The translations under genes were made by a program, and so were the position numbers. Shown one piece after another: positions 1 to 64,000 of a DNA stretch of 64,000 nt (the stretch's first letter is position 1; the number at the start of each line of letters is the position of its first letter). A model generated the notes under the pieces. It saw only the letters and a program-made list of their open reading frames with translations. It was not told where the DNA came from and did no database searches. The DNA comes from a virus: IMG/VR virus record IMGVR_UViG_3300046002_005110, positions 1 to 64,000 of that record; one strand, 5' to 3'.

Positions 1-3000
1 GTGGCACCAGTGGAACCTATTGGTCCAGTTGACCCGGTTAACCCTGATCCAACTAATACCAAAATCAGTGGCAAATTATCAGCAAAATTACTAGTACCAG
101 TACCACCATGTGTATCAATTGTCACCGAAATTGATACGTAATTTGTGTAAAGAGTTGGATCTGCTGAAACAGTCCAACGTTGAAAATTATTACTATTAGA
201 TTCATCTTGAATTACAATAACATCATTTGATTTTATTAATTCTAAAAATACATCAATATCAACACCAAATGATGTTAAATGATTGATATTAATTTGAGTA
301 CTAGTAATTTGAGTTGAATTATCCCAAAGTAAAAATCCAGAACCTGGATTACCACTATACGCTGTAGTTAAAGAGTTATAGTTATAATAACTAGCTGAAC
401 CACCAGTGGGTCCTTGTATGCCAGTACTTCCTGTTAGACCAGTTGCGCCTAATCCAGTTGCGCCTACTAAGCCACTTGCGCCAGTGGCACCAATCTCTCC
501 TTGAATTCCACTAGCACCTGTGGATCCTGTTGCACCAATTTCTCCTTGAATACCACTAGCACCAGTGGCACCAATCTCTCCTTGAATACCACTAGCACCA
601 GTGGCTCCAATTTCTCCCTGAATTCCACTAGCGCCGGTGGCACCAATTTCTCCTTGAATACCACTAGCACCAGTGGCACCAATCTCGCCTTGAATTCCAC
701 TAGCACCAGTGGCACCGGTGGCACCAATTTCTCCCTGAATTCCACTAGCACCAGTTGCGCCATGCTCGCCTTGAATACCACTTGCACCAGTAGCACCAGT
801 AGCACCAATTTCTCCCTGAATTCCACTAGCACCAGTTGCACCAATATTTCCTTGAACTCCACTAGCGCCAGTAGCACCAATTTCTCCCTGAATTCCGCTT
901 GCACCCGTGGCACCAATCTCGCCTTGAATACCACTTGCACCTGTTGCGCCAATCTCGCCTTGAATACCACTAGCACCAGTGGCACCAATTTCTCCCTGAA
1001 TTCCGCTTGCACCTGTTGCGCCAATCTCGCCTTGAATACCACTTGCACCAGTAGCACCAGTAGCACCAATTTCTCCCTGAATTCCACTAGCACCGGTGGC
1101 ACCAATTTCTCCCTGAATACCACTAGCACCAGTGGCTCCAATTTCTCCCTGAATTCCACTTGCACCCGTGGCACCAATCTCTCCCTGAATACCACTTGCA
1201 CCTGTTGCGCCAATCTCGCCTTGTATTCCACTAGCACCAGTCGCTCCTGTTGCACCAGTAGCACCAATCTCACCTTGAATTCCACTAGCGCCTGTGGCAC
1301 CAATATATCCCTGAACACCAGTAGATCCAGTATAGCCTTGTTGTCCGGATAATAGAACTGACCAACTACTAGATGGATCTGATGATGCTGTGCCTCCATA
1401 TCCTAATATATCTAAATAAACTGCAAAACCAAATCCCCCAGCAACTTGTATTAACGTAATTTTACCATAATAGAAAAAAGTACTAGTGATGGTTGTATCA
1501 ACAAAGTTTACAAAATTACCAACAGAGAATGATCCTATGTCCGGAACATAAAAATTGATATTACTTCCGACTAAAGACCCATCAGTAGTAAAAGAAGATG
1601 TTGTGGTCATTGGAGTGAATCCTAGTCCACTAGCGCCTGTATATCCAGTGGCTCCCTGAATACCGCTAGCACCAGTAGCGCCAATTTCTCCTTGAATACC
1701 ACTAGCACCAGTGGCTCCATCTAGTCCACTAGCACCGGTGGCACCTGTTGATCCGAGTCCACTAGCACCCGTGGCACCAATAGGTCCAGTAGCACCAGTA
1801 GCGCCGTCTAAACCACTAGCACCTGTTGCTCCATCTAAACCACTAGCGCCAGTGGCACCAATCTCGCCTTGTATTCCACTAGCGCCAGTGGCACCAATCT
1901 CGCCTTGAATTCCGCTAGCACCTGTGGCACCAATTTCTCCTTGAATTCCGCTAGCACCTGTGGCACCAATGAATCCGCTAGCACCTGTTGCTCCAATATA
2001 TCCTTGAATTCCGCTGGCACCGGTGGCACCGATTTCTCCTTGAATACCACTAGCACCTGTTGCGCCAATATATCCTGATATTGCAGCACCATTAACATAC
2101 AATCCAGTATTATCAACTTTAATTCTTTCACATGTTCCAGTACCAATCAATACAGTATCAGATAAACCTGGAGATGCAGTTATAGTTCCAATAATCGTAT
2201 TATTAGATCCAGTGGTAATATTATAACCAGCATTTAGTCCAATTGCAATGTTATTATTACCACTTGTTATTGAATTTAGTGACTGAAATCCACTAGCAAT
2301 ATTTGATAATCCTGTACCGGTTGTATTACCAGCACAAAAACCTATATATACATTACATAATGTAGTTGTTGTTAGTCCATATATTAGACCTAGACTAGTT
2401 GGGGTTGCGGGAGGGTTTAATATAGTGCCATTAATATATAATCCACTATTATCAACTTTAAGTCTTTCACAGATACCAGCACCCAATAATAAAGTACAAC
2501 TCATTCCTGGAGTACCATTTAATGAGCCTATGATTGTATTGTTAATTCCCGTAGTTACTAATTTTCCTGCCTCAGCACCTATACCAATGTTTATTCCAAT
2601 TGCATTTGCATTATATAATGAACAACATCCAATAGCAATACTATTACTACCAGTTAAGTTACAATATAAAGCACGATATCCACTAACAAAATTATTATTA
2701 CCTGACGAATTATTATTAAGTGATTGACATCCAATAGCAGTGTTATTTGATCCAGATGTATTAGATGACAATGTTTTAAAACCAATGGCAAAATTATTAT
2801 CACCATTAACATTAAAACATAATGCCGCTAATCCTGATCCAAAGTTGTTTGATCCTGTTGTATTTTTGAATAATGAAGCACATCCGATACCAATATTATT
2901 AGATCCAGATGTATTATTTCTAAGAGCACAATGACCCTGACCAAGATTACTAGACCCAGATATATTTGATGATAAACTATAATAACCCTGAGCATTGTTA

Positions 3001-3518
3001 TAAAGTCCATTAATATTACATTCTAATGTGCGTGCTCCAAAAGCAATATTAAAATTACCAGTTGAATTACTTCTCAATACTCCATAAGATCCAATAGCTA
3101 TATTTGATTTACCAATGGTATTATTCTGTAATGCCAAATAACCAATACCAATGTTACCACATCCAGTTGTATTACAGCTTAGTGCACCGTGTCCAATAGC
3201 TACGTTAGTATTACCAATATTACATCTAAGTGCTTCATATCCAAGAGCAATATTATCTGAACCTGTTGTATTAAATAATAATGATGACCATCCAACGGCA
3301 ATATTATCATGACCAATAGTATTATTACCTAAAGATGCATATCCAATTGATGTGTTATTATATCCAGTTGTAGTAAGCGCAGATGAACCACATCCAACAG
3401 CAAAATTACCACTTCCAGTAGTTACAGATGATAATGCATCTGTTCCTATAGAATAGTTGTTACATACACCACCGTTTATGTTTGGTAATACAATATTACC
3501 ACAGATTTTAATTGCCAT
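1..3518 (-). CDS. Collagen-like tail fibre with YadA-like head repeats (3' end cut by window edge)
   Basis: Read on the minus strand from ATG at 3516-3518, the frame stays open to base 1, so the C-terminus lies outside the window. A clear ribosome site (AAGGAA) precedes the start. About residues 1-475 are some 17 imperfect repeats of roughly 24 residues built on TG-x-x-N-I-A-I-G and A-L-x-x-N, the pattern of the beta-roll head of YadA-type adhesins. Then come collagen-like Gly-X-Y runs ([12 protein letters not shown] type), a short globular insert (about 1375-1620), a second long collagen run (about 440-1345), and a globular module at about 15-425 closely resembling one in the fibre gene at 4106-7327. 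The role inferred is a trimeric fibre or whisker for host attachment. Fibre architecture is clear; the exact receptor or T4 counterpart is unknown. Confidence 0.8.
440..1345 (-). repeat. Collagen-like tandem repeat block, fibre 1 (long)
   Basis: Degenerate 9/18/36-base units encode Gly-X-Y triplets, mostly [12 protein letters not shown]. The repeats open long spurious frames on both strands (Asn/Ser/Thr-rich on plus, Leu/Val/Lys-rich on minus) that are not genes. Confidence 0.85.
1620..2085 (-). repeat. Collagen-like tandem repeat block, fibre 1 (short)
   Basis: Second Gly-X-Y block of the same gene, between the YadA-like repeats and a short globular insert. The triplets use the same GATGASG vocabulary. 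Confidence 0.8.
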
Positions 3519-3544
3519 TTTCGTTTCCTTTTGGGTACTAGGCC

Positions 3545-3563
3545 ATCATGTTTAAAACATGAT
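3545..3563 (-). other. Hairpin in the 5' leader of fibre 1
   Basis: ATCATGTTT and AAACATGAT are perfect inverted repeats around a single base, so in practice a 7-bp stem with a 5-base loop. It lies between the candidate late promoter and the ribosome site of the fibre gene and may stabilise the leader. Function not shown. Confidence 0.4.
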
Positions 3564-3572
3564 TTATCACTG

Positions 3573-3580
3573 TATTTATC
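3573..3580 (-). promoter_or_regulatory. Candidate late promoter GATAAATA for fibre 1
   Basis: TATTTATC on plus reads GATAAATA on minus, 55 bases upstream of the fibre start. It matches the octamer seen before other structural genes here and resembles the T4 late element TATAAATA. Confidence 0.6.
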
Positions 3581-3594
3581 AGTAGACAATAATA

Positions 3595-3620
3595 ATAATA
3601 GCCGAATTCTCGGCTATTAT
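3595..3620 (-). terminator. Hairpin terminator after the fibre-tip gene
   Basis: A 10-bp perfect stem (ATAATAGCCG/CGGCTATTAT) with a 6-base loop lies 114 bases past the stop of the 3734-4105 gene. On minus it is followed by an A/T-rich tail (ATTATTATTG) rather than a pure T-run, so termination may be weak. Confidence 0.5.
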
Positions 3621-3733
3621 GTAATCAATTAGTAATATTATCTGTTAACTTGTAATTTCTATTACTGATTATCAGCTCATACTAACTTTGATTAATCAAA
3701 TCAGTTATTGTAATAAAATTATAATGAAATATT

Positions 3734-4105
3734 TTAAGATGTTGACTCTGAAGGTATTGGTGGTGTTGGAGTTGGATTCCATGGTAGCGGAATGTCGGGA
3801 TTTACCTGCTCTTTAACGGCAAGGATTTGTTTGTTAATTTGGGCGTTAATCCATTCCCAATAACTTGGGTCGGTTTCTATCATCGGTTGCACCCAAGACA
3901 AAACAAGGGCTTGCGTAAGTTGGTCGTAAGGAACAAATGTTGCAGGGTCAATGTCACCGACTGTTAAAGGTGTTGCGCCAATAAAGATTCCTTCATTGCC
4001 CTCTGCGTCAGTACCCGTGCAAGTCCATTTAACATTAATAATGACATTAGTTTCCGATGCAATATTTGCACTTGTCATGCCTGTGACTAACCATGTATAT
4101 TCCAT
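3734..4105 (-). CDS. Small protein downstream of the fibre, possible fibre-assembly factor
   Basis: 123 residues that start directly after the stop of the upstream fibre gene (no gap), so the two are probably translated together. The N-terminus (MEYTWLVTGM) followed by a beta-rich segment, then a Tyr/Trp-containing helical part and a Pro-rich tail, recalls the small proteins placed after receptor-binding fibres in many phages; I believe it belongs to the DUF7936-like group but could not check. Its base composition is GC-richer than the rest of the window and matches the 3' part of the neighbouring fibre, suggesting both were acquired as one cassette. No catalytic motif is visible. A chaperone or tip-associated role is inference. 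Confidence 0.65.
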   Translation of the reverse strand: MEYTWLVTGMTSANIASETNVIINVKWTCTGTDAEGNEGIFIGATPLTVGDIDPATFVPYDQLTQALVLSWVQPMIETDPSYWEWINAQINKQILAVKEQVNPDIPLPWNPTPTPPIPSESTS

Positions 4106-7100
4106 TTAGATTCCTTTAAGCAAAGCGATTTCTGCCTTTAATTGCTCAATAACTTTTTGATGCTCTTGAAGCATAGCCGAAATGGACGGTATCAACCAAG
4201 AGCTATCTACGCCTTGGGGAAATATTGCACCGTCTGAATGCACTCGGTCTTTTTCGCCGTCTACGCATTCTGGTGCATATTCTTGCAATTCATGTGCAAT
4301 AAATCCAACGCTGTTTTTCTTGCCGCCGCATTCTTCCTTCCAATCAAACACACGGGGACGGATAGACATAATTTTATTAACTGCCGCCAAAACATCTAAA
4401 TCACGGATGTTTTCTTTCATTCGATAATCAGACGAAGTGTTGTAGGCTGTAGACCCTCCGGAAGCAATAACTGATCCAGAAACCGTTGCACCACTACTAA
4501 CGGTAAAATATAACGGGATAGACGAACCAGAAGATGACTGTAAAATAATTCCTCGATCAACAGGAAAACCAGCCGAATTTCCTATAATTACAGGAAAAGT
4601 TCCGCTTGGGGCAGCATATCTTTGTGTTTCTTGCACATAAGATTGATTGCCGCCTGTAGCATATGTTTTTAAAGTTTGTCCATTGCTCGCTTGCACTCTA
4701 AAGCCAGTACCAAAATAAGCTACTAATTCTTCCCAATCATCTCCTGCGTTCCATAAATAATGATTAGTATCGCCGTTTGTTCGCAAATACAATCTTTGAT
4801 CGTTCATGCCGATACTGCCAGTCATCGTGCCGCCAGACAACGGCAAGGCAAAGCTACCGTAATTCGCGCTATTTAAATAATAAACCCATGCGCCAAACGA
4901 TCCGTTTTGTACATTTCGTGTTGCTAATCTATTAGCGTTATCTTCCCAACCCCATGCAACCTGTGTACCCCAAGAACTGCTCCCATTTGAATGGCGTTTG
5001 TTTTCATATATCCACCATGTATTTCCGGGGCTATTTGCTAAATTTGCATCATCACCTTGATAACGTCCAGTCCCTGCGGGGGTGTTGTTAAAATCCGTAT
5101 TTAAATTACCGGATGATCCAGTGCGGGCAATTGAATTTGATGAATTAAGACTTGTTGCGCTACCCGCAATATTCATCGACTGACCGCTAATAAACGTAGC
5201 TACGGCCGCCGCTGTTGCAGAGCGATAATAGTTATCCGTCTGTTTTGCTATTATTGCTGTCACGCCAGATGATATAGAATTATCGGTAGAATTAAAATAA
5301 TTGTTAAAGATATAGCCATTGCCGTCACGCTGTACGATTGTGCTTGCTGCCCCTGCTGTAGTGCTTGCAGTTATCGTGGCAGAGTTAGCTTGACTTGTAA
5401 TGGTTGCAGCATTACCACCAATTGATAAAGAAGTTGCAGTTCCAGTTAAGCCCGTGCCAGCACCGCTAAATGAAGTTCCGCTTACAACGCCAGCAGTAGA
5501 AATAGATAAACCTGCCGCACCAGTTGCAAAAGATAGTTGAATCCCGGGCGTTGCCGTTGCATTACTTGCGCCAAAATAAACATAACCACCAGATGAGCTG
5601 TATCTTGACCCAACCGCAAAAGGCTCACTTACCGCAGTAAATAATGATCTTCCTCCTGAACCAGTAAATGTAACCCCTGTATAACTATTTGCCGTATTAA
5701 GAGCGTTGGCTGTTGTTGCTGTTGTCGCAGTGCCTGATACGCTAATTCCCCAAGTGCCGGAAGCGTTGCCGCCCGTGCGGGTAGGTACATCAAGGTTTGT
5801 TCTAGCGTCTGCGGCTGTCGTGGCGTTTGTACCACCGTTAGCAATGGGTAATGTGCCAGACACTTGCGTAGTCAGGCTTACGCCACTTAGCGTACCCCCA
5901 AGAGTTAGATTTCCAGATGTTGTTACTGTACCTGTAAGTGTGATGCCGTTGACTGTTCCTGTACCACCAACGCTTGTAACTGATCCAACTCCAGTTGCAC
6001 CTGTTAATCCGCTTGATCCAGTAGCACCAATCTCACCTTGATTACCAGTTGATCCAGTGGCACCAATATTTCCTTGAACACCGCTAGATCCAGTAGCACC
6101 AATCTCACCTTGAATACCACTAGCACCAGTTGCGCCAATATTTCCTTGAACACCACTTGATCCAGTAGCACCAATCTCACCTTGACTACCACTAGCACCG
6201 GTGGAACCTATTGGTCCAGTAGATCCTGTTAAACCAACACCAACTAATACTAAAATTAATGGGAAATTATCAGCGAAATTAGTAGTACCAGTACCATCTG
6301 AACTATCCAATGTAACTGGAATTTCTATATATGAATTTATATAAAGCGTTGGATCTGCCGAAACTATCCAACGTTGATAATTAGTGCTATTAATCTCATC
6401 TTGAATTATAATAACATCATTTATTTTAATTAAATCTAAGAATACATCAATATCAACACCAGGAGAGGTTGATGTTAAATGACTAACGTTAATTTGAGTA
6501 CTAGTAATTTGAGTTGAATTATTCCATAGTATTAATCCATCACCAGGATTACCACTGTATGCAGTAGTTAAAGAGTTATAGATATAATAACTAGCTGAAC
6601 CACCAGTTGGTCCTTGTATGCCTGTACTTCCTATTAGTCCCGTTGCACCTAATCCAGTTGCACCTGTTAATCCACTATCACCAGTTGCACCAATGTTTCC
6701 TTGAATACCTGTTGATCCAGTGGCACCTATCTCTCCCTGAATTCCGCTAGCACCAGTGGCACCAATATTTCCTTGAATACCCGTTGATCCAGTGGCACCT
6801 ATCTCTCCCTGAATTCCGCTAGCACCGGTTGCACCAATGTTTCCTTGAATGCCAGTTGCGCCAGTAGCACCAATCTCACCTTGATTACCAGTTGATCCAG
6901 TTGCACCAATATTTCCTTGAACTCCGCTTGATCCTGAAGATCCAATATTTCCTTGAATTCCTGTTGCGCCAGTCGCACCAACATTACCAGTTATGCCAGT
7001 TGATCCAACGATACCTAAACCAGTAGCACCTATCAATCCAGTAGCACCAGATAACCCTATTCCAGTACTTCCGGTTAGTCCACTTGATCCAGTTGCACCA

Positions 7101-7327
7101 CCACCAGTTGCGCCAGTAGCACCAATATTTCCTTGAACTCCAGTAGCACCAGTGGCGCCTAAACCAGTAGCGTCACCACCACTAACAACTTGTCCACCTG
7201 GTAGTGAATTATATACTCTTATTGAATTTGAACCTGGATCATACCAAAGACGTCCACACTGACCAACATAATCAGTACCACTAGGAATTCCATTATTTCT
7301 ACTGGTGAAAAACTCTTGAATCGCCAT
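4106..7327 (-). CDS. Collagen-like tail fibre with C-terminal S74 intramolecular chaperone
   Basis: 1073 residues. Order: N-terminal attachment segment (about 1-50, with [16 protein letters not shown]); collagen-like GATG repeats (about 55-230); globular module (about 235-370) shared with the fibre at 1-3518; short collagen run (about 370-445); then a Gly/Ser/Thr/Ala-rich shaft and globular tip (about 446-960); and an S74 chaperone (about 965-1073) starting at SDYRMKENI, whose serine is the expected self-cleavage residue. The C-terminal helix ([18 protein letters not shown]) is typical of S74 trimers. From about base 5990 to the stop the DNA is clearly GC-richer than upstream, suggesting exchange of the receptor-binding part. 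Role: trimeric host-binding fibre. Family assignment is strong; receptor unknown. Confidence 0.88.
6000..6230 (-). repeat. Collagen-like repeat block, fibre 2 (C-terminal run)
   Basis: Gly-X-Y triplets ([24 protein letters not shown]) end abruptly near base 6000, where composition changes and the collagen vocabulary stops. Confidence 0.8.
6600..7170 (-). repeat. Collagen-like repeat block, fibre 2 (N-terminal run)
   Basis: Degenerate 18/36-base units encode [24 protein letters not shown] Gly-X-Y triplets just after the N-terminal attachment segment. Confidence 0.85.
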
Positions 7328-7333
7328 GATGTT

Positions 7334-7708
7334 TTATCCTGCCGGGAAATTTCTTCCGGGTACAAATATACTAGCTAATTCCTTGATTCGTTCAAGAGTT
7401 GAATCACTATCTGATTCAGTAGAGTTTGGATCTACTCGTTTTTCATCATTCTGAACCGCATCTTGTTTTTCAACTTCAGTCGGTTCCTCAGTTGGATCAT
7501 CAGTAGTAGGGCCCTCAGCATCTTTCATGGTGTCTATTTGTTGTTGTAGAGGAGGACTCCACATAGCGTCACCGTCTGACCCATATTGAACACCCGGATT
7601 AACAATTTTTTCAGATTCTTTGGGTTTACTGTCTCCTCCAACAACAAAAACATTCATATTTTGAATGTTAACTGTTGATGCTGGTCCGGTTATGTCTTTG
7701 ATGTTCAT
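7334..7708 (-). CDS. Small acidic protein between two fibre genes, function unknown
   Basis: 124 residues. The first 30 or so (MNIKDITGPASTVNIQNMNV) look folded and beta-rich; the rest is polar and acidic with many Glu, Asp, Ser and Thr and is probably disordered, ending in a short helix (STLERIKELASIFVPG). It lies between two fibre genes on the same strand, 6 bases before the next fibre start and 18 bases after the preceding fibre stop. A late-promoter-like octamer sits only 5 bases upstream of its ATG, so its mRNA would have almost no leader. I do not recognise the family; a virion or fibre-assembly role is suggested only by position. Confidence 0.65.
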   Translation of the reverse strand: MNIKDITGPASTVNIQNMNVFVVGGDSKPKESEKIVNPGVQYGSDGDAMWSPPLQQQIDTMKDAEGPTTDDPTEEPTEVEKQDAVQNDEKRVDPNSTESDSDSTLERIKELASIFVPGRNFPAG

Positions 7709-7712
7709 CTTG

Positions 7713-7720
7713 TATTTATC
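7713..7720 (-). promoter_or_regulatory. Candidate late promoter GATAAATA before the 124-aa gene
   Basis: GATAAATA on minus, in the 18-base gap after the 1204-aa fibre gene and 5 bases before the next ATG. Initiation here would give a nearly leaderless transcript, or one that mainly serves the fibre gene at 4106-7327. Confidence 0.45.
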
Positions 7721-7726
7721 ATTTAA

Positions 7727-10700
7727 TTATTTTGTATTTCTAATTTCATCAATTTGTATCTGTTGTTCCTTAACAGCCTCAATTAAAATAGCTATTAATG
7801 GCAGATATGAAACTGATAATCCATTCTGATTTTTTGATACTAATTCTGGTAAAATTTTAGCCAACTGCTGAGCAATAACTCCATAAGATTTCTTACCCCA
7901 ATCTTTCCAATTAAAAGAAACTCCATTAATTTGATTCAAAATACTTAATGGGCTAACAATACTTTCAATATTTTCTTTCAATGTTTCATCGCTAGTAGAG
8001 TTAACTTCTACGGCATTTAACTGTCCAGTGCTTGGATTGAATGTTAATTTAGTACTACTTACATAAACATTTGTCAACGCACCGCTAGTATAATAAGAAA
8101 ATGCAGGAAAAAATGTATCATCCGTGGTTGTATCATCAGTTATAATACCAGCAGGTCCAGTAGAACCAGTATATCCAGTGGCACCTTGATATCCTTGTGG
8201 TCCTGTCGCACCATCAATACCACTAGCGCCAGTAGCACCACTACCTGTAGCACCATCATATCCTTGTGGACCAGTGGAACCATCGAAACCACTAGCACCA
8301 GTAGCACCATCATATCCACTAGATCCAGTAGCACCATCTAATCCAGTTGACCCTTTTGCCGCAATTAATGTCCAAAAACTAGTATTATAAGGACTGACAT
8401 TTGGTCCATTATAATTTATACATATATATGATCCACCACTATATGTTACAACATCATATGGATCATATAAATCAATATCATTCCATTCACCTTTAAATAT
8501 AAGTCCTTGTCCAGATGCACCTGTGGATCCACTACCAGTTGCACCAATCTCTCCTTGAACACCAGTTGCACCTGTAGCGCCAGTAAATCCAGTTGATCCA
8601 CTACCAGTAGCTCCATCTAATCCAGTTGCACCAATCTCTCCTTGAACACCAGTGGCACCTGTAGGACCATCTAATCCAGTTGCACCATCTAATCCCTGTG
8701 ATCCAGTTGCACCTTGTTCTCCTTGTGGTCCAGTTGATCCTTGTTCTCCCGTTAAACCAGTACTTCCAGTGAGTCCCGTTGATCCAGTAGAACCTTCAAA
8801 TCCTTGAATACCAGTTGCACCAATCTCGCCTTGAACACCACTAGCGCCAGTAGCACCATCATATCCTTGTGGTCCTGTAGCACCATCATATCCTTGTGGT
8901 CCTGTAGCACCATCAATACCACTAGATCCGATTGATCCACTAGCGCCAGTAGCACCATCATATCCACTAGATCCAGTAGCACCATCTAATCCACTAGCGC
9001 CTGTTAAACCGGTTGCACCTTGAGGACCTACTATCTGTCCGACATCATTCCACAATGTGCCAGTATATACCCATAGATTACCTGACAAATCATCGATGAC
9101 ACCGTTACCATCAACCGCAGATGGAAAGGTCACATTTAATATTATCTGAGGGTCATTCGGTGGATCAACATATACATTGGGAATAGAACCTATAATAGTT
9201 ACTGATGTGCCAGCTACTCCAGTAGCACCAATATCTCCTTGTGGTCCAGTTGCGCCCGTAGATCCATTTTGACCATCAATACCACTAGCGCCTGTGGCAC
9301 CACTACCAGTAGCGCCTGTTAATCCGGTAGCACCGTGATCTCCTTGAACGCCAGTGGCTCCTGTAGCGCCTGTCGCTCCAGATCCAGTAGCTCCGCTTGC
9401 CCCTGGGGGACCATCATTGCCGGTTGCACCAGTAAATCCGGTTGCGCCATCATATCCTATTAATCCAGTGGCTCCTTGTAATCCGGTGGCTCCAATTTCT
9501 CCAGTTAATCCAGTTGATCCGGTTGATCCTATCTGTCCAGTTAATCCAGTGGCGCCAATTTCTCCTTGAACACCAGTGGCTCCAATATTTCCGCTAGCAC
9601 CTGTGGCCCCAATCTCTCCTTGAACACCACTAGCCCCAGTTGCACCTGTAGCACCACTACCTGTAGCACCAGATGGACCATCTAATCCAGTAGAACCTTG
9701 AAGTCCAGTAGAACCTTGAAGTCCAGTTGCACCAGTTGATCCAATTTCACCTTGAATTCCACTAGCGCCTGTTGCACCAGTAAATCCAGTTGCTCCTTGA
9801 GGTCCAGTGGCACCTGTAGCACCATCTAATCCAGTTGCACCTATAGGGCCAGCAATTGTCCCTACGTTAGTCCATAATACACCATCATAAACCCATAAAT
9901 CACCAGTGGATTGATCTAATACTCCATCACCAATTTCAGCATCTGGAAAATCTGTATCTAATAATATTTGCGGATTGCCAGGGGGAATTACATTTACATC
10001 TACTACAGATCCAATAATAGTTACAGATTTACCATCTACACCAGTAGCACCAGTTAATCCAGTTGCACCAGTAGCACCATCTGATCCAATAGCATTACCC
10101 CAATATAAATTACCATTACCATCAGTACTTGCTACAAATCCACTAGCACCACCAGTAATAACTACATTTCCAATATCTCCTAAATTAGCACGAGTATATA
10201 CTACCAATTGATCGGCCGTGGCAAAGTTACTAATAGATATATTTGCAGTAACATTACCAACATCAATATTACTAATGTTTAATGTACTGGTATCAACATC
10301 AAAAATAAAATTACTACTACCATCAAGACCATTTGGTATACTAAGATCAGTCCAACTAGATCCAGTTATACTGCTAATAATTATTCCGTCTGTACCAACT
10401 ATATAATATTCACCACTACCATATATACTATTAATTAAATCACTAGTTGTTCCAGTACTATTAGTAGTCCATGATGTTCCACCATCACTACTAGTTAATT
10501 GAGATCCGTTTGATCCGGCTGTTACTAACGTATTAACAATACCATCTGTTCCATATGTAATAGTATTAAGATTTTCAACCGTTCCACTAATTGATGCAGT
10601 CCATGTTATACCATCATAACTTACAATAATTGTACCATTATCACCAGTAGCAATATAGTTGGAACCATCAAATACAACACTACTTAAATTATCAACAACT

Positions 10701-11341
10701 TCACCATCTTGTCCAATCCAATCTATCGCATCTGCACTTAATAATATTGTACCAGCATTACCAACTACAACATATACACCATTAACTTCATCATATGATA
10801 TACCACGTAAATCTTCTGATACTCCACTAACTCTTGAAGTCCAAGTAATAGCGTCTAAACTAGTTAATATTTTTCCATTTTCACCAACTGCAACATATAA
10901 TCCAGTAATCTCAGTATAATATACTCGTAATAAATTTTCAACAGTTCCACTAGTTTGTATTGTCCATGTAGTAGCAATGTCTGAACTAGTAATAATTGTA
11001 CCAGCATCTCCAACTGCAATAAATCCCAATAATGTCGGAACAACTGAATTTAATGGTTGATTGACAGGGCTACTTTGATTACTCCAGTTTATTCCATCTG
11101 TACTGTAAAAATATCGTAATGGTGATCCGAATATTACCCATGTACCACTATTATAGGCAATTGTCGCAAGATTATTAGTGGACGCAAATTGAACTGCTCC
11201 GGGTGGCGGAGCTACAATTCCATTGGATCCCAAACTATATAGTTGAGTGAAGTTCTCGTTGATCTTTTCAAATGCAAGTCTTAGAGGATCGCCATTACCA
11301 TCGTTTGACGCAGCTCCAATGTTAATAATTTGTTGTGCCAT
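7727..11341 (-). CDS. Long fibre: beta-propeller, collagen-like stalk, S74 chaperone
   Basis: 1204 residues. N-terminus [20 protein letters not shown] followed by [13 protein letters not shown] is a common virion-attachment segment of T4-like marine phage fibres. Residues about 40-340 are about seven BNR/Ycf48-like blades (patterns such as S-x-D-G-I-T-W-T and VAVGENGKI), forming a propeller. Then collagen-like GATG runs are interrupted by two copies of a small beta domain (SVTIIGS... LWVYDGVLW, about 435-500 and 715-775) and one domain with Trp/Tyr spacing like carbohydrate-binding modules ([20 protein letters not shown], about 945-995). The end (about 1112-1204) is an S74 chaperone beginning SDETLKENI. 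Role: elongated host-recognition fibre, possibly binding glycans. Architecture is well supported; ligand unknown. Confidence 0.87.
8140..10090 (-). repeat. Collagen-like repeat blocks, fibre 3
   Basis: Runs of Gly-X-Y triplets at about 8140-8345, 8510-9030, 9215-9850 and 10035-10085, separated by small beta domains. The DNA units are degenerate. Many triplets here use GYDGATG and GLDGATG, unlike the GASGIQGEI type of fibre 1. Confidence 0.8.
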
Positions 11342-11361
11342 GCTTTATCCAGTTATAGTAA

Positions 11362-11369
11362 TATTTATC
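11362..11369 (-). promoter_or_regulatory. Candidate late promoter GATAAATA for the 1204-aa fibre
   Basis: GATAAATA on minus, 20 bases upstream of the fibre ATG at 11341, at the spacing expected for a late promoter with a short leader. Confidence 0.6.
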
Positions 11370-11406
11370 GTATTATATTTAAATTAATCTTCAAAACTAG
11401 GGTCCC

Positions 11407-11748
11407 ATGACTTATAACATAAATATTATAATGCTAAAACAACAATCTATCAGACCCATGTGTAAAGAATGTAATAAATTACCATCAAGACCAAATGGTC
11501 GTAGTGTAAGTGGCTATCAGCGATGGCATACTTTATGCAATCATTGTGCAAAATTAAAATATACCAAAAAGAAAAAAGATTCAAAGTGCAGTATATGTAA
11601 CTTTGAAGCAATTGATAGTTGTCAATTGTGTTTGATTAATAAAGAAACTATCTGCCAAAATTGTAACGCCCTCAGATTGAAAAATATCAAAAAGAGGGCG
11701 GAATTAACAGTAGATGCTACTATTAATTGGGAAGATATTAGATTGTAA
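11407..11748 (+). CDS. Cysteine-rich, zinc-finger-like small protein
   Basis: 113 residues from the first ATG; an internal ATG at 11431 would give 105 and may be the true start, since no strong ribosome site precedes either. The protein has four to five Cys pairs (CKEC, CNHC, CSIC, CQLC, CQNC), in a basic background, the look of stacked zinc ribbons. The final CQNCNALRLK resembles parts of HNH-associated or transcription-related zinc fingers, but no catalytic His-Asn-His is present. It lies alone on plus, facing the minus-strand 315-aa gene, with stops directly adjacent (11748/11749). Orientation against the late genes suggests early expression or a later insertion. Function not known; nucleic-acid binding is inference. 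Confidence 0.65.
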   Translation: MTYNINIIMLKQQSIRPMCKECNKLPSRPNGRSVSGYQRWHTLCNHCAKLKYTKKKKDSKCSICNFEAIDSCQLCLINKETICQNCNALRLKNIKKRAELTVDATINWEDIRL

Positions 11749-12696
11749 TTAGTCTAAATCAACAACCCATCCACCAGTTTTAGAATCAAAATTAGCCATT
11801 AACGTATTACCAGATGCAAATGGAGATGAAACTTTCATAACTGGACGTCCATAATTATCTAATGTAATACTACCAGCTTGAACTGTTTTCATACCTAACT
11901 TCTGACCAGTTCCACTATTGATAAAGTTAACTTCAATATCACCACCACTATCTTCATTCAATGATTCATCAATACCAATATATTTCATGAACTTTTCACG
12001 ACTAAAACGCGGATTTTGTTTTTTGAAAATCTCACAGTGATGATTGGCTAATTCTTTACGCTTGCTTTCATCAGGAATTTCTTTGATAAGTTCGGCTACT
12101 TGACGAAAATCTTTACGACTAGCAGCTTCGTTTAACTCATCATCTACACCATTACAGTTATTCCACCATTCAACGGCTTCTTCTGAACTCATACCATATT
12201 CATCTGCATTTGCCACAAAATCTTCTTTCTCCATAGACATTGCTTGATCTTCAAGATACCGCTTCATAGCGCCTTCATCTAAAGTTTGTGAATTATCATT
12301 TTCACTTTTATTTTTCATTTCTTCTCTAGCATAGTCTCTGAGAATTTCTAAGATAGTTTCACCAGCTTCACCAGTGAAAAACATTCCAGCAAAATCACCA
12401 TGTTCTACACCAAGTGCATCTTGAATACTTAGAGCAGCAGCATCAAGTGCATCATTAGCCAATGTTTCTATATCACTACTAGAACCACTGTCTTCAGATA
12501 CTTCTTTGTCATCACCAGTGACTTTATCACCTAACCATCCACCAATGGCAGCACCTGGTAAACCACCTACCATTGATCCAATTGCTCCGCCGGTTAATGC
12601 TCCGCCAATATCTTCATTTAAATTGATTTTTTTACCTTGATCTACTGCTTCAATTAAATTTAGCATTGATCTCATACGTGTTTGATTGTCTAACAT
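11749..12696 (-). CDS. 315-aa protein, possible internal head protein cut by gp21
   Basis: N-terminal 28 residues are helical, followed by a Gly-rich segment (GGALTGGAIGSMVGGLPGAA, about 31-50) of glycine-zipper type, an acidic linker, a helical middle domain (about 75-185), a basic helical domain (about 192-243, containing RKDFRQVAELIKEIPDESKR), and a beta-rich C-terminus. The domain borders carry LNE at residues 26-28, 188-190 and 246-248. T4-type prohead proteases cut after Leu/Ile-X-Glu, so processing inside the prohead is plausible. A late-promoter-like octamer precedes the gene, and it sits in the same strand and region as the head genes. I do not recognise the family; the head-protein idea is inference. 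Confidence 0.7.
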   Translation of the reverse strand: MLDNQTRMRSMLNLIEAVDQGKKINLNEDIGGALTGGAIGSMVGGLPGAAIGGWLGDKVTGDDKEVSEDSGSSSDIETLANDALDAAALSIQDALGVEHGDFAGMFFTGEAGETILEILRDYAREEMKNKSENDNSQTLDEGAMKRYLEDQAMSMEKEDFVANADEYGMSSEEAVEWWNNCNGVDDELNEAASRKDFRQVAELIKEIPDESKRKELANHHCEIFKKQNPRFSREKFMKYIGIDESLNEDSGGDIEVNFINSGTGQKLGMKTVQAGSITLDNYGRPVMKVSSPFASGNTLMANFDSKTGGWVVDLD

Positions 12697-12718
12697 GATA
12701 GTATCCTATATTATACTG

Positions 12719-12726
12719 TATTTATC
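12719..12726 (-). promoter_or_regulatory. Candidate late promoter GATAAATA for the 315-aa gene
   Basis: GATAAATA on minus, 22 bases upstream of the ATG at 12696, followed by a short A/T-rich leader. Confidence 0.6.
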
Positions 12727-12743
12727 ATTTTCTACCATATTTG

Positions 12744-12772
12744 TTGACATTTAATGAATGACAGTGTATATT
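12744..12772 (+). promoter_or_regulatory. Sigma70-type promoter for the HNH gene
   Basis: -35 TTGACA (12744-12749) is perfect, spacer is 17 bases, and -10 TATATT (12767-12772) has one change from consensus. It lies 33 bases before the HNH start and points away from the late genes, so the endonuclease is probably expressed by unmodified host polymerase. Confidence 0.7.
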
Positions 12773-12805
12773 GAAAAGTAATATTAGTAACAGCGAAAGA
12801 TAAAT

Positions 12806-13543
12806 ATGTTCATGAACCAATTTAACAACACAAAATACACACGATGGTACTATAGTATCATCGAAAAACGAGCCATTTTAGATAAAGACTCTCGTGGTGA
12901 AATACACCATATTATCCCACGGAGTCTAGGAGGAGATGATTCACCAGGTAATCTTGTCAAATTAACTGGACATGATCACGCTTGGTGTCATTGGCTTCTA
13001 ACTAAAATGACCGCTGGAGAAAACAGATCAAAAATGATCTATGCTTTCAATATGATGGGTGTTTATGGAGAACATATGGAACGTCAATCATCATATGCTA
13101 TTGTTCGTGCCTATGAGAAGAATCGGTTAGAATGGAGTAAGAATCATAGCGAAAATATGAAAGGACGAGAACCTTGGAATAAAGGTCTTGATATGAAAGA
13201 TGATCCTCGTTGTAAAGGTGGTGTAAAAAATCGTGGTAAAAAACGTGACCCAAAGGCCAGTGAACAGGCTGCAGCCAAACATAGAGGTAGAAAAAATACC
13301 GAAGAAACAAAAAGTAAAATGAGTATGTCTCAAAAAGGAATACCCAAACCCAAAAGTGATGAATTTAGGTCACAAGTAAGTAAAACATTGACAGGCAAAC
13401 CTAAACGAAAAGGTCACGGTGAATCTGTTGCTGCCGCCAATCGTGGTAGAAAAATCATCAACAAGAACGGAATAGAAAAGAGAGCAATCTCAGATGATCT
13501 TCAATCATATCTTGATGATGGTTGGTCATTAGGTCGGCCATGA
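12806..13543 (+). CDS. HNH homing endonuclease with NUMOD3-like DNA-binding repeats
   Basis: 245 residues. The HNH core is at about 32-62: GEIHHIIPRSLGG, then Asn49 and His56/His58/His62. The following part (about 105-225) has basic repeats of the form K-G-x-x-x-x-x-x-S-x-x (MKGREPWNKG, HRGRKNTEETKSKMS, QKGIPKPKSDEFRSQVS, LTGKPKRKG), typical of NUMOD3 modules of homing endonucleases. The ATG at 12806 overlaps a GATAAATA octamer; ATG at 12812 is an alternative start. It is inserted on the opposite strand between the capsid operon and the 315-aa gene, with its own promoter and a terminator behind it. T4 carries segD next to gene 23, so endonuclease genes are known at this place. Its target is likely the matching region in related phages. 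Confidence 0.88.
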   Translation: MFMNQFNNTKYTRWYYSIIEKRAILDKDSRGEIHHIIPRSLGGDDSPGNLVKLTGHDHAWCHWLLTKMTAGENRSKMIYAFNMMGVYGEHMERQSSYAIVRAYEKNRLEWSKNHSENMKGREPWNKGLDMKDDPRCKGGVKNRGKKRDPKASEQAAAKHRGRKNTEETKSKMSMSQKGIPKPKSDEFRSQVSKTLTGKPKRKGHGESVAAANRGRKIINKNGIEKRAISDDLQSYLDDGWSLGRP

Positions 13544-13560
13544 ATGAAGCGATCAGCGTA

Positions 13561-13587
13561 AAAAAGGGACCCGAAGGTCCCTTTTTT
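13561..13587. terminator. Bidirectional rho-independent terminator
   Basis: A-run, GGGACC, loop CGAA, GGTCCC, T-run. The stem is flanked by A5 on one side and T6 on the other, so it can stop transcription of both the HNH gene (+) and the major capsid gene (-), whose ends face each other here. Confidence 0.9.
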
Positions 13588-13606
13588 ATTATCAATACCA
13601 ATAAAA

Positions 13607-14803
13607 TTATTGGAAACTGATGTTGGTTACAGCTATCTCACCGACATAATCAGCAGCATTACCAAAGCTGGATGCTGTGTTTGTAAGCTCGACGTAGCCG
13701 TATCTCGTCATAAACGAAACGACTGGTTCGAATGTCTGTGGATCTAGAACAACACCACTGCTCATTAATGGAATGTATGGGCAATAGAATGCAGCTGCGT
13801 CTGTTTCTGAAGAACCCTTATAACCAACTAGAACTGGTGTTCCACTTGGAGCATATGAGTCAACGAAAACGCGCATTGCGTTGTTCAATGTACCGACTAA
13901 TTTTGTATTAGTAGGTGCTTCGAATGTACCTTCTGTGGTACGGGCGAAAGCTGATGTTGTAGCAGACTGAAGAACAGTCAACATTTCTGAAGAAACAACA
14001 CACCAGTTACCAGCTCCACGACGAGTACGTTGGGCGATTAGGTTAGCAACACGGTTAATTAGAACAGCTAAAGCAGCGTGTTCGTCACCAACGTATGTAG
14101 CAGTACCAGAAACGGTAGCTTGGTTGTATGTATATTCAGTAGCAGCTAACTGACGTAATGAAAGAAGAATTTCTTGGTCAATTTCAGCAGTAATTTCTTG
14201 TGCTAAAGCGGCCATGATTTCGGCTTCAACGTCGATACCATGCATTGATTGTGCGTCTTGAGCAGCTTCGAATGTCCAACGAGCTTGTAACTTACGGCTC
14301 TTGGCTTCAACAGCTTGACGTAGAATCTGAACACTAATTGCTTTTCCGCCGTTACCTTCAAGAGTAGCGGTTGGAGCTGCAGTATAGCTGTATGCTGTAT
14401 TAACATCAGACTTTGTACGTGAATACGCTTGAGCGATCAAGAATGGTGATAGAGCTTCGTCACCAGCCACAACCGAAGTTTGAGCTGCTGAGTCGTCTGT
14501 CAAGTTTTGAGCATAGCGAACACGTAGTGTATGAATCTGTCCAACTGGACCAGTCATTGGTTGAACACCAATTAACTCGTTAGCGATAACAGTAGGCATA
14601 ACACGGCGGATAACTGGAAGAATGACACGGTTTAGTGTGGCAATATTACCAGCGGTTGTAGTTCCAGCATTACTTTCAGAAAGTAGTTGCTTTTTGGTGT
14701 TTTCTAAAATAACACCCATTGATGAGCGGCGGACGCCTTTGAGACCTTCAAGGAGGGCTTCTTTGGTTTCATTCCAGCGGCTCTCTAATAGTACTTTTGA
14801 CAT
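13607..14803 (-). CDS. 23: Major capsid protein gp23
   Basis: 398 residues of the T4 gp23 family: N-terminal helical pro-region followed by a conserved block (AGNIATLNRVILPVIRRVMP, then ANELIGVQPMTGPVGQIHTL). It is shorter than T4 gp23 (521 residues), lacking much of the insertion domain. LSE at residues 41-43, just before a flexible SNAGTTTAGN segment, fits the Leu/Ile-X-Glu cleavage rule of gp21 and is in the right place to release the pro-region. A strong ribosome site (AGGAGA) precedes the ATG. It is last in the head operon, followed by a bidirectional terminator. It forms the hexamers of the shell. No vertex paralogue gp24 is in this window. Confidence 0.95.
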   Translation of the reverse strand: MSKVLLESRWNETKEALLEGLKGVRRSSMGVILENTKKQLLSESNAGTTTAGNIATLNRVILPVIRRVMPTVIANELIGVQPMTGPVGQIHTLRVRYAQNLTDDSAAQTSVVAGDEALSPFLIAQAYSRTKSDVNTAYSYTAAPTATLEGNGGKAISVQILRQAVEAKSRKLQARWTFEAAQDAQSMHGIDVEAEIMAALAQEITAEIDQEILLSLRQLAATEYTYNQATVSGTATYVGDEHAALAVLINRVANLIAQRTRRGAGNWCVVSSEMLTVLQSATTSAFARTTEGTFEAPTNTKLVGTLNNAMRVFVDSYAPSGTPVLVGYKGSSETDAAAFYCPYIPLMSSGVVLDPQTFEPVVSFMTRYGYVELTNTASSFGNAADYVGEIAVTNISFQ

Positions 14804-14832
14804 TTAATTATCTCCTGTTAATAGTATGTCGA

Positions 14833-15936
14833 TTAAAGCCCTGCCAGACGCTTGATATCAATCACGTTATCACGTTCTTGGGTCTCAACTTCTGTTTTCT
14901 TGGCAGATTTATCACCAGTAATTGCTACACTTTCAGAAACCATTTGTTTTTTAGCAACTGGTCTTTGTTCTGTTAATGTATTCAATACTGCTGGTAGATA
15001 CTTGTCGAATGCGCCTTTCAATTTTGGTGTTTGGACGCTTTCTAGTAAGTTCTTCATTACTTGGGCTTTGTCTTCATTTAGTGTTCCGAGTAATTCACTC
15101 ATAGTACGTTCACGAAGGTTACTTTCTTTAATAATGCGAACTTCACGGTTTTTACTTTCTACTAAACGTTGTGATTGTTTAGCATTTTCGATAGATTCAG
15201 CTAATTGTTGATCTTTTTGATCTAAAATTGCAAGAAGTTTACGTGTCTCTGCTTTTTCGTTCAAATGTGTTGAACTAAATTCAGCGGCAAAGGCTTCGAA
15301 CAAACGACGACCGAAAGTGTTTTCATTTGCACTCTTAATGTCTTCTTTCAATTGACTGATTTCGCCTGTTAAATGTGTACTGATTGCTGAACTAACTTTT
15401 TTGGCACTTTCAGCTACAAATTTAGCTTTAAGTGAATCAAGTTGGTGTTTAGCTTCTGCAACTAATTTGACCTTGGCTTCTACTACTGCACGTTTATCAG
15501 TTTCAAATTCTCCAATTTCGCGGGCTAGAGCTGTTACTACGAATTGTTCTAGTTTACCACGAGCTTCCATTTGAACTTTACGATCATTACGTAATTCTTT
15601 GATTTCTTCGGCTAGTTTAGTAACCATAAATTCATTGAATTTTTGTACATTTTCACGTAATTTGACTTGTGCTTTGACACGGTCTTCATTCATTGCTTGT
15701 CTTTCTGTTTGAAATTCTGTAATTTCACCAGTTAGACCTTCAGTAACCATCTTATCAAGGGCTTCTACCATTACGTTCTTGTCATGCTCATATTTCTGTG
15801 CGAATTCCTCACGGAGTTCTGAACGAACTTGTTCGCGAGCTTCGTTTAATTTTACTTCCCATGCCTCATTAATGGCTTGGGCTGTATCTTCAGTAACGAT
15901 TCCGCTTTCAAGTAATGGTTTGATGGCATCAAACAT
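14833..15936 (-). CDS. 22: Prohead core scaffold protein gp22
   Basis: 367 residues, almost all charged helix and probable coiled coil from residue about 15 to 300, with many Glu, Lys, Arg and Gln. The C-terminal tail is VIDIKRLAGL, like the end of gp22-type scaffolds that touches the shell. Several Leu/Ile-X-Glu sites (AINEAW, KLNEAR, HLNEKA, TLNEDK) fit its degradation by gp21 during maturation. A ribosome site AAAGGGGA lies upstream. Its position between gp21 and gp23 is the T4 order. It builds the inner core on which gp23 assembles. Confidence 0.9.
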   Translation of the reverse strand: MFDAIKPLLESGIVTEDTAQAINEAWEVKLNEAREQVRSELREEFAQKYEHDKNVMVEALDKMVTEGLTGEITEFQTERQAMNEDRVKAQVKLRENVQKFNEFMVTKLAEEIKELRNDRKVQMEARGKLEQFVVTALAREIGEFETDKRAVVEAKVKLVAEAKHQLDSLKAKFVAESAKKVSSAISTHLTGEISQLKEDIKSANENTFGRRLFEAFAAEFSSTHLNEKAETRKLLAILDQKDQQLAESIENAKQSQRLVESKNREVRIIKESNLRERTMSELLGTLNEDKAQVMKNLLESVQTPKLKGAFDKYLPAVLNTLTEQRPVAKKQMVSESVAITGDKSAKKTEVETQERDNVIDIKRLAGL

Positions 15937-15947
15937 TGATATCCCCT

Positions 15948-16589
15948 TTAAATTTTTAAGTCCTTGATAAGACGAGTTACCTCTTCTTTCAAGAATTTTT
16001 GGACTTTAGCATCCTTGTCCAAATTTGTACCTTTTAAGTTTTCTAGTACACGATGACCATTTTTCATGTTCATGAGTCCTTCATAGATTGCTTTTGGGTA
16101 TGCATTTGGAGCACTGGGTTGTGCCACGATGTCCACAGTGACTATTTCAAAATCACTGACTTTGCCTGTAGCTTCATCAACGTTACCGCTGCCTCTGCTA
16201 CTAACGCCGAGTTTGACTCCATTCTCTAACATGGTGGCAGCTAACTGTCCCATTGGAGTTGGAATAATTTTTAATTTACCGAAACCATTAGCGCCATCCA
16301 TCCACATTTCTGTGATGATATGACTAACTCTATCTAGATTTATTTTCAAATCATCTGGATGATCGATTTCACCCAATACTGAGTTTCCATTTCGGATTTG
16401 TTCGTTTAAAGTTACAACGGCTTGTTCAATTTCAGGAACGGGGTAAACACGCTCATTTGCGTTCTTCACCCCCCCCTGGATAAAAATTCCTCTCATATAA
16501 AGAGATTTTTTATCACCTTCTTCCTTAACTGATTCGACTATGAGGTTCGCTCTGTCGAATGTTAAGTTCTCTCTAAGATACAAAGCCAT
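15948..16589 (-). CDS. 21: Prohead core protease gp21
   Basis: 213 residues of the T4 prohead serine protease family (herpes assemblin-like fold). The conserved His is in GEIDHP (His77) and the nucleophile in GVSSRGSG (Ser130 or Ser131), with a later acidic stretch VTVDIVAQPSAPNAYP also typical. It cleaves scaffold, core proteins and gp23 after Leu/Ile-X-Glu. Its stop is 11 bases from the gp22 start, in one operon with it. The protein has the family's usual length and all visible key residues, so it should be active. Confidence 0.93.
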   Translation of the reverse strand: MALYLRENLTFDRANLIVESVKEEGDKKSLYMRGIFIQGGVKNANERVYPVPEIEQAVVTLNEQIRNGNSVLGEIDHPDDLKINLDRVSHIITEMWMDGANGFGKLKIIPTPMGQLAATMLENGVKLGVSSRGSGNVDEATGKVSDFEIVTVDIVAQPSAPNAYPKAIYEGLMNMKNGHRVLENLKGTNLDKDAKVQKFLKEEVTRLIKDLKI

Positions 16590-16603
16590 TTATACCTTAT
16601 CCT

Positions 16604-17425
16604 TTAGATTCTACGCTTGGTAGTGCGACGGCTTTCTGGAACCGCACTGCGCTCATTTGTACCACTAGCCTGTGTTTTAGTTGGCTTAGGAGCACTTTCA
16701 CCCTTACCTGAACCGTTGCTAGCATCGCCACCAACTTTGTTCTTGAATGATCCAGCACCTTTAACTTCTGTTTCGCCTTTAGCGCCATAATTTGTTGGCT
16801 TCTTTGGGCTAGTAGGAACTGATTCTGAACTACCACTAAAGTTAACTGGCTTTGATGCCATTCCTTTTTGACCACTGTTAGCGTCTACTGTGCTTTTCTT
16901 TGATGAACCATCGGCTCCGTCAGTATGTGTTACTGAAACCTTTTTTAATTCAACGGCTTCCATAACGTCACTTTCTTCGTCGCCTTCTTCGCTACCAAAT
17001 TCTTCTTCGCCAGCTTCTTCATCACCACCAAATTCTTGTTCAAATTCGGCCATTAATTGATCAAGTTTGTCTTCAAGATCAACAACCCGATCTTCAAGTT
17101 CTTCTTCTTCGTATTCTTCACCTTCTTCGTCACTGTCTAGTTCAACTTCATCGTCAAACTCAACATCGCCATCTTCACCATCAACATCATAGTCACCTTC
17201 AATTTCTTCGTCATCTAGGAATTCATCATCTTCCATCATTCCATCCATGCCTTCTTCTTCAGAAGTAACTTCGTCAACAAAACCACTGGTCATGTCTTCG
17301 TTAATCAGTGATTCATAAATATCGCGTGATTTTTCAACTACGATTTCGTGAAATAATTGTTCCGCTTTCTCATTGTCTTCATTGATAATAAGATCAATAA
17401 GTTTTTCAAATTTTGCTGTAGACAT
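16604..17425 (-). CDS. Acidic prohead core protein (gp68 position)
   Basis: 273 residues in three parts: helical N-terminus (about 1-45, KFEKLIDLIINEDNEKAEQL), extremely acidic middle (about 50-150, runs of Glu and Asp, including a short coiled coil LEDRVVDLEDKLDQLMAEF), and a Ser/Lys/Gly-rich basic tail ending RRTTKRRI. A strong ribosome site AAGGAG precedes the ATG. It lies between gp20 and gp21, where T4 has the core proteins gp67 and gp68. INED motifs near the N-terminus could be gp21 cut sites. Likely a prohead core component, though longer than either T4 protein; homology was not shown. Confidence 0.75.
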   Translation of the reverse strand: MSTAKFEKLIDLIINEDNEKAEQLFHEIVVEKSRDIYESLINEDMTSGFVDEVTSEEEGMDGMMEDDEFLDDEEIEGDYDVDGEDGDVEFDDEVELDSDEEGEEYEEEELEDRVVDLEDKLDQLMAEFEQEFGGDEEAGEEEFGSEEGDEESDVMEAVELKKVSVTHTDGADGSSKKSTVDANSGQKGMASKPVNFSGSSESVPTSPKKPTNYGAKGETEVKGAGSFKNKVGGDASNGSGKGESAPKPTKTQASGTNERSAVPESRRTTKRRI

Positions 17426-17459
17426 TTAAAATCTCCTTATGTAAATGGCTTTGTATTAA

Positions 17460-17467
17460 TATTTAGC
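17460..17467 (-). promoter_or_regulatory. Candidate late promoter GCTAAATA within the head operon
   Basis: GCTAAATA on minus, 34 bases before the start of the 273-aa core protein. Variant of the GATAAATA octamer. Confidence 0.5.
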
Positions 17468-17532
17468 GAATAGCCAAAAAAATAGCGTAATATGTACGCA
17501 TTTTATGTGTTTTTTAAATATATAATATAGAT

Positions 17533-17757
17533 TTACAAACCGCCACCTTCGGCTGGTGGAGCACCATATTGTTTTCTGATGTTTTTTAAATCAATCGCTC
17601 GTTCATAACTTTGAACTTCGTTCATTTTACGAATCTTGGATATCATACCAAGTGTTAATTTGGTTTTGCGTGACTCGCCCCATTCTGGTTGAGATTTATC
17701 ATCTTCAACATCTTGCCAACCTTGAGGCGCGGGGTTATAAAATTCTGTTAGATACAT
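17533..17757 (-). CDS. Small head protein (gp67 position)
   Basis: 74 residues: an aromatic/acidic N-terminus (MYLTEFYNPAPQGWQDVEDD), a basic helix (KTKLTLGMISKIRKMNEVQS) and a Gly-rich end. It follows the portal gene on the same strand and precedes the acidic core protein. In T4 this slot is gene 67 (80 residues, prohead core). Size and place fit; sequence similarity to gp67 is not evident to me. A GATAAATA octamer lies 5 bases before its ATG. Confidence 0.7.
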   Translation of the reverse strand: MYLTEFYNPAPQGWQDVEDDKSQPEWGESRKTKLTLGMISKIRKMNEVQSYERAIDLKNIRKQYGAPPAEGGGL

Positions 17758-17762
17758 AATAT

Positions 17763-17770
17763 TATTTATC
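17763..17770 (-). promoter_or_regulatory. Candidate late promoter GATAAATA before the gp67-position gene
   Basis: GATAAATA on minus in the 15-base gap between the portal stop and the 74-aa gene; the transcript would have almost no leader for that gene but would also serve the downstream head genes. Confidence 0.45.
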
Positions 17771-17772
17771 TT

Positions 17773-19542
17773 TTATGCCGGTGGGGGAGTTGCCAATGCA
17801 CCCGGACTGGCAGTTTGATCATTGGCACCAACTGGTGCAGGAACTTCTGGAGCCATAGCATCTTCTCCTTCAGCATCACTTTCAATATTGTCGGCAGTTT
17901 CCAAATCACTATCAATATCACCAGTACTAATACCAACACTACGTAAATCAGAACCTTTGGCTTCTTGATCTTCTGGCTCAGATTTCTCTTCTTTCCATAA
18001 TTTCTGATTTTCTTTGATTTCTTCTTGACTTAATCCCAAGAATCTTTCCATGGCAAATCTAATACTCATATATGGTAACGCTGCCATAGTAGTAAATGTT
18101 TGAACTCTAGATGTATCCAATTCTGATTGACGATAACTAGCAAAGTTTTGTGGTGGAGTAAAGTGAATATCAAACAATCCACTATCAATATTAAATCCTC
18201 TCCAACGCATAAACAATTTAAACTCTTCATTGAGTTTTTTGCTCATATAACCTTGTAATCTCTCACAATACTTATTGAATCTAAACTCTTGAATCATAGC
18301 GGTACCAACACGACCATCACTTAATGGTGTTGGATTATCTTCTGGTCCAGTTGGCAAGTAACTACTTGGCACACGTAAACCACGAGCTAATCTGTTGTTG
18401 AAGTAACGTAAGTCATCAATCTCACCCAAGTTTTGTCCACCAGGCATAAGTTCTACACTAGATCCACGTCCATCGGCTGTTACTGGAAAGAAATAATCTT
18501 CATTTGTTGACAATGGATTGTAAGTAGCATCAACAATACTTTGACCACCTTGAATACTTGGAATTCTACGTTGATGAATTTCATCTTTAATACGATTAAC
18601 AAATGCCATAGCCATATTACTTGGCATGTTACCAACGTCAATCTTAAAAATTCTACGTTCTGGTGCTCGTTGAACACGATAGATTAGAACTGCATCTTCT
18701 AACAATTCTTTTTGTTTATAAACTTTAAAAATGTTTTCTAGTACACTTTGACCAAATGGCCAATAACGATCAAGACCTTCTGTCAATGATAGATGTACTA
18801 CATGTTTGGCATCAATTGCCATTTCATTAACACCCAAACTAAAACGTGTACCTGTTGTTCCGTATGGTTCATTTGGTACTGTATATGAATATGGTGCACT
18901 GTATCCTGCAGTTGGTGGTTGTGCTTGAAAGTCTGTACTAGTCTTTTCTGCTACAGTTAAATTTTGTAAATTTGGATTGATATCTTTAACTACATATTGT
19001 TCTGGTAATTTACCTGCACTTTCGTTTACGATAACTTTAACTACTTTAGTTGGATCAACCCAAAACAATTTGAATGTTTCTGGATCACGTAGAAATACTT
19101 GATCACCATATTTTACAGTGTTTCTAAATATTTTGAATGCTCTGACATCCATTTCATTTAATTTACACCATTGTTGTAATTGTTTACCAATCAACTCTAC
19201 TTCAGTTTGTGTTGGTTCCCCATTAAAATGAATATCAAATGGAGTTTTGTTATGTTCATTTAACTGTGTAGAAAATTCACTTAGAATATCTAAACATCCA
19301 TTGATTTCCGGATCACAATCCATCATTTCATATTGATTATATCGTTCAATACGGTTTGGATGTCCGGTATATACTTCTGGTAGACGACTTTGATAGTTTC
19401 TAAAGGCAAAATTATTATCCCAACCACCTGTTGGTTTTTGATTCATACCTGCGCCGCCATTCCAGGAACCTTCGTTACTGTTGGCGCCTGAAATTGGACT
19501 CAGTGATCCGTGTTTATTGGTAAATTTTTTCTTGTATGACAT
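17773..19542 (-). CDS. 20: Portal vertex protein gp20
   Basis: 589 residues of the T4 portal family. Typical segments: N-terminal RIERYNQYEMMDCDPEINGC with a following helical part, FLRDPETFKLFWVDPTKV, VHLSLTEGLDRYWPFGQSVL, RAPERRIFKIDVGNMPSNMA, and RGLRVPSSYLPTGPEDN. The C-terminal 80 residues are acidic and Pro/Ala-rich. The dodecamer is the DNA entry channel and the nucleation site for prohead assembly. It heads the head-gene operon in T4 order. The ribosome site is weak (GAGA), and a late-promoter-like octamer lies 20 bases upstream. Confidence 0.95.
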   Translation of the reverse strand: MSYKKKFTNKHGSLSPISGANSNEGSWNGGAGMNQKPTGGWDNNFAFRNYQSRLPEVYTGHPNRIERYNQYEMMDCDPEINGCLDILSEFSTQLNEHNKTPFDIHFNGEPTQTEVELIGKQLQQWCKLNEMDVRAFKIFRNTVKYGDQVFLRDPETFKLFWVDPTKVVKVIVNESAGKLPEQYVVKDINPNLQNLTVAEKTSTDFQAQPPTAGYSAPYSYTVPNEPYGTTGTRFSLGVNEMAIDAKHVVHLSLTEGLDRYWPFGQSVLENIFKVYKQKELLEDAVLIYRVQRAPERRIFKIDVGNMPSNMAMAFVNRIKDEIHQRRIPSIQGGQSIVDATYNPLSTNEDYFFPVTADGRGSSVELMPGGQNLGEIDDLRYFNNRLARGLRVPSSYLPTGPEDNPTPLSDGRVGTAMIQEFRFNKYCERLQGYMSKKLNEEFKLFMRWRGFNIDSGLFDIHFTPPQNFASYRQSELDTSRVQTFTTMAALPYMSIRFAMERFLGLSQEEIKENQKLWKEEKSEPEDQEAKGSDLRSVGISTGDIDSDLETADNIESDAEGEDAMAPEVPAPVGANDQTASPGALATPPPA

Positions 19543-19562
19543 ATCTCGTTTTCAATGTCTAG

Positions 19563-19570
19563 TATTTATC
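19563..19570 (-). promoter_or_regulatory. Candidate late promoter GATAAATA for gp20
   Basis: GATAAATA on minus, 20 bases upstream of the portal ATG, just past the stop of the tape-measure-like gene. Confidence 0.6.
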
Positions 19571-19572
19571 TA

Positions 19573-21981
19573 TTAGTTTAGCTTTGCTTCTAAAAACTTC
19601 TTTTGATTTTCCATACTAGTATCAGATAAATCTATCAACGTATCCATTTTTTCAAATAAATTATTAAACATTTCAGTAATTTTATTAGATGAATTAGTCA
19701 TCATTGATCCACTACCCAATGATGTTTTGCTTACACTTGACCCATCACCAATCTTTGATACAGATTCATCTCCGTGTAATTCTGCCAAATAACCACTTTC
19801 AGGTCCACTGAAAATACCACCTGTTCTTGCAGTTAAAGATCCAAGTTCATATCTTCCAGCACTAAAATGCATTGCATCAGATTTATTTGGCCAATCAAGA
19901 CCCCATCCTAATCCCATTGATTTAGCTGCTTGTCTTGTTCCCTCTGGCATGTCAGTTATTCTTTGAGATCCCATTGGATTTTCAGCAGGATTTATATCGA
20001 TTGCAGCGCCTCTAGAGTGATAACTGGGTGTGTTAGTTCCTGCTATATTTCTATCAGCATACCCACCTAAACTTTTTATCTTATATCCCGAAGCATCAAA
20101 CCAATCAATTAATCCTTGAAAGTTTTTAGCAAATTCAGTTGCAACTGATGTACTTTGTCCGGATTTACTTCTAATAGTCGATAATTTTACTCCTCCCGCT
20201 TCACCTGCTGATTTTGGTTCTTCGCCAGCTCCAGGTAATCTTGCACGAGTGGCATTTTCACCACCGGACACTGATGAAGGTGCAAATACACCAACTCCAG
20301 CATCTTTTTCCGCCTGTATTCTTTTAGCAGTTGCGATTGCTAATTGTTTTTGAGCCTCTTCTAGATTCTTTTTTGCTAGATACACATCACCAGACATAAC
20401 ACCGAGCTTAGTTGTGATAGAATCTACTAATGATCCTCTTATACCTCGATTTTTTCCAGTTTCACCAGATTCAGCATCTTTTAATTTTTTTCTTGCCTCA
20501 GATTCTTTTTCTATTGCCTGTCTTTCAGTCTTTTTTGCCGCCAAATGAGCAGGTAAATCTTCGCCGGCCATTTCATATAATTTTTCAGTTACAACCTCCA
20601 AACCGGTTGCCATGTGTTTCATTATTCCAGTTACAAGTTCACTACTGGTCGACATTTGTTCTATGTCTCTTCCTGCCTGTTCTAAAGCCTGTTTGGTATC
20701 AGCTAATTTTGCATTTTCACTATCTTTATCTGTTATTATCTGAGCTTGTTTTGCATTTTGTTCCTCCAACAATTTTTGAGTATCTTTATTTGCATGCATT
20801 TCAGCATTTGCTTGTTCAATAGAATACTTTCCACGAACAGTTGCATCACCATATCGTCTAGTTTCTTCAAGCGCCGCTTTTCTAGCAATTCCACTCAATC
20901 TATTAATTTCATTACGAGCGACACCAGCTTTCATTTCTCCATTTCTAAATTTTGTTAATATTGACGTTACCGCAGATGCTTGATCTCCAAAACTAGCCAA
21001 CATCTCGGCTGCTTTTGCTCTGCCTGCATCACCAGTAGTCAGATATTCTCTCATTCCTTCTTCTGTTAATTTTCCAGATTGAGCGGCTGTTAAATCAAGA
21101 AAAGTTTCATAAGTGTCTTTAAGTTTACCAGGAACATCAACCATACCTGCTCGCCAAGCCGCATCATTCATTCTGGCTTCTCTTGCGGTTTGTATATCTT
21201 TCTTACTTGCGCCAGTAATCTTACTAATAGTATCCAGTTCTTTTATATAGTTAACTGAACCTTGAATCATTTCATCTATGGTTTTCTTTTGTCCACGACC
21301 AGTACGCATCTGTTGATTAAGATAACTCAGTTGCATCTCAGAAAATTCTTCACTACTAATACCAAGTTTTTGAAAATCTCGTCTTACATCATAACTACTA
21401 ACTGATATTCTTTCAAATTCTTTTCTACCTTTTGTTGCTGATCCTGCAAATAATGCTAAATTTTTACTGTGTTTTGTTAAAATATTTTCGGACTGAGAAT
21501 AATTAAGTTGCATGGCACGTGCAGCATGTTTCATATCAGTAAAAGAAGTTACAACTCCACTATCACTTAATTTTTCGAAAGTTTGATATGATTTGTCAAA
21601 ACTCTCAACCATGAAAGAAGCAACTTCACCAACTCCTTCCGAAAATCCTTTGAGTGCTTTACCAACAAAAGGTAATCCACCCATAACTTTGCCTATGACT
21701 TTGAAACCCAATTTCATGGCATTTGTCAATGGTGCAAAACTTCCTGAGCTATTAGATAAACTTTTAGCAAATCCTGTTAGACCAGAAATAGATCCAGAAA
21801 TAGCCTTGGATAATTGCTTCTCAGATTCATTAAGTTCTTTTTCAATATCAGCACTGGTTTTTAACGAATTATCAAATATGTTATTACTTCTAGTAGTTCT
21901 TGCAATACTAGATTCAAAACTTTTTAGTTGTTTTGTGGTTTGTTCCAATTGATTTCGTAATTCATCTATTTCATTTGACAT
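19573..21981 (-). CDS. Tape-measure-like protein with C-terminal M15-type peptidase
   Basis: 802 residues. N-terminal helix/coiled coil (about 1-60), a short apolar segment, then a long helical body (about 120-570) clearly related to the 928-aa neighbour (both have SGV-x-T/S-TF-D/E-D and YI-x-x-LDT-I/L-SKITG). Residues about 610-710 look like a D,D/L,D-peptidase of the VanY/M15 group: YHSRGAAIDINP gives His-x6-Asp, and DAMHFS the third zinc ligand. The C-terminus has GGIFSGPESGYLAELHGDE, a motif common at tape-measure ends, and a last helix. It probably spans the tail tube, is extruded on infection and cuts cell-wall peptides. T4 uses gp29 as tape measure; direct similarity not shown. Confidence 0.82.
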   Translation of the reverse strand: MSNEIDELRNQLEQTTKQLKSFESSIARTTRSNNIFDNSLKTSADIEKELNESEKQLSKAISGSISGLTGFAKSLSNSSGSFAPLTNAMKLGFKVIGKVMGGLPFVGKALKGFSEGVGEVASFMVESFDKSYQTFEKLSDSGVVTSFTDMKHAARAMQLNYSQSENILTKHSKNLALFAGSATKGRKEFERISVSSYDVRRDFQKLGISSEEFSEMQLSYLNQQMRTGRGQKKTIDEMIQGSVNYIKELDTISKITGASKKDIQTAREARMNDAAWRAGMVDVPGKLKDTYETFLDLTAAQSGKLTEEGMREYLTTGDAGRAKAAEMLASFGDQASAVTSILTKFRNGEMKAGVARNEINRLSGIARKAALEETRRYGDATVRGKYSIEQANAEMHANKDTQKLLEEQNAKQAQIITDKDSENAKLADTKQALEQAGRDIEQMSTSSELVTGIMKHMATGLEVVTEKLYEMAGEDLPAHLAAKKTERQAIEKESEARKKLKDAESGETGKNRGIRGSLVDSITTKLGVMSGDVYLAKKNLEEAQKQLAIATAKRIQAEKDAGVGVFAPSSVSGGENATRARLPGAGEEPKSAGEAGGVKLSTIRSKSGQSTSVATEFAKNFQGLIDWFDASGYKIKSLGGYADRNIAGTNTPSYHSRGAAIDINPAENPMGSQRITDMPEGTRQAAKSMGLGWGLDWPNKSDAMHFSAGRYELGSLTARTGGIFSGPESGYLAELHGDESVSKIGDGSSVSKTSLGSGSMMTNSSNKITEMFNNLFEKMDTLIDLSDTSMENQKKFLEAKLN

Positions 21982-21996
21982 GTTAATTATTCACTT

Positions 21997-24783
21997 TTAT
22001 GTTATTCCAATCATTGCAATTGTACGTTGATCGGAAATTTCACTTCTAGTCACACTAATCATTTTATCCACTTTTTTAGTCATCATAATTAAAAATTGAT
22101 TAATTATTTCATTAGAGAACGATTGATTATTAGTACCGTTAAATTGTAACTCGGCCGATCCAGAATTTACTGGAGTGACTATTTCATCACCATGTAATAT
22201 AGCCATGTATCCTGTACTTGGTCCACTGAGAATACCTCCAGTTCTTGTTTTTGGAAATGTGTTACCTGCAGAAACAGACTCTTGTACTGGTTGATTTTTT
22301 ATAAAAGATAAATCGGCAGTTTTATCAGATCCCCATTGTCCACTTTGCAAATTTCTCATGTAAGCGTCTTTTTTTCTGTCTTCAGTAATACTATTTGGAT
22401 TTCCAATACTACGAGCAACCTGAGTATATGTGTCAGCGTTTCCATATACTCTTTTATTGGCTGCCATTCCATCTTTCATCATCATAACGGCAATTTTAGC
22501 TGCAATTTTTGGATCATTAGCCAGATCAGGATTACCGACAAGATCAATTCCTAATAGTTTTCCATATTTTGCATAATTATCTTTAAAAGTTATTCCTATG
22601 AATCCACGACCACGATATTTATATCCATCTCCTGGACTAGTATTTCCATATCTACCGCCGTATATAAAATCAAAGAATTGCGCTGGATCTTTTTTTAATT
22701 TAGTAAGTTGATCATAAGACATTTTAGCAAACGCTGATCCTTGACCAAATGATTTTATAATATTTTCATTTGATGTATTTTCATAGGAAATTTCAGATTG
22801 TAATCTAAATCCAGATTCTCCTTCAGCGGTTGCGGCCATAGCGGCGCGAGTATTTGTGTCAGTTACTCCTAAATCATTCATTGCCTGTAATAGTAATTGT
22901 TGATTTTGACTTACACTAGTTGATTGAGATCCAGACGGCATTCCGCTGGTCGGAGTGCTTGATGTTCCTGCAGCATTAGGTGTTCCAGATGATGTTCCAG
23001 CAGTATTAGCAGATCCAGATGATGGGGGTGCACCAACTGTTTTTCCAAATCCTGCTTTTTGATCTTCTTCCTCTCTTATTTTTGATGCATTTTTTATTAG
23101 TTCTTCTTGTATCTTTATGTTTTCTCTATCAATCTGTATCTGTTCTTTAATATTTTTTAAGGCCCTTTCTTTATCAGAAATTAATTTTCTATTTTGTGGT
23201 GAATTAGGGTTTTTCTTAAGTTCTTCTAGTTCTTTTTCAAACTTGGCCTGTTTTGTTAAATCATTAGTAAGGTCTGCTTGAAACTTTAAGTTTTTATTAA
23301 TTGCAATACGTTCTTCTTTTCTTGCTGTCAAAAAAGCTGGAATTCCTTTATCACCAACTAAACCATATAATTTCTCAACTAAATATTCTATTCCACCAGC
23401 AACTTTATTCATTACTGTTGTCATCGTTTTACTACCAGTAGATAATTGATCAATATTTCTAGATGTTGCGTACAGTGATCTTCTAGTTCGTGCTAAATTT
23501 GCATCAGTGGTACCAGTTTCTGCTAAATCTTTTTTTCTTTTTTCATTTAGTTCTTCTTGATCTTTTAAAAGTTCAGCCTCTGATTTAAACACAGAATTTT
23601 GTGCCGCAATATATGATGCCCCAACAATATTACCATCGCCTATATATTTAACTGTATCTCTCGTAGATGATTCATAACGCTTAAGTGATTCTGTAACTTT
23701 TGCATAAAACGCATTTATGTCTCCTCCAGCTCTTAATTTTGATATTTCGGTCTCTACATCCATTCCGCCAGCTCTAAGAGCATATAATGAAGCCTGTTCT
23801 TTTTCACTAACTCCTGTTGCTTCACTGGCAATGGCATCTTGAATACCTTCTCCAAAAGCCGGAGAAAGAGCTTTAAGTCTAGGCAACAACATATCTATGT
23901 TGCCTCTTATTTTTACATCCAATGGAGCAATACCAGCCATGTATCTGGCATCTCTGGTTTGATCCATCATTTGTTCTTGAAGTTCTTTTCTAGTAACACC
24001 TGTTATCTTACTTAAGGTATCAAGTTTTTCTATATATTGTAAAGACCCAGTAGTAAGTTCTTTATCTGTTATTCTTGTTCCTAATGATAATTTTTCCTGT
24101 CTGGTGATATAATTTATTTGCATTTCAGCAAAATCTGCAGCACTAATTCCTATTTGTTGAAATGATTCTGCTACCGTTTTAGTTTCAAATGCTATATCCT
24201 GAAGACGCTTTCTTCCCTCACCTGCCGAACCTCCAAAAACTGCCAATTCTTTACTATATTTTGATAATACTTTATCAGTATCAGAAAATGTTAAGCCTAA
24301 AGTGTTAGCTGATACTTTTAAATCTTCAAACGTTGATATTACACCAGTATCAGCCAACTTTTCAAAATTACCATACGCTTTTGAAAATTGACCAATCATA
24401 AACTTAGTTATTTCGGATGCACCCTCAACTACGCCTCCAATAATATCACCTACATAAGGTATTGGAATTAGTTGAGCTGCACTACTAATTAGTTTTGCCG
24501 AAAGCATGATGGCTTGATTGATACTATCAAAACCCTCTTTACTACCACTAGCAGATGTTAGACCGACTGTTAAACGATACATATCCTTAATCGTCGATTC
24601 GGCCAATTCAATTGCTTCTTTTTTTATCGCCTGTTGTTTTTTTAATGACTCGATTGACTTTTTGTTGGCCAAATCGGCAATAGTCAGATTTTTTTCATCT
24701 AAAGATAATTGAGACGCAAAACTTCCGAAACCTGTATTAAGGTCATTAATTTCATCCGAAGTTCCTAAATTATTATCAGCCAT
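21997..24783 (-). CDS. Tape-measure-like protein with C-terminal GH19-like domain
   Basis: 928 residues, paralogue of the 802-aa neighbour. Long helical body (about 20-590) with a coiled coil near 500-570; a Ser/Gly/Thr/Pro-rich linker (about 575-625); then a GH19/chitinase-like wall hydrolase (about 630-830): AATAEGESGF with the candidate catalytic Glu, then YRGRGFIGIT and a following NYAKYG, and NPDLANDP. The end has the tape-measure signature GGILSGPSTGYMAILHGDE. The stop is 15 bases from the start of the 802-aa gene, in one unit. It is expected to lie in the tail lumen and open peptidoglycan at infection. Which of the two sets tail length cannot be decided from sequence. Confidence 0.82.
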   Translation of the reverse strand: MADNNLGTSDEINDLNTGFGSFASQLSLDEKNLTIADLANKKSIESLKKQQAIKKEAIELAESTIKDMYRLTVGLTSASGSKEGFDSINQAIMLSAKLISSAAQLIPIPYVGDIIGGVVEGASEITKFMIGQFSKAYGNFEKLADTGVISTFEDLKVSANTLGLTFSDTDKVLSKYSKELAVFGGSAGEGRKRLQDIAFETKTVAESFQQIGISAADFAEMQINYITRQEKLSLGTRITDKELTTGSLQYIEKLDTLSKITGVTRKELQEQMMDQTRDARYMAGIAPLDVKIRGNIDMLLPRLKALSPAFGEGIQDAIASEATGVSEKEQASLYALRAGGMDVETEISKLRAGGDINAFYAKVTESLKRYESSTRDTVKYIGDGNIVGASYIAAQNSVFKSEAELLKDQEELNEKRKKDLAETGTTDANLARTRRSLYATSRNIDQLSTGSKTMTTVMNKVAGGIEYLVEKLYGLVGDKGIPAFLTARKEERIAINKNLKFQADLTNDLTKQAKFEKELEELKKNPNSPQNRKLISDKERALKNIKEQIQIDRENIKIQEELIKNASKIREEEDQKAGFGKTVGAPPSSGSANTAGTSSGTPNAAGTSSTPTSGMPSGSQSTSVSQNQQLLLQAMNDLGVTDTNTRAAMAATAEGESGFRLQSEISYENTSNENIIKSFGQGSAFAKMSYDQLTKLKKDPAQFFDFIYGGRYGNTSPGDGYKYRGRGFIGITFKDNYAKYGKLLGIDLVGNPDLANDPKIAAKIAVMMMKDGMAANKRVYGNADTYTQVARSIGNPNSITEDRKKDAYMRNLQSGQWGSDKTADLSFIKNQPVQESVSAGNTFPKTRTGGILSGPSTGYMAILHGDEIVTPVNSGSAELQFNGTNNQSFSNEIINQFLIMMTKKVDKMISVTRSEISDQRTIAMIGIT

Positions 24784-24791
24784 TTTTTCTC

Positions 24792-24799
24792 ACTAAATA
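24792..24799 (+). promoter_or_regulatory. Candidate late promoter ACTAAATA for the gp26-like gene
   Basis: ACTAAATA on plus, 63 bases before the gp26-like ATG; it lies in the shared divergent region with the minus-strand element at 24822-24829. Confidence 0.5.
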
Positions 24800-24821
24800 G
24801 TGAAGACAGTCCACTTACTAT

Positions 24822-24829
24822 TATTTAGC
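24822..24829 (-). promoter_or_regulatory. Candidate late promoter GCTAAATA for the tape-measure genes
   Basis: GCTAAATA on minus, 38 bases before the 928-aa start. The plus and minus elements face each other, so transcripts from them overlap by some 25 bases. Confidence 0.5.
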
Positions 24830-24862
24830 CTATTATTTTTAGCACTTACAAGGAAATCAATT

Positions 24863-25690
24863 ATGTCAGATCAAAACCCATTAAAACAGTATTTTCGTAG
24901 ACCAAGTATCTATTTCAAACTTCCTAGTATGGGAAAATTTTATTCATCTGGAATTGTCAATATTCCAGAAAACGGTGAATTGCCAGTTTATCCAATGACT
25001 GCCGTAGATGAAATGACCGTTAGAACTCCAGACGGATTATTCAACGGTGCAGCAGTTGTTGATTTGATCAAAAGTTGCGTACCAAATATTATTGATCCAT
25101 GGAAATTAAATAATATTGATTTGGATGCTACTATTATTGCTATTAAAGCCGCGGCCGGAGATGGAACACTGGCAATTTCATCACAATGTCCGTCATGTAG
25201 TGAAGAAACAGAATACAATATTAACTTAATGCCAATATTAGCTAATATGAAAAATGTTGATTATGATTCTGTTATGAAAGTTAGAGATTTAGTAATAAAA
25301 TTCAGACCACTAACATATATAGAAACAAATCAAAATGGATTAGATCAGTTTAATATTCAAAAAACATTGGCCACTCTTGAAGATTATCAAGATGATGAAC
25401 AAAAAAGTCAAGTTATGACTAATACTTTAAAACGATTAGGTGATTTAGTTGTTAGTATTATTGCATCAACTATTGAATCAATATCTACACCAGAATCAGT
25501 AGTAACAGATAAAAATTACATTATTGAGTTTTTAAATAATTGTGATAAAAATACAAATAATGCCATTAAAGATCGTAGTATACAATTACGTGAACAAAAT
25601 GAATTGGATCCTATTGATATTAAATGTCCTAGCTGTGCACATGAATACAAACAAAAAATTGTATTGAACGTCACTGATTTTTTCGAATAA
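24863..25690 (+). CDS. 26: Baseplate hub assembly protein, gp26-like (0-frame product)
   Basis: 275 residues in the 0 frame. I chose ATG 24863 because AAGGAAAT precedes it and the conserved part begins here (MSDQNPLKQYFRRPSIYFKL); an upstream ATG at 24800 would add a hydrophobic, non-conserved stretch. The protein has the LPxxGKFY...P..GELPVYPMTAVDE start of the T4 gp26-type baseplate family and two CPSC motifs (about residues 110-113 and 255-258) that may bind zinc. The 0 frame ends FFE-stop directly inside a -1 frameshift signal, so a minor longer product is expected. The gene is divergent from the tape measures and stands alone with the -1 frame. Probable role: chaperone for hub or tape-measure assembly, not a main structural part. 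Confidence 0.75.
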   Translation: MSDQNPLKQYFRRPSIYFKLPSMGKFYSSGIVNIPENGELPVYPMTAVDEMTVRTPDGLFNGAAVVDLIKSCVPNIIDPWKLNNIDLDATIIAIKAAAGDGTLAISSQCPSCSEETEYNINLMPILANMKNVDYDSVMKVRDLVIKFRPLTYIETNQNGLDQFNIQKTLATLEDYQDDEQKSQVMTNTLKRLGDLVVSIIASTIESISTPESVVTDKNYIIEFLNNCDKNTNNAIKDRSIQLREQNELDPIDIKCPSCAHEYKQKIVLNVTDFFE

Positions 25691-25726
25691 GGCTTCTTCA
25701 TCTCAATCCGGATGAGATCAAGAAGC
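25678..25726 (+). promoter_or_regulatory. Programmed -1 ribosomal frameshift signal
   Basis: Slippery heptamer T TTT TTC at 25678-25684 is in the correct phase (codons TTT, TTC in frame 0). The 0-frame stop TAA follows after one codon. A 7-base spacer leads to a hairpin: GCTTCTTCATCTCA (25692-25705) pairs with 25713-25726 in 13 Watson-Crick pairs with one C-C mismatch and a 7-base loop. After slipping, the -1 frame stays open for 76 codons. All three parts of a classical -1 signal are visible. Confidence 0.8.
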
Positions 25727-25914
25727 TGACAGATGACATGGAAAAAGAAAGAATGAATATTCCGTTTAATGCTCAAAAACTAGCTTGGTTTATGAGAGGA
25801 GGAATTGATTTCAATGACATAATGAACATGAGTCATGCAGAAATTGACAATATTAATAAAATCATTGATGAACATATGGAGACTACTAAGAAAACCAAAT
25901 TACCTTTCTTCTAA
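25684..25914 (+). CDS. -1 frame extension of the gp26-like protein (gp51-like?)
   Basis: Read after slipping on T TTT TTC, this frame adds 76 residues to 274 from frame 0, giving about 350. The sequence is helical and well-formed (LNPDEIKKLTDDMEKERMNI, then KLAWFMRGGIDFNDIMNMSH, ending KKTKLPFF). An internal ATG at 25738 could start a 58-residue protein, but no ribosome site precedes it. The stop is followed by a terminator, so the frame is inside the same transcript. In lambda-type phages a -1 shift joins two tail assembly chaperones next to the tape measure; this looks analogous. In T4 the hub catalyst gp51 is a separate gene; equivalence to gp51 is a guess. Confidence 0.7.
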   Translation, partial: RIRLLHLNPDEIKKLTDDMEKERMNIPFNAQKLAWFMRGGIDFNDIMNMSHAEIDNINKIIDEHMETTKKTKLPFF

Positions 25915-25921
25915 TATTAAT

Positions 25922-25971
25922 AGATGAACTACGTTCATCTGCCAGTGACCTATCGGTACACTGGCATTTTT
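25922..25971 (+). terminator. Two hairpins and rho-independent terminator after the gp26-like unit
   Basis: First hairpin AGATGAAC-TAC-GTTCATCT (25922-25940). Then GCCAGTGACC/GGT-A-CACTGGC (25941-25965, one bulged A, 4-base loop) followed by ATTTTTAT. The second has the form of an intrinsic terminator and closes the plus-strand unit. Confidence 0.8.
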
Positions 25972-26423
25972 ATATCTTGAGATTATATATGTGAAAAGAT
26001 GTTTTGTGTCACTAAAAGCGAGTGATAACGAGCGATGTGACACAATACGGGTTGTTGAGCGTAGCGATACAACCCATTACTTAGATATGCATATAAGTAA
26101 AAACGTTTAAACTCACTGAATAAAGTACAATCACCCCCCTCTTTTTCTTCTATTAAACCAGATATTTTCTCTGGGGGAAGAACGTTCGCCGAAGCACCGA
26201 TAAAACCCATAACTATTTGTCATTGATCTGTTGACGCAGTAAAATTCCTTCCGAGAGGATGGTTACGTTTAGAGACTAGTTGCGCTTAGTATTGTCCGCG
26301 CTTTGGTCTTACTCCACAGACAGTGGTCGGATTGTCTGTAACGTTTCTAGTTAGATTAGACAGGTAATTGTTTGACCTGTGGGCTACATGATGTTTCATG
26401 TGCCTTGCTCTGTTTAGTGTAGT
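25972..26423 (+). other. Structured non-coding stretch between convergent genes
   Basis: No gene with a start, ribosome site and plausible protein was found. The stretch is rich in inverted repeats: 26004-26045 (TTGTGTCAC/GTGACACAA), 26049-26075 (GGGTTGT/ACAACCC), 26316-26339 (ACAGACA/TGTCTGT), 26360-26380 (ACAGGT/ACCTGT) and 26382-26404 (GGC-T-ACATGA/TCATGT-GCC). It is GC-richer than the neighbouring genes. The first two hairpins share GAGCG/GCGA in their loops. It may be a non-coding RNA, a replication or packaging site, or a decayed insert. A 75-residue minus frame over 25983-26210 spans the hairpins and looks spurious. Strand is uncertain. Confidence 0.4.
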
Positions 26424-27020
26424 TTAGATTGTGTTTAAAGTGTTGTTAGACTTGGTGTCAGTTGAGTATTTTGTAGATTGTTGATTAGATGAGAGTAGTT
26501 TGACCAATGATCCATATCTCTGAAAAAATGGTTCAAACGAGTATATATTCCAAGCACCATGTACTCTAGTTGAATAAGTTACATGATTGAGATCCATCCA
26601 CAAACCAGTTTGTTGTTGCTGATGATGTAGAATAGATGTCTTGACTTGTACTGCTACATAGCGACCTTTACGATTAAACTTCATTAATAAGATATTGAAG
26701 TCACCAGGATCACTAGCGGTCATCAATTGATCTATCCACGTTTCCAATTGCTTAGATTCGTCAAATAGTTGATGAAATTGAAAATCAGCATAAAACTTAC
26801 ATTCACAATTAAACAATGGAAAACTTTGACCAGGAATAATATCCCCTTTAAAGTTTCTAATTTGTCCCTCATGTAATATTTGTTTACGATGACTATTAGT
26901 ACCACCAGTATAAGCACCAGAACCAGGTGCTCTCATGAAATTTTCTCCATATAACTCTGATAGAAATTTGGAAACTTCACGTTCAAACCCACTTCCTTTG
27001 TTTTTACTTTTACTTGGCAT
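26424..27020 (-). CDS. PDDEXK-type nuclease, resolvase-like
   Basis: 198 residues. Glu13 in GSGFEREVSKFL, then Gly-Asp (Asp60) and ECK (Glu73, Lys75) form the E...D...ExK pattern of PDDEXK nucleases such as archaeal Hjc or Endo VII-independent resolvases. RAPGSGAYTGG lies between, as in many such enzymes. The tail (about 165-198) is Ser/Asn/Thr-rich and probably disordered. It is the last gene of the gp55-gp47-gp46 unit, 37 bases after the 79-aa gene. Being next to gp46/gp47 it likely works in recombination or DNA repair, perhaps resolving branched DNA before packaging; T4 uses an unrelated gp49 for that. Substrate is not known. Confidence 0.75.
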   Translation of the reverse strand: MPSKSKNKGSGFEREVSKFLSELYGENFMRAPGSGAYTGGTNSHRKQILHEGQIRNFKGDIIPGQSFPLFNCECKFYADFQFHQLFDESKQLETWIDQLMTASDPGDFNILLMKFNRKGRYVAVQVKTSILHHQQQQTGLWMDLNHVTYSTRVHGAWNIYSFEPFFQRYGSLVKLLSSNQQSTKYSTDTKSNNTLNTI

Positions 27021-27057
27021 GGTAATACTTATCTCTTGATTGTTAAATTTAAAAATT

Positions 27058-27297
27058 TTATGTCCAGTCAGTTATAAACTGATCTTTGACTTCTACATTG
27101 GGAAATAACCAACGTGATACAAAATCAGTTTGGTGTTCTGCCGTACAATTATGATCAGTCAACCATGATTCAATATCTTTCCAATTTGGTCCAACATGAA
27201 CAATGTTGACGATTAATTCATTATCAGTATTAAAATTTATAACATATAAATTTCGTGATAACTTACTTATTTTAATTTTTTCATAATTTATTTTCAT
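27058..27297 (-). CDS. 79-aa protein coupled to gp46, unknown
   Basis: 79 residues, predicted mixed beta/alpha (NLYVINFNTDNELIVNIVHV then a Trp-rich helix, KDIESWLTDHNC). Its start overlaps the gp46 stop by 4 bases (ATGA), so translation is coupled to gp46. I do not recognise the family and see no catalytic motif. A role in the recombination complex is suggested only by the coupling. Confidence 0.6.
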   Translation of the reverse strand: MKINYEKIKISKLSRNLYVINFNTDNELIVNIVHVGPNWKDIESWLTDHNCTAEHQTDFVSRWLFPNVEVKDQFITDWT

Positions 27298-29381
27298 ACC
27301 TGAGTCTCCATGGTAGTTTCATATGATGTGAATCCGCCCTCTTTAATAACTTTTAGAACACTGGATACACGATTTGTTAGTTCATCTCTGTGTGAGACAA
27401 GCCATACTGATTTGTTACGTCTACGTGACATATCTTTTAGTAGAGCAATACTATTTTCAACTCCAATAGTATCTAAACCATTATCAATCAACTCATCAAC
27501 AAATAATACATTGATAGGACTATATAGTGATTCATATACATCTCTAAATGAAAAAGATAGCCCAAGGATCAGTCTATTACGCTCACCACGACTTAGATTA
27601 TCAAAGTCTAGCTCACGACCTAGCTCAGTGATTTCAACTGTTAAATCATTCTGAAATACAACTGTGTGTGGTAACCCCATGGCATCCAAATAGAAAGACA
27701 GACGACTGTTCAAATAAGTTAAATTTTGTTCAATAATCTTTTTACGAACGAAAGATTTTTTGTTTGTCAACAAATCTAACAAGTATTCTTGATGTTGCAT
27801 GACTCTTGTTAGTTGATTGATATGATCAAATGATACAGTTTGAATGGCTTCACGTTCCATTTCGGCGATTTGATCTATATATGGATCAGTTTCATCATGT
27901 TTATTGGCAATTTGATCCAATAATGAACTAACTCTAGATGAATGTTTAATTGCCTGATCTTCTGTATCATAATGAGTTACAGGTAACTCACCACATACAA
28001 TCTCGTCAGCACTAATATCAATTATCTGTAGATCGTATGGGTCTTGTTCCTGACGTTTGTTCTCAATTTCTATTTGTAAATTCAATACAGTATAACCATG
28101 TTTAATGGCATCACTTTCATTCTTATAATGTGTTACTGGCGTAATATTTATAACAATCACCGAATCATTAAGTAATTCAAGTTGACTGTTAAGATCAAAT
28201 ATTCTGACTAACGATAAATCCAATGATTCATTCTTTAATTTTAAGACTGATTCATGATTATGATCATGAAAATCTTGTCCACATGCATAACATTTGTTTT
28301 CTTTTAGAGTTTTTATTTCATTTTCTATCTTCTCAGAGTTTTTGGTTTCTTTATCTAGTTCAAGTTTAACTCTAACAATATCTTTTTTTATAGTATTCTG
28401 ATCAACAACTTGTTGATTGTATACGGCTAAGTCTTTATGAGCCTGCAATTCAGCATCAATATTAATTGAATTGAGTTTCTCAAGTTTTTCACTCAATGAT
28501 TTGATATCATTGGATCGTGATTGTTTCCAACTTGTTTGTCTAGCGACTAAACTATCATAACGATTTTTCTTTTCTAGACAATCATTATAAATGGATAGGT
28601 CTTTGTGTGACTTGAGTTCTAGATTAATGTCAATCTTACTCAACTCATCATATTCGTTAACTAGTTTAGTTAAATCTTCATCATGTTTTGTTTTCCATAA
28701 ACGTTGACGACGTTTGAGATTCTCAATCTGTTCACCAATACGTTTATTGGCTTCTTCAAGCGCACGTATACGATACTCTTCCTGTTGAATATCATCTTTG
28801 GTCTGTTTGTTCAGTATCTTAATGGCATCAGCTTTTTCAGATAAGATAGTAACACCCAATAACTGTTCAATGATAACACGTTGATCATTGGCTTTAAGTG
28901 ATAGAAATGGTTCGTTGTAAGTATTCAGACCAACAATGTGTCTGAACATATCACTACTCATGTGTAAGACCTTTTCAATAGCGTCCTGAGTTTCACGACT
29001 GTCACCTTGACTGTCATTGGTCTCTTCACTAGCCATTTCTTGATCATTTACATAAAATTTCAAAAATGTAGGTTTACGTCCACGTTCAATTCGGTATTCA
29101 ATATCATCTACTGAGAATGATAGTGTTACAACCATGGCTTTACCATTGGTTCTATTTATAAGATTGTCTTTTTTGATGTTGTTGATACCACCACCAAAAA
29201 GAGCATAAGATAATCCTTGCAAAATACTAGTTTTACCGGTACCATTTTTAGCCCCATCACCACCTAAATCTAGATTTTCACCTAGAATTAACGTTAGGTC
29301 TTGATTGTTGAAATCGACTGTTTGACTAACAGCGCCAATAGATAGAAAGTTCTTAAGAGTTAAAATACCAAGTGTAATCAT
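27294..29381 (-). CDS. 46: Recombination exonuclease subunit gp46 (Rad50-like ATPase)
   Basis: 695 residues, SMC/Rad50 architecture. Walker A near residues 43-52 (GAKNGTGKTS), long coiled coils with a zinc hook CYACGQ at about 364, signature LSRGERNRL at about 597, and Walker B with INVLFVDELIDNGLD at about 624-638. Together with gp47 it forms the Mre11-Rad50-like nuclease that resects DNA ends for recombination-dependent replication and degrades host DNA. The start overlaps the gp47 stop by 4 bases. Length fits (T4 gp46 is 560 residues) with somewhat longer arms. All motifs seem intact. Confidence 0.95.
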   Translation of the reverse strand: MITLGILTLKNFLSIGAVSQTVDFNNQDLTLILGENLDLGGDGAKNGTGKTSILQGLSYALFGGGINNIKKDNLINRTNGKAMVVTLSFSVDDIEYRIERGRKPTFLKFYVNDQEMASEETNDSQGDSRETQDAIEKVLHMSSDMFRHIVGLNTYNEPFLSLKANDQRVIIEQLLGVTILSEKADAIKILNKQTKDDIQQEEYRIRALEEANKRIGEQIENLKRRQRLWKTKHDEDLTKLVNEYDELSKIDINLELKSHKDLSIYNDCLEKKNRYDSLVARQTSWKQSRSNDIKSLSEKLEKLNSINIDAELQAHKDLAVYNQQVVDQNTIKKDIVRVKLELDKETKNSEKIENEIKTLKENKCYACGQDFHDHNHESVLKLKNESLDLSLVRIFDLNSQLELLNDSVIVINITPVTHYKNESDAIKHGYTVLNLQIEIENKRQEQDPYDLQIIDISADEIVCGELPVTHYDTEDQAIKHSSRVSSLLDQIANKHDETDPYIDQIAEMEREAIQTVSFDHINQLTRVMQHQEYLLDLLTNKKSFVRKKIIEQNLTYLNSRLSFYLDAMGLPHTVVFQNDLTVEITELGRELDFDNLSRGERNRLILGLSFSFRDVYESLYSPINVLFVDELIDNGLDTIGVENSIALLKDMSRRRNKSVWLVSHRDELTNRVSSVLKVIKEGGFTSYETTMETQV

Positions 29382-30394
29382 ATGTTCCTATAAATATCCA
29401 ACAATAACTTCTTGTCAAATGTTCCTTGTTCCAAACTTTCAATTTGTGTTTGAATAATTGTATCCACGCTTTCAAATTGAGTATCTGAATTATCTGGATT
29501 ATTGTCTGTGAAATCTCGTTTGATAGGAATCAATGTAAGTTCTCTAAGATGATGTTCTGGCATGAGTTTTTCACGAATGAAACTTGCCTCTTCAAACGAG
29601 ATATCAATATCTAGATTGATTCTAACATAACTATCAGACAATAACAAGCCACTTGGATCATCCAATACATCACTTAAATTATATACACGATACTTAGGGG
29701 CATTAGGCCAACCAAAATACATGGGTTCTTTGTCCCATTCTAATACCATCATGCCACGTTTATCATCACCAGCATCGGCATAGTTATGAGGGAAGGCATT
29801 TCCAATATAGGTAATGTTATTTTTCTTTTGACGTTTGTGAAAATGACCACTAAATACGGCTTCATATCCATTTAAATGTTCACTTTGAATTTCTTTATAA
29901 TCTGGCATTTGAATCATGGCATTCATAAAGAAATTTGGAAGTTCTAGATGAGAGAATACATATTTCCCTTTCATCTTTTTAAGACGTTTCCATTCATCTC
30001 CAACGATCCACGGAATGATAGTTACATCTCCCTGTGTGAACCATTCATCTATTATAATGACATTTGGAAGATGTTTTGCCCATTCTACTGAATGAGTATC
30101 TCTTTTATCTCTATAAAACATATCGTGATTACCCACGATAAAGTATATTTTATCAAATGCCGCACTTAACTTTTCAAGACCTCTAAGACTAAACTGTAGA
30201 GTTTGAATATTAATAGCGGCACGATTATGATGCCAATCTCCTAGAAAGAAACAAGTTTCACAGTTTTGTTTTTTAGCAGTTTCAATAAACCAATCAACGA
30301 AATTTGTACAATCCGTATTATGTTGTATTGAATTGTTTTTCAAACCCCAATGAATATCAGTGAATGTTGCTGCTTTTTTGAATAAATTTGTCAT
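29378..30394 (-). CDS. 47: Recombination exonuclease subunit gp47 (Mre11-like)
   Basis: 338 residues of the calcineurin-like phosphoesterase/Mre11 family. Metal-binding motifs are intact: DIHWG (13-17), GDWHHNR (52-58), GNHD (88-91), a His in FSHLELP (about 149), and GHFHKR (183-188). It is the nuclease of the gp46/gp47 complex. It overlaps the gp46 start by 4 bases (ATGA) and follows gp55 with a 49-base gap, so the three are probably one transcript. Length is the usual one (T4 gp47 339 residues). Confidence 0.95.
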   Translation of the reverse strand: MTNLFKKAATFTDIHWGLKNNSIQHNTDCTNFVDWFIETAKKQNCETCFFLGDWHHNRAAINIQTLQFSLRGLEKLSAAFDKIYFIVGNHDMFYRDKRDTHSVEWAKHLPNVIIIDEWFTQGDVTIIPWIVGDEWKRLKKMKGKYVFSHLELPNFFMNAMIQMPDYKEIQSEHLNGYEAVFSGHFHKRQKKNNITYIGNAFPHNYADAGDDKRGMMVLEWDKEPMYFGWPNAPKYRVYNLSDVLDDPSGLLLSDSYVRINLDIDISFEEASFIREKLMPEHHLRELTLIPIKRDFTDNNPDNSDTQFESVDTIIQTQIESLEQGTFDKKLLLDIYRNI

Positions 30395-30443
30395 CTAGTG
30401 ATTATACAGTATGAAAATTGATTAATCAATATTTTCGGAGTGA

Positions 30444-31385
30444 TTAACCAATATTACGTCTTTTTTCTCTTTCGCTATCTAAACTATGTTGACGAGTGAA
30501 ACTGGGATTTAACCCATTAGATTCCAAAATATCATCTCTAATGTTTTGAACACGTTTTTCTGTATTAAGAACACGACAGAAACTATTGGTAATAGCGGCT
30601 GTATAGTAGGCAAATGGATTTTGTGATTTAGCTTCATTGAAACGTAAACCAACGTATGTCAATTGTAAAATGGCTGCACCTCTCATCTCATCCACGTAAG
30701 TATAACCACGCCAATTGAATCTTAATGAATACTTTTCACATAGTTTCAAGTACATGTTAGCCAACTTATTTGTAATTTGACCATGATCTTTTGAAAAATC
30801 TCCAGTTTTCAAATCACCAACCCAATGACTTTTACCAACACAAACTAGTGAATTTTTATCATTAATTTTGAAATGTTGAAATGGAGGGAAGTTTAAACGA
30901 ACGTGAACCATATTATCTAGACCCATTTCTTTTGCTAATCCTTTGTCTTCCAAATCTTCAAATAGAATATCTTCTGTTGGTTCAAAGTCAAAGATTTCTT
31001 TTGCTGATTTTGGTTTGGAATTCTTTCTTGGTTGTTTTGGAGCAACTGGTATATGATCCCAAGTCATGACTCTAAAAACCAAATCTGTATTTTTAATGGT
31101 TTCTGGGTCAATTTTTTCTGTTTTGATTTTTACACCATCTGGACCAACTACTTGACTCAATCTAGCCGCTCGATTTTCTTTAGCTTTTTGAATAGTTTCT
31201 GGTTTACTGGTATATTCCAAACTACGTTCTAGATTATTATTATCTTCATAATCTACAATAAAGTCATATTGATGATCATCTAGAGTTTCAAATTTACAAT
31301 ATGAATTTTTACTTGCATGTATTTCTTTTAAAATATCTTTATTGTTTAGATAGTTCTTTTTTGCTGGAATTTTTGTTGTGATCAT
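30444..31385 (-). CDS. 55: Late transcription sigma factor gp55
   Basis: 313 residues. The C-terminal 120 match the gp55-like sigma factor group: ITNKLANMYLKLCEKYSLRF, then WRGYTYVDEMRGAAILQLTY, NPFAYYTAAITNSFCRVLNT, and a basic helix RVQNIRDDILESNGLNPSFT. The N-terminal 190 residues are poorly conserved and longer than in T4 gp55 (185 residues in all). gp55 replaces host sigma70 on RNA polymerase and recognises the short late promoter without a -35 box. The GATAAATA octamers in this window are its likely targets. A good host-type promoter drives it, so it can appear before late genes. Confidence 0.88.
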   Translation of the reverse strand: MITTKIPAKKNYLNNKDILKEIHASKNSYCKFETLDDHQYDFIVDYEDNNNLERSLEYTSKPETIQKAKENRAARLSQVVGPDGVKIKTEKIDPETIKNTDLVFRVMTWDHIPVAPKQPRKNSKPKSAKEIFDFEPTEDILFEDLEDKGLAKEMGLDNMVHVRLNFPPFQHFKINDKNSLVCVGKSHWVGDLKTGDFSKDHGQITNKLANMYLKLCEKYSLRFNWRGYTYVDEMRGAAILQLTYVGLRFNEAKSQNPFAYYTAAITNSFCRVLNTEKRVQNIRDDILESNGLNPSFTRQHSLDSEREKRRNIG

Positions 31386-31410
31386 ATGCTCTTTAGGTTA
31401 ATATGTTGCA

Positions 31411-31439
31411 ATTATACAACACAAGGTTGTGTAAGTCAA
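31411..31439 (-). promoter_or_regulatory. Sigma70-type promoter for gp55 and the recombination genes
   Basis: On minus: -35 TTGACT (31434-31439), 17-base spacer, -10 TATAAT (31411-31416, perfect). It lies 26 bases before the gp55 ATG and points into gp55-gp47-gp46. A perfect inverted repeat within the spacer (ACACAA/TTGTGT) could bind a regulator. Confidence 0.85.
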
Positions 31440-31481
31440 GTGAATTGGAAGATTGGTGAAAAAATACGACTATTATTTTGC

Positions 31482-31489
31482 GCTAAATA
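31482..31489 (+). promoter_or_regulatory. Candidate late promoter GCTAAATA for the baseplate operon
   Basis: GCTAAATA on plus, 43 bases before the first baseplate gene; the genes down to gp25 follow with little or no gap, so this may drive them all. Confidence 0.55.
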
Positions 31490-31532
31490 GTAGTAGAGGT
31501 ATTCTATTTAGGGTAATACCGGAGACAACTAT

Positions 31533-33392
31533 ATGGGCAATCTTACACAAAAAACTGCGAGCGAAATAGCTGCTTTAAAAACCAATCAAGGTGAGGCTAT
31601 TAATGCGGCAAATACCATTATAAACAGTCCCAAGTATACTCAGACCGCAGAATTACTTGATCGTGCAAATAAAACGGCAGAAACTGCAGCAGCAGTGTAT
31701 GCAGAAACATTAGCTAATAGAAGTACTACTCCTGAACAAATAGCGTCTGCTAAAGCGGCATATAATGCTGCTAGTGATGTTCGAACATCTCTAACTCAAT
31801 CACTTACAGAAATGACTGCTCAGGCCAATAATTTATTGGCGGACGCCGCATCATATCAATCTTCTGTTGATAGAACCGCGGCAACTCAAACTACTTCTCC
31901 AGCGCCAACACTTGCTCAAGATCAGGCAGCTGCCACTGAGGCAGGTAAGATTGCGGCCTCTCAGGCGTCCCCAAATCCTCCGCCTGTTCTTGAACCTGTT
32001 CAGAATTTAGCGGATTTTGACCCTAATATTCCTACTCCTATAACTCAAGAAATTCGTTCAGAATCAACAACTAATAACTCTTCTCCATCTAACCAAGTTA
32101 CCGGAATAGTTGATATAGGGGCGTTTGATCCAAATGTAACTACATCACGAGAGGATATCAAGACCGTATCAAATGACGAAGTACGTAATTTATTACGTAA
32201 AGATGCTGAAAATATAATACAAGAAAATCAACGTGATGTCACGACAGATGGAGAAATTGGCAATTTTCAAGCGGCTGATGCTCAAGCATCACAAGATCAA
32301 CTAGTAGTTAATGTTACTACAGAAGGTATTAAGACTGTTGATCTGATATCTGGAACAACATATGATGCAGAAACAATTAATCCTGGATCTGACCCAAACA
32401 TTCGTCCTGGTACTATCATATATGATGATGGTAGTAGTTTGTATTATGATCCCAATACAGGTGAAACAATTACTACTGATACTGATGGTAATACATCTAG
32501 TTCAATTTTAATACCAACAACTGATAGTACAGAAAATAATAGTCTTCTCTCTGCAACATCTACATTACCTAATAGAAATCAACAATCTGGTATAGGATCA
32601 CCTAAAGATTGGCGTTTTAGAATGAGTTTGGCACCTAGTGCAAATTATCTATACAAAGCCGCAACTCCTGGAATTTTAAAACCATTACTGGCAACTAATG
32701 GAGTTATTTTCCCGTATAGTCCACAAATAAATGTATCTTATAATGCAAGTTATAGTTCTTCTGATCTAGTACATACTAATTACAAAATATATAACTATAA
32801 AAACAGTAGTATTGAGTCTATCGGTATTACTGGAGAGTTTACATGTCAAGATAGTGCTGAAGCCAATTATGTATTGGCGGTTATACATTTCTTTAAAAGT
32901 GTAACTAAAATGTTTTATGGACAAGATCAAAATCCTCCAAGAGGTACTCCTCCTCCATTAGTGTATTTAAGTGGGTTTGGGCAATATCAATTTGATATGC
33001 ATCCAGTTGTTGTTACAAGTTTTACACATACATTTCCGGCTGATGTGGATTATGTCAATGCTTATCCTACTAATAATAGTGTCTCAATAGGTGGACAAAA
33101 CATGGCTCCATATATGCCTCAAATTGCAACCTTCTTTAGTCCATTGGATAGACTAAGAACATTGGCTAGCAACATTGTACCTGGAGGTAGAGCACCACCA
33201 CCAACATTTATTAATAGTAAGAATATTAATGAAGTAACTAGGGTGCCTGCAAAAATTACCATTCAGTTGACATGTTTGCCAATAATAACAAGACAAGCCA
33301 TGTCCAATGCATTTAGTTTGCAAAAATATGCTAGTGGGGAATTGATGAGAGGAAGTGTAAATTTCGGAAAAACAGGCGGAGGTATTTGGTAA
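31533..33392 (+). CDS. Baseplate/tail-tube initiator-like protein (gp48/gp54 candidate)
   Basis: 619 residues. The first 340 or so are Ala/Thr/Gln-rich with a helical part (about 1-120) and low-complexity acidic stretches. The conserved part is the last 270: DWRFRMSLAPSANYLY, ATNGVIFPYSPQINVSYNAS, GEFTCQDSAEANYVLAVIHF, FYGQDQNPPRG, FDMHPVVVTSFTHTFPADVD. This pattern is widespread in T4-like marine phages and looks like a tube-fold protein that seeds the tail tube on the baseplate, as gp48/gp54 do in T4. Ribosome site CCGGAG precedes the ATG. The stop overlaps the next start (TAATG). Assignment to gp48 or gp54 cannot be settled from sequence. Confidence 0.6.
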   Translation: MGNLTQKTASEIAALKTNQGEAINAANTIINSPKYTQTAELLDRANKTAETAAAVYAETLANRSTTPEQIASAKAAYNAASDVRTSLTQSLTEMTAQANNLLADAASYQSSVDRTAATQTTSPAPTLAQDQAAATEAGKIAASQASPNPPPVLEPVQNLADFDPNIPTPITQEIRSESTTNNSSPSNQVTGIVDIGAFDPNVTTSREDIKTVSNDEVRNLLRKDAENIIQENQRDVTTDGEIGNFQAADAQASQDQLVVNVTTEGIKTVDLISGTTYDAETINPGSDPNIRPGTIIYDDGSSLYYDPNTGETITTDTDGNTSSSILIPTTDSTENNSLLSATSTLPNRNQQSGIGSPKDWRFRMSLAPSANYLYKAATPGILKPLLATNGVIFPYSPQINVSYNASYSSSDLVHTNYKIYNYKNSSIESIGITGEFTCQDSAEANYVLAVIHFFKSVTKMFYGQDQNPPRGTPPPLVYLSGFGQYQFDMHPVVVTSFTHTFPADVDYVNAYPTNNSVSIGGQNMAPYMPQIATFFSPLDRLRTLASNIVPGGRAPPPTFINSKNINEVTRVPAKITIQLTCLPIITRQAMSNAFSLQKYASGELMRGSVNFGKTGGGIW

Positions 33393-33691
33393 TGAGTTAC
33401 CCAACAAGCAGTCCTTATTATTTGACACCCGTTGTCAATAACGTTTATTTAGATATTATGACAAATAGACCAATTTTTAGTGATCCAACTGATGTGTATT
33501 GGGAAATAACGGCAACATATAATCTTAGACCAGATTTGTTAGCTAGTGACTTATATAATGACAGTAGATTATGGTGGGTATTTGCTCAACGAAATCCAAA
33601 CAAATTAAAAGATCCATTGTTTGATTTTGTAAATGGTGTTAATATTTATATACCAACATTAGATGCTTTGAAAGCATCATTGGGAATATAA
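33392..33691 (+). CDS. 53: Baseplate wedge protein gp53-like (LysM-type)
   Basis: 99 residues from ATG at 33392, which overlaps the upstream stop in TAATG; this is preferred over an earlier in-frame ATG at 33386. The segment RPDLLASDLYNDSRLWWVFA followed by RNPNKLKDPLFDF and a VNIYIPT end is the gp53/LysM-like pattern. T4 gp53 has 196 residues; the protein here holds only the conserved core. It helps join baseplate wedges around the hub. Confidence 0.75.
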   Translation: MSYPTSSPYYLTPVVNNVYLDIMTNRPIFSDPTDVYWEITATYNLRPDLLASDLYNDSRLWWVFAQRNPNKLKDPLFDFVNGVNIYIPTLDALKASLGI

Positions 33692-33692
33692 T

Positions 33693-36224
33693 ATGGCATT
33701 TGATCCAAATCAAACGTCTAACGCTTATTTGCCGGGTGAAGCAGAATGGGCTAGAAAGTCTGCGGCCGCGGCCAATTTGGCTGAAGCTGAAAGATTAAAG
33801 AATCTTAACTTGGATGATAATGTAAATTCTGGTACTCCTAATGCTAGTGCTAAAAGTCCATCAACAGTAAACATTTCTACACCTATTAATTCTGGACAAA
33901 AAACAGGAAAAAGTTTAGTTGATCAAAATTTTCCCGGCAAAAGAAAAGATAATCCATTAAGTTATTATAGTAGTTATACATATTCATTAACATTGTATAT
34001 GGTTACACCTGAATTTGCTAATGAGTTCACCAATGGACCTGCATCTGGTGCATTGTTGGCAAAACGTGGAGGCACTAATCAAGTATTTGTAGTGGCTCAA
34101 AGTGGGGGTGTAAATACTAATGTAGATGATAGAGCAATAACTTTAAGTAAAACGTTGGGTAAAAACCAACAAGGACTTGATTATTTTATTGATGATCTTA
34201 CATTTACAGCCGCGATGCCAGGAGGCCCTCAAGGACAAACTACTGCTAGTGAAATATACTTTAAAATTGTTGAACCAAATGGATTTACTTTTTTACAAGA
34301 TTTAACTATTGCGTCAAATAATTTAAATAAAATAAGTCAAATATCAAAATCTTCAACCACTAAACCAACAGCTGCAGCACAACATTATATTATATCAATA
34401 AGATATTATGGATATGATTCTTCCGGCAGTTTAATGCAATCAACCACCGATAAAACTAATTTTTCTGATTCATCGGCTGCAGCAGAAAGACATATTCCCA
34501 TTACCATTCGTAATATTAAGTTTAAACTTGACGATAAGGCAACTACATATTCATGTGAAGCATTGAACTCCGGAGAACAGGCGGGTTTTGCAAAATCTAC
34601 TGGTATTGTAGAACAACAAACCAGCGTTTCTGGTAGTACAGTACAAGATGTTTTATTAGGTGGTACTGGTGGGGCTGTTGGATTACTTCAAGTTATCAAC
34701 AATGTAAATAAAGATAAAAAAGATAAAAATAAAATAGTTGAAATACCTAATGAATATACAATAGAATTTATTGGAAAAAACAATCCAATTGCCAAATCAA
34801 ATTTACTTGATGATAAAAGTTTTGATTCAAGAACATCTAAGATGAGTTCTGTATCAAGAACAGATGCATCAAACATTAGTGCTAGTTTCAAAGCAGTTAC
34901 CGTAAATACAACGGCCAGAAGTTTAAGTATTGCGGCTGGAACTCCAATTGTACAAGCAATCGATAATATTATTATTAAAAGTGATTTTATAACTGGAGCT
35001 CTTACTAAAGTAAACACTAGTGCACCCGAATCAAAAACAGTCACTTCACCACCTACTAGACCACTACAATGGTATAGTATTAATCCAGTTGTTACTGTCA
35101 AAGGAATGGATTCAAAAACGAATAAATGGGCATATAAAATTACATATCAAATTGGTACGTATGATGTACCATATGCAAGAAGTCCTTATGTTGGGTCAAG
35201 AGTCAAATATCCAGGGCCATTTAAATATTATGGATATTATCTTACTGGAGAAAATACAGAAATATTAGAATATGAACAGACATATAATAATTTGTATGCC
35301 ATAACTGCTGGTAAAACTACAAATGATGCGGAAATATCTCCTACTAATGTTAAAAACACAAATGTACCTTTACTATCTCAGCCATCTACCAGTAGTCCTG
35401 TTGGTGGTAAATTATTTCAAGGTAGTGAAATAAATGAAAGTGTTCGTGCGTCATTGTTTAGTCCTGGAGACAGAGCACAGGCAAAAATTAAAATATTAGG
35501 CGATCCTGATTATATAATGAGTATCATTGGTTGTAATCAAACTGCTCAAGCAATAGGAAAAACATCTGCCGAATCAGCAATTAAATTAATGCATTATGGA
35601 GCAGATAATAGTATTAATCCTTTTACTGGTCAAGTGTTTATACAAATTATGTTTAATCTTACTACTGATTATCAGAATAATGGCGTCATGGATATTAGCG
35701 ATAAAATTCAATTTTATGATACCTCTGCAGTTGCAGATTCTGGAATTAAAGGTATAGTGTACAAAGTAAATAGAGTTGAGAGTAATTTTAGTAAAGGGTC
35801 TTTTACTCAAGTTCTTGATTTGTCAATCGTAGAAGCCAGTCAATTATTACAAGATGAAGATAAAAAAACAGTAGAAAGAACTACTGATACTACGGGCGCC
35901 GGCAGTGGAACTGCTAGAGAAGGTAATTTAACAGCCGCGGATCAAGAAGATGCAGACTTAGGCGCCGCCATAACAAATCAAGAAACCATTTCTCAAGTAC
36001 AAAATTTTGAAAAAGAATTACCAGGCGCGGATGATGATAAGATAACAGTGGCAAATAAACAAATACAAACTGGAGGAATAGTTGAAGATACTGCTAGAGA
36101 AGTTTTTGGTAACGAATCAGTAAACGCGTTTGGTACAAATGCGGGAGGAGCAGCATTTTCTTTTAGTAGAAAAGTAGTAAGAAATAGACAAACATTGGCA
36201 CCTGGACAACAGGCAGAGGAATAA
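33693..36224 (+). CDS. Baseplate hub structural protein (gp27-like candidate)
   Basis: 843 residues. N-terminal 85 are disordered (Asn/Ser/Pro-rich). Then beta-rich domains: SLTLYMVTPEFANEF, FIDDLTFTAAMPGGPQGQTT, YFKIVEPNGFTFLQDL; and near 600-740, ILGDPDYIMSIIGCN, NPFTGQVFIQIMFNLTTDYQ, and GIVYKVNRVESNFSKGSFTQ, the last resembling the closing segment of hub proteins (gp27/gpD-like). The tail (about 745-843) is acidic and Ala/Gln-rich. It lies directly before the gp5-like gene, one base apart, as gp27 and gp5 belong to one hub complex. Function is inferred from place and this weak pattern. Confidence 0.6.
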   Translation: MAFDPNQTSNAYLPGEAEWARKSAAAANLAEAERLKNLNLDDNVNSGTPNASAKSPSTVNISTPINSGQKTGKSLVDQNFPGKRKDNPLSYYSSYTYSLTLYMVTPEFANEFTNGPASGALLAKRGGTNQVFVVAQSGGVNTNVDDRAITLSKTLGKNQQGLDYFIDDLTFTAAMPGGPQGQTTASEIYFKIVEPNGFTFLQDLTIASNNLNKISQISKSSTTKPTAAAQHYIISIRYYGYDSSGSLMQSTTDKTNFSDSSAAAERHIPITIRNIKFKLDDKATTYSCEALNSGEQAGFAKSTGIVEQQTSVSGSTVQDVLLGGTGGAVGLLQVINNVNKDKKDKNKIVEIPNEYTIEFIGKNNPIAKSNLLDDKSFDSRTSKMSSVSRTDASNISASFKAVTVNTTARSLSIAAGTPIVQAIDNIIIKSDFITGALTKVNTSAPESKTVTSPPTRPLQWYSINPVVTVKGMDSKTNKWAYKITYQIGTYDVPYARSPYVGSRVKYPGPFKYYGYYLTGENTEILEYEQTYNNLYAITAGKTTNDAEISPTNVKNTNVPLLSQPSTSSPVGGKLFQGSEINESVRASLFSPGDRAQAKIKILGDPDYIMSIIGCNQTAQAIGKTSAESAIKLMHYGADNSINPFTGQVFIQIMFNLTTDYQNNGVMDISDKIQFYDTSAVADSGIKGIVYKVNRVESNFSKGSFTQVLDLSIVEASQLLQDEDKKTVERTTDTTGAGSGTAREGNLTAADQEDADLGAAITNQETISQVQNFEKELPGADDDKITVANKQIQTGGIVEDTAREVFGNESVNAFGTNAGGAAFSFSRKVVRNRQTLAPGQQAEE

Positions 36225-36225
36225 C

Positions 36226-39200
36226 ATGGCACAAGATACCCAACAACGAACAGGGTCCCCTAATAATTATCAAAGTGATCGTGGCGGCGCCACACTTATT
36301 TCCGAGGCAGTTATTGGAATAGTTAAAAATAACGTTGACCCATCACATAGCGGAAGAGTTCAAGTATATATTGCAAAATTTGGTGGTAGTGATCCTAATG
36401 ACAATAAAAGTTGGATTACAGTTAGTTATTTGAGTCCATTTTATGGAGTATCGGGACCAGGAAATAATCCAGCAGAAGGCGGGTCAGCAGAAGGTTACGG
36501 AAAGTTTGTTGGTAATCCTCAAAGTTTTGGATTTTGGTCAGGTGCACCAGAAATTGGCACTCAAGTTCTTTGTATATTTGTTGATGGTGATACTCAAAAC
36601 GGATTTTATTTGGGTTGTGTTCCTCAGGCCGGTTTACTTAGTATGACACCAGCACTTGGTAGTAGTAAAGTAATTGTCCCTAATGACGGAGAAGCTAAAA
36701 CATATGGTGGGGCGGATAGATTACCGGCCGGAGAAGTAAACACAACTAATCCTAATATTAAGAATAGTGGTACTATAGTAACTGATCCAAAACCAGTGCA
36801 TAGTTATCAAGCAGCAATATTATTTCAACAGGGTCTAATTAGAGACAATGCGCGTGGAGTTATCAGTAGTAGTGCTCAACGAGAAACACCTAGTAAAGTA
36901 TTTGGCATCAGTACTCCCGGCGGGCCAATATATGAAGGTGGATATAATAACAGTACTATCAAAACTGCAGCCACCGAGTCATCTAATCCAACAAAATTAG
37001 ATGTGATTGGTAGAACCGGCGGTCATAGTTTTGTTATGGACGATGGTGATTTACAGGGACAAGATCAATTAACAAGAATTAGAACCGCCAGTGGTCATAT
37101 GATAATGATGAATGATAGTTCTCAATCATTGTTTATCATTCACGCTAATGGTCAAAGTTGGGTAGAATTGGGTAAAGAAGGTACGGTTGATATGTATGCC
37201 TCTAACTCAGTTAACATTAGAACTCAAGGTGATCTTAACTTACATGCAGATCGTGATTTGAATTTACATGCCAATAGAAACTTTACATTATATGGTAAAA
37301 ATCTAAACATGGAATCTGATAATGATATGAATATCAGAAGCGGTGCCAATTTTAGTCAATATGCTAGTTCAAATTATACAGTTAAAAGTGGTAGTGATCT
37401 GGCATTGTTTGGTGGCGGTTCTACTAGTTTAGCTGGTAGTGGATCTACGTATGTAAATGGAAAAAAGATATATTTAAACAGCGGAAATGGTGGTACAACA
37501 CCAGCTGAAGTTCCAGTAATACCAAAAGTTAATCACCCAGATACAACGTATAGTACAGAAAAAGGATGGATGTATCCAAGTCCAAATGCTTTACTATCGG
37601 TTACCAGTAGAGCACCAACTCATATGCCTTGGATTGCAAGTGGAAAAGGTGTTGATGTTAGTGTTTCTAGCAGTACTAATAGTAGTACTTCGACAACCAC
37701 TCCAGCGGTTGCTCAAGTAAATAATAACACTCCTAGTGTGCCAAAAAGTCCTACAAATGCTGCTATTACTAGTACGGTACCACCACAAAAGGGAAGCATC
37801 ATACCTGATCTTAATGGATCGGCAGTTACTGCTCTTACTGGACAAAATGCTGCCTCTAACAGTACATTACCTAGTGGTGCACCTCCGGCAAAAGCAATTA
37901 AAGGAACCGGAACATCAGCAGTTGTCTCTCCAGTTACATTAATGCCATTAATGTTTGTATTAAATGAAACAATAACTGAAAATGGCCAGTCAGTTTCTCC
38001 TTTTGAACCTTCATCAAATTCTAAACGAGCAAATGGAGTTCTTGATGGACCAGGGGGTTTAACGTTAGAACAAGCATGTGGTCCTGGTATGGCAATAAAA
38101 CCTGGTTCGCAAGAATTACTTCAAACTAGACTTGCTCAAGGTATGCCAATGGATAAAGCAATACAAGGTTTAGTAACTGGTAATCTTGGTGCCACTGACG
38201 CTTATAAATTATTAACTAATGTTAAAGTTCAAACTCAAATTATTGCTGGTAGTATCAATAATTCTGCTACAAGTTTAGTAAATTCTGGAATATTAACTGG
38301 TACAGAAAGTGCTGGTCAGGCTGGAGGATTAGTATTAGCCTCTTCTAATTTTGGTGTTAACGCTGTTACCGGAATAGTTAATGGTACTGTAGGAACAGTT
38401 ACTGGAATTGCACAGGGAGTTACCAATGTTATAACTGGAACAATTGGGACAGTAACCGCTATTGCTGGTGGAATTTCAACGGCCTCCAGTAAAATATCAG
38501 ATATGATGGCTGGAGGTAAATTTGCCGGACAATTAAGTGATAGTATTAGTAATGGAGTTACTGGATTAGCTAATAGTGTCTCTGGAGCCATTTCAACTAG
38601 TGTTGATAATTTAGGAAAAAGTTTATCTGGTTTAGTAACTGGACTAGAAAGTACATTAAGAGGTGCCTTCAAAACGGTAGAAGCATCATTTAAGAATCTT
38701 ACTGCTAATACTCCAAATATATTAGGCGGAAAAGGTAATGCTAGTAGTGTTACTGATTTGACAACTCCCGGCGCGAAATATGAATCCTCACAGGCTGCAT
38801 TGGATTTAGCACAATCTAAATATGATGATGCTAGAGCTGCATATAGAAATAATCCAGATGATATAAACTCAATTGTATTAAGTTCTGCTGAATCAGAATT
38901 ATCTGACGCTAGAAAGAAAGCGGCTAGTGCATCATTAGGAATTATAACTGGTGGAGTAGATTCTGTTATATCTGGAGTTAGTAATGCAGTTAAATCTGCC
39001 ACATCTACTATTTCAAATATATTTACGGGTCCTGCAACAACACTTAATAGCGGAATAAACTCATTACCTGGGGGTTCTGGATCAATCGTTAATACTGTCA
39101 GTGAAGGTAATACAAATGTTGTCAACAATGTTAAGAATAGTATTACTTCTTCCGCTAGTACAGTAACTGGTTCTACAACAGCATCAAATTCATTATCTAA

Positions 39201-39999
39201 TCCAACTGGGTTAGTTGGAAACTTAGTTAATAATACTACTAATGTCGTTACTGGTGTTGTAGGCGGAGTTGTTAATACAGCCACTGGACTTGTTACTGGA
39301 GTTATAAATACAGCAACAAATTTAGTAACGGGAACAGTGAACGCCGCGGTAGGTTTAGTAAATGGAGTTCTTGCTCTACCAGGCGCAATTGTCAAGTCAA
39401 TCACTGCAACAGCAAATGGAATATTAAGTAGTATTCAAACTGCTATAGCAAGTTTTGGTAACATGGGCGGGCAAATCAAGTCGGCAATTCAGGCTGTTGA
39501 AACTTTTAGTAAAACTGATATGACATCAAAAATTGGGGTTAATATGGGAGATCCAAGAATACCAATCCCACTAACACTTACTAAATCTTCATCTCCGGAA
39601 GTGAGAGATCAAGGAACAACTGCAAATGATTCAGCATTAGATCAACAGGCTAAATTATTACAAAAAATAAACGATATTAAATCACAAATAAGTCAGACTC
39701 GCGCCAAGATTCGTCAAGAAAATAGAGAAGATGCTGGTTTTCTTACTAAACTATCTACTTTAAATAAAATAGAAAGTTTAGAAAGAGATTTAGAAAAAGC
39801 CAATAAAGAATATCAAGCGTTAGTATCTAATCAGAATCAAGCGCCACCAGCGGACCCACCTCCAGTGACTGCTACATCAGAAGTTACACCAAATGGATGG
39901 AATGTTAGTTCTTCTAAAACGTCAATATTTGCAGATGGTAAAGGGGCAGTAGTAAATCTTACGCCAGAACAATTTAATGCTAGATATGGTAACAAATAA
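36226..39999 (+). CDS. 5: Baseplate hub spike, gp5/VgrG-like without lysozyme domain
   Basis: 1257 residues. The OB-fold entry is at about 28-100 (GIVKNNVDPSHSGRVQVYIA, then NKSWITVSYLSPFYG). Around 265-420 is the typical gp5/VgrG junction and beta-helix spike (GGHSFVMDDGD, RTASGHMIMMNDSSQSLFI, then repeats NIRTQGDLNLHADRDLNLHA). No T4-lysozyme-like domain (with its Glu-Asp-Thr triad) is seen between OB-fold and spike. The rest (about 480-1150) is Ser/Thr/Val/Gly-rich with amphipathic repeats (NVVTGVVGGVVNTATGLVTG type), then a coiled coil (about 1140-1205) and a short C-terminal end. It is the central membrane-piercing spike. The long C-terminal extension is unusual. Confidence 0.82.
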   Translation: MAQDTQQRTGSPNNYQSDRGGATLISEAVIGIVKNNVDPSHSGRVQVYIAKFGGSDPNDNKSWITVSYLSPFYGVSGPGNNPAEGGSAEGYGKFVGNPQSFGFWSGAPEIGTQVLCIFVDGDTQNGFYLGCVPQAGLLSMTPALGSSKVIVPNDGEAKTYGGADRLPAGEVNTTNPNIKNSGTIVTDPKPVHSYQAAILFQQGLIRDNARGVISSSAQRETPSKVFGISTPGGPIYEGGYNNSTIKTAATESSNPTKLDVIGRTGGHSFVMDDGDLQGQDQLTRIRTASGHMIMMNDSSQSLFIIHANGQSWVELGKEGTVDMYASNSVNIRTQGDLNLHADRDLNLHANRNFTLYGKNLNMESDNDMNIRSGANFSQYASSNYTVKSGSDLALFGGGSTSLAGSGSTYVNGKKIYLNSGNGGTTPAEVPVIPKVNHPDTTYSTEKGWMYPSPNALLSVTSRAPTHMPWIASGKGVDVSVSSSTNSSTSTTTPAVAQVNNNTPSVPKSPTNAAITSTVPPQKGSIIPDLNGSAVTALTGQNAASNSTLPSGAPPAKAIKGTGTSAVVSPVTLMPLMFVLNETITENGQSVSPFEPSSNSKRANGVLDGPGGLTLEQACGPGMAIKPGSQELLQTRLAQGMPMDKAIQGLVTGNLGATDAYKLLTNVKVQTQIIAGSINNSATSLVNSGILTGTESAGQAGGLVLASSNFGVNAVTGIVNGTVGTVTGIAQGVTNVITGTIGTVTAIAGGISTASSKISDMMAGGKFAGQLSDSISNGVTGLANSVSGAISTSVDNLGKSLSGLVTGLESTLRGAFKTVEASFKNLTANTPNILGGKGNASSVTDLTTPGAKYESSQAALDLAQSKYDDARAAYRNNPDDINSIVLSSAESELSDARKKAASASLGIITGGVDSVISGVSNAVKSATSTISNIFTGPATTLNSGINSLPGGSGSIVNTVSEGNTNVVNNVKNSITSSASTVTGSTTASNSLSNPTGLVGNLVNNTTNVVTGVVGGVVNTATGLVTGVINTATNLVTGTVNAAVGLVNGVLALPGAIVKSITATANGILSSIQTAIASFGNMGGQIKSAIQAVETFSKTDMTSKIGVNMGDPRIPIPLTLTKSSSPEVRDQGTTANDSALDQQAKLLQKINDIKSQISQTRAKIRQENREDAGFLTKLSTLNKIESLERDLEKANKEYQALVSNQNQAPPADPPPVTATSEVTPNGWNVSSSKTSIFADGKGAVVNLTPEQFNARYGNK

Positions 40000-40013
40000 A
40001 ATAAGGAAATAAA

Positions 40014-40466
40014 ATGCCAACATATAAGGGATTTTCAACACAAAACGTTAATCAACCATTATCATTAGTTAGAGCTGGTGTATATGGCGGAGTGGGATCC
40101 ATAACTGTTCAACCGAGAATAGGTAAAAAGTTTGCGCTTTCAGATCAAAATTTAGTAATTAGAGATTTACTTAATGCTCTAAGTATTAAACAAGGGGATA
40201 AAGTAGGACAACCAACTTATGGTACAACATTATGGTCTTATTTGTTTGAATCAAGTACACAAGACACTCAACAGGCAATTGAAGATGAAGTTCGTAGAGT
40301 TATAAATTTAGATCCTAGAATCATCTTGAACAGTGTTGGTGTATATGTTCAAGAGAATGGTGTATTATTACAAATTGAAATGGCGTTTAATCCATTTAAT
40401 GTGGCAACTCAAGTTGATTTTTTCTTAAATCGATATGATGGGTCTATTCAGCAACTGGCTCAATAA
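40014..40466 (+). CDS. 25: Baseplate wedge protein gp25
   Basis: 150 residues of the gp25 (GPW_gp25) family: ALSDQNLVIRDLLNALSIKQ, GDKVGQPTYGTTLWSYLFES, EDEVRRVINLDPRI. It forms part of the wedge core that also starts sheath polymerisation; the fold is the lysozyme-like but inactive gp25 type. Ribosome site AAGGAAAT lies 5 bases upstream. It is followed by a T-run, a late-promoter octamer and an endonuclease remnant before gp6. Confidence 0.92.
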   Translation: MPTYKGFSTQNVNQPLSLVRAGVYGGVGSITVQPRIGKKFALSDQNLVIRDLLNALSIKQGDKVGQPTYGTTLWSYLFESSTQDTQQAIEDEVRRVINLDPRIILNSVGVYVQENGVLLQIEMAFNPFNVATQVDFFLNRYDGSIQQLAQ

Positions 40467-40484
40467 CTGATGATATTTTTTTGT

Positions 40485-40492
40485 GATAAATA
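40485..40492 (+). promoter_or_regulatory. Candidate late promoter GATAAATA upstream of the GIY-YIG remnant and gp6
   Basis: GATAAATA on plus, 18 bases after the gp25 stop and directly behind a T7 run. It can serve both the short remnant ORF and gp6. Confidence 0.55.
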
Positions 40493-40503
40493 TATGATAT
40501 TCC

Positions 40504-40635
40504 ATGGACATTAATATAATGTGTGTTTACACGATCTATAAAGCAACTAATATTGTAAATAATAAAGTTTATATAGGATTTACTTCATTGACTTTAGATG
40601 AACGTTCATGGAAAATTTTAAGGACGGAAGAATAA
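40504..40635 (+). pseudogene. Truncated GIY-YIG homing endonuclease
   Basis: 43-residue frame (ATG at 40504 or 40519). MCVYTIYKATNIVNNKVYIG is the first part of the GIY-YIG nuclease domain, with VYTIY and VYIG in place of GIY and YIG, followed by FTSLTLDER. Then the frame ends after SWKILRTEE; the catalytic Arg/Glu region and the DNA-binding part are missing. The end of the frame supplies the ribosome site of gp6. This is best read as the leftover of a Seg-type homing endonuclease that invaded between gp25 and gp6. Confidence 0.7.
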
Positions 40636-40636
40636 C

Positions 40637-43600
40637 ATGGCAACATCATCTCGCCAAAGCGCGCTTTTTGGATTGGCTGATTGGAAAAGATTCTATCAGA
40701 CTTATAGACAGGCTGACTTTTCATCATATGATTATGAAACATTACGAAAAAGCTTCATTGATTATCTGACTATATATTATCCAGAAACGTTTAACGATTA
40801 CATTGAATCCAGTGAATTTGTTGCACTATTGGATGTTATGGCCTTTATGGGTCAAGGATTAGCGTTTCGTGACGATTTAAACACTCGTGAAAACTTTATT
40901 GATACGGCAGAACGTAGAGATTCTGTTATAAAATTAGCAAACTTAGTTAGTTATAACCCAAAACGTAATACAGAAGCCAATGGTTTAGTGAAACTAACTG
41001 CCGTTAGTACTACAGAAAGTATATTTGATATCAATGGAGTTAGTTTAGGAAATAATACTGTATTGTGGAATGACTCGGCAAATTCCAACTGGCAAGAACA
41101 ATTTAATACTATTTTAAATGCTACATATGTTAATAGTCAACGTGTTGGTCGTCCAGGAAATAGTCAAGATATTCTTGGAATTCAAACAGAAGAATATACT
41201 GTAAATATTATACCAAATCAAAATCCAGTGGTTCCATATATAACTCAAGTAAACGGAGTATTAACTAATTTTGAATTAGTTAGTGTCACTAGCATCAATA
41301 AAGATTATCTATATGAATTATCACCAGCCCCAAATGGTCAATTTAATATGGTATATCGTAATGATAAGTTAGGATATGGTAGTCCAAATACTGGATTTTT
41401 CTTCTATTTTAAACAAGGTACATTACAAAGTTATGATTTTTATTTTGCTGAAAAAATTCAAAATAATTTTCAAAACGTAGATATACCTGGTATTAATAAT
41501 ACTGATACCTGGTTATATAAAGTAAACAATGATGGTACCAACGGTGATCAATGGAATTTAGTTGATAATATTTTTACAACTAATTACAATAGTCAAGTAA
41601 ATAGTTTAAATTCAATATTCAGTGTAGTATCAAGAACCAATGATCAAGTAAGTTATGTATTTGGAGATGGTGTATTTGGAGAAATTCCAGTTGGCAATTA
41701 TAGAGCTTATGTAAGAGCTGGAAATTCATTAACCTATAGTATTGATCCAAGTGAAATGAATGGAATTGTAGTTAATATTCCATATGTAAGTCGTCAAAAT
41801 ACAAATGAAATATTAACAATAACATTTAGTTTACAAACAGTTAATAGTACGGCTCAAGCTCGTGAAAGTATACTTAATATTAAAGAACGTGCACCAGCAC
41901 GTTATTATACTCAAAATCGTATGGTTAATGGAGAAGATTATAGTAATTTCCCATTTACTTTATACAATAGTATTATCAAAAGTTCGGCTCTTAATCGTAG
42001 TAGTATTGGTGTAAGTAGAAATATTGATCTATTAGATCCAACTGGAAAATATAGTAGTACTAACGTATTTGCTGATGATGGTGCATTATATACTGATCAA
42101 TTAGATAAAAATGTGACATTCTCAACTCAAAATATTAATTTTGCAATTGAATTTCTATCAATAACTTTACCATCATTTTTAAGCAGTTCACCAACTATTC
42201 AATATTATCAAGAATATTATCCAAGATATACTGGATATTATCCAGGACCAGAATCAGATGATCATAGATGTTATTGGAATGAAACTACACTTGATGGATC
42301 AAATGTAACTGGATATTTTTACGTAAAATTATCATCTGGTGTTAATATACCAATATCTTTGGGAACTTACAGTACATATTCAATGAGATATATTACTCAG
42401 GGTGCACAACTTAAATTTGTAAGTCCACCAGGATTTTATTTTGATGTTAATAACAGATTACAACAAGGTATTCCAAATTACAACAACGGTGATCATACCA
42501 GTATATGGGTTGGTGTAAATGGAGTTATAGGAGATGGTTATAATTTTGGAGATGGTAATTTGTCTACGGGCATTGGACCAGTTACATTAAATTCATATAT
42601 ACCAACGGGAGCATATTTAGATCCGGATCAATCAATACCAACTGGAATAATTCCTCAATTTGATAATACTTTCAACACTGTTTTGACTACACAAATTCTT
42701 GATTTGATAAATCTCAAACAAGATTTTGCACTTAACTATGATAATAGTATTTTAATTAATCAAGAACGTTGGTCTATTGTACAACCAATACCTACTAATC
42801 CAACTTCAACTGATTACTTTGTTAAATTTGTTAGTGATAGTATTAATAATTCATATCTTGTCACTATTAAAAATGTTAACTATTATTTTGCATCTGTAGA
42901 TCAAGTTAGATTTACATTCGATGGAACACAACGAGTATATGATCAACGTAGTGGTCAAGTATTTTCTGATTTTGTAAATATATTTAAAACAAATTCCAAT
43001 TCTACTAATACCAGTACACTAGGTGAAGATTACATTTTAAATGTCACTGGACAACCAGCACAAAGTGATGGAATGCCAGATGATTATCAAATTACAGTAA
43101 GTAGTATTAATTTAATTAGTGGTTACACATATGATCCTGATTTTTTTAATACTATAGTTGGTTCAAGTTCAACTGCTTATGTATTTTTTAAAATATTTTC
43201 CGATATTAATGATTTATATAGAACTCAAGTTTTACCAGTTGGTTCAGTGATATATGCCTATTCAACTCAAAATCAAGTTTTAAATGTAATATATGAATAT
43301 CCTACTGAAACATTATTCTATTGCATCAATGGAAGCATTACTAATCCAGTTCCAACTTTCTATCAATCTGTTGTTGTTCCTGGAACACAACCTCCAGTTC
43401 TCATTTTAAATGATGTTAGTTCATCATATACGGTTACTAGAGGACGTGGTGGAATTAACTTTCAATATCGTCATAATAGTGACAATACTACAAGAATTGA
43501 TCCGGCCACTACAAACATCATTGATTTGTATTTGGTTACACAATCATATTATACTCAGTTTCAAAATTGGCTTAATGATAGTACTGGAACTGTTCCTTTA

Positions 43601-44071
43601 CCACCTAAACCAACTATTCAAGAACTTCAACAGGCTTATGGAGAATTAGATAGTTATAAAATGATCAGTGATAGTGTGATTTTAAATAGTGTAAACTTCA
43701 AACCATTATTTGGAACAAAAGCTGCTCCTGCATTACGAGGAACAATTAAAGTTATTAAAAATCCTACAACAACTGTTAGTGATAGTCAAATTCGTAGTAG
43801 TGTTTTGGCTGCGCTTAATAGTTATTTTACAATTAATAATTGGGATTTTGGTGATACTTTCTACTTCAGTGAACTTACGGCCTATCTACATGTTCAATTG
43901 GGATCATTAATTAGTTCAGTAGTATTAGTACCTGCTAATCCTAATCAATCATTTGGTGATTTATATGAGATTTTAAGCGGCCCAAGCGAAATTTTCTGTA
44001 ACGGTGCCACGGCTAATGATATTATTGTAATTAGTGCATTGACTCCATCGGCTTTACAAAGAACAATGTAA
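40637..44071 (+). CDS. 6: Baseplate wedge protein gp6
   Basis: 1144 residues, larger than T4 gp6 (660). The N-terminus is typical: FGLADWKRFYQTYRQADFSS, RKSFIDYLTIYYPETFNDYI, SSEFVALLDVMAFMGQGLAF, and RRDSVIKLANLVSYNPKRN. The baseplate J-like C-terminal part is also visible (YKMISDSVILNSVNFKPLFG; RSSVLAALNSYFTINNWDFG). The middle (about 480-860) holds extra beta-rich domains. gp6 makes the ring that ties the wedges together. Ribosome site AGGACGGAAG lies in the upstream remnant ORF. A terminator follows. Confidence 0.93.
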   Translation: MATSSRQSALFGLADWKRFYQTYRQADFSSYDYETLRKSFIDYLTIYYPETFNDYIESSEFVALLDVMAFMGQGLAFRDDLNTRENFIDTAERRDSVIKLANLVSYNPKRNTEANGLVKLTAVSTTESIFDINGVSLGNNTVLWNDSANSNWQEQFNTILNATYVNSQRVGRPGNSQDILGIQTEEYTVNIIPNQNPVVPYITQVNGVLTNFELVSVTSINKDYLYELSPAPNGQFNMVYRNDKLGYGSPNTGFFFYFKQGTLQSYDFYFAEKIQNNFQNVDIPGINNTDTWLYKVNNDGTNGDQWNLVDNIFTTNYNSQVNSLNSIFSVVSRTNDQVSYVFGDGVFGEIPVGNYRAYVRAGNSLTYSIDPSEMNGIVVNIPYVSRQNTNEILTITFSLQTVNSTAQARESILNIKERAPARYYTQNRMVNGEDYSNFPFTLYNSIIKSSALNRSSIGVSRNIDLLDPTGKYSSTNVFADDGALYTDQLDKNVTFSTQNINFAIEFLSITLPSFLSSSPTIQYYQEYYPRYTGYYPGPESDDHRCYWNETTLDGSNVTGYFYVKLSSGVNIPISLGTYSTYSMRYITQGAQLKFVSPPGFYFDVNNRLQQGIPNYNNGDHTSIWVGVNGVIGDGYNFGDGNLSTGIGPVTLNSYIPTGAYLDPDQSIPTGIIPQFDNTFNTVLTTQILDLINLKQDFALNYDNSILINQERWSIVQPIPTNPTSTDYFVKFVSDSINNSYLVTIKNVNYYFASVDQVRFTFDGTQRVYDQRSGQVFSDFVNIFKTNSNSTNTSTLGEDYILNVTGQPAQSDGMPDDYQITVSSINLISGYTYDPDFFNTIVGSSSTAYVFFKIFSDINDLYRTQVLPVGSVIYAYSTQNQVLNVIYEYPTETLFYCINGSITNPVPTFYQSVVVPGTQPPVLILNDVSSSYTVTRGRGGINFQYRHNSDNTTRIDPATTNIIDLYLVTQSYYTQFQNWLNDSTGTVPLPPKPTIQELQQAYGELDSYKMISDSVILNSVNFKPLFGTKAAPALRGTIKVIKNPTTTVSDSQIRSSVLAALNSYFTINNWDFGDTFYFSELTAYLHVQLGSLISSVVLVPANPNQSFGDLYEILSGPSEIFCNGATANDIIVISALTPSALQRTM

Positions 44072-44084
44072 TTTAAATTTTTCT

Positions 44085-44113
44085 GACTGATATAGATAAA
44101 TTAGTCGTTTTTT
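44085..44113 (+). terminator. Probable terminator between gp6 and the gp7-like gene
   Basis: GACTGAT/ATTAGTC (7 bp with one G-U) around an 8-base A/T loop, then GTTTTTT. A GATAAATA octamer follows at once, so a new transcript probably begins here. Confidence 0.6.
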
Positions 44114-44118
44114 GTAGT

Positions 44119-44126
44119 GATAAATA
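44119..44126 (+). promoter_or_regulatory. Candidate late promoter GATAAATA for the gp7-like gene
   Basis: GATAAATA on plus, 28 bases before the ATG at 44155 and right behind the terminator. Confidence 0.65.
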
Positions 44127-44154
44127 GTAGATACAGTAATGGATAATATAAAAA

Positions 44155-47100
44155 ATGGCAACAAAAATTCGGTCACTTGATTTTCTTCCTGAAGTTTTTA
44201 GAACTGACAGTAATGCTCAGTTTCTTGCCGCAACATTAGATCAGTTGGTACAACAACCTGATCTACGTAGAGTTGAAGGATTTATTGGTCAAAAATATGG
44301 CTATTCTATTAACCCAACTGATCGTTATGTAGTTGAACCATCAAAAATCCGCTATGATTATCAATTGAATCCAAGTGTTGTATTCTTAAAAACTGATACT
44401 CAAACTGCAAAAGATTTTATTAATTATCCTGGTATGTTAAATGCTTTACAAAATAATGGGGCAATTACCGATAATAATAATAGATTATTTGAAAGTGAAT
44501 ATTATAGTTGGGATAGTTTTGCTGATCTAGATAAGATTGTTAACTATAGTCAATATTATTGGTTACCATATGGTCCAGATGCCGTAACTGTATCAACCAA
44601 CACAATTTATCTATCAGACAATTATATTGTATCCTACAGTGATACTGGATATACAATTAATGATTCAGTACAAAAAAATCCATCTATAACATTGTTACGT
44701 GGTGGTACATATACATTTGAAGTAAATCAATCATCACAATTCTGGATTCAAGGTGTTCCAGGAACTTCTGGATATGGTGCAAGTTCTAATACTAGTACTA
44801 GAGATGTATTAGGAGTATTAAATAATGGAGATTCCATTGGCACTGTTACGTTTGAAGTTCCATTAAAAGATGCTCAATCACAATATGATTTGCCCGGAAA
44901 CAATACAGTTGATATTGTTTCTACACTAACATATGCAGAAATTAACGGTCAAACATCGACATCAATTGGAAATATTGATGGTGTAACTCAGTTAAATGGT
45001 AGAACATTAATGTTCTATGATAATGGTGAATCAAGTTCACAAATTAATTTTTATTCAATATCAGTAAATTCAATAACTGATATCGTTACATTAACATTAA
45101 GTACTGGAATTCCAGATTCTCAAAAAATTACAGTAACTAGCGGTACTACATATGTTGGTAGAACATTCTATCGTGATGGTACCGGTACAATTCAATTGAT
45201 ACCATATCTTTCGGCAGTATTAGATACATTATATTATCAAGATGGGTCAAATCCACTTAATGTTGGTGTTATTAATTTAATAGAAAATAATACTACTAAT
45301 AGTATTAACATTGATCAAATTTTAGGTAAGACAAATTATACAAGTCCAAATGGTGTTACATTTATCAATGGTCTTAAAGTTATATTTGAAGGATCTACAG
45401 TCCCATCAACATATCAAAATAATGAATATTATGTTGAAGGTGTAGGTACTGCAATCAATCTATTATTAGTTAATGATTTTCGTAGTGTAGAAAGCGATGA
45501 TCCAGGATCATATTATCCTTGGGATTATTATAATTGGGACGATAAAGAATGGGATCAATCAAATGAGGTACCATTATATCCGGATTATATAACAATCAAT
45601 AGAAATAGTCGTGATTTAAATGCCTGGTCTAGAAGTAATCGTTGGTTTAATATTCAAGTTATTAATGCCACTATCGCTTATAATGGTACATTAACATTAA
45701 TATCTGGAAATACTAGTACTCGTGCTCAACGTCCTATTATTGAATTTTATGGGAATCTTGGTCTTTATAATAGTGGAACAAAATCTTTAGGTTTCGTTTC
45801 ATTATTTGATAATACAACAACTGATGCCTTTACTCAAATAGTTGGACAATCATCATATACTATTGATGGTCAACCATTAGTTTCTGGTCAAACAATTATT
45901 TTTAATCATGATACTAATAATTTAGTTCGTCAAAACATATATGAAGTTTCTTTTGCACCAGTTGGTACAGGAAATTCAAATGTAATTGCACTTAATATTG
46001 TAGAAACTGCACAAGATAAAAATCAAGTTACTATCATATCTGGTACATTATGGAAATCAACAAGTTGGAGATTTAATTCTGTAGATTCTAGATGGATTCA
46101 ATGTCAACAAAAATCAACAGTTAATCAGGCCCCATTATTTAACATATATGATATAAATGACATATCACTTAGTGATCAATTATACTATAATGGTTCAACA
46201 TTTGCGGGAACAAAATTATTTTCGTACACTGTTGGTACAGGACCAAATGATCCAATATTAGGTTTTCCAATTAGTTATTCAAGCTCGGTTAGTATTGGTG
46301 ACATTAATTTCACTGTCAATCTAAATGAAGATACATTTAGCTATCAACAAAACGATAATATTATTGAATCAAACATTAATATTGGTTATGTATATGACTA
46401 TATCACTGCTGATATACCAACTAAAAAAACTGGATGGGTAACCGCATATACTGAAAGTTCTCAATATCAAGTATTTCAATTTACAGTTACTCAACCAACA
46501 CAAAGTTCCTTTCAATGTGATGTGTTAGTAAAAACTGATTCAATTGTTGATCCACATCATGTATATGTCAATGATGTTGAACTGAGTGATGATTCTGAAT
46601 ATACTTTTACTACTAATAGTTTTAATAATACAACAACCGTTACATTGACAACTGCGGCAGTCAGTGGTGATAAAATTACCATTACATTGCTTAGTGATCA
46701 AGTTAGTAAAACTGGGTATTATGAAATTCCAAGTAATTTACAAAATAATCCATTCAATTCAAATATTACCACAGTTAACGTTGGTGATATTAAAAATCAA
46801 TATGATTCAATAGTTCAAAATACGTTTGGCGTAATTGGACCAGTATTTGGTCCTAATAATGTTTATAACCTAGGAAACTTAAACAGATACGGTACGGCAA
46901 TTATTCAAAATAGTGCCAGTTTGATATTACCTGGTGTATTTTTACGTAAACCTGGATATAATATATTTGAAGCATTACAATTCAACAGTGATCAATATAC
47001 AAATTTTAAAACATTGTTGATTAATTTAACTGATCAAAACGATTTTACAGTATATACCACTCCATCTACAATGTTGGATACAATTCTTTATCAAATTTCA

Positions 47101-50100
47101 AGTACCAGAAACAGTACAAATGCATTCTTCTGGAGTGACATGTTATATACTGGTAGTCCATATAGAACTAATAGTTATCCATTTAATGTTACATTATCTA
47201 CTATTACTTTACCAACGTATAGAACATATGATTTTACATCAGCCAACTATTATGGGTTGGGTGTTTATATTACTACAACAGTTAATGGTCAGACAGTAAC
47301 TAATCAATTAATACGTGGTGTGGATTATATTGTTAGTGATATTAGTCCAAATTTAACAATAACATATGATATTGTTGTTGGTGATACTATTACAATTAAT
47401 GAATATAATCAAACATATGGAACATATTGTCCCAATACACCAACTAAATTAGGATTATACCCAAGTTTTATTCCGAGTGTTATTTTAGACAATACTTATA
47501 CTACACCAACCTATTTTATTTTAGGACACGATGGTAGTTATACAAAACTTTATGGTGATTATATTGATGAAGAATTATCTGATTTTCGTGATAAAGTTTT
47601 ATTAGAATTTGAAACTAGAATTTATAATAACTTAAAAGTTGTTGGTGATATACCATTACCAGCTGATGAAGTTATTCCAGGACAATTTAGAACCACTGAA
47701 TATTCACAGAGTGAAATTTTAGATATATATAGAACCAATTTCTTAAAATGGGTTGGTTTAAATCGTATTGATTATAAAACACAACAATATAATAGATCAA
47801 ATCAGTTTTCATATAACTACAATCAAAGTACAAACATACTTAACAGTGAAATATTAAAACAAGGTTATTGGAGAGGTGTATATAATTGGTTCTATGATAC
47901 TAGTAATCCAGCAGATGCCCCATGGGAAATGTTAGGATTGACCAGTGAACCAAGTTGGTGGACTGATAGATATGGTGCCGCCCCATATACTAGTGATAAT
48001 ACATATATGTGGCAAGAAATTAGTGAAGGTTATGTATGGAACAATGGTGATAGTTATATTAATCCATTGAAAGTTAGACCAGAATTATTAAGAGTATTGC
48101 CAGTAAATTCGGCCGGAACATTACAATCACCATTACCAACTGTAGTTGGTAACTATGATTCATTTACATTTGATCGTAATTGGATTGTTGGCGATCAAGG
48201 ACCGGCTGAAACTTCATATCTACGTAGTAGTTCATATCCATTTGATTTAATGCGTATATTGGCATTAACTAAACCAGCAAAATTCTTTAACTTAAATGTT
48301 GATCGTGACTTGTACAAATATAATACTGAATTCAATCAATATTTGTATAATGATCGTTATCATTTAAATCCACAAGATATTATAGTATATGGCAATGGTG
48401 TAAGTAAAGCTAGTTATATCAATTGGGTAGTTGATTACATTAATCAACGTGGTGTTGATGGTACAACTGAAGTTACTACTACATTAAAAAATCTAGATGT
48501 CAGATTAACATATAATCTAGCTGGATTTAGTAGTAAAAATTACTTGAAATTTTTGATTGAAAAATCAACACCAAATACTCAAAATACAACATTATTAATT
48601 CCTGACAATAGTTATAGCGTCTTGTTGTACGACAATGTATCAGAAGATAAAATTGTATATAGTTCAGTTATTGTACAACGTACTAGTGATGGTTATACAG
48701 TTTGGGGTAATAGTCAAAGTGATCCATTTTTTAATATGGCTGTGCCCAAGGCCGGATTTACACAAACATTAACGGTGAATAATCTTTCAGTTACAGTTAA
48801 TAATGAATTTTATACAGACAAAATCACTACAATTCCATATGGTAATTTATATTATACTGTTCAGGGAGTTAGTGAATTTCTTAAAGCATATGGTCAATAT
48901 CTAGTAGATCAAGGTATGATTTTTGGTTATGTAATTGATACTATTACATATAATTGGGATCAAATGATTCGTGAGTTTTTGCATTGGGCAGAACAAAGTT
49001 GGGAAGTTGGTAGTACTATTAATTTAAATCCATCTGCTAAAATTGCTACTGTTAATAGACCTGGATTAGTGGTTCAGCCATTGACAATTCAACAAGATAA
49101 TTTTATTTTAAATCAAAATCTAATACCATTACAAAGTCAAAATGCTAGTATTGTAAGAGAAAATGAAAGTTTTACTGTTGGTGTATTAACTGATGGGGAT
49201 AGTATTGCTCTTACAAATCTTAATTTATCTAGTATGGAACATGCAGTGGTGTTTGATAATTATACCGTATTCAATGATACAATTTATGATTTAGTTACTG
49301 GATTACGTCAACAAAGATTATTATTACAGGGTTACAAATCTGGTGAATGGAATGGTTATGTTAATGCCAGCGGATTTATTATTAATGAAGATAATATTCA
49401 AGAATGGTTACCAAACATTAAGTATGCCAGTGGAAAAATTGTAACTTATAAAAATAAATATTGGGTTGCTAATCAATTGATTCAACCACAATCAGAATTC
49501 TTTGATGAACAATGGACTCAAACAACATACGATAAAATTAAAACTGGATTATTACCTAATCCTAGCACTAATGCATATGAAAGTTTGTATTATTATGACA
49601 GTACTAGAGCAAACTTTGAACTAGATGCCGATCTATTATCATTTAGTCTAATCGGTTATAGACCAAGACAATATCTCGCTGATGCAGAATTAAGCGATAT
49701 TACTCAAATTGGTGTTTATAAAAACATCATTAAAGAAAAAGGAACCAACTTAATAGCAAATGCTTTTAAGAGTGCAAATTTGGCTCAAGGTAAAATTGAT
49801 TATAATGTAAAAGAAAATTGGGCAGTTAAAACTAGTGTATTTGGTAGTGTATCTAACAGTAATTTTGTTGAATGTTTATTGATTCAGAATGAATTAACTG
49901 GTAATCCAACACTATTGGGATTCTCAGATAATGGGTCTGTAAGCGGTGTTCAACAAACAGTAATGATGAATGAAATCATTAACTGGAATATGCCACCAAT
50001 TTCTGCAAATTTCTTACCGCCATTTAATGATGTTTATTCATATGAGCGTGGTTTACCCAGCGCCGGATATGTCAATCTAAATGATGTAAAATTTAAAGCC

Positions 50101-53100
50101 TTTGAACTTACTGATTTAAACAATACATTTGACACAACTAACATAGATACATTGTATCGTAATGATAATATTTGGATTGCCAAATATCGTGGAAGTTGGA
50201 ATGTATTTACTCCACAAACAGTCAATACACAAGTAATAAGTATTATTAATAATTTAAATAATACAATTACTGTTAACTTTGGAAAAAATCCAAATTTGGC
50301 AAAATATGATCCAATCGCTATTGTTAATTTTGACTCCAGAATAAATGGTTATTACGAAGTTTTAGCAGTGAATTCATTAACCAGTGTAATTATTGCAAAA
50401 GTATTAGATACTGCCGTATTACAATTACAAGGTAATGGTTTAGCTTTTAAATTAGTATCTAGAAGATTTACTCAAGCAAGTGATCAAGTATACAGTACAG
50501 TATTTAATAGTGAATACTATAATAAAAAATCTTGGATTGATAGAGATGTAGACAATCAATGGGCTGTATGGTCATGTGGTCCAAACTTTACTGAGATTAA
50601 TATTGATTCTTCTGAATTAAATTTACAAGATTTTGGTAGTAGTGTCGCTTACAGTACAGAAATAGGATATGTCGGTGCTAGTGCAATTGATGGAACAATC
50701 TATCGTTATTATACTGACAGTACTACTAGTCAATCAATAACTCAAACTATATCTCAGACCAATTCAACATTTGGTACAGCAATGGTTGCAGTAGGTGATT
50801 ATTTGTATGTTAGTGATGAACTTAATAATCTTGTTTATGTATATCTAGTAATTTATCCAAGTAAATATATTACTTTATATACGACTATTAGTCAAGAAAC
50901 TACTGGACAAATAACAGTTAGTGAAGATAGACAGTGGTTATATATTTCAAACGTTACTAATAAAACAATAGCGGTTTGGGCATTGATGTCCAATGGTAAT
51001 TATGATTATGTTAGTACTATTACTGGTCCAAGTACGGCAATCGGATTTGGAACCTCAATCGCTACTAGTATAGATGGAGTTAAATTAATTGTAGGTGCCC
51101 CATTAGAAAGTTTAGTAACTAGTGAATCAACTCAATTGACTGCATCTGGCGCTGTTTATATATATACTAGAAGTGTACAAAGATTCATGGCTAATGGAAT
51201 CAGTGATACCTATACAGTTAATGAAACTATTCCTAATTCTATAGCTGATGTATTAATTGATGATGTATTAACTAGTGATGTAATTGTCTATTCCGATGGC
51301 AGAATTATATTTAATATAATACCAGTCTATGGTAGTATTATTGAAGTAAGTTATGGTGAAATGAATCTCGTTACTAAATTATTGAGTAGTAATCCAATAG
51401 TTGGTGGTAATTTTGGTACTAGTGTATCTACTAACAAATATGGTGCTCAACTAGTAATTGGATGTCCAAGTGAATTACAGACTGTAAACAATGTATCAAA
51501 CGTACAGGGCGCAGTCTATCGTTTTACTAATGGCGGACAACAATATGGATCTATAGTTGGATCAGTTAGTGGGTTAGTTAGTGGATATTTTTTCATTGAT
51601 GGATTTAAAGTAAGTTATTCTGGAACTGCTAGTGAAATAGCTCAATCGATTAATACTCAAACTCCAACCAATATTATAGCTGCCGCTAGTGGTAATATAC
51701 TTCAAATTGGGGTTATAAACAATACAGTAGAAACTATTAATAATATTATTGATATTACTGGACCAGAATCTAATCTTGCTGATTTGGGATTAACATTGTA
51801 TGTTAATACACAAGTAATGGTTAATCCAAATTTACCAACAATTGGAAGTTTTGGAACTGTAGTATCTATGGGAACTCGCGACAGTTTGGTAGTCAGTGAC
51901 CCAACTGCTACAGTATATGCTGAAACAACATTTGATTATAATACAGTTGACCCAACAGTCTGTAATCCTATTATATCAATTAATAATTTTACTATTTTTG
52001 ATCATGGAGCTACAGCATTTATTGACACATTTGCAAACACTGGTGTAGTATATGAATTTGATTATCTACCGGCGGCTGATGAAAGTATTATAAATCCTGG
52101 AAAATATGTATTTGGTCAATATATTCAAAGTATAGATAGAACTGGAATAGCAAACACTCCAAAATTTGGAACCAGTGTAGTTGATAATGATGGTGTAATA
52201 GTTGTGGGTGCTCCAAATTGGTACAGTACTGGTACTGGAAGAATTTTTGGATATGTTAATTATTGTCAAACTAGTAGTTGGTATATAGATAAGAAACCAT
52301 TACCAATGGTCTCTGTTGAACGATTAAATAATATTTCTATCTATGATACTATTAGTAATAATACATTAGATTATCTAGATTATATTGATCCAATACAAGG
52401 AAAATTATTAGGTGCAGTTGAAACAAACTTAGATTATATAAGTTCAACTGATCCAGCCACATATTCTGATGGAATCGTGTGGAGTTTTGAACATATTGGT
52501 TCTACGTGGCTTGATACAACAAGTATTCGAATGTTGAATTATAATCAACCAAGTGCTACATATAACGCTAGTAATTGGGGTAAGGCATTTCCAGGAAGTA
52601 CGGCCGACATATACACTTGGGTAGGTAGTTCATTTCCTCCAATTCAATATAATGGTAGTGGATATGTAGTTGATTTTAATAGTTATACTACGATTCAAAG
52701 TTTAGATCGCTCAACCAATGCAATTGTTGTTGATTATTTCTTCTGGGTTAAGAATTATAATATTATACCTCCAGGAAAAACATTAAGTCCGTTGACTTTA
52801 AGTCAATATATACTTAACCCACTTAATAGTGGAATTAGTTTCTTGGCAGCAATTACTACTAACATTGTTGGATTATTTAATTGTGAAAGTAGTATCAATT
52901 CTTCATCTAGTGCTTTACATATTGGTTATCGTATTGGTAACACATTAGATCAAAAACATGAAAGTTGGACATTGATTCAAGAAAATAATGCAACTGATTT
53001 CTTAACTGGATTTCCAACAGAAAGTCAACAAGATCCAATTGGATTATATGCAAAATATCTAGATAGTTTTGCTGGACAAAATCGTCTTGGACTATATATA

Positions 53101-56100
53101 CCAAATTCAAAGTTGCCAATTTTGACTCGTTATGGTATTGATTATTCACAAAGTATGTTTATAGATCGCCCATTGGCTTTACAAAATTATGTTAACTATG
53201 CCAATCAAGTTCTAATTAAATTCCCTATTGCCGAAACTCGTAGTTTATATTTCTTAAACAAAGTTGGAGTTGGATATGATACAAGAGATTATTGGACATA
53301 TACTGATTGGTGGGCCACTGGATATAGTAGTAGTACAAAAATTGTATTAGAAGTAAACACAGTTACTGATCTACAAACACTTCAGCCAAATCAAATACTT
53401 CCAGGAACAGAACAAATTGTTATTGGATTAAAAGATGGAATTATTGTCAAAGTAAAAGCCAATTCACAGGGTAATAGCGAAGTGTGGACCTGGTATGAGG
53501 CTACTGGATGGGATAGAATTGGTTTACAAAACGGAACAATTCAATTATCAGATTCATTGTATAATACTCCAGTTAATTGGGATATTGGTGGATTTGATAT
53601 TGGATTATATGATGATACAGTATATGAAGAAACTTATTGGATCATTCGTTGGTTGAATGAAGAGGCTTATATAGAAGATTTGTTGATTGAACGTAATAAT
53701 AGTTTGATATTAATGTTTAATTATATTCAAAGTGAATCACTAGAACAACAAAATTATCTAACATGGCTTAATAAAACAAGTTTGATTGATGTTACTCATA
53801 CTGTTCGTGAATTGTTACCATACAAGAAATTTCAAAGAGATAATCAAGAATTCTTAAGCGGATATTTGAATGAGATCAAGCCATTTCATGTTAAGATTAA
53901 AGATTTCTTATTTGTATATCCTGGACAAGATACATTCTTAGGAGATGTAACTGACTTTGATTTACCTGCAAAATATGTACCAAGTATAGGACAATTTGAA
54001 ACTCCACAATTAGTATATACTACACCAAATTTATATTCCCCAGAATATTTACCTACTAGTACAGTATGGCAAGATCCAGAATATACACAGTGGTTTGAAA
54101 ATTATGGTTTGAATATTACTAATGAACGCGGACTTTATAATCTAACATCATTATCGGCCTATATTACTTCAAGTTCCACAATTATTCCGGTTAAAAATAC
54201 ATATGGAATGCCTGATGCTGGATTTATATATATTGGTGATGAGAAAATTTCTTATAGTAATGTCGATAAGTTACAAAATATATTGACAGATATTCAACGT
54301 GGTATTGACTCAACTCCAACTGATCATATGCCAAATGCAACAGTTAGTGCCATATTGCCAGCTGTAATTGTATTAGATAAAGCTCGCGGATATTCAGAAC
54401 CACCAGTAATTACTGTAATCAATAATAGTAATTATCCAAATCCAAGAACTGTTGCTCAGTTAGTTCCGATTATGATAAATGAATCATTGTTGGGAGTTCA
54501 GGTAATTAATTCAGGTTCAGGTTATGCTACTCAACCAATAATTGAAATTGAAAGTAGTTCAATATTCTCTACATTTGTCAGTACTGACGTTAATACGGTA
54601 TTTAATACTATCACTATAATAAATCATAGTTTTATTACTGGTGATTCAATTAAGTATACAATTGGATTGAATACAGTATCTCCAACAGGTTTGATCAATA
54701 ACAATTACTATTATGTTAGAGTAATTGATGTTAATACTATTGCTCTTTATTATTCAGTTAAGGGTGCTTATAACATTGACAAAACTAGTTTGATGGATTA
54801 TGAACGAGTTTCATTAGAAACACAAGGTTCTGGATCTGAAAATACATTAGCGGTTACTGCCAGAGCAGCAATATTAACCTCAAGTCAGCCAGTTAGAGAA
54901 TTAATGACTACTATTAAATTTGATAGAACAAGTTATGGTAGTTTAATCACTGAATGGAATAGTGGGCAAATTTATGCAGGAGAATTTACTGATATTGGTA
55001 AACTTGCAAGTTCAACATTGTTAACATCATCAAGTAGTCCATGGGAATATTTGTCATGGACTGGAACAAATTGGGACGCTGATTTATTAGCATCAGCTCA
55101 AGGTGCATCATTTCCGATAGTACAAGTGAGAAACTCATATGCATATGATGGTGCAGTACTTGTAGAATTAAATTATGGGTATACACCCGTAACTCCTGGA
55201 CAATTGAATGGGCAGAAGATTATTGCTTATGAAGTGAGTTCTACTGAATGGACTAATCCGATTAGTTACTATGTCAAAGTTATGACTACGACATTAGTAG
55301 AAATATATTATGATCCATTATTTAACTTTCCAGTGAAAATTGCCAACTTTAATTATACCTCAAATGATGTATTATTTTTAGAAGAGCCATTTACATTTAG
55401 TAAAAGTTTAGTAACATATGCTGGAAAATTATATCAATGTATAGTTAGTAATAATGATACAATATTTGATTATGATAAGTGGGAACAAATTTACAGTAAT
55501 AATTCAATATTGAACGCGGCCGATAGAATTGCTGCCTTTTATGAGCCAACTGCCAACATGACTGGACGTGATCTTAGACAGTTAATGAGTGGTGTGGTTT
55601 ATCCAAATGCTACTACAATTGGCGCCCCATTTAATTATAATGACGGTCAGTTGTATGATTCTGTTAATTTTGAATATTCATCATATGATGTTAATTCAAC
55701 GGCCGAACTTGATACAAATCTTCAATCTCCTGATTTTAACTATAATCAATTGACTAACCCAACTACATATGATGTTCAGGGTGGATCATTCAATGAAGGA
55801 TATGGACCAGAAGAATTGATTCCTGGTCTGGTAACTGATTTCTTACAATTTAATGTTACTACAAATCCAGATACATTAGGCCCAGGAAATTATTTGAATT
55901 TTAGAATTCAAGTTGATCAATTTGGTCAGAATTCAGTTTATAATCCCAATACATATCCATATGTAACATATGAATATGTCACTTCAGTTTATAATACCAA
56001 TCCATATACTCAAACATATTTGACACAAGATTTTGTCAGTACTAATAGTATAAGCGATGTATTACATGTTAACGATGCTAGTAAATTAGTAAGTACGTTA

Positions 56101-56568
56101 CAAGAAATAGTAACTACTGATAGTGATGGTGTGGCATATATATTAAACGTTGCTCGATATATGACTTCCTATCCAATATTAAGTATACCAAATACGTTTA
56201 CGCTTGAATATGTTAATTATAATGACATTAAGATAACTATTAATGGTATTACTAGTCCAACACTAGTAGAGATTACAATCAGTGAAGGTAATATGTTGTT
56301 GATCAACAGTGAATATATTCAATTTACTAATATTGATTTGACAACTAATACTGTTTCTGGTCTATTACGTGGTAGAAATGGTTCAATTACCAATCAATTA
56401 ATTGAATCTGGTACAGTAATTCAAAGTGTATTAAATAGAGATCAATTGCCTGAAGAATATTACTATCAATGGTGGTATGAATATGACATTAGTGGACCGG
56501 TAAGTCAAACTTTAAGTCAAAGTAATACAGTCCCGGCACTTTTCTTACGTAGAGTAACGGCGCCATGA
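44155..56568 (+). CDS. 7: Giant baseplate wedge protein, gp7-like (4137 aa)
   Basis: 4137 residues, about four times T4 gp7 (1032). N-terminus: TKIRSLDFLPEVFRTDSNAQ, LVQQPDLRRVEGFIGQKYG, NNRLFESEYYSWDSFADLDK, NYSQYYWLPYGPD, which is the start of the large post-gp6 protein of T4-like marine phages. Residues about 2160-2700 hold FG-GAP-like propeller blades (GTSIATSIDGVKLIVGAP, GTSVSTNKYGAQLVIGCP, GTSVVDNDGVIVVGAPN). Other parts are Tyr/Asn/Thr-rich beta domains; near the end EYYYQWWYEYDISGP. The frame is uninterrupted. It probably forms the outer wedge arm to which fibres attach. The ribosome site is poor. It ends in ATGA overlap with the next gene. The gp7 label rests on order and the N-terminus. 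Confidence 0.8.
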   Translation: MATKIRSLDFLPEVFRTDSNAQFLAATLDQLVQQPDLRRVEGFIGQKYGYSINPTDRYVVEPSKIRYDYQLNPSVVFLKTDTQTAKDFINYPGMLNALQNNGAITDNNNRLFESEYYSWDSFADLDKIVNYSQYYWLPYGPDAVTVSTNTIYLSDNYIVSYSDTGYTINDSVQKNPSITLLRGGTYTFEVNQSSQFWIQGVPGTSGYGASSNTSTRDVLGVLNNGDSIGTVTFEVPLKDAQSQYDLPGNNTVDIVSTLTYAEINGQTSTSIGNIDGVTQLNGRTLMFYDNGESSSQINFYSISVNSITDIVTLTLSTGIPDSQKITVTSGTTYVGRTFYRDGTGTIQLIPYLSAVLDTLYYQDGSNPLNVGVINLIENNTTNSINIDQILGKTNYTSPNGVTFINGLKVIFEGSTVPSTYQNNEYYVEGVGTAINLLLVNDFRSVESDDPGSYYPWDYYNWDDKEWDQSNEVPLYPDYITINRNSRDLNAWSRSNRWFNIQVINATIAYNGTLTLISGNTSTRAQRPIIEFYGNLGLYNSGTKSLGFVSLFDNTTTDAFTQIVGQSSYTIDGQPLVSGQTIIFNHDTNNLVRQNIYEVSFAPVGTGNSNVIALNIVETAQDKNQVTIISGTLWKSTSWRFNSVDSRWIQCQQKSTVNQAPLFNIYDINDISLSDQLYYNGSTFAGTKLFSYTVGTGPNDPILGFPISYSSSVSIGDINFTVNLNEDTFSYQQNDNIIESNINIGYVYDYITADIPTKKTGWVTAYTESSQYQVFQFTVTQPTQSSFQCDVLVKTDSIVDPHHVYVNDVELSDDSEYTFTTNSFNNTTTVTLTTAAVSGDKITITLLSDQVSKTGYYEIPSNLQNNPFNSNITTVNVGDIKNQYDSIVQNTFGVIGPVFGPNNVYNLGNLNRYGTAIIQNSASLILPGVFLRKPGYNIFEALQFNSDQYTNFKTLLINLTDQNDFTVYTTPSTMLDTILYQISSTRNSTNAFFWSDMLYTGSPYRTNSYPFNVTLSTITLPTYRTYDFTSANYYGLGVYITTTVNGQTVTNQLIRGVDYIVSDISPNLTITYDIVVGDTITINEYNQTYGTYCPNTPTKLGLYPSFIPSVILDNTYTTPTYFILGHDGSYTKLYGDYIDEELSDFRDKVLLEFETRIYNNLKVVGDIPLPADEVIPGQFRTTEYSQSEILDIYRTNFLKWVGLNRIDYKTQQYNRSNQFSYNYNQSTNILNSEILKQGYWRGVYNWFYDTSNPADAPWEMLGLTSEPSWWTDRYGAAPYTSDNTYMWQEISEGYVWNNGDSYINPLKVRPELLRVLPVNSAGTLQSPLPTVVGNYDSFTFDRNWIVGDQGPAETSYLRSSSYPFDLMRILALTKPAKFFNLNVDRDLYKYNTEFNQYLYNDRYHLNPQDIIVYGNGVSKASYINWVVDYINQRGVDGTTEVTTTLKNLDVRLTYNLAGFSSKNYLKFLIEKSTPNTQNTTLLIPDNSYSVLLYDNVSEDKIVYSSVIVQRTSDGYTVWGNSQSDPFFNMAVPKAGFTQTLTVNNLSVTVNNEFYTDKITTIPYGNLYYTVQGVSEFLKAYGQYLVDQGMIFGYVIDTITYNWDQMIREFLHWAEQSWEVGSTINLNPSAKIATVNRPGLVVQPLTIQQDNFILNQNLIPLQSQNASIVRENESFTVGVLTDGDSIALTNLNLSSMEHAVVFDNYTVFNDTIYDLVTGLRQQRLLLQGYKSGEWNGYVNASGFIINEDNIQEWLPNIKYASGKIVTYKNKYWVANQLIQPQSEFFDEQWTQTTYDKIKTGLLPNPSTNAYESLYYYDSTRANFELDADLLSFSLIGYRPRQYLADAELSDITQIGVYKNIIKEKGTNLIANAFKSANLAQGKIDYNVKENWAVKTSVFGSVSNSNFVECLLIQNELTGNPTLLGFSDNGSVSGVQQTVMMNEIINWNMPPISANFLPPFNDVYSYERGLPSAGYVNLNDVKFKAFELTDLNNTFDTTNIDTLYRNDNIWIAKYRGSWNVFTPQTVNTQVISIINNLNNTITVNFGKNPNLAKYDPIAIVNFDSRINGYYEVLAVNSLTSVIIAKVLDTAVLQLQGNGLAFKLVSRRFTQASDQVYSTVFNSEYYNKKSWIDRDVDNQWAVWSCGPNFTEINIDSSELNLQDFGSSVAYSTEIGYVGASAIDGTIYRYYTDSTTSQSITQTISQTNSTFGTAMVAVGDYLYVSDELNNLVYVYLVIYPSKYITLYTTISQETTGQITVSEDRQWLYISNVTNKTIAVWALMSNGNYDYVSTITGPSTAIGFGTSIATSIDGVKLIVGAPLESLVTSESTQLTASGAVYIYTRSVQRFMANGISDTYTVNETIPNSIADVLIDDVLTSDVIVYSDGRIIFNIIPVYGSIIEVSYGEMNLVTKLLSSNPIVGGNFGTSVSTNKYGAQLVIGCPSELQTVNNVSNVQGAVYRFTNGGQQYGSIVGSVSGLVSGYFFIDGFKVSYSGTASEIAQSINTQTPTNIIAAASGNILQIGVINNTVETINNIIDITGPESNLADLGLTLYVNTQVMVNPNLPTIGSFGTVVSMGTRDSLVVSDPTATVYAETTFDYNTVDPTVCNPIISINNFTIFDHGATAFIDTFANTGVVYEFDYLPAADESIINPGKYVFGQYIQSIDRTGIANTPKFGTSVVDNDGVIVVGAPNWYSTGTGRIFGYVNYCQTSSWYIDKKPLPMVSVERLNNISIYDTISNNTLDYLDYIDPIQGKLLGAVETNLDYISSTDPATYSDGIVWSFEHIGSTWLDTTSIRMLNYNQPSATYNASNWGKAFPGSTADIYTWVGSSFPPIQYNGSGYVVDFNSYTTIQSLDRSTNAIVVDYFFWVKNYNIIPPGKTLSPLTLSQYILNPLNSGISFLAAITTNIVGLFNCESSINSSSSALHIGYRIGNTLDQKHESWTLIQENNATDFLTGFPTESQQDPIGLYAKYLDSFAGQNRLGLYIPNSKLPILTRYGIDYSQSMFIDRPLALQNYVNYANQVLIKFPIAETRSLYFLNKVGVGYDTRDYWTYTDWWATGYSSSTKIVLEVNTVTDLQTLQPNQILPGTEQIVIGLKDGIIVKVKANSQGNSEVWTWYEATGWDRIGLQNGTIQLSDSLYNTPVNWDIGGFDIGLYDDTVYEETYWIIRWLNEEAYIEDLLIERNNSLILMFNYIQSESLEQQNYLTWLNKTSLIDVTHTVRELLPYKKFQRDNQEFLSGYLNEIKPFHVKIKDFLFVYPGQDTFLGDVTDFDLPAKYVPSIGQFETPQLVYTTPNLYSPEYLPTSTVWQDPEYTQWFENYGLNITNERGLYNLTSLSAYITSSSTIIPVKNTYGMPDAGFIYIGDEKISYSNVDKLQNILTDIQRGIDSTPTDHMPNATVSAILPAVIVLDKARGYSEPPVITVINNSNYPNPRTVAQLVPIMINESLLGVQVINSGSGYATQPIIEIESSSIFSTFVSTDVNTVFNTITIINHSFITGDSIKYTIGLNTVSPTGLINNNYYYVRVIDVNTIALYYSVKGAYNIDKTSLMDYERVSLETQGSGSENTLAVTARAAILTSSQPVRELMTTIKFDRTSYGSLITEWNSGQIYAGEFTDIGKLASSTLLTSSSSPWEYLSWTGTNWDADLLASAQGASFPIVQVRNSYAYDGAVLVELNYGYTPVTPGQLNGQKIIAYEVSSTEWTNPISYYVKVMTTTLVEIYYDPLFNFPVKIANFNYTSNDVLFLEEPFTFSKSLVTYAGKLYQCIVSNNDTIFDYDKWEQIYSNNSILNAADRIAAFYEPTANMTGRDLRQLMSGVVYPNATTIGAPFNYNDGQLYDSVNFEYSSYDVNSTAELDTNLQSPDFNYNQLTNPTTYDVQGGSFNEGYGPEELIPGLVTDFLQFNVTTNPDTLGPGNYLNFRIQVDQFGQNSVYNPNTYPYVTYEYVTSVYNTNPYTQTYLTQDFVSTNSISDVLHVNDASKLVSTLQEIVTTDSDGVAYILNVARYMTSYPILSIPNTFTLEYVNYNDIKITINGITSPTLVEITISEGNMLLINSEYIQFTNIDLTTNTVSGLLRGRNGSITNQLIESGTVIQSVLNRDQLPEEYYYQWWYEYDISGPVSQTLSQSNTVPALFLRRVTAP

Positions 56569-56747
56569 CTAAATATAACATGAACACAAATAATGCATCT
56601 AAAATAAGTGACGAACATAGTTCGAATAAGAGACAAAGTTCACCAACTAAGAAACCAAACGAACAAGTAGGGTTTCACTTTAGTAGTTCAATGAAGATTA
56701 CTGATCCTAATACTGGAAAAGTAATACTTCATATGAGATGCGATTAA
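56565..56747 (+). CDS. Small protein with a duplicated N-terminal motif
   Basis: 60 residues from ATG in the ATGA overlap with the 4137-aa gene; ATG at 56580 would give 55. Polar N-terminal half, then FHFSSSMKITDPNTGKVILH, which parallels the start of the next protein (FEIEGFLKIHDPKSGEVFF). It may be a partial duplicate of that gene's first domain. Function unknown. Confidence 0.55.
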   Translation: MTKYNMNTNNASKISDEHSSNKRQSSPTKKPNEQVGFHFSSSMKITDPNTGKVILHMRCD

Positions 56748-56758
56748 CGGATATCACT

Positions 56759-57376
56759 ATGAAAACAAATATTACATTCGAAATTGAAGGTTTTCTTAAA
56801 ATACATGATCCCAAATCTGGAGAAGTATTTTTTGACGATCACAATGCAATAAATTACGAAACAATGTCAGAAGCCATGGCGTATACGTTGGCTGATCGTG
56901 GCAGAGGTACAATTTATCAAATGGCATTTGGTAACGGAGCTGCTAGTATTGACTCAACTGGATTGATTACATATCTACCGCCCAATACTACTGGTCAAAA
57001 TGCTGCGTTATATAATCAAACATACGCTAAAATTGTTGATGATACATTAATTTCAAACAATGATCCAACCAGAAACAATATGACTGTAAATCACATAGTA
57101 GGTGAACTTTATACTGATATTTTAGTACAATGTTTATTAGATTATGGTGAGCCAAGTGGTCAGGCTGCATTTGATAATGGTACAGATACGGATAGTACAT
57201 ATACATTTGACGAATTGGGTTTGTTAGCTAATTATGGTTTAGATGGTGATGGCAATGTTATTACTAGATTATTGACACATGTTGTCTTTGCCCCAATACA
57301 AAAATCATTAAATCGTCAAATTCAAATCGATTACACGGTCAGAATTCAAACGCTGACTAATTTGGTTACAATTTAA
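56759..57376 (+). CDS. Virion structural protein, possible baseplate wedge (gp8 slot)
   Basis: 205 residues from ATG 56759 (MKTNITFEIEGFLKIHDPKS); an ATG at 56738, inside the preceding gene, would add 7. Clear blocks: DRGRGTIYQMAFGNGAASID, VGELYTDILVQCLLDYGEPS, and LLTHVVFAPIQKSLNRQIQI with a following DYTVRIQ end. This is a frequent protein after the large gp7-like gene in T4-like marine phages. T4 has gp8 here (334 residues), but equivalence is not shown. No enzyme motif. Confidence 0.65.
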   Translation: MKTNITFEIEGFLKIHDPKSGEVFFDDHNAINYETMSEAMAYTLADRGRGTIYQMAFGNGAASIDSTGLITYLPPNTTGQNAALYNQTYAKIVDDTLISNNDPTRNNMTVNHIVGELYTDILVQCLLDYGEPSGQAAFDNGTDTDSTYTFDELGLLANYGLDGDGNVITRLLTHVVFAPIQKSLNRQIQIDYTVRIQTLTNLVTI

Positions 57377-57384
57377 GATAAATA
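57377..57384 (+). promoter_or_regulatory. Candidate late promoter GATAAATA for the 374-aa fibre
   Basis: GATAAATA on plus, directly after the stop of the preceding gene and 32 bases before the ATG at 57417. Confidence 0.6.
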
Positions 57385-57416
57385 AAGATATCAGAACTCA
57401 AAGGATTAATTAAATC

Positions 57417-58541
57417 ATGGCATATACTCTAACATATTCAATTGGCACAATAACTGTCATTGACACTACACTTAACACTCAGACAAGTCTTTCCTTGCCT
57501 GGTAGAAACTATGCAGGGTATGGCCAACCAGTAGATCAGAATCAAGTATCTCTATTAGAAAATTTTGCTAGCTATCCAGTAACAGGACCGGCTAATCCTA
57601 TTCCTGGTCAAACATGGTTTGATTCTGATTCTGTTACATTTAACGTTAATATCAGTTCAACATCCACTCCTAATTGGGAAACTTTAGTAACTACCGGATC
57701 AGCCAACGTATCTTTTGGTAATTTGATCATAACCGGAGAGTTAACGGTTACTGATATAACTACTGGTGGTGCATCTATTCCTGGAAATATCACCGGATTA
57801 TGGTCGTTAACAACTGGTAGTACTATGAATTTTTCAAATGGAACATTCATCACTGATAATATTACTACTGGATCAAATATAACGGCTGGAGCTTTGACAG
57901 GTGGCTGGTCGTTAACAAATGGTAGTAGTATGAATTTTTCAGATGGAACATTAACTACTGATAATATTACCACTGGGTCAAATGTAACAGTCGGAATTAT
58001 GGCTGGAGCCTGGTCGATAACAAATGGTAGTAGTATGAATTTTTCAAATGGAACATTCACTACTGATAATATTACCACTGGATCAAATATAACGGGTGGC
58101 AACATTACTGGTAATTGGACACTAACAGCTGGTAGTCAGTTAAATGCCACATATGCTGACTTAGGCGAACGTTTTGAGGCAGATGCCGAATACGATGCCG
58201 GAACTGTAATGGAATTGGGCGGAGACGCTGAAATTACAGCCGTTCGTGATGAATTAAGTGATATTATATTTGGAGTTGTTAGTGAATCGGCTGGTATGAT
58301 CATGAACGGATCAGCGGGTCCATCGTCAACTCATCCAATTATTGCAATGACAGGAAGAGTTCCAGTAAAAGTTCGTGGTATAATTAAAAAGGGTGATAGA
58401 TTAGTTAGTGCCGGTCAAGGATTTGCAAGAGCAGCAAAGAAAAATGAAGCCACACCATTTAATACAGTAGGTCGTAGTTTAGAAAATAAAACAACTAACA
58501 GCGAAGGAACAGTTCTGGCCGCAGTAAGTGCTAAACTTTAA
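57417..58541 (+). CDS. Tail fibre protein with 35-residue repeats
   Basis: 374 residues. The N-terminus (about 1-95) resembles virion-attachment heads with GRNYAGYGQPVDQNQ and NPIPGQTWFDSDS. Residues about 125-245 are 3.3 copies of a 35-residue repeat (W-S-L-T-N-G-S-S-M-N-F-S-x-G-T, then TTDNITTGSN). The C-terminal 130 form a conserved fibre end (YADLGERFEADAEYDAGTVM, AEITAVRDELSDIIFGVVSE, AMTGRVPVKVRGIIKKGDRL), seen in many phage fibres and possibly a trimerisation or maturation domain. It is probably a short fibre on the baseplate. Confidence 0.75.
   Translation: MAYTLTYSIGTITVIDTTLNTQTSLSLPGRNYAGYGQPVDQNQVSLLENFASYPVTGPANPIPGQTWFDSDSVTFNVNISSTSTPNWETLVTTGSANVSFGNLIITGELTVTDITTGGASIPGNITGLWSLTTGSTMNFSNGTFITDNITTGSNITAGALTGGWSLTNGSSMNFSDGTLTTDNITTGSNVTVGIMAGAWSITNGSSMNFSNGTFTTDNITTGSNITGGNITGNWTLTAGSQLNATYADLGERFEADAEYDAGTVMELGGDAEITAVRDELSDIIFGVVSESAGMIMNGSAGPSSTHPIIAMTGRVPVKVRGIIKKGDRLVSAGQGFARAAKKNEATPFNTVGRSLENKTTNSEGTVLAAVSAKL
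57801..58150 (+). repeat. 105-base tandem repeat in the 374-aa fibre
   Basis: TGGTCG/TGGAC landmarks recur at 57801, 57906, 58011 and 58116, an exact 105-base period (35 codons), with three full copies and one partial copy. The second and third copies are nearly identical over long stretches, suggesting recent duplication. Confidence 0.9.
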
Positions 58542-58565
58542 TATAAAAATACTCGGAGCAGATAA

Positions 58566-59486
58566 ATGACTTACGAACAGGGAGGAAGAATTCAGGCAAC
58601 AGACTTTAACGGGTTTGTTAGTACTGGGTCTCCAAATTTAAATAGTTTCTGGTCTACTGGTTCAGAAAGTTTGGGATATGGTCAGACCGCAGTATCCACG
58701 GTCGCTCAAAATTCATTGGTATATGCGCTAAGTTGGGCAAATCTAATAAACGCTATTAATAATTCAGCATTACATCAAGGAACATCAATTACTGCCATAG
58801 ACGTTCCAACTTCAATGGCCGAAATTTCATACGAAAGTACGTTATCATCAAGTTTAACAAGTGTTTATAATAATTCATTAAATGCAGCGGCTGTAGGAAC
58901 TGATATTACTAATAGCGGTACAAGAACCGCCGATTGGGGAACAAATGCATCTATACCTACAGTAAGTAGTGTAATAACTGTAACTTTTGGATCATATGAT
59001 CAGGCTAGATATTTCTTTAATTTGGGCGGTACTATTATTGTTAGTTGTAGTAGAACTGGCGGAGATGGTACTGCAGTGGATCTAACATGGACTCAAATGT
59101 GTACCGATATAGGAACTTTGGGATTACCGGCAGTAAGTACTAGTCAATCGATTGCCGCGGCATCATATACAGGATTAACACAATTTAACGGTACTGGAGA
59201 AACTCCAGATATTTACATACGAAGTGGTTTTTATGATCTCACATCTACCCCACAAATATTATTCAGACAATTTGCGGGAAGTTACTATACTAGTGATAAT
59301 ATTGATATAGAATATAGTTTAAGCGGAAGTGTGGTGACAATTACAGTGACATTCAATGACGGCACACTCAATGCTACAAATATAACGGGTAATTTAACTG
59401 TTACTGCTGTGGCAAGACCTCCATCAACTACTTATATCACTAATAGTTGGGGAACTCCGGTTGTAGCAGTATCGGCTGCAGCCTAA
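58566..59486 (+). CDS. Virion/fibre protein, tandem paralogue A
   Basis: 306 residues. N-terminus MTYEQGGRIQATDFNGFVST, then beta-rich Ser/Thr/Gly stretches, a conserved middle (SYDQARYFFNLGGTIIVSCS, DLTWTQMCTDIGTL) and an end shared with paralogue B (NLTVTAVARPPST, TNSWGTPVVAVSA). Ribosome site CGGAG lies 7 bases upstream and the GATAAATG around the ATG resembles the late octamer. I do not know the family's T4 counterpart; a baseplate or fibre-tip protein is likely from context. Confidence 0.65.
   Translation: MTYEQGGRIQATDFNGFVSTGSPNLNSFWSTGSESLGYGQTAVSTVAQNSLVYALSWANLINAINNSALHQGTSITAIDVPTSMAEISYESTLSSSLTSVYNNSLNAAAVGTDITNSGTRTADWGTNASIPTVSSVITVTFGSYDQARYFFNLGGTIIVSCSRTGGDGTAVDLTWTQMCTDIGTLGLPAVSTSQSIAAASYTGLTQFNGTGETPDIYIRSGFYDLTSTPQILFRQFAGSYYTSDNIDIEYSLSGSVVTITVTFNDGTLNATNITGNLTVTAVARPPSTTYITNSWGTPVVAVSAAA
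59385..59429 (+). repeat. 45-base identity with the next gene (copy A)
   Basis: These 45 bases are identical to 60335-60379 although the two genes around them have diverged. Confidence 0.9.
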
Positions 59487-59506
59487 TAAGGAACAACATT
59501 AGATAA

Positions 59507-60436
59507 ATGACTTATTCAGCAGCCGGATTAATACAATCAACAGACTTAAACGGATTTGTTAGCACTGGATCTCCAAATTTTAATAATATTTGGAGTATTG
59601 GATCTGGAAATTCCGGCTGGGGCCAGACGGCTGTAAGCACAGTCACTGCTGGAACCGTAGTATCATTCAATCCATGGAACACCTTGATAACAAACATGGC
59701 AAGCGCCGCGGCTCATCAAGGTACTAGTATAACTGCTATAACCGCCCCAGTAGCCGGAAATACAATTGCTTATTTGTCAGCGTTAAGTACAAATTTGACC
59801 AGCATTAATAACGGTAGATTAAATGCCGCGGCAGTTGGAACAGATATAACGACCAGTGCAACCAGAACTGCCAACTGGGGAACTGCGGTTTCAATACCGG
59901 TGGTAACTAGTACCATTACTATTACATTTTCTACTACCGACACCGCTAGATATTTCTTTAATGCGGGCGGCACATTACGAATCAGTTGTAGTAGATCCGC
60001 CGGAACAGGTAACCCACAAGATTTAGCATGGACTCAGTTATGTACTGACATTGGCACATTGGCATTACCTGCAGTTAGCACTGCTCAGACAATCGCGGGT
60101 ACAAGTTACACTGGATTTACAAAAATCGGAGGTGGTGGAACAGCCCCATCAATTTATGTAAGAAATGGATATTATAATTTAACCGGTACTCCTACTACAT
60201 ATTTTCGACAATTTTCCAATACTGGAGTATATACTGGTGATAATCTATCGATGAATCTCAGTGTAAGTTCAAACATTGTTACTATCAGCGTAATATTTAC
60301 AGACGTATCTAGCGGAACAGCAGCCGACACTGTGACGGGTAATTTAACTGTTACTGCTGTGGCAAGACCTCCATCAACTGTTAATATTACTAATAGTTGG
60401 GGAACTCCAACCGTAGCAGTAACAGCACCAGCTTAA
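59507..60436 (+). CDS. Virion/fibre protein, tandem paralogue B
   Basis: 309 residues. Same plan as paralogue A: MTYSAAGLIQSTDLNGFVST, then STTDTARYFFNAGGTLRISC, DLAWTQLCTDIGTL, and the nearly identical end (NLTVTAVARPPST, TNSWGTPTVAV). Ribosome site AAGGAA lies upstream, and GATAAATG overlaps the ATG as in A. The pair arose by tandem duplication; the divergent middle parts may bind different ligands, which is inference. Confidence 0.65.
   Translation: MTYSAAGLIQSTDLNGFVSTGSPNFNNIWSIGSGNSGWGQTAVSTVTAGTVVSFNPWNTLITNMASAAAHQGTSITAITAPVAGNTIAYLSALSTNLTSINNGRLNAAAVGTDITTSATRTANWGTAVSIPVVTSTITITFSTTDTARYFFNAGGTLRISCSRSAGTGNPQDLAWTQLCTDIGTLALPAVSTAQTIAGTSYTGFTKIGGGGTAPSIYVRNGYYNLTGTPTTYFRQFSNTGVYTGDNLSMNLSVSSNIVTISVIFTDVSSGTAADTVTGNLTVTAVARPPSTVNITNSWGTPTVAVTAPA
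60335..60379 (+). repeat. 45-base identity with the preceding gene (copy B)
   Basis: Identical to 59385-59429; suggests gene conversion or a conserved recombination patch at the 3' ends. Confidence 0.9.
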
Positions 60437-60449
60437 ATTTTCTAATCTT

Positions 60450-60474
60450 ATGCAAATAGAATAAGTATTTGCAT
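60450..60474 (+). promoter_or_regulatory. Hairpin covering the start codon of the 102-aa gene
   Basis: ATGCAAATA/TATTTGCAT is a perfect 9-bp inverted repeat with a 7-base loop (GAATAAG). Its 3' arm includes the first two bases of the ATG at 60473. The fold would hide the start codon, while GAATAAG in the loop is the only ribosome-site-like sequence. Confidence 0.5.
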
Positions 60475-60781
60475 GAATACAGAACTTATCAAACAGACTA
60501 GTAAAACTAAGTACTTACACAGTCTAGCCAAAATATCAAATAAAGAAAATCATGAGTCACAACTATTAGTGACTATTTCTGGTGGGACATTTCGCTCAAG
60601 TCCAGAATTAATATCTTTTTTATCAATAACACAAATGGGAGACAATGTCATATTATTGGACATATATGAAAATCCAGTAAGTGTTAATCGTTTAATATTA
60701 TTAGACATGTGTATTGAATCCTACAAAACCACTATGTCAAGTTGGCTCGAATGTTCAGAAAAAATCAATGGACAACGATAA
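60473..60781 (+). CDS. 102-aa protein heading the sugar-gene cluster, unknown
   Basis: 102 residues with mixed helix and strand (LLVTISGGTFRSSPELISFL; VNRLILLDMCIESYKTTMSS). No known motif. Its stop overlaps the next start in TAATG, so it is coupled to the glycosyltransferase-like gene. Its start lies in a hairpin. Not recognised. Confidence 0.6.
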   Translation: MNTELIKQTSKTKYLHSLAKISNKENHESQLLVTISGGTFRSSPELISFLSITQMGDNVILLDIYENPVSVNRLILLDMCIESYKTTMSSWLECSEKINGQR

Positions 60782-61587
60782 TGACCAGAGGAATATTATT
60801 ATTTGCAATTGATACTGAAACAAAATCATATACCACAATGGCAAAATATTGTGCACAAAAAATAAAAGAACATTTAAATTTGCCAGTTGCATTAGTAACC
60901 GATAAAGATATCAAAGACTCAATCTTTGATCATGTGATTAATATCAAGTCAGAAACTCCTCAATCTCGTGTTCAACAATCTACGGGTATAAAAGAACAAT
61001 GGAATAATTTTGAAAGATATCAGGCATATAACTTAAGTCCGTTTGATCAAACCATTTTAATTGATACTGATTACATATGTCATAGTAACAAACTACTAAA
61101 ATTGTTTGATATTAATCAATCATTTTTGTGTCATAAACGAAGAATATATCTAGGTAGTCAAATCTATTCTGAGATAGAATATTTTGGAAAAGAATTAGAA
61201 ATGTTCTGGGCAACGGTTATATATTTTGATAAAAGTAATGAGTCAAAATGTGTATTTGATATGATGAAAATGATTCAGAAAAATTATGATCATTACAGTA
61301 AGTTATATCGTTTTAGATCAAATCCATTTCGTAATGATTTCGCATTAAGTATTGCGTTAAATACTGTATATGGGCATGCTATTCCAATCACTGTAGAAAT
61401 TCCGTGGAGTTTAATAAATGTAGAATTCAATACACAAGTATTACTGAAAAGTTCACATAGTTGGGAATTAAAATTTAATAAACGAGTAAACAATAAAGTT
61501 GCTGACTACAGAATCACTACATATAATCAAGACTTGCATATTTTAAATAAAGATTCTTTGTTTTCTGTTATTGAGAATGATAAATGA
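60781..61587 (+). CDS. Glycosyltransferase-like protein (GT-A type) 1
   Basis: 268 residues from ATG 60781 in the TAATG overlap; an upstream ATG (60742) lies inside the previous gene. N-terminus TRGILLFAIDTETKSYTTMA and LNLPVALVTDKDI give an alternating strand/helix start, and SPFDQTILIDTDYICHS has a DxD (Asp95, Asp97) after a hydrophobic strand, as in nucleotide-sugar-binding GT-A folds. The following ATVIYFDKSN and NDFALSIALNTVYG also suit this fold. It is followed by a related gene, overlapping by ATGA. Likely transfers a sugar to a virion or cell-surface target. Donor and acceptor unknown. Confidence 0.6.
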   Translation: MTRGILLFAIDTETKSYTTMAKYCAQKIKEHLNLPVALVTDKDIKDSIFDHVINIKSETPQSRVQQSTGIKEQWNNFERYQAYNLSPFDQTILIDTDYICHSNKLLKLFDINQSFLCHKRRIYLGSQIYSEIEYFGKELEMFWATVIYFDKSNESKCVFDMMKMIQKNYDHYSKLYRFRSNPFRNDFALSIALNTVYGHAIPITVEIPWSLINVEFNTQVLLKSSHSWELKFNKRVNNKVADYRITTYNQDLHILNKDSLFSVIENDK

Positions 61588-62351
61588 CACAGGGATATAT
61601 CATTCAAGCAATTAATACCGACACTGTAGACTATCAAACATGTGCTCAAGTATTGGTTAAATCATTAAGGGCGGTGGGTGATATAAGACCTGTTACGATA
61701 TTGACTGATATATCTAATGATAAAGTTAGTAGTGCAACATATGGACCATATGCAGATGATTGGCAAGTATATGAACAATCTCCATATGATGAAACGTTCA
61801 AATTAGAAGCAGATATGATAGTTACCAGATCATTGGATAGTTGGTGGAATTCAATGAAAAATCGTGATTTGCATATTGCAACTGGATGTAGAGATTACAA
61901 ACAACATGTATCTAAATCTAGGTATTATCGTCAAGTATTTGATAAAAATAATTTACCAGATGTATATAATGGAATAACTTATTTTAAAAAATCATTATTG
62001 TCAAAACAATTCTTTGACATTGTAAAACTAATATTTGAAAATTGGCAAGAAATAAATAATAATTTATCATATTCAAGTGAGTTGACCTATGGAGATACTG
62101 ATACAGTATATGCAATAGCGGCTAATATTATTGGTATAGAACAATGTACAATACCTAACAGTTCAATTCAATTTGTTCATATGAAACAGAGAATACACAA
62201 TGGGTTAATGGATGATTGGACTAAAGAAATGATTTGGGAATTAATTGACTCGGACTTTAGAATAAACACTATTAGTCAATTATACCCAGTACATTATCAT
62301 ATTAAATCATTAGCATCAGATTTGGAATTGGCATATGACATCAAAATATAA
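61584..62351 (+). CDS. Glycosyltransferase-like protein (GT-A type) 2
   Basis: 255 residues. Same layout as the previous protein: GYIIQAINTDTVDYQTCAQV, IRPVTILTDISND, then SPYDETFKLEADMIVTRSL, where DxD is replaced by Glu-Ala-Asp (75-77), and LTYGDTDTVYAIAANI later. The changed metal motif may mean altered or lost catalysis. Overlaps the preceding gene by 4 bases and the next by 17. Relation to gene 1 is by plan rather than strong identity. Confidence 0.55.
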   Translation: MTQGYIIQAINTDTVDYQTCAQVLVKSLRAVGDIRPVTILTDISNDKVSSATYGPYADDWQVYEQSPYDETFKLEADMIVTRSLDSWWNSMKNRDLHIATGCRDYKQHVSKSRYYRQVFDKNNLPDVYNGITYFKKSLLSKQFFDIVKLIFENWQEINNNLSYSSELTYGDTDTVYAIAANIIGIEQCTIPNSSIQFVHMKQRIHNGLMDDWTKEMIWELIDSDFRINTISQLYPVHYHIKSLASDLELAYDIKI

Positions 62352-62631
62352 ATTATATTATAATAAACAAGATGGAACACCAAAATACTACAGTATGGAA
62401 GATTTGGATGAAGATTACATTGATGTAGATCAAAAAACTTTCGAGGCTAGTAGATATGACATCAAAGTAGTAGATGGTAAAATAAAGTCTTTATATGAGA
62501 ATAGTATTTCCAAATATCAATTGATAACTGAGTCAACTGATACCTGTATAATGTGTGATTATGATGATATATCCATAATAGTGAATAATAGTTTATCATA
62601 CAAATTATGGGACTACAAATTCACTAACTAA
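62335..62631 (+). CDS. 98-aa protein in the sugar-gene cluster, unknown
   Basis: 98 residues, Tyr/Asp-rich (SKYKLYYNKQDGTPKYYSME; SRYDIKVVDGKIKSLYENS), beta-rich. Overlaps the previous gene by 17 bases and is 9 bases from the next. Not recognised; its stop overlaps an ACTAAATA octamer (62627-62634). Confidence 0.6.
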   Translation: MTSKYKLYYNKQDGTPKYYSMEDLDEDYIDVDQKTFEASRYDIKVVDGKIKSLYENSISKYQLITESTDTCIMCDYDDISIIVNNSLSYKLWDYKFTN

Positions 62632-62652
62632 ATATTCAGTATGAATACTGAA
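62627..62652 (+). promoter_or_regulatory. Late-promoter-like octamer and start-codon hairpin
   Basis: ACTAAATA (62627-62634) overlaps the stop of the previous gene. TTCAGTAT/ATACTGAA (62635-62652) is a perfect inverted repeat that includes the ATG at 62641, effectively a 7-bp stem with a 4-base loop. It resembles the start-codon hairpin at 60450-60474. Confidence 0.4.
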
Positions 62653-63585
62653 AAAATTATAGAATATGTAGATGTTGCTGACTTAGATTGTATATATCTA
62701 AGTTATGATGAGCCGCAGAAAGAGCAATTTTGGGTAAAAATAAAGAACATGATACCATGGGCAAAACGAGTAGATGGCGTTTATGGTAGTGATGCTGCAC
62801 ATAAGGCTGCAGCCGAATTATCAGATACCGAGAGATTCATTCTAATAGATGGCGATAATATGCCAGATTCTAAATTTTTTGATTTAACATTAGAGATTAC
62901 AGAACAAAACAAAAACGCTCAATTTCGTTGGAGAGCCAAGAATCATGTAAATGGATTGTACTACGGTAATGGTGGTATGAGTAGTTGGACAAGAACATTT
63001 GTTAATAGCATGAAAACTCACGAGAATACTGATGGTACAGATCAGACTAATATTGAGTTTTGTTTTGATCCACTTTATTGGCCAATGCATGATTGCTACA
63101 GTACTACTTATATCAATCATACTGCAAAACAGGCATGGAGAGCGGGATTCAGAGAAGGTGTTAAGATGTGTACTAGACAGGGAGTAATACCATCTAGTAA
63201 ACAAGAATTTTTAAAATGGGTATGGCCTAGTAACTTACGAAATTTAAGCATATGGCATACCATTGGACGTGATGTAGATAATGGTTTTTGGGCAATACAT
63301 GGGGCCAGATGTGGCACACATTATCTTATGTTACAAGATTCATGGGATCATACTGACGTAAGAGATTTTAATAAGTTAGATGAGCTATGGGAAATACATA
63401 AAAATGATGGACCAGCGGAGTGTGTTGAAATTGGTAAGCAATTAAACACACATTTGGGAACTAACATTGTAGAGTTTGATGAACAACAAAGTTTATTTTT
63501 CAAAGAATATATCAGTAAAAATTGGCACAATATTGGTCCAATGATTACTGAAATGTCAGTAATTAGATCACAAGAAGGATGGTAA
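62641..63585 (+). CDS. Glycosyltransferase-like protein with DxD motif 3
   Basis: 314 residues. AKRVDGVYGSDAAHKAAAEL followed by SDTERFILIDGDNMPDSKFF is the nucleotide-sugar region of a GT-A-like fold, with Asp70-Gly-Asp72 as metal-binding DxD. Later blocks: YGNGGMSSWTRTFVNSM, IEFCFDPLYWPMHDCYSTTY, KQAWRAGFREGVKMCTRQGV. Similar proteins occur in T4-like marine phages beside tail and radical-SAM genes. The stop overlaps the next start (TAATG). A sugar-transfer role is likely; substrate unknown. Confidence 0.6.
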   Translation: MNTEKIIEYVDVADLDCIYLSYDEPQKEQFWVKIKNMIPWAKRVDGVYGSDAAHKAAAELSDTERFILIDGDNMPDSKFFDLTLEITEQNKNAQFRWRAKNHVNGLYYGNGGMSSWTRTFVNSMKTHENTDGTDQTNIEFCFDPLYWPMHDCYSTTYINHTAKQAWRAGFREGVKMCTRQGVIPSSKQEFLKWVWPSNLRNLSIWHTIGRDVDNGFWAIHGARCGTHYLMLQDSWDHTDVRDFNKLDELWEIHKNDGPAECVEIGKQLNTHLGTNIVEFDEQQSLFFKEYISKNWHNIGPMITEMSVIRSQEGW

Positions 63586-64000
63586 TGACTGATAAACAAC
63601 CTATTAAATATGATAGAACCATTATAGAAATTAAAAATAAAAGAGATATTATCAATCAAGTAAGTCCTACTTTTTGTTCGGCAAAATGGGTTCAAAGTAC
63701 GATATTATTATATAATGGAGAAACACACAGTTGTCATCATCCAAGTCGTCATAAAATACAACTCAGTGACATTAAAGATAATCCAACTGGTATTCATAAT
63801 ACTCAAGTTAAACTTAAAGCTAGACAAGAAATGTTAGATGGTATACAGACCAAAGAATGTGATTACTGTTGGAACATTGAAAATTTAGATAATAATTATA
63901 TTAGTGATAGAATTTATAAATCAAGTTATTCTTGGGCCTGGCCTCATTTAGAAGAAATAAAGAAAAGCGGAATTGGAAAAAATATTGATCCTACATATAT
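63585..64000 (+). CDS. Twitch-type radical-SAM-like protein (N-terminal part, cut by window edge)
   Basis: The frame runs from ATG in TAATG to the window end (138 codons, open). The visible part contains FCSAKWVQSTILLYNGETHS, CHHPSRHKI, TKECDYCWNIEN and WAWPHLEEIK. The conserved Cys and His set (C-x16-19-C-H-H-P, then C-x2-C-W) matches the N-terminus of phage 'twitch domain' radical-SAM proteins that I recall from marine myoviruses. The canonical CxxxCxxC cluster is not visible yet and may lie beyond the edge. Function unknown; coupling to glycosyltransferase-like genes suggests a surface or sugar modification path. Confidence 0.6.
   Translation, partial: MTDKQPIKYDRTIIEIKNKRDIINQVSPTFCSAKWVQSTILLYNGETHSCHHPSRHKIQLSDIKDNPTGIHNTQVKLKARQEMLDGIQTKECDYCWNIENLDNNYISDRIYKSSYSWAWPHLEEIKKSGIGKNIDPTY

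Follow-up and report, generated by a model that had tools for sequence, protein, structure and literature searches.

An extra fibre cassette with a mosaic tip of foreign codon usage in an uncultured T4-like phage

Gene content and layout of the fibre locus

The window analysed here covers the first 64 kb of an 80,942-base IMG/VR record (IMGVR_UViG_3300046002_005110), with the gene content of a large T4-like myophage. Its capsid protein shares 66% identity, over 98–100%, with those of PA5oct-like Pseudomonas jumbo phages and Sinorhizobium phage Phosso; the window is part of an uncultured T4-like phage, and these jumbo phages are its nearest named relatives by capsid. They have T4-type structural genes in common with the window phage, but their hosts and fibres are unlike its own. 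All contigs compared below are metagenomic fragments. Behind the capsid gene, on the opposite strand, lies an HNH homing-endonuclease-like gene (12806–13543) that the relatives L095 and L097 retain with divergent C-termini; the sister phage has another endonuclease-like gene (L097:4056–4757). Elsewhere in the phage, a run of consecutive genes with radical-SAM-like products (CxxxCxxC-type motifs; L086:580–11320, G000 63579–74319) stands near glycosyltransferase-like and carbamoyltransferase-like genes. Such a run is unusual in a phage and is possibly a surface- or peptide-modification locus.

The genes for fibres A and C are separated by a cassette of three genes, of which the second encodes a further fibre, fibre B (Table 1). 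The decamer TGATAAATAC that precedes the cassette occurs three times in the window (0.5 expected), each time with a gene downstream, and from its resemblance to the T4 type we take it to be a late promoter. Behind the last gene is the one terminator-like hairpin of the region, where 3.4 were expected by chance; because this count is not above chance, the hairpin is weak evidence when taken alone. The first gene matched no Pfam or PHROG family, and both it and the fibre B N-terminus, used as probes for relatives, found matches in same-species contigs only.

Table 1. Positions of the fibre B cassette and its parts in the window.
Feature	Position	Strand	Evidence or remark
Whole cassette (gene 7334–7708, fibre B, DUF7936 gene, terminator-like hairpin)	3595..7724	-	Absent from sister phages
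TGATAAATAC, T4-type late-promoter-like motif, between fibre A stop and gene 7334–7708	7712..7721	-	Putative promoter
First cassette gene, 124-aa product of unknown function	7334..7708	-	ORF
Fibre B, 1073 aa: N-terminus, collagen stalk, putative receptor-binding tip	4106..7327	-	Pfam Collagen 4.1e-29, Peptidase_S74 1.3e-12
Fibre B N-terminal 52 residues, probable attachment part	7172..7327	-	
Collagen stretch 1	6605..7171	-	GC 0.478, GC3 0.15
AT-rich globular insert in stalk, fibre B residues 242–364	6236..6604	-	GC 0.298, GC3 0.12
Collagen stretch 2	5987..6235	-	GC 0.470, GC3 0.11
Tip, fibre B residues 448–1073 (626 residues), mosaic, putative receptor-binding part	4109..5986	-	GC3 0.31
Entry motif ('TSVGGTG'-containing, 35 residues), common to fibres with different stalks	5882..5986	-	77% identical in L081
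Probable knob-like beta domain, tip residues 276–395	4802..5161	-	Alignment 28–67% identity; AF2 pLDDT 71.8
Exit block, tip residues 461–626, holds Peptidase_S74 (Pfam match 4262–4432)	4109..4606	-	64% aa to L081
Small putative partner gene, DUF7936 (PF25590), 123 aa	3734..4105	-	Pfam 1.5e-14
Terminator-like hairpin behind DUF7936 gene	3595..3620	-	
Second TGATAAATAC, upstream of fibre C	3572..3581	-	Sister phage has it too
Paralogous globular insert within fibre C	48..404	-	77% identity to fibre B insert

Fibre B is a collagen-like fibre: its stalk contains Gly-X-Y repeats (PF01391) in two stretches, on either side of a globular insert, and the final triplets end at about 5987. The tip that follows terminates in a Peptidase_S74 domain (PF13884; tip residues 519–575 of 626, 49.6 bits against a gathering score of 22, Pfam 4.9e-13) with a DYRMKEN motif. 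In this C-terminal domain and motif fibre B is like the Peptidase_S74/endosialidase-type fibres, to which the window adds a DUF7936 gene and a collagen stalk with a globular insert. The fibre stop adjoins the start codon of the small gene, which matches DUF7936 with 55.0 bits (gathering score 27) over positions 3–103 of 103. A sequence search of solved structures gave no relevant match for either the tip or DUF7936. The model of tip residues 276–395 has a non-significant Foldseek resemblance to the phage tailspike 6eu4 and the R-pyocin fibres 6cl5 and 6cl6; 6cl5, 6ct8 and 6cl6 are among its top 15 matches, with E values of 1.2–2.0.

Composition and descent of the stalk and the tip

The original prediction for this locus was of an AT-rich collagen fibre onto which a GC-richer tip had been grafted together with the small gene behind it, the composition switching just after the last collagen triplet. 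The counts on which it was based are exact (15 G/C of 60 at 6361–6420 and 36 of 60 at 5761–5820). The first of these segments, however, belongs to the globular insert and not to the collagen, and the second is near the richest 60-mer of the tip. Counts per 60 bases range from 23 to 32 in the collagen stretches and from 16 to 37 in the tip, and overall the collagen is slightly richer (47–48% G+C vs 44.5%) because codons of the Gly-Ala-Thr type are G/C-rich at their first two positions. Since the collagen is as G+C-rich as the tip, total G+C cannot carry an argument for transfer, and with no rise at the collagen/tip border it was rejected as a signal.

Third codon positions do mark a switch. GC3 is low in all three parts of the stalk and then lies between 0.28 and 0.36 throughout the tip, with a change point at codon 476 (bootstrap 437–584), that is, at about 5900 in the window; a change as strong was seen in 0 of 2000 permutations (p<0.0005). 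The predicted switch is real in GC3, though not in total G+C, and the small gene shares the composition of the tip, as had been proposed (GC 0.427, GC3 0.35). Against an expectation from codon usage elsewhere in the window, matched for amino-acid composition, GC3 was raised in the tip (observed 0.296, expected 0.162, z=9.1) and in the small gene (0.298 vs 0.158, z=4.1), while the stalk was close to expectation (0.129 vs 0.155, z=-1.5). GC3 is also raised in the capsid gene, the prohead protease gene and the gene at 59507–60436, and 4 of 127 blocks in the window exceed z=3.8; the tip is the longest such stretch, none other being as long. The gene at 59507–60436 is a structural-looking near-duplicate of 58566–59486, and its z of 4.4 compares with 1.8 in that copy.

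The codons that account for the high GC3 of the tip are not those of the capsid gene. Phe is encoded by TTT in 20 of 20 cases in the tip vs TTC in 8 of 10 in the capsid gene (p=8e-6), Tyr by TAT at a frequency of 0.87, and CCC (0.40) and GGC (0.33) are frequent in the tip against 0.03–0.04 in the two largest structural genes; ACG is raised as well. Expression bias is therefore a poor explanation of the tip's GC3 and was rejected on this pattern. In likelihood per codon, the stalk fits best with its own phage (-0.956) and the sister phage (-0.953), whereas the tip scores -1.179 on contigs such as L081 vs -1.267 on its own phage, and the small gene -1.066 vs -1.174. Tip and small gene fit best with contigs of 40–46% G+C and poorly with those of 55% or more, so the high-GC host that had been suggested as their source is not needed. 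These data support a codon usage of the tip and small gene that is foreign to the phage. The two differ in Asp codons (GAC in 6 of 6 in the small gene vs 5 of 22 in the tip), a point against the reading favoured below. In fibre D of the same phage (L085:6273–15809), GC3 is 0.23–0.36 in the distal part (residues ~1600–3000) vs 0.12–0.18 in most of the proximal part; the distal part is a possible second imported tip.

The stalk has a different history. Collagen and insert together are 72% identical to the fibre C stalk of the same phage, and the insert alone reaches 77%; judged by this resemblance, the stalk of fibre B is home stock, a diverged copy of its neighbour's. As the original prediction had suggested looking for, different tips follow the same stalk type, both in fibre C and in the more distant contig L092, which has the same insert at 54% identity, then a quite different tip and no DUF7936.

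Within the tip, the nearest relative changes from segment to segment: residues 1–50 are closest to L004 (85%; 79% in L070/L074), 51–100 to L051/L049, 226–275 to L023/L016/L011 (82%), 276–375 to L073/L004, 376–450 to L019/L036 and 451–626 to L081/L082. The tip therefore did not arrive as one piece, and rather than one intact module from a single donor we found a mosaic; no single donor was detected. The match to L081, the stalk of which is non-collagen, is limited to the entry motif (1–35, 77%) and the exit block (461–625, 64%), with unrelated sequence between them. At the DNA level, L081/L082 match only window positions 3759–4563 (68.6% identity), a stretch that crosses the fibre stop into the DUF7936 gene. 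The proposal that tip and small gene were exchanged as one unit thus holds for the S74 end and DUF7936, which form one block with L081/L082, and fails for the rest of the tip. L081/L082 were the only relatives of the exit block found, and have 38–40% G+C. A DNA search of the phage collection with the tip gave no match. Among genome contigs, one relative of the tip was detected, in Limnobacter sp. P1 (L087, NZ_JARFJD010000032.1; 56% over part of the tip, without DUF7936); the gene, one for a fibre, lies in a phage-like part of that contig and gives a hint of the hosts among which such tip domains move.

Linkage of DUF7936 to S74-ended fibres

The open-access literature searched contained no paper on the family of the small gene. 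L081/L082 carry a gene 69–70% identical to it behind their fibre, and DUF7936 is present in 50 of the 79 records searched, a set assembled almost wholly from carriers of tip relatives. It is adjacent (-10 to +70 nt) to 28 of 52 S74-ended ORFs but to only 3 of the 158 other long ORFs (Fisher p=2e-17). The contrast is internal to these loci, which an S74-containing query had retrieved, and the 54% should not be read as a rate for the population. Tandem pairs of DUF7936 genes are common among these loci. One such pair occurs in the window phage itself, beyond base 1 of the window (L085:15979–16302 and 16307–16729), between fibre D (3178 aa) and a LamG-like gene; it is missing there in the sister phage. 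Among annotated public genomes, ctah5458, DSL-LC02, MA10 and S-N03 have DUF7936 in a fibre cluster, and tblastn with the window's small gene found none in the PA5oct-like and Phosso-like phages.

An AlphaFold model of the DUF7936 protein consists of three strands and two helices (pLDDT 89.6). Its significant fold matches are only to DUF7936 or unnamed viral proteins, the named BFVD matches at E<=0.001 being DUF7936 proteins; a PDB fold search found no match at E<=0.1, and weak matches to unrelated proteins such as RNase T (E>0.1) were discarded as noise.

A related arrangement has been described in the Alteromonas phages A5, V22 and P24, in which a host-recognition module of tail fibre and cognate chaperone is shared across distant phage families (PMC10579305). 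Here too, otherwise dissimilar phages have a fibre part and its following small gene in common: the window phage and L081/L082 share the S74 block and DUF7936. The Alteromonas fibre has a knob-type domain, to which the probable knob-like domain of fibre B may correspond, and the small partner of the Alteromonas module has been proposed as a chaperone or transient cap (PMC10579305). That partner resembles intramolecular chaperone domains, whereas the window fibre has its own S74 domain in addition to DUF7936, the model of which is without a PDB match. By position and by analogy with the A5/V22 module, DUF7936 may act as a chaperone, cap or accessory adhesin.

DUF7936 is the most likely partner of S74-ended fibres. 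It may instead be a neighbour by habit, such as a small gene of structural or lysis-region type found behind fibre operons without serving the tip, and we give this perhaps one chance in four. Its position between fibre and holin in ctah5458, its place a few genes behind the fibre in S-N03 and MA10 and its frequent occurrence as a tandem pair would suit such a gene. A Mantel test of DUF7936 against tip ends is no help to the partner role either: the correlation (r 0.37–0.43) is equalled by the region further upstream, and therefore reflects relatedness, not specific matching. Against a mere neighbour stand the excess behind S74-ended ORFs and the spacing, since in many unrelated contigs the DUF7936 start usually falls -4 to +38 nt from the S74 fibre stop. 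A wider proposal is tentative, and we hold it somewhat less probable than its opposite: DUF7936 would be widespread as an uncharacterised partner dedicated to S74-chaperoned fibres, whether as tip cap, as assembly factor or as accessory adhesin, and the conserved 'TSVGGTG' entry motif and the S74/DUF7936 exit block would be the two joints of an exchange system that plugs varied binding domains onto different stalks in aquatic phages.

The cassette site in relatives and the origin of fibre B

Two contigs, L001 and L002, carry the same fibre as the window; being of the same species (99.8% over 14 kb), they were rejected as independent relatives, and their identical tip tests nothing. A probe from gene 11749–12696 retrieved the sister phages L096–L102, which have 98% identical capsids, 94–96% DNA identity in the probe region and the same gene order up to fibre A. 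In L097, fibre A (12246–15749) is followed by 173 bp and then by fibre C (15923), and gene 7334–7708, fibre B and the DUF7936 gene are lacking between them. Nowhere on a 109 kb sister contig was there a match to PF25590 or to the tip; all that fibre B matches there is other collagen, plus a faint resemblance to an S74 end. The outgroup L121 (capsid 94% aa, fibre A 48%), with an otherwise different fibre region, has other fibre genes at the site and neither fibre B nor DUF7936. Fibre B is hence absent from all close relatives found except the two same-species contigs, the opposite of what would have spoken against the original prediction, a tip common to all close relatives. Because the sister contigs look like one species, the comparison amounts to a single sister and a single outgroup. 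Fibres C and D of the window species (L085) correspond to one giant ORF in the sister (L116 + L143), which starts like fibre C and ends like fibre D.

As the whole cassette is missing in relatives, more than a tip was gained (or lost), and the idea that only the tip had been exchanged on a resident fibre fails on the absence of the entire fibre and both flanking genes. The simplest reading is gain of the whole cassette in the window lineage; loss is possible, and the direction is our inference. We put the probability at about two in three that an extra fibre cassette, with a home-stock stalk and a mosaic tip and DUF7936 gene from outside, was gained between the resident fibres A and C. With its three genes would have come a late-promoter-like motif and a terminator-like hairpin of its own. 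The collagen stalk and insert would come from the phage's own stock, as a copy of the fibre C stalk, and the tip and small gene from a shared pool of aquatic-phage fibre modules of ~40–46% G+C, the tip pre-assembled from several modules between the common entry motif and the S74 + DUF7936 exit block. Three chains would form the fibre; the S74 domain is predicted to act as an intramolecular chaperone and then to be cut off, and DUF7936, as a putative small dedicated partner, may help the tip fold, cap it or stay on it. The extra fibre would add a receptor specificity.

The best of the competing accounts, to which we give roughly one chance in five, is that the cassette is ancestral, that the sister lineage and the outgroup lost or replaced it, and that the GC3 difference between stalk and tip is old. 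Fibre loci are readily gained and lost, the sister also differs in its fibre C/D layout and is without the DUF7936 pair, and the state of L121, with its different fibre genes at the site, is not strictly informative. Nevertheless, two losses would be required vs one gain, the tip's codon usage is unadapted to the phage although that of the stalk is adapted, and the 173 bp between fibres A and C of the sister hold no cassette remnant and are not explained by a simple deletion between the two TGATAAATAC motifs. Less probable again is the exchange originally predicted, in which the phage of a high-GC host would have supplied tip and small gene together to a collagen fibre already in place. It would account for the foreign codon usage of both parts, for the contiguous S74 + DUF7936 block common to L081/L082 and for the other tips on the same stalk type, but in simple form it is largely refuted by the absence of the whole fibre in relatives, by the different nearest relatives of the tip segments and by the G+C of 40–46% in the contigs with the best codon fit and of 38–40% in the exit-block relatives. 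That nothing was transferred and codon selection, for expression or cotranslational folding, raised GC3 in the tip and small gene is very improbable: capsid and prohead protease genes are also GC3-raised, but the codon pattern of the tip is unlike that of the capsid gene, the stalk on the same mRNA is unaffected and segments of the tip are related at the DNA level to other phages.

That phages exchange receptor-binding modules together with partner genes is already well known (PMC10579305, PMC10684548), and mosaic receptor-binding proteins have been surveyed in which tail-fibre domains have separate histories, recent cross-family exchange included (PMC10684548). Compared with that survey, the window combines two signs, a complete cassette apparently gained with respect to a near relative and an intragenic scar in codon usage. 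New are the fibre B instance with its empty site and the S74–DUF7936 link, which is unnamed in the literature searched. Fibre B offers a natural case in which a single gene joins a home-made stalk to what appears to be an imported tip, with the empty cassette site visible in a 94–96% identical relative, and the pairing of DUF7936 with S74 fibres provides a testable link to an unstudied protein family.
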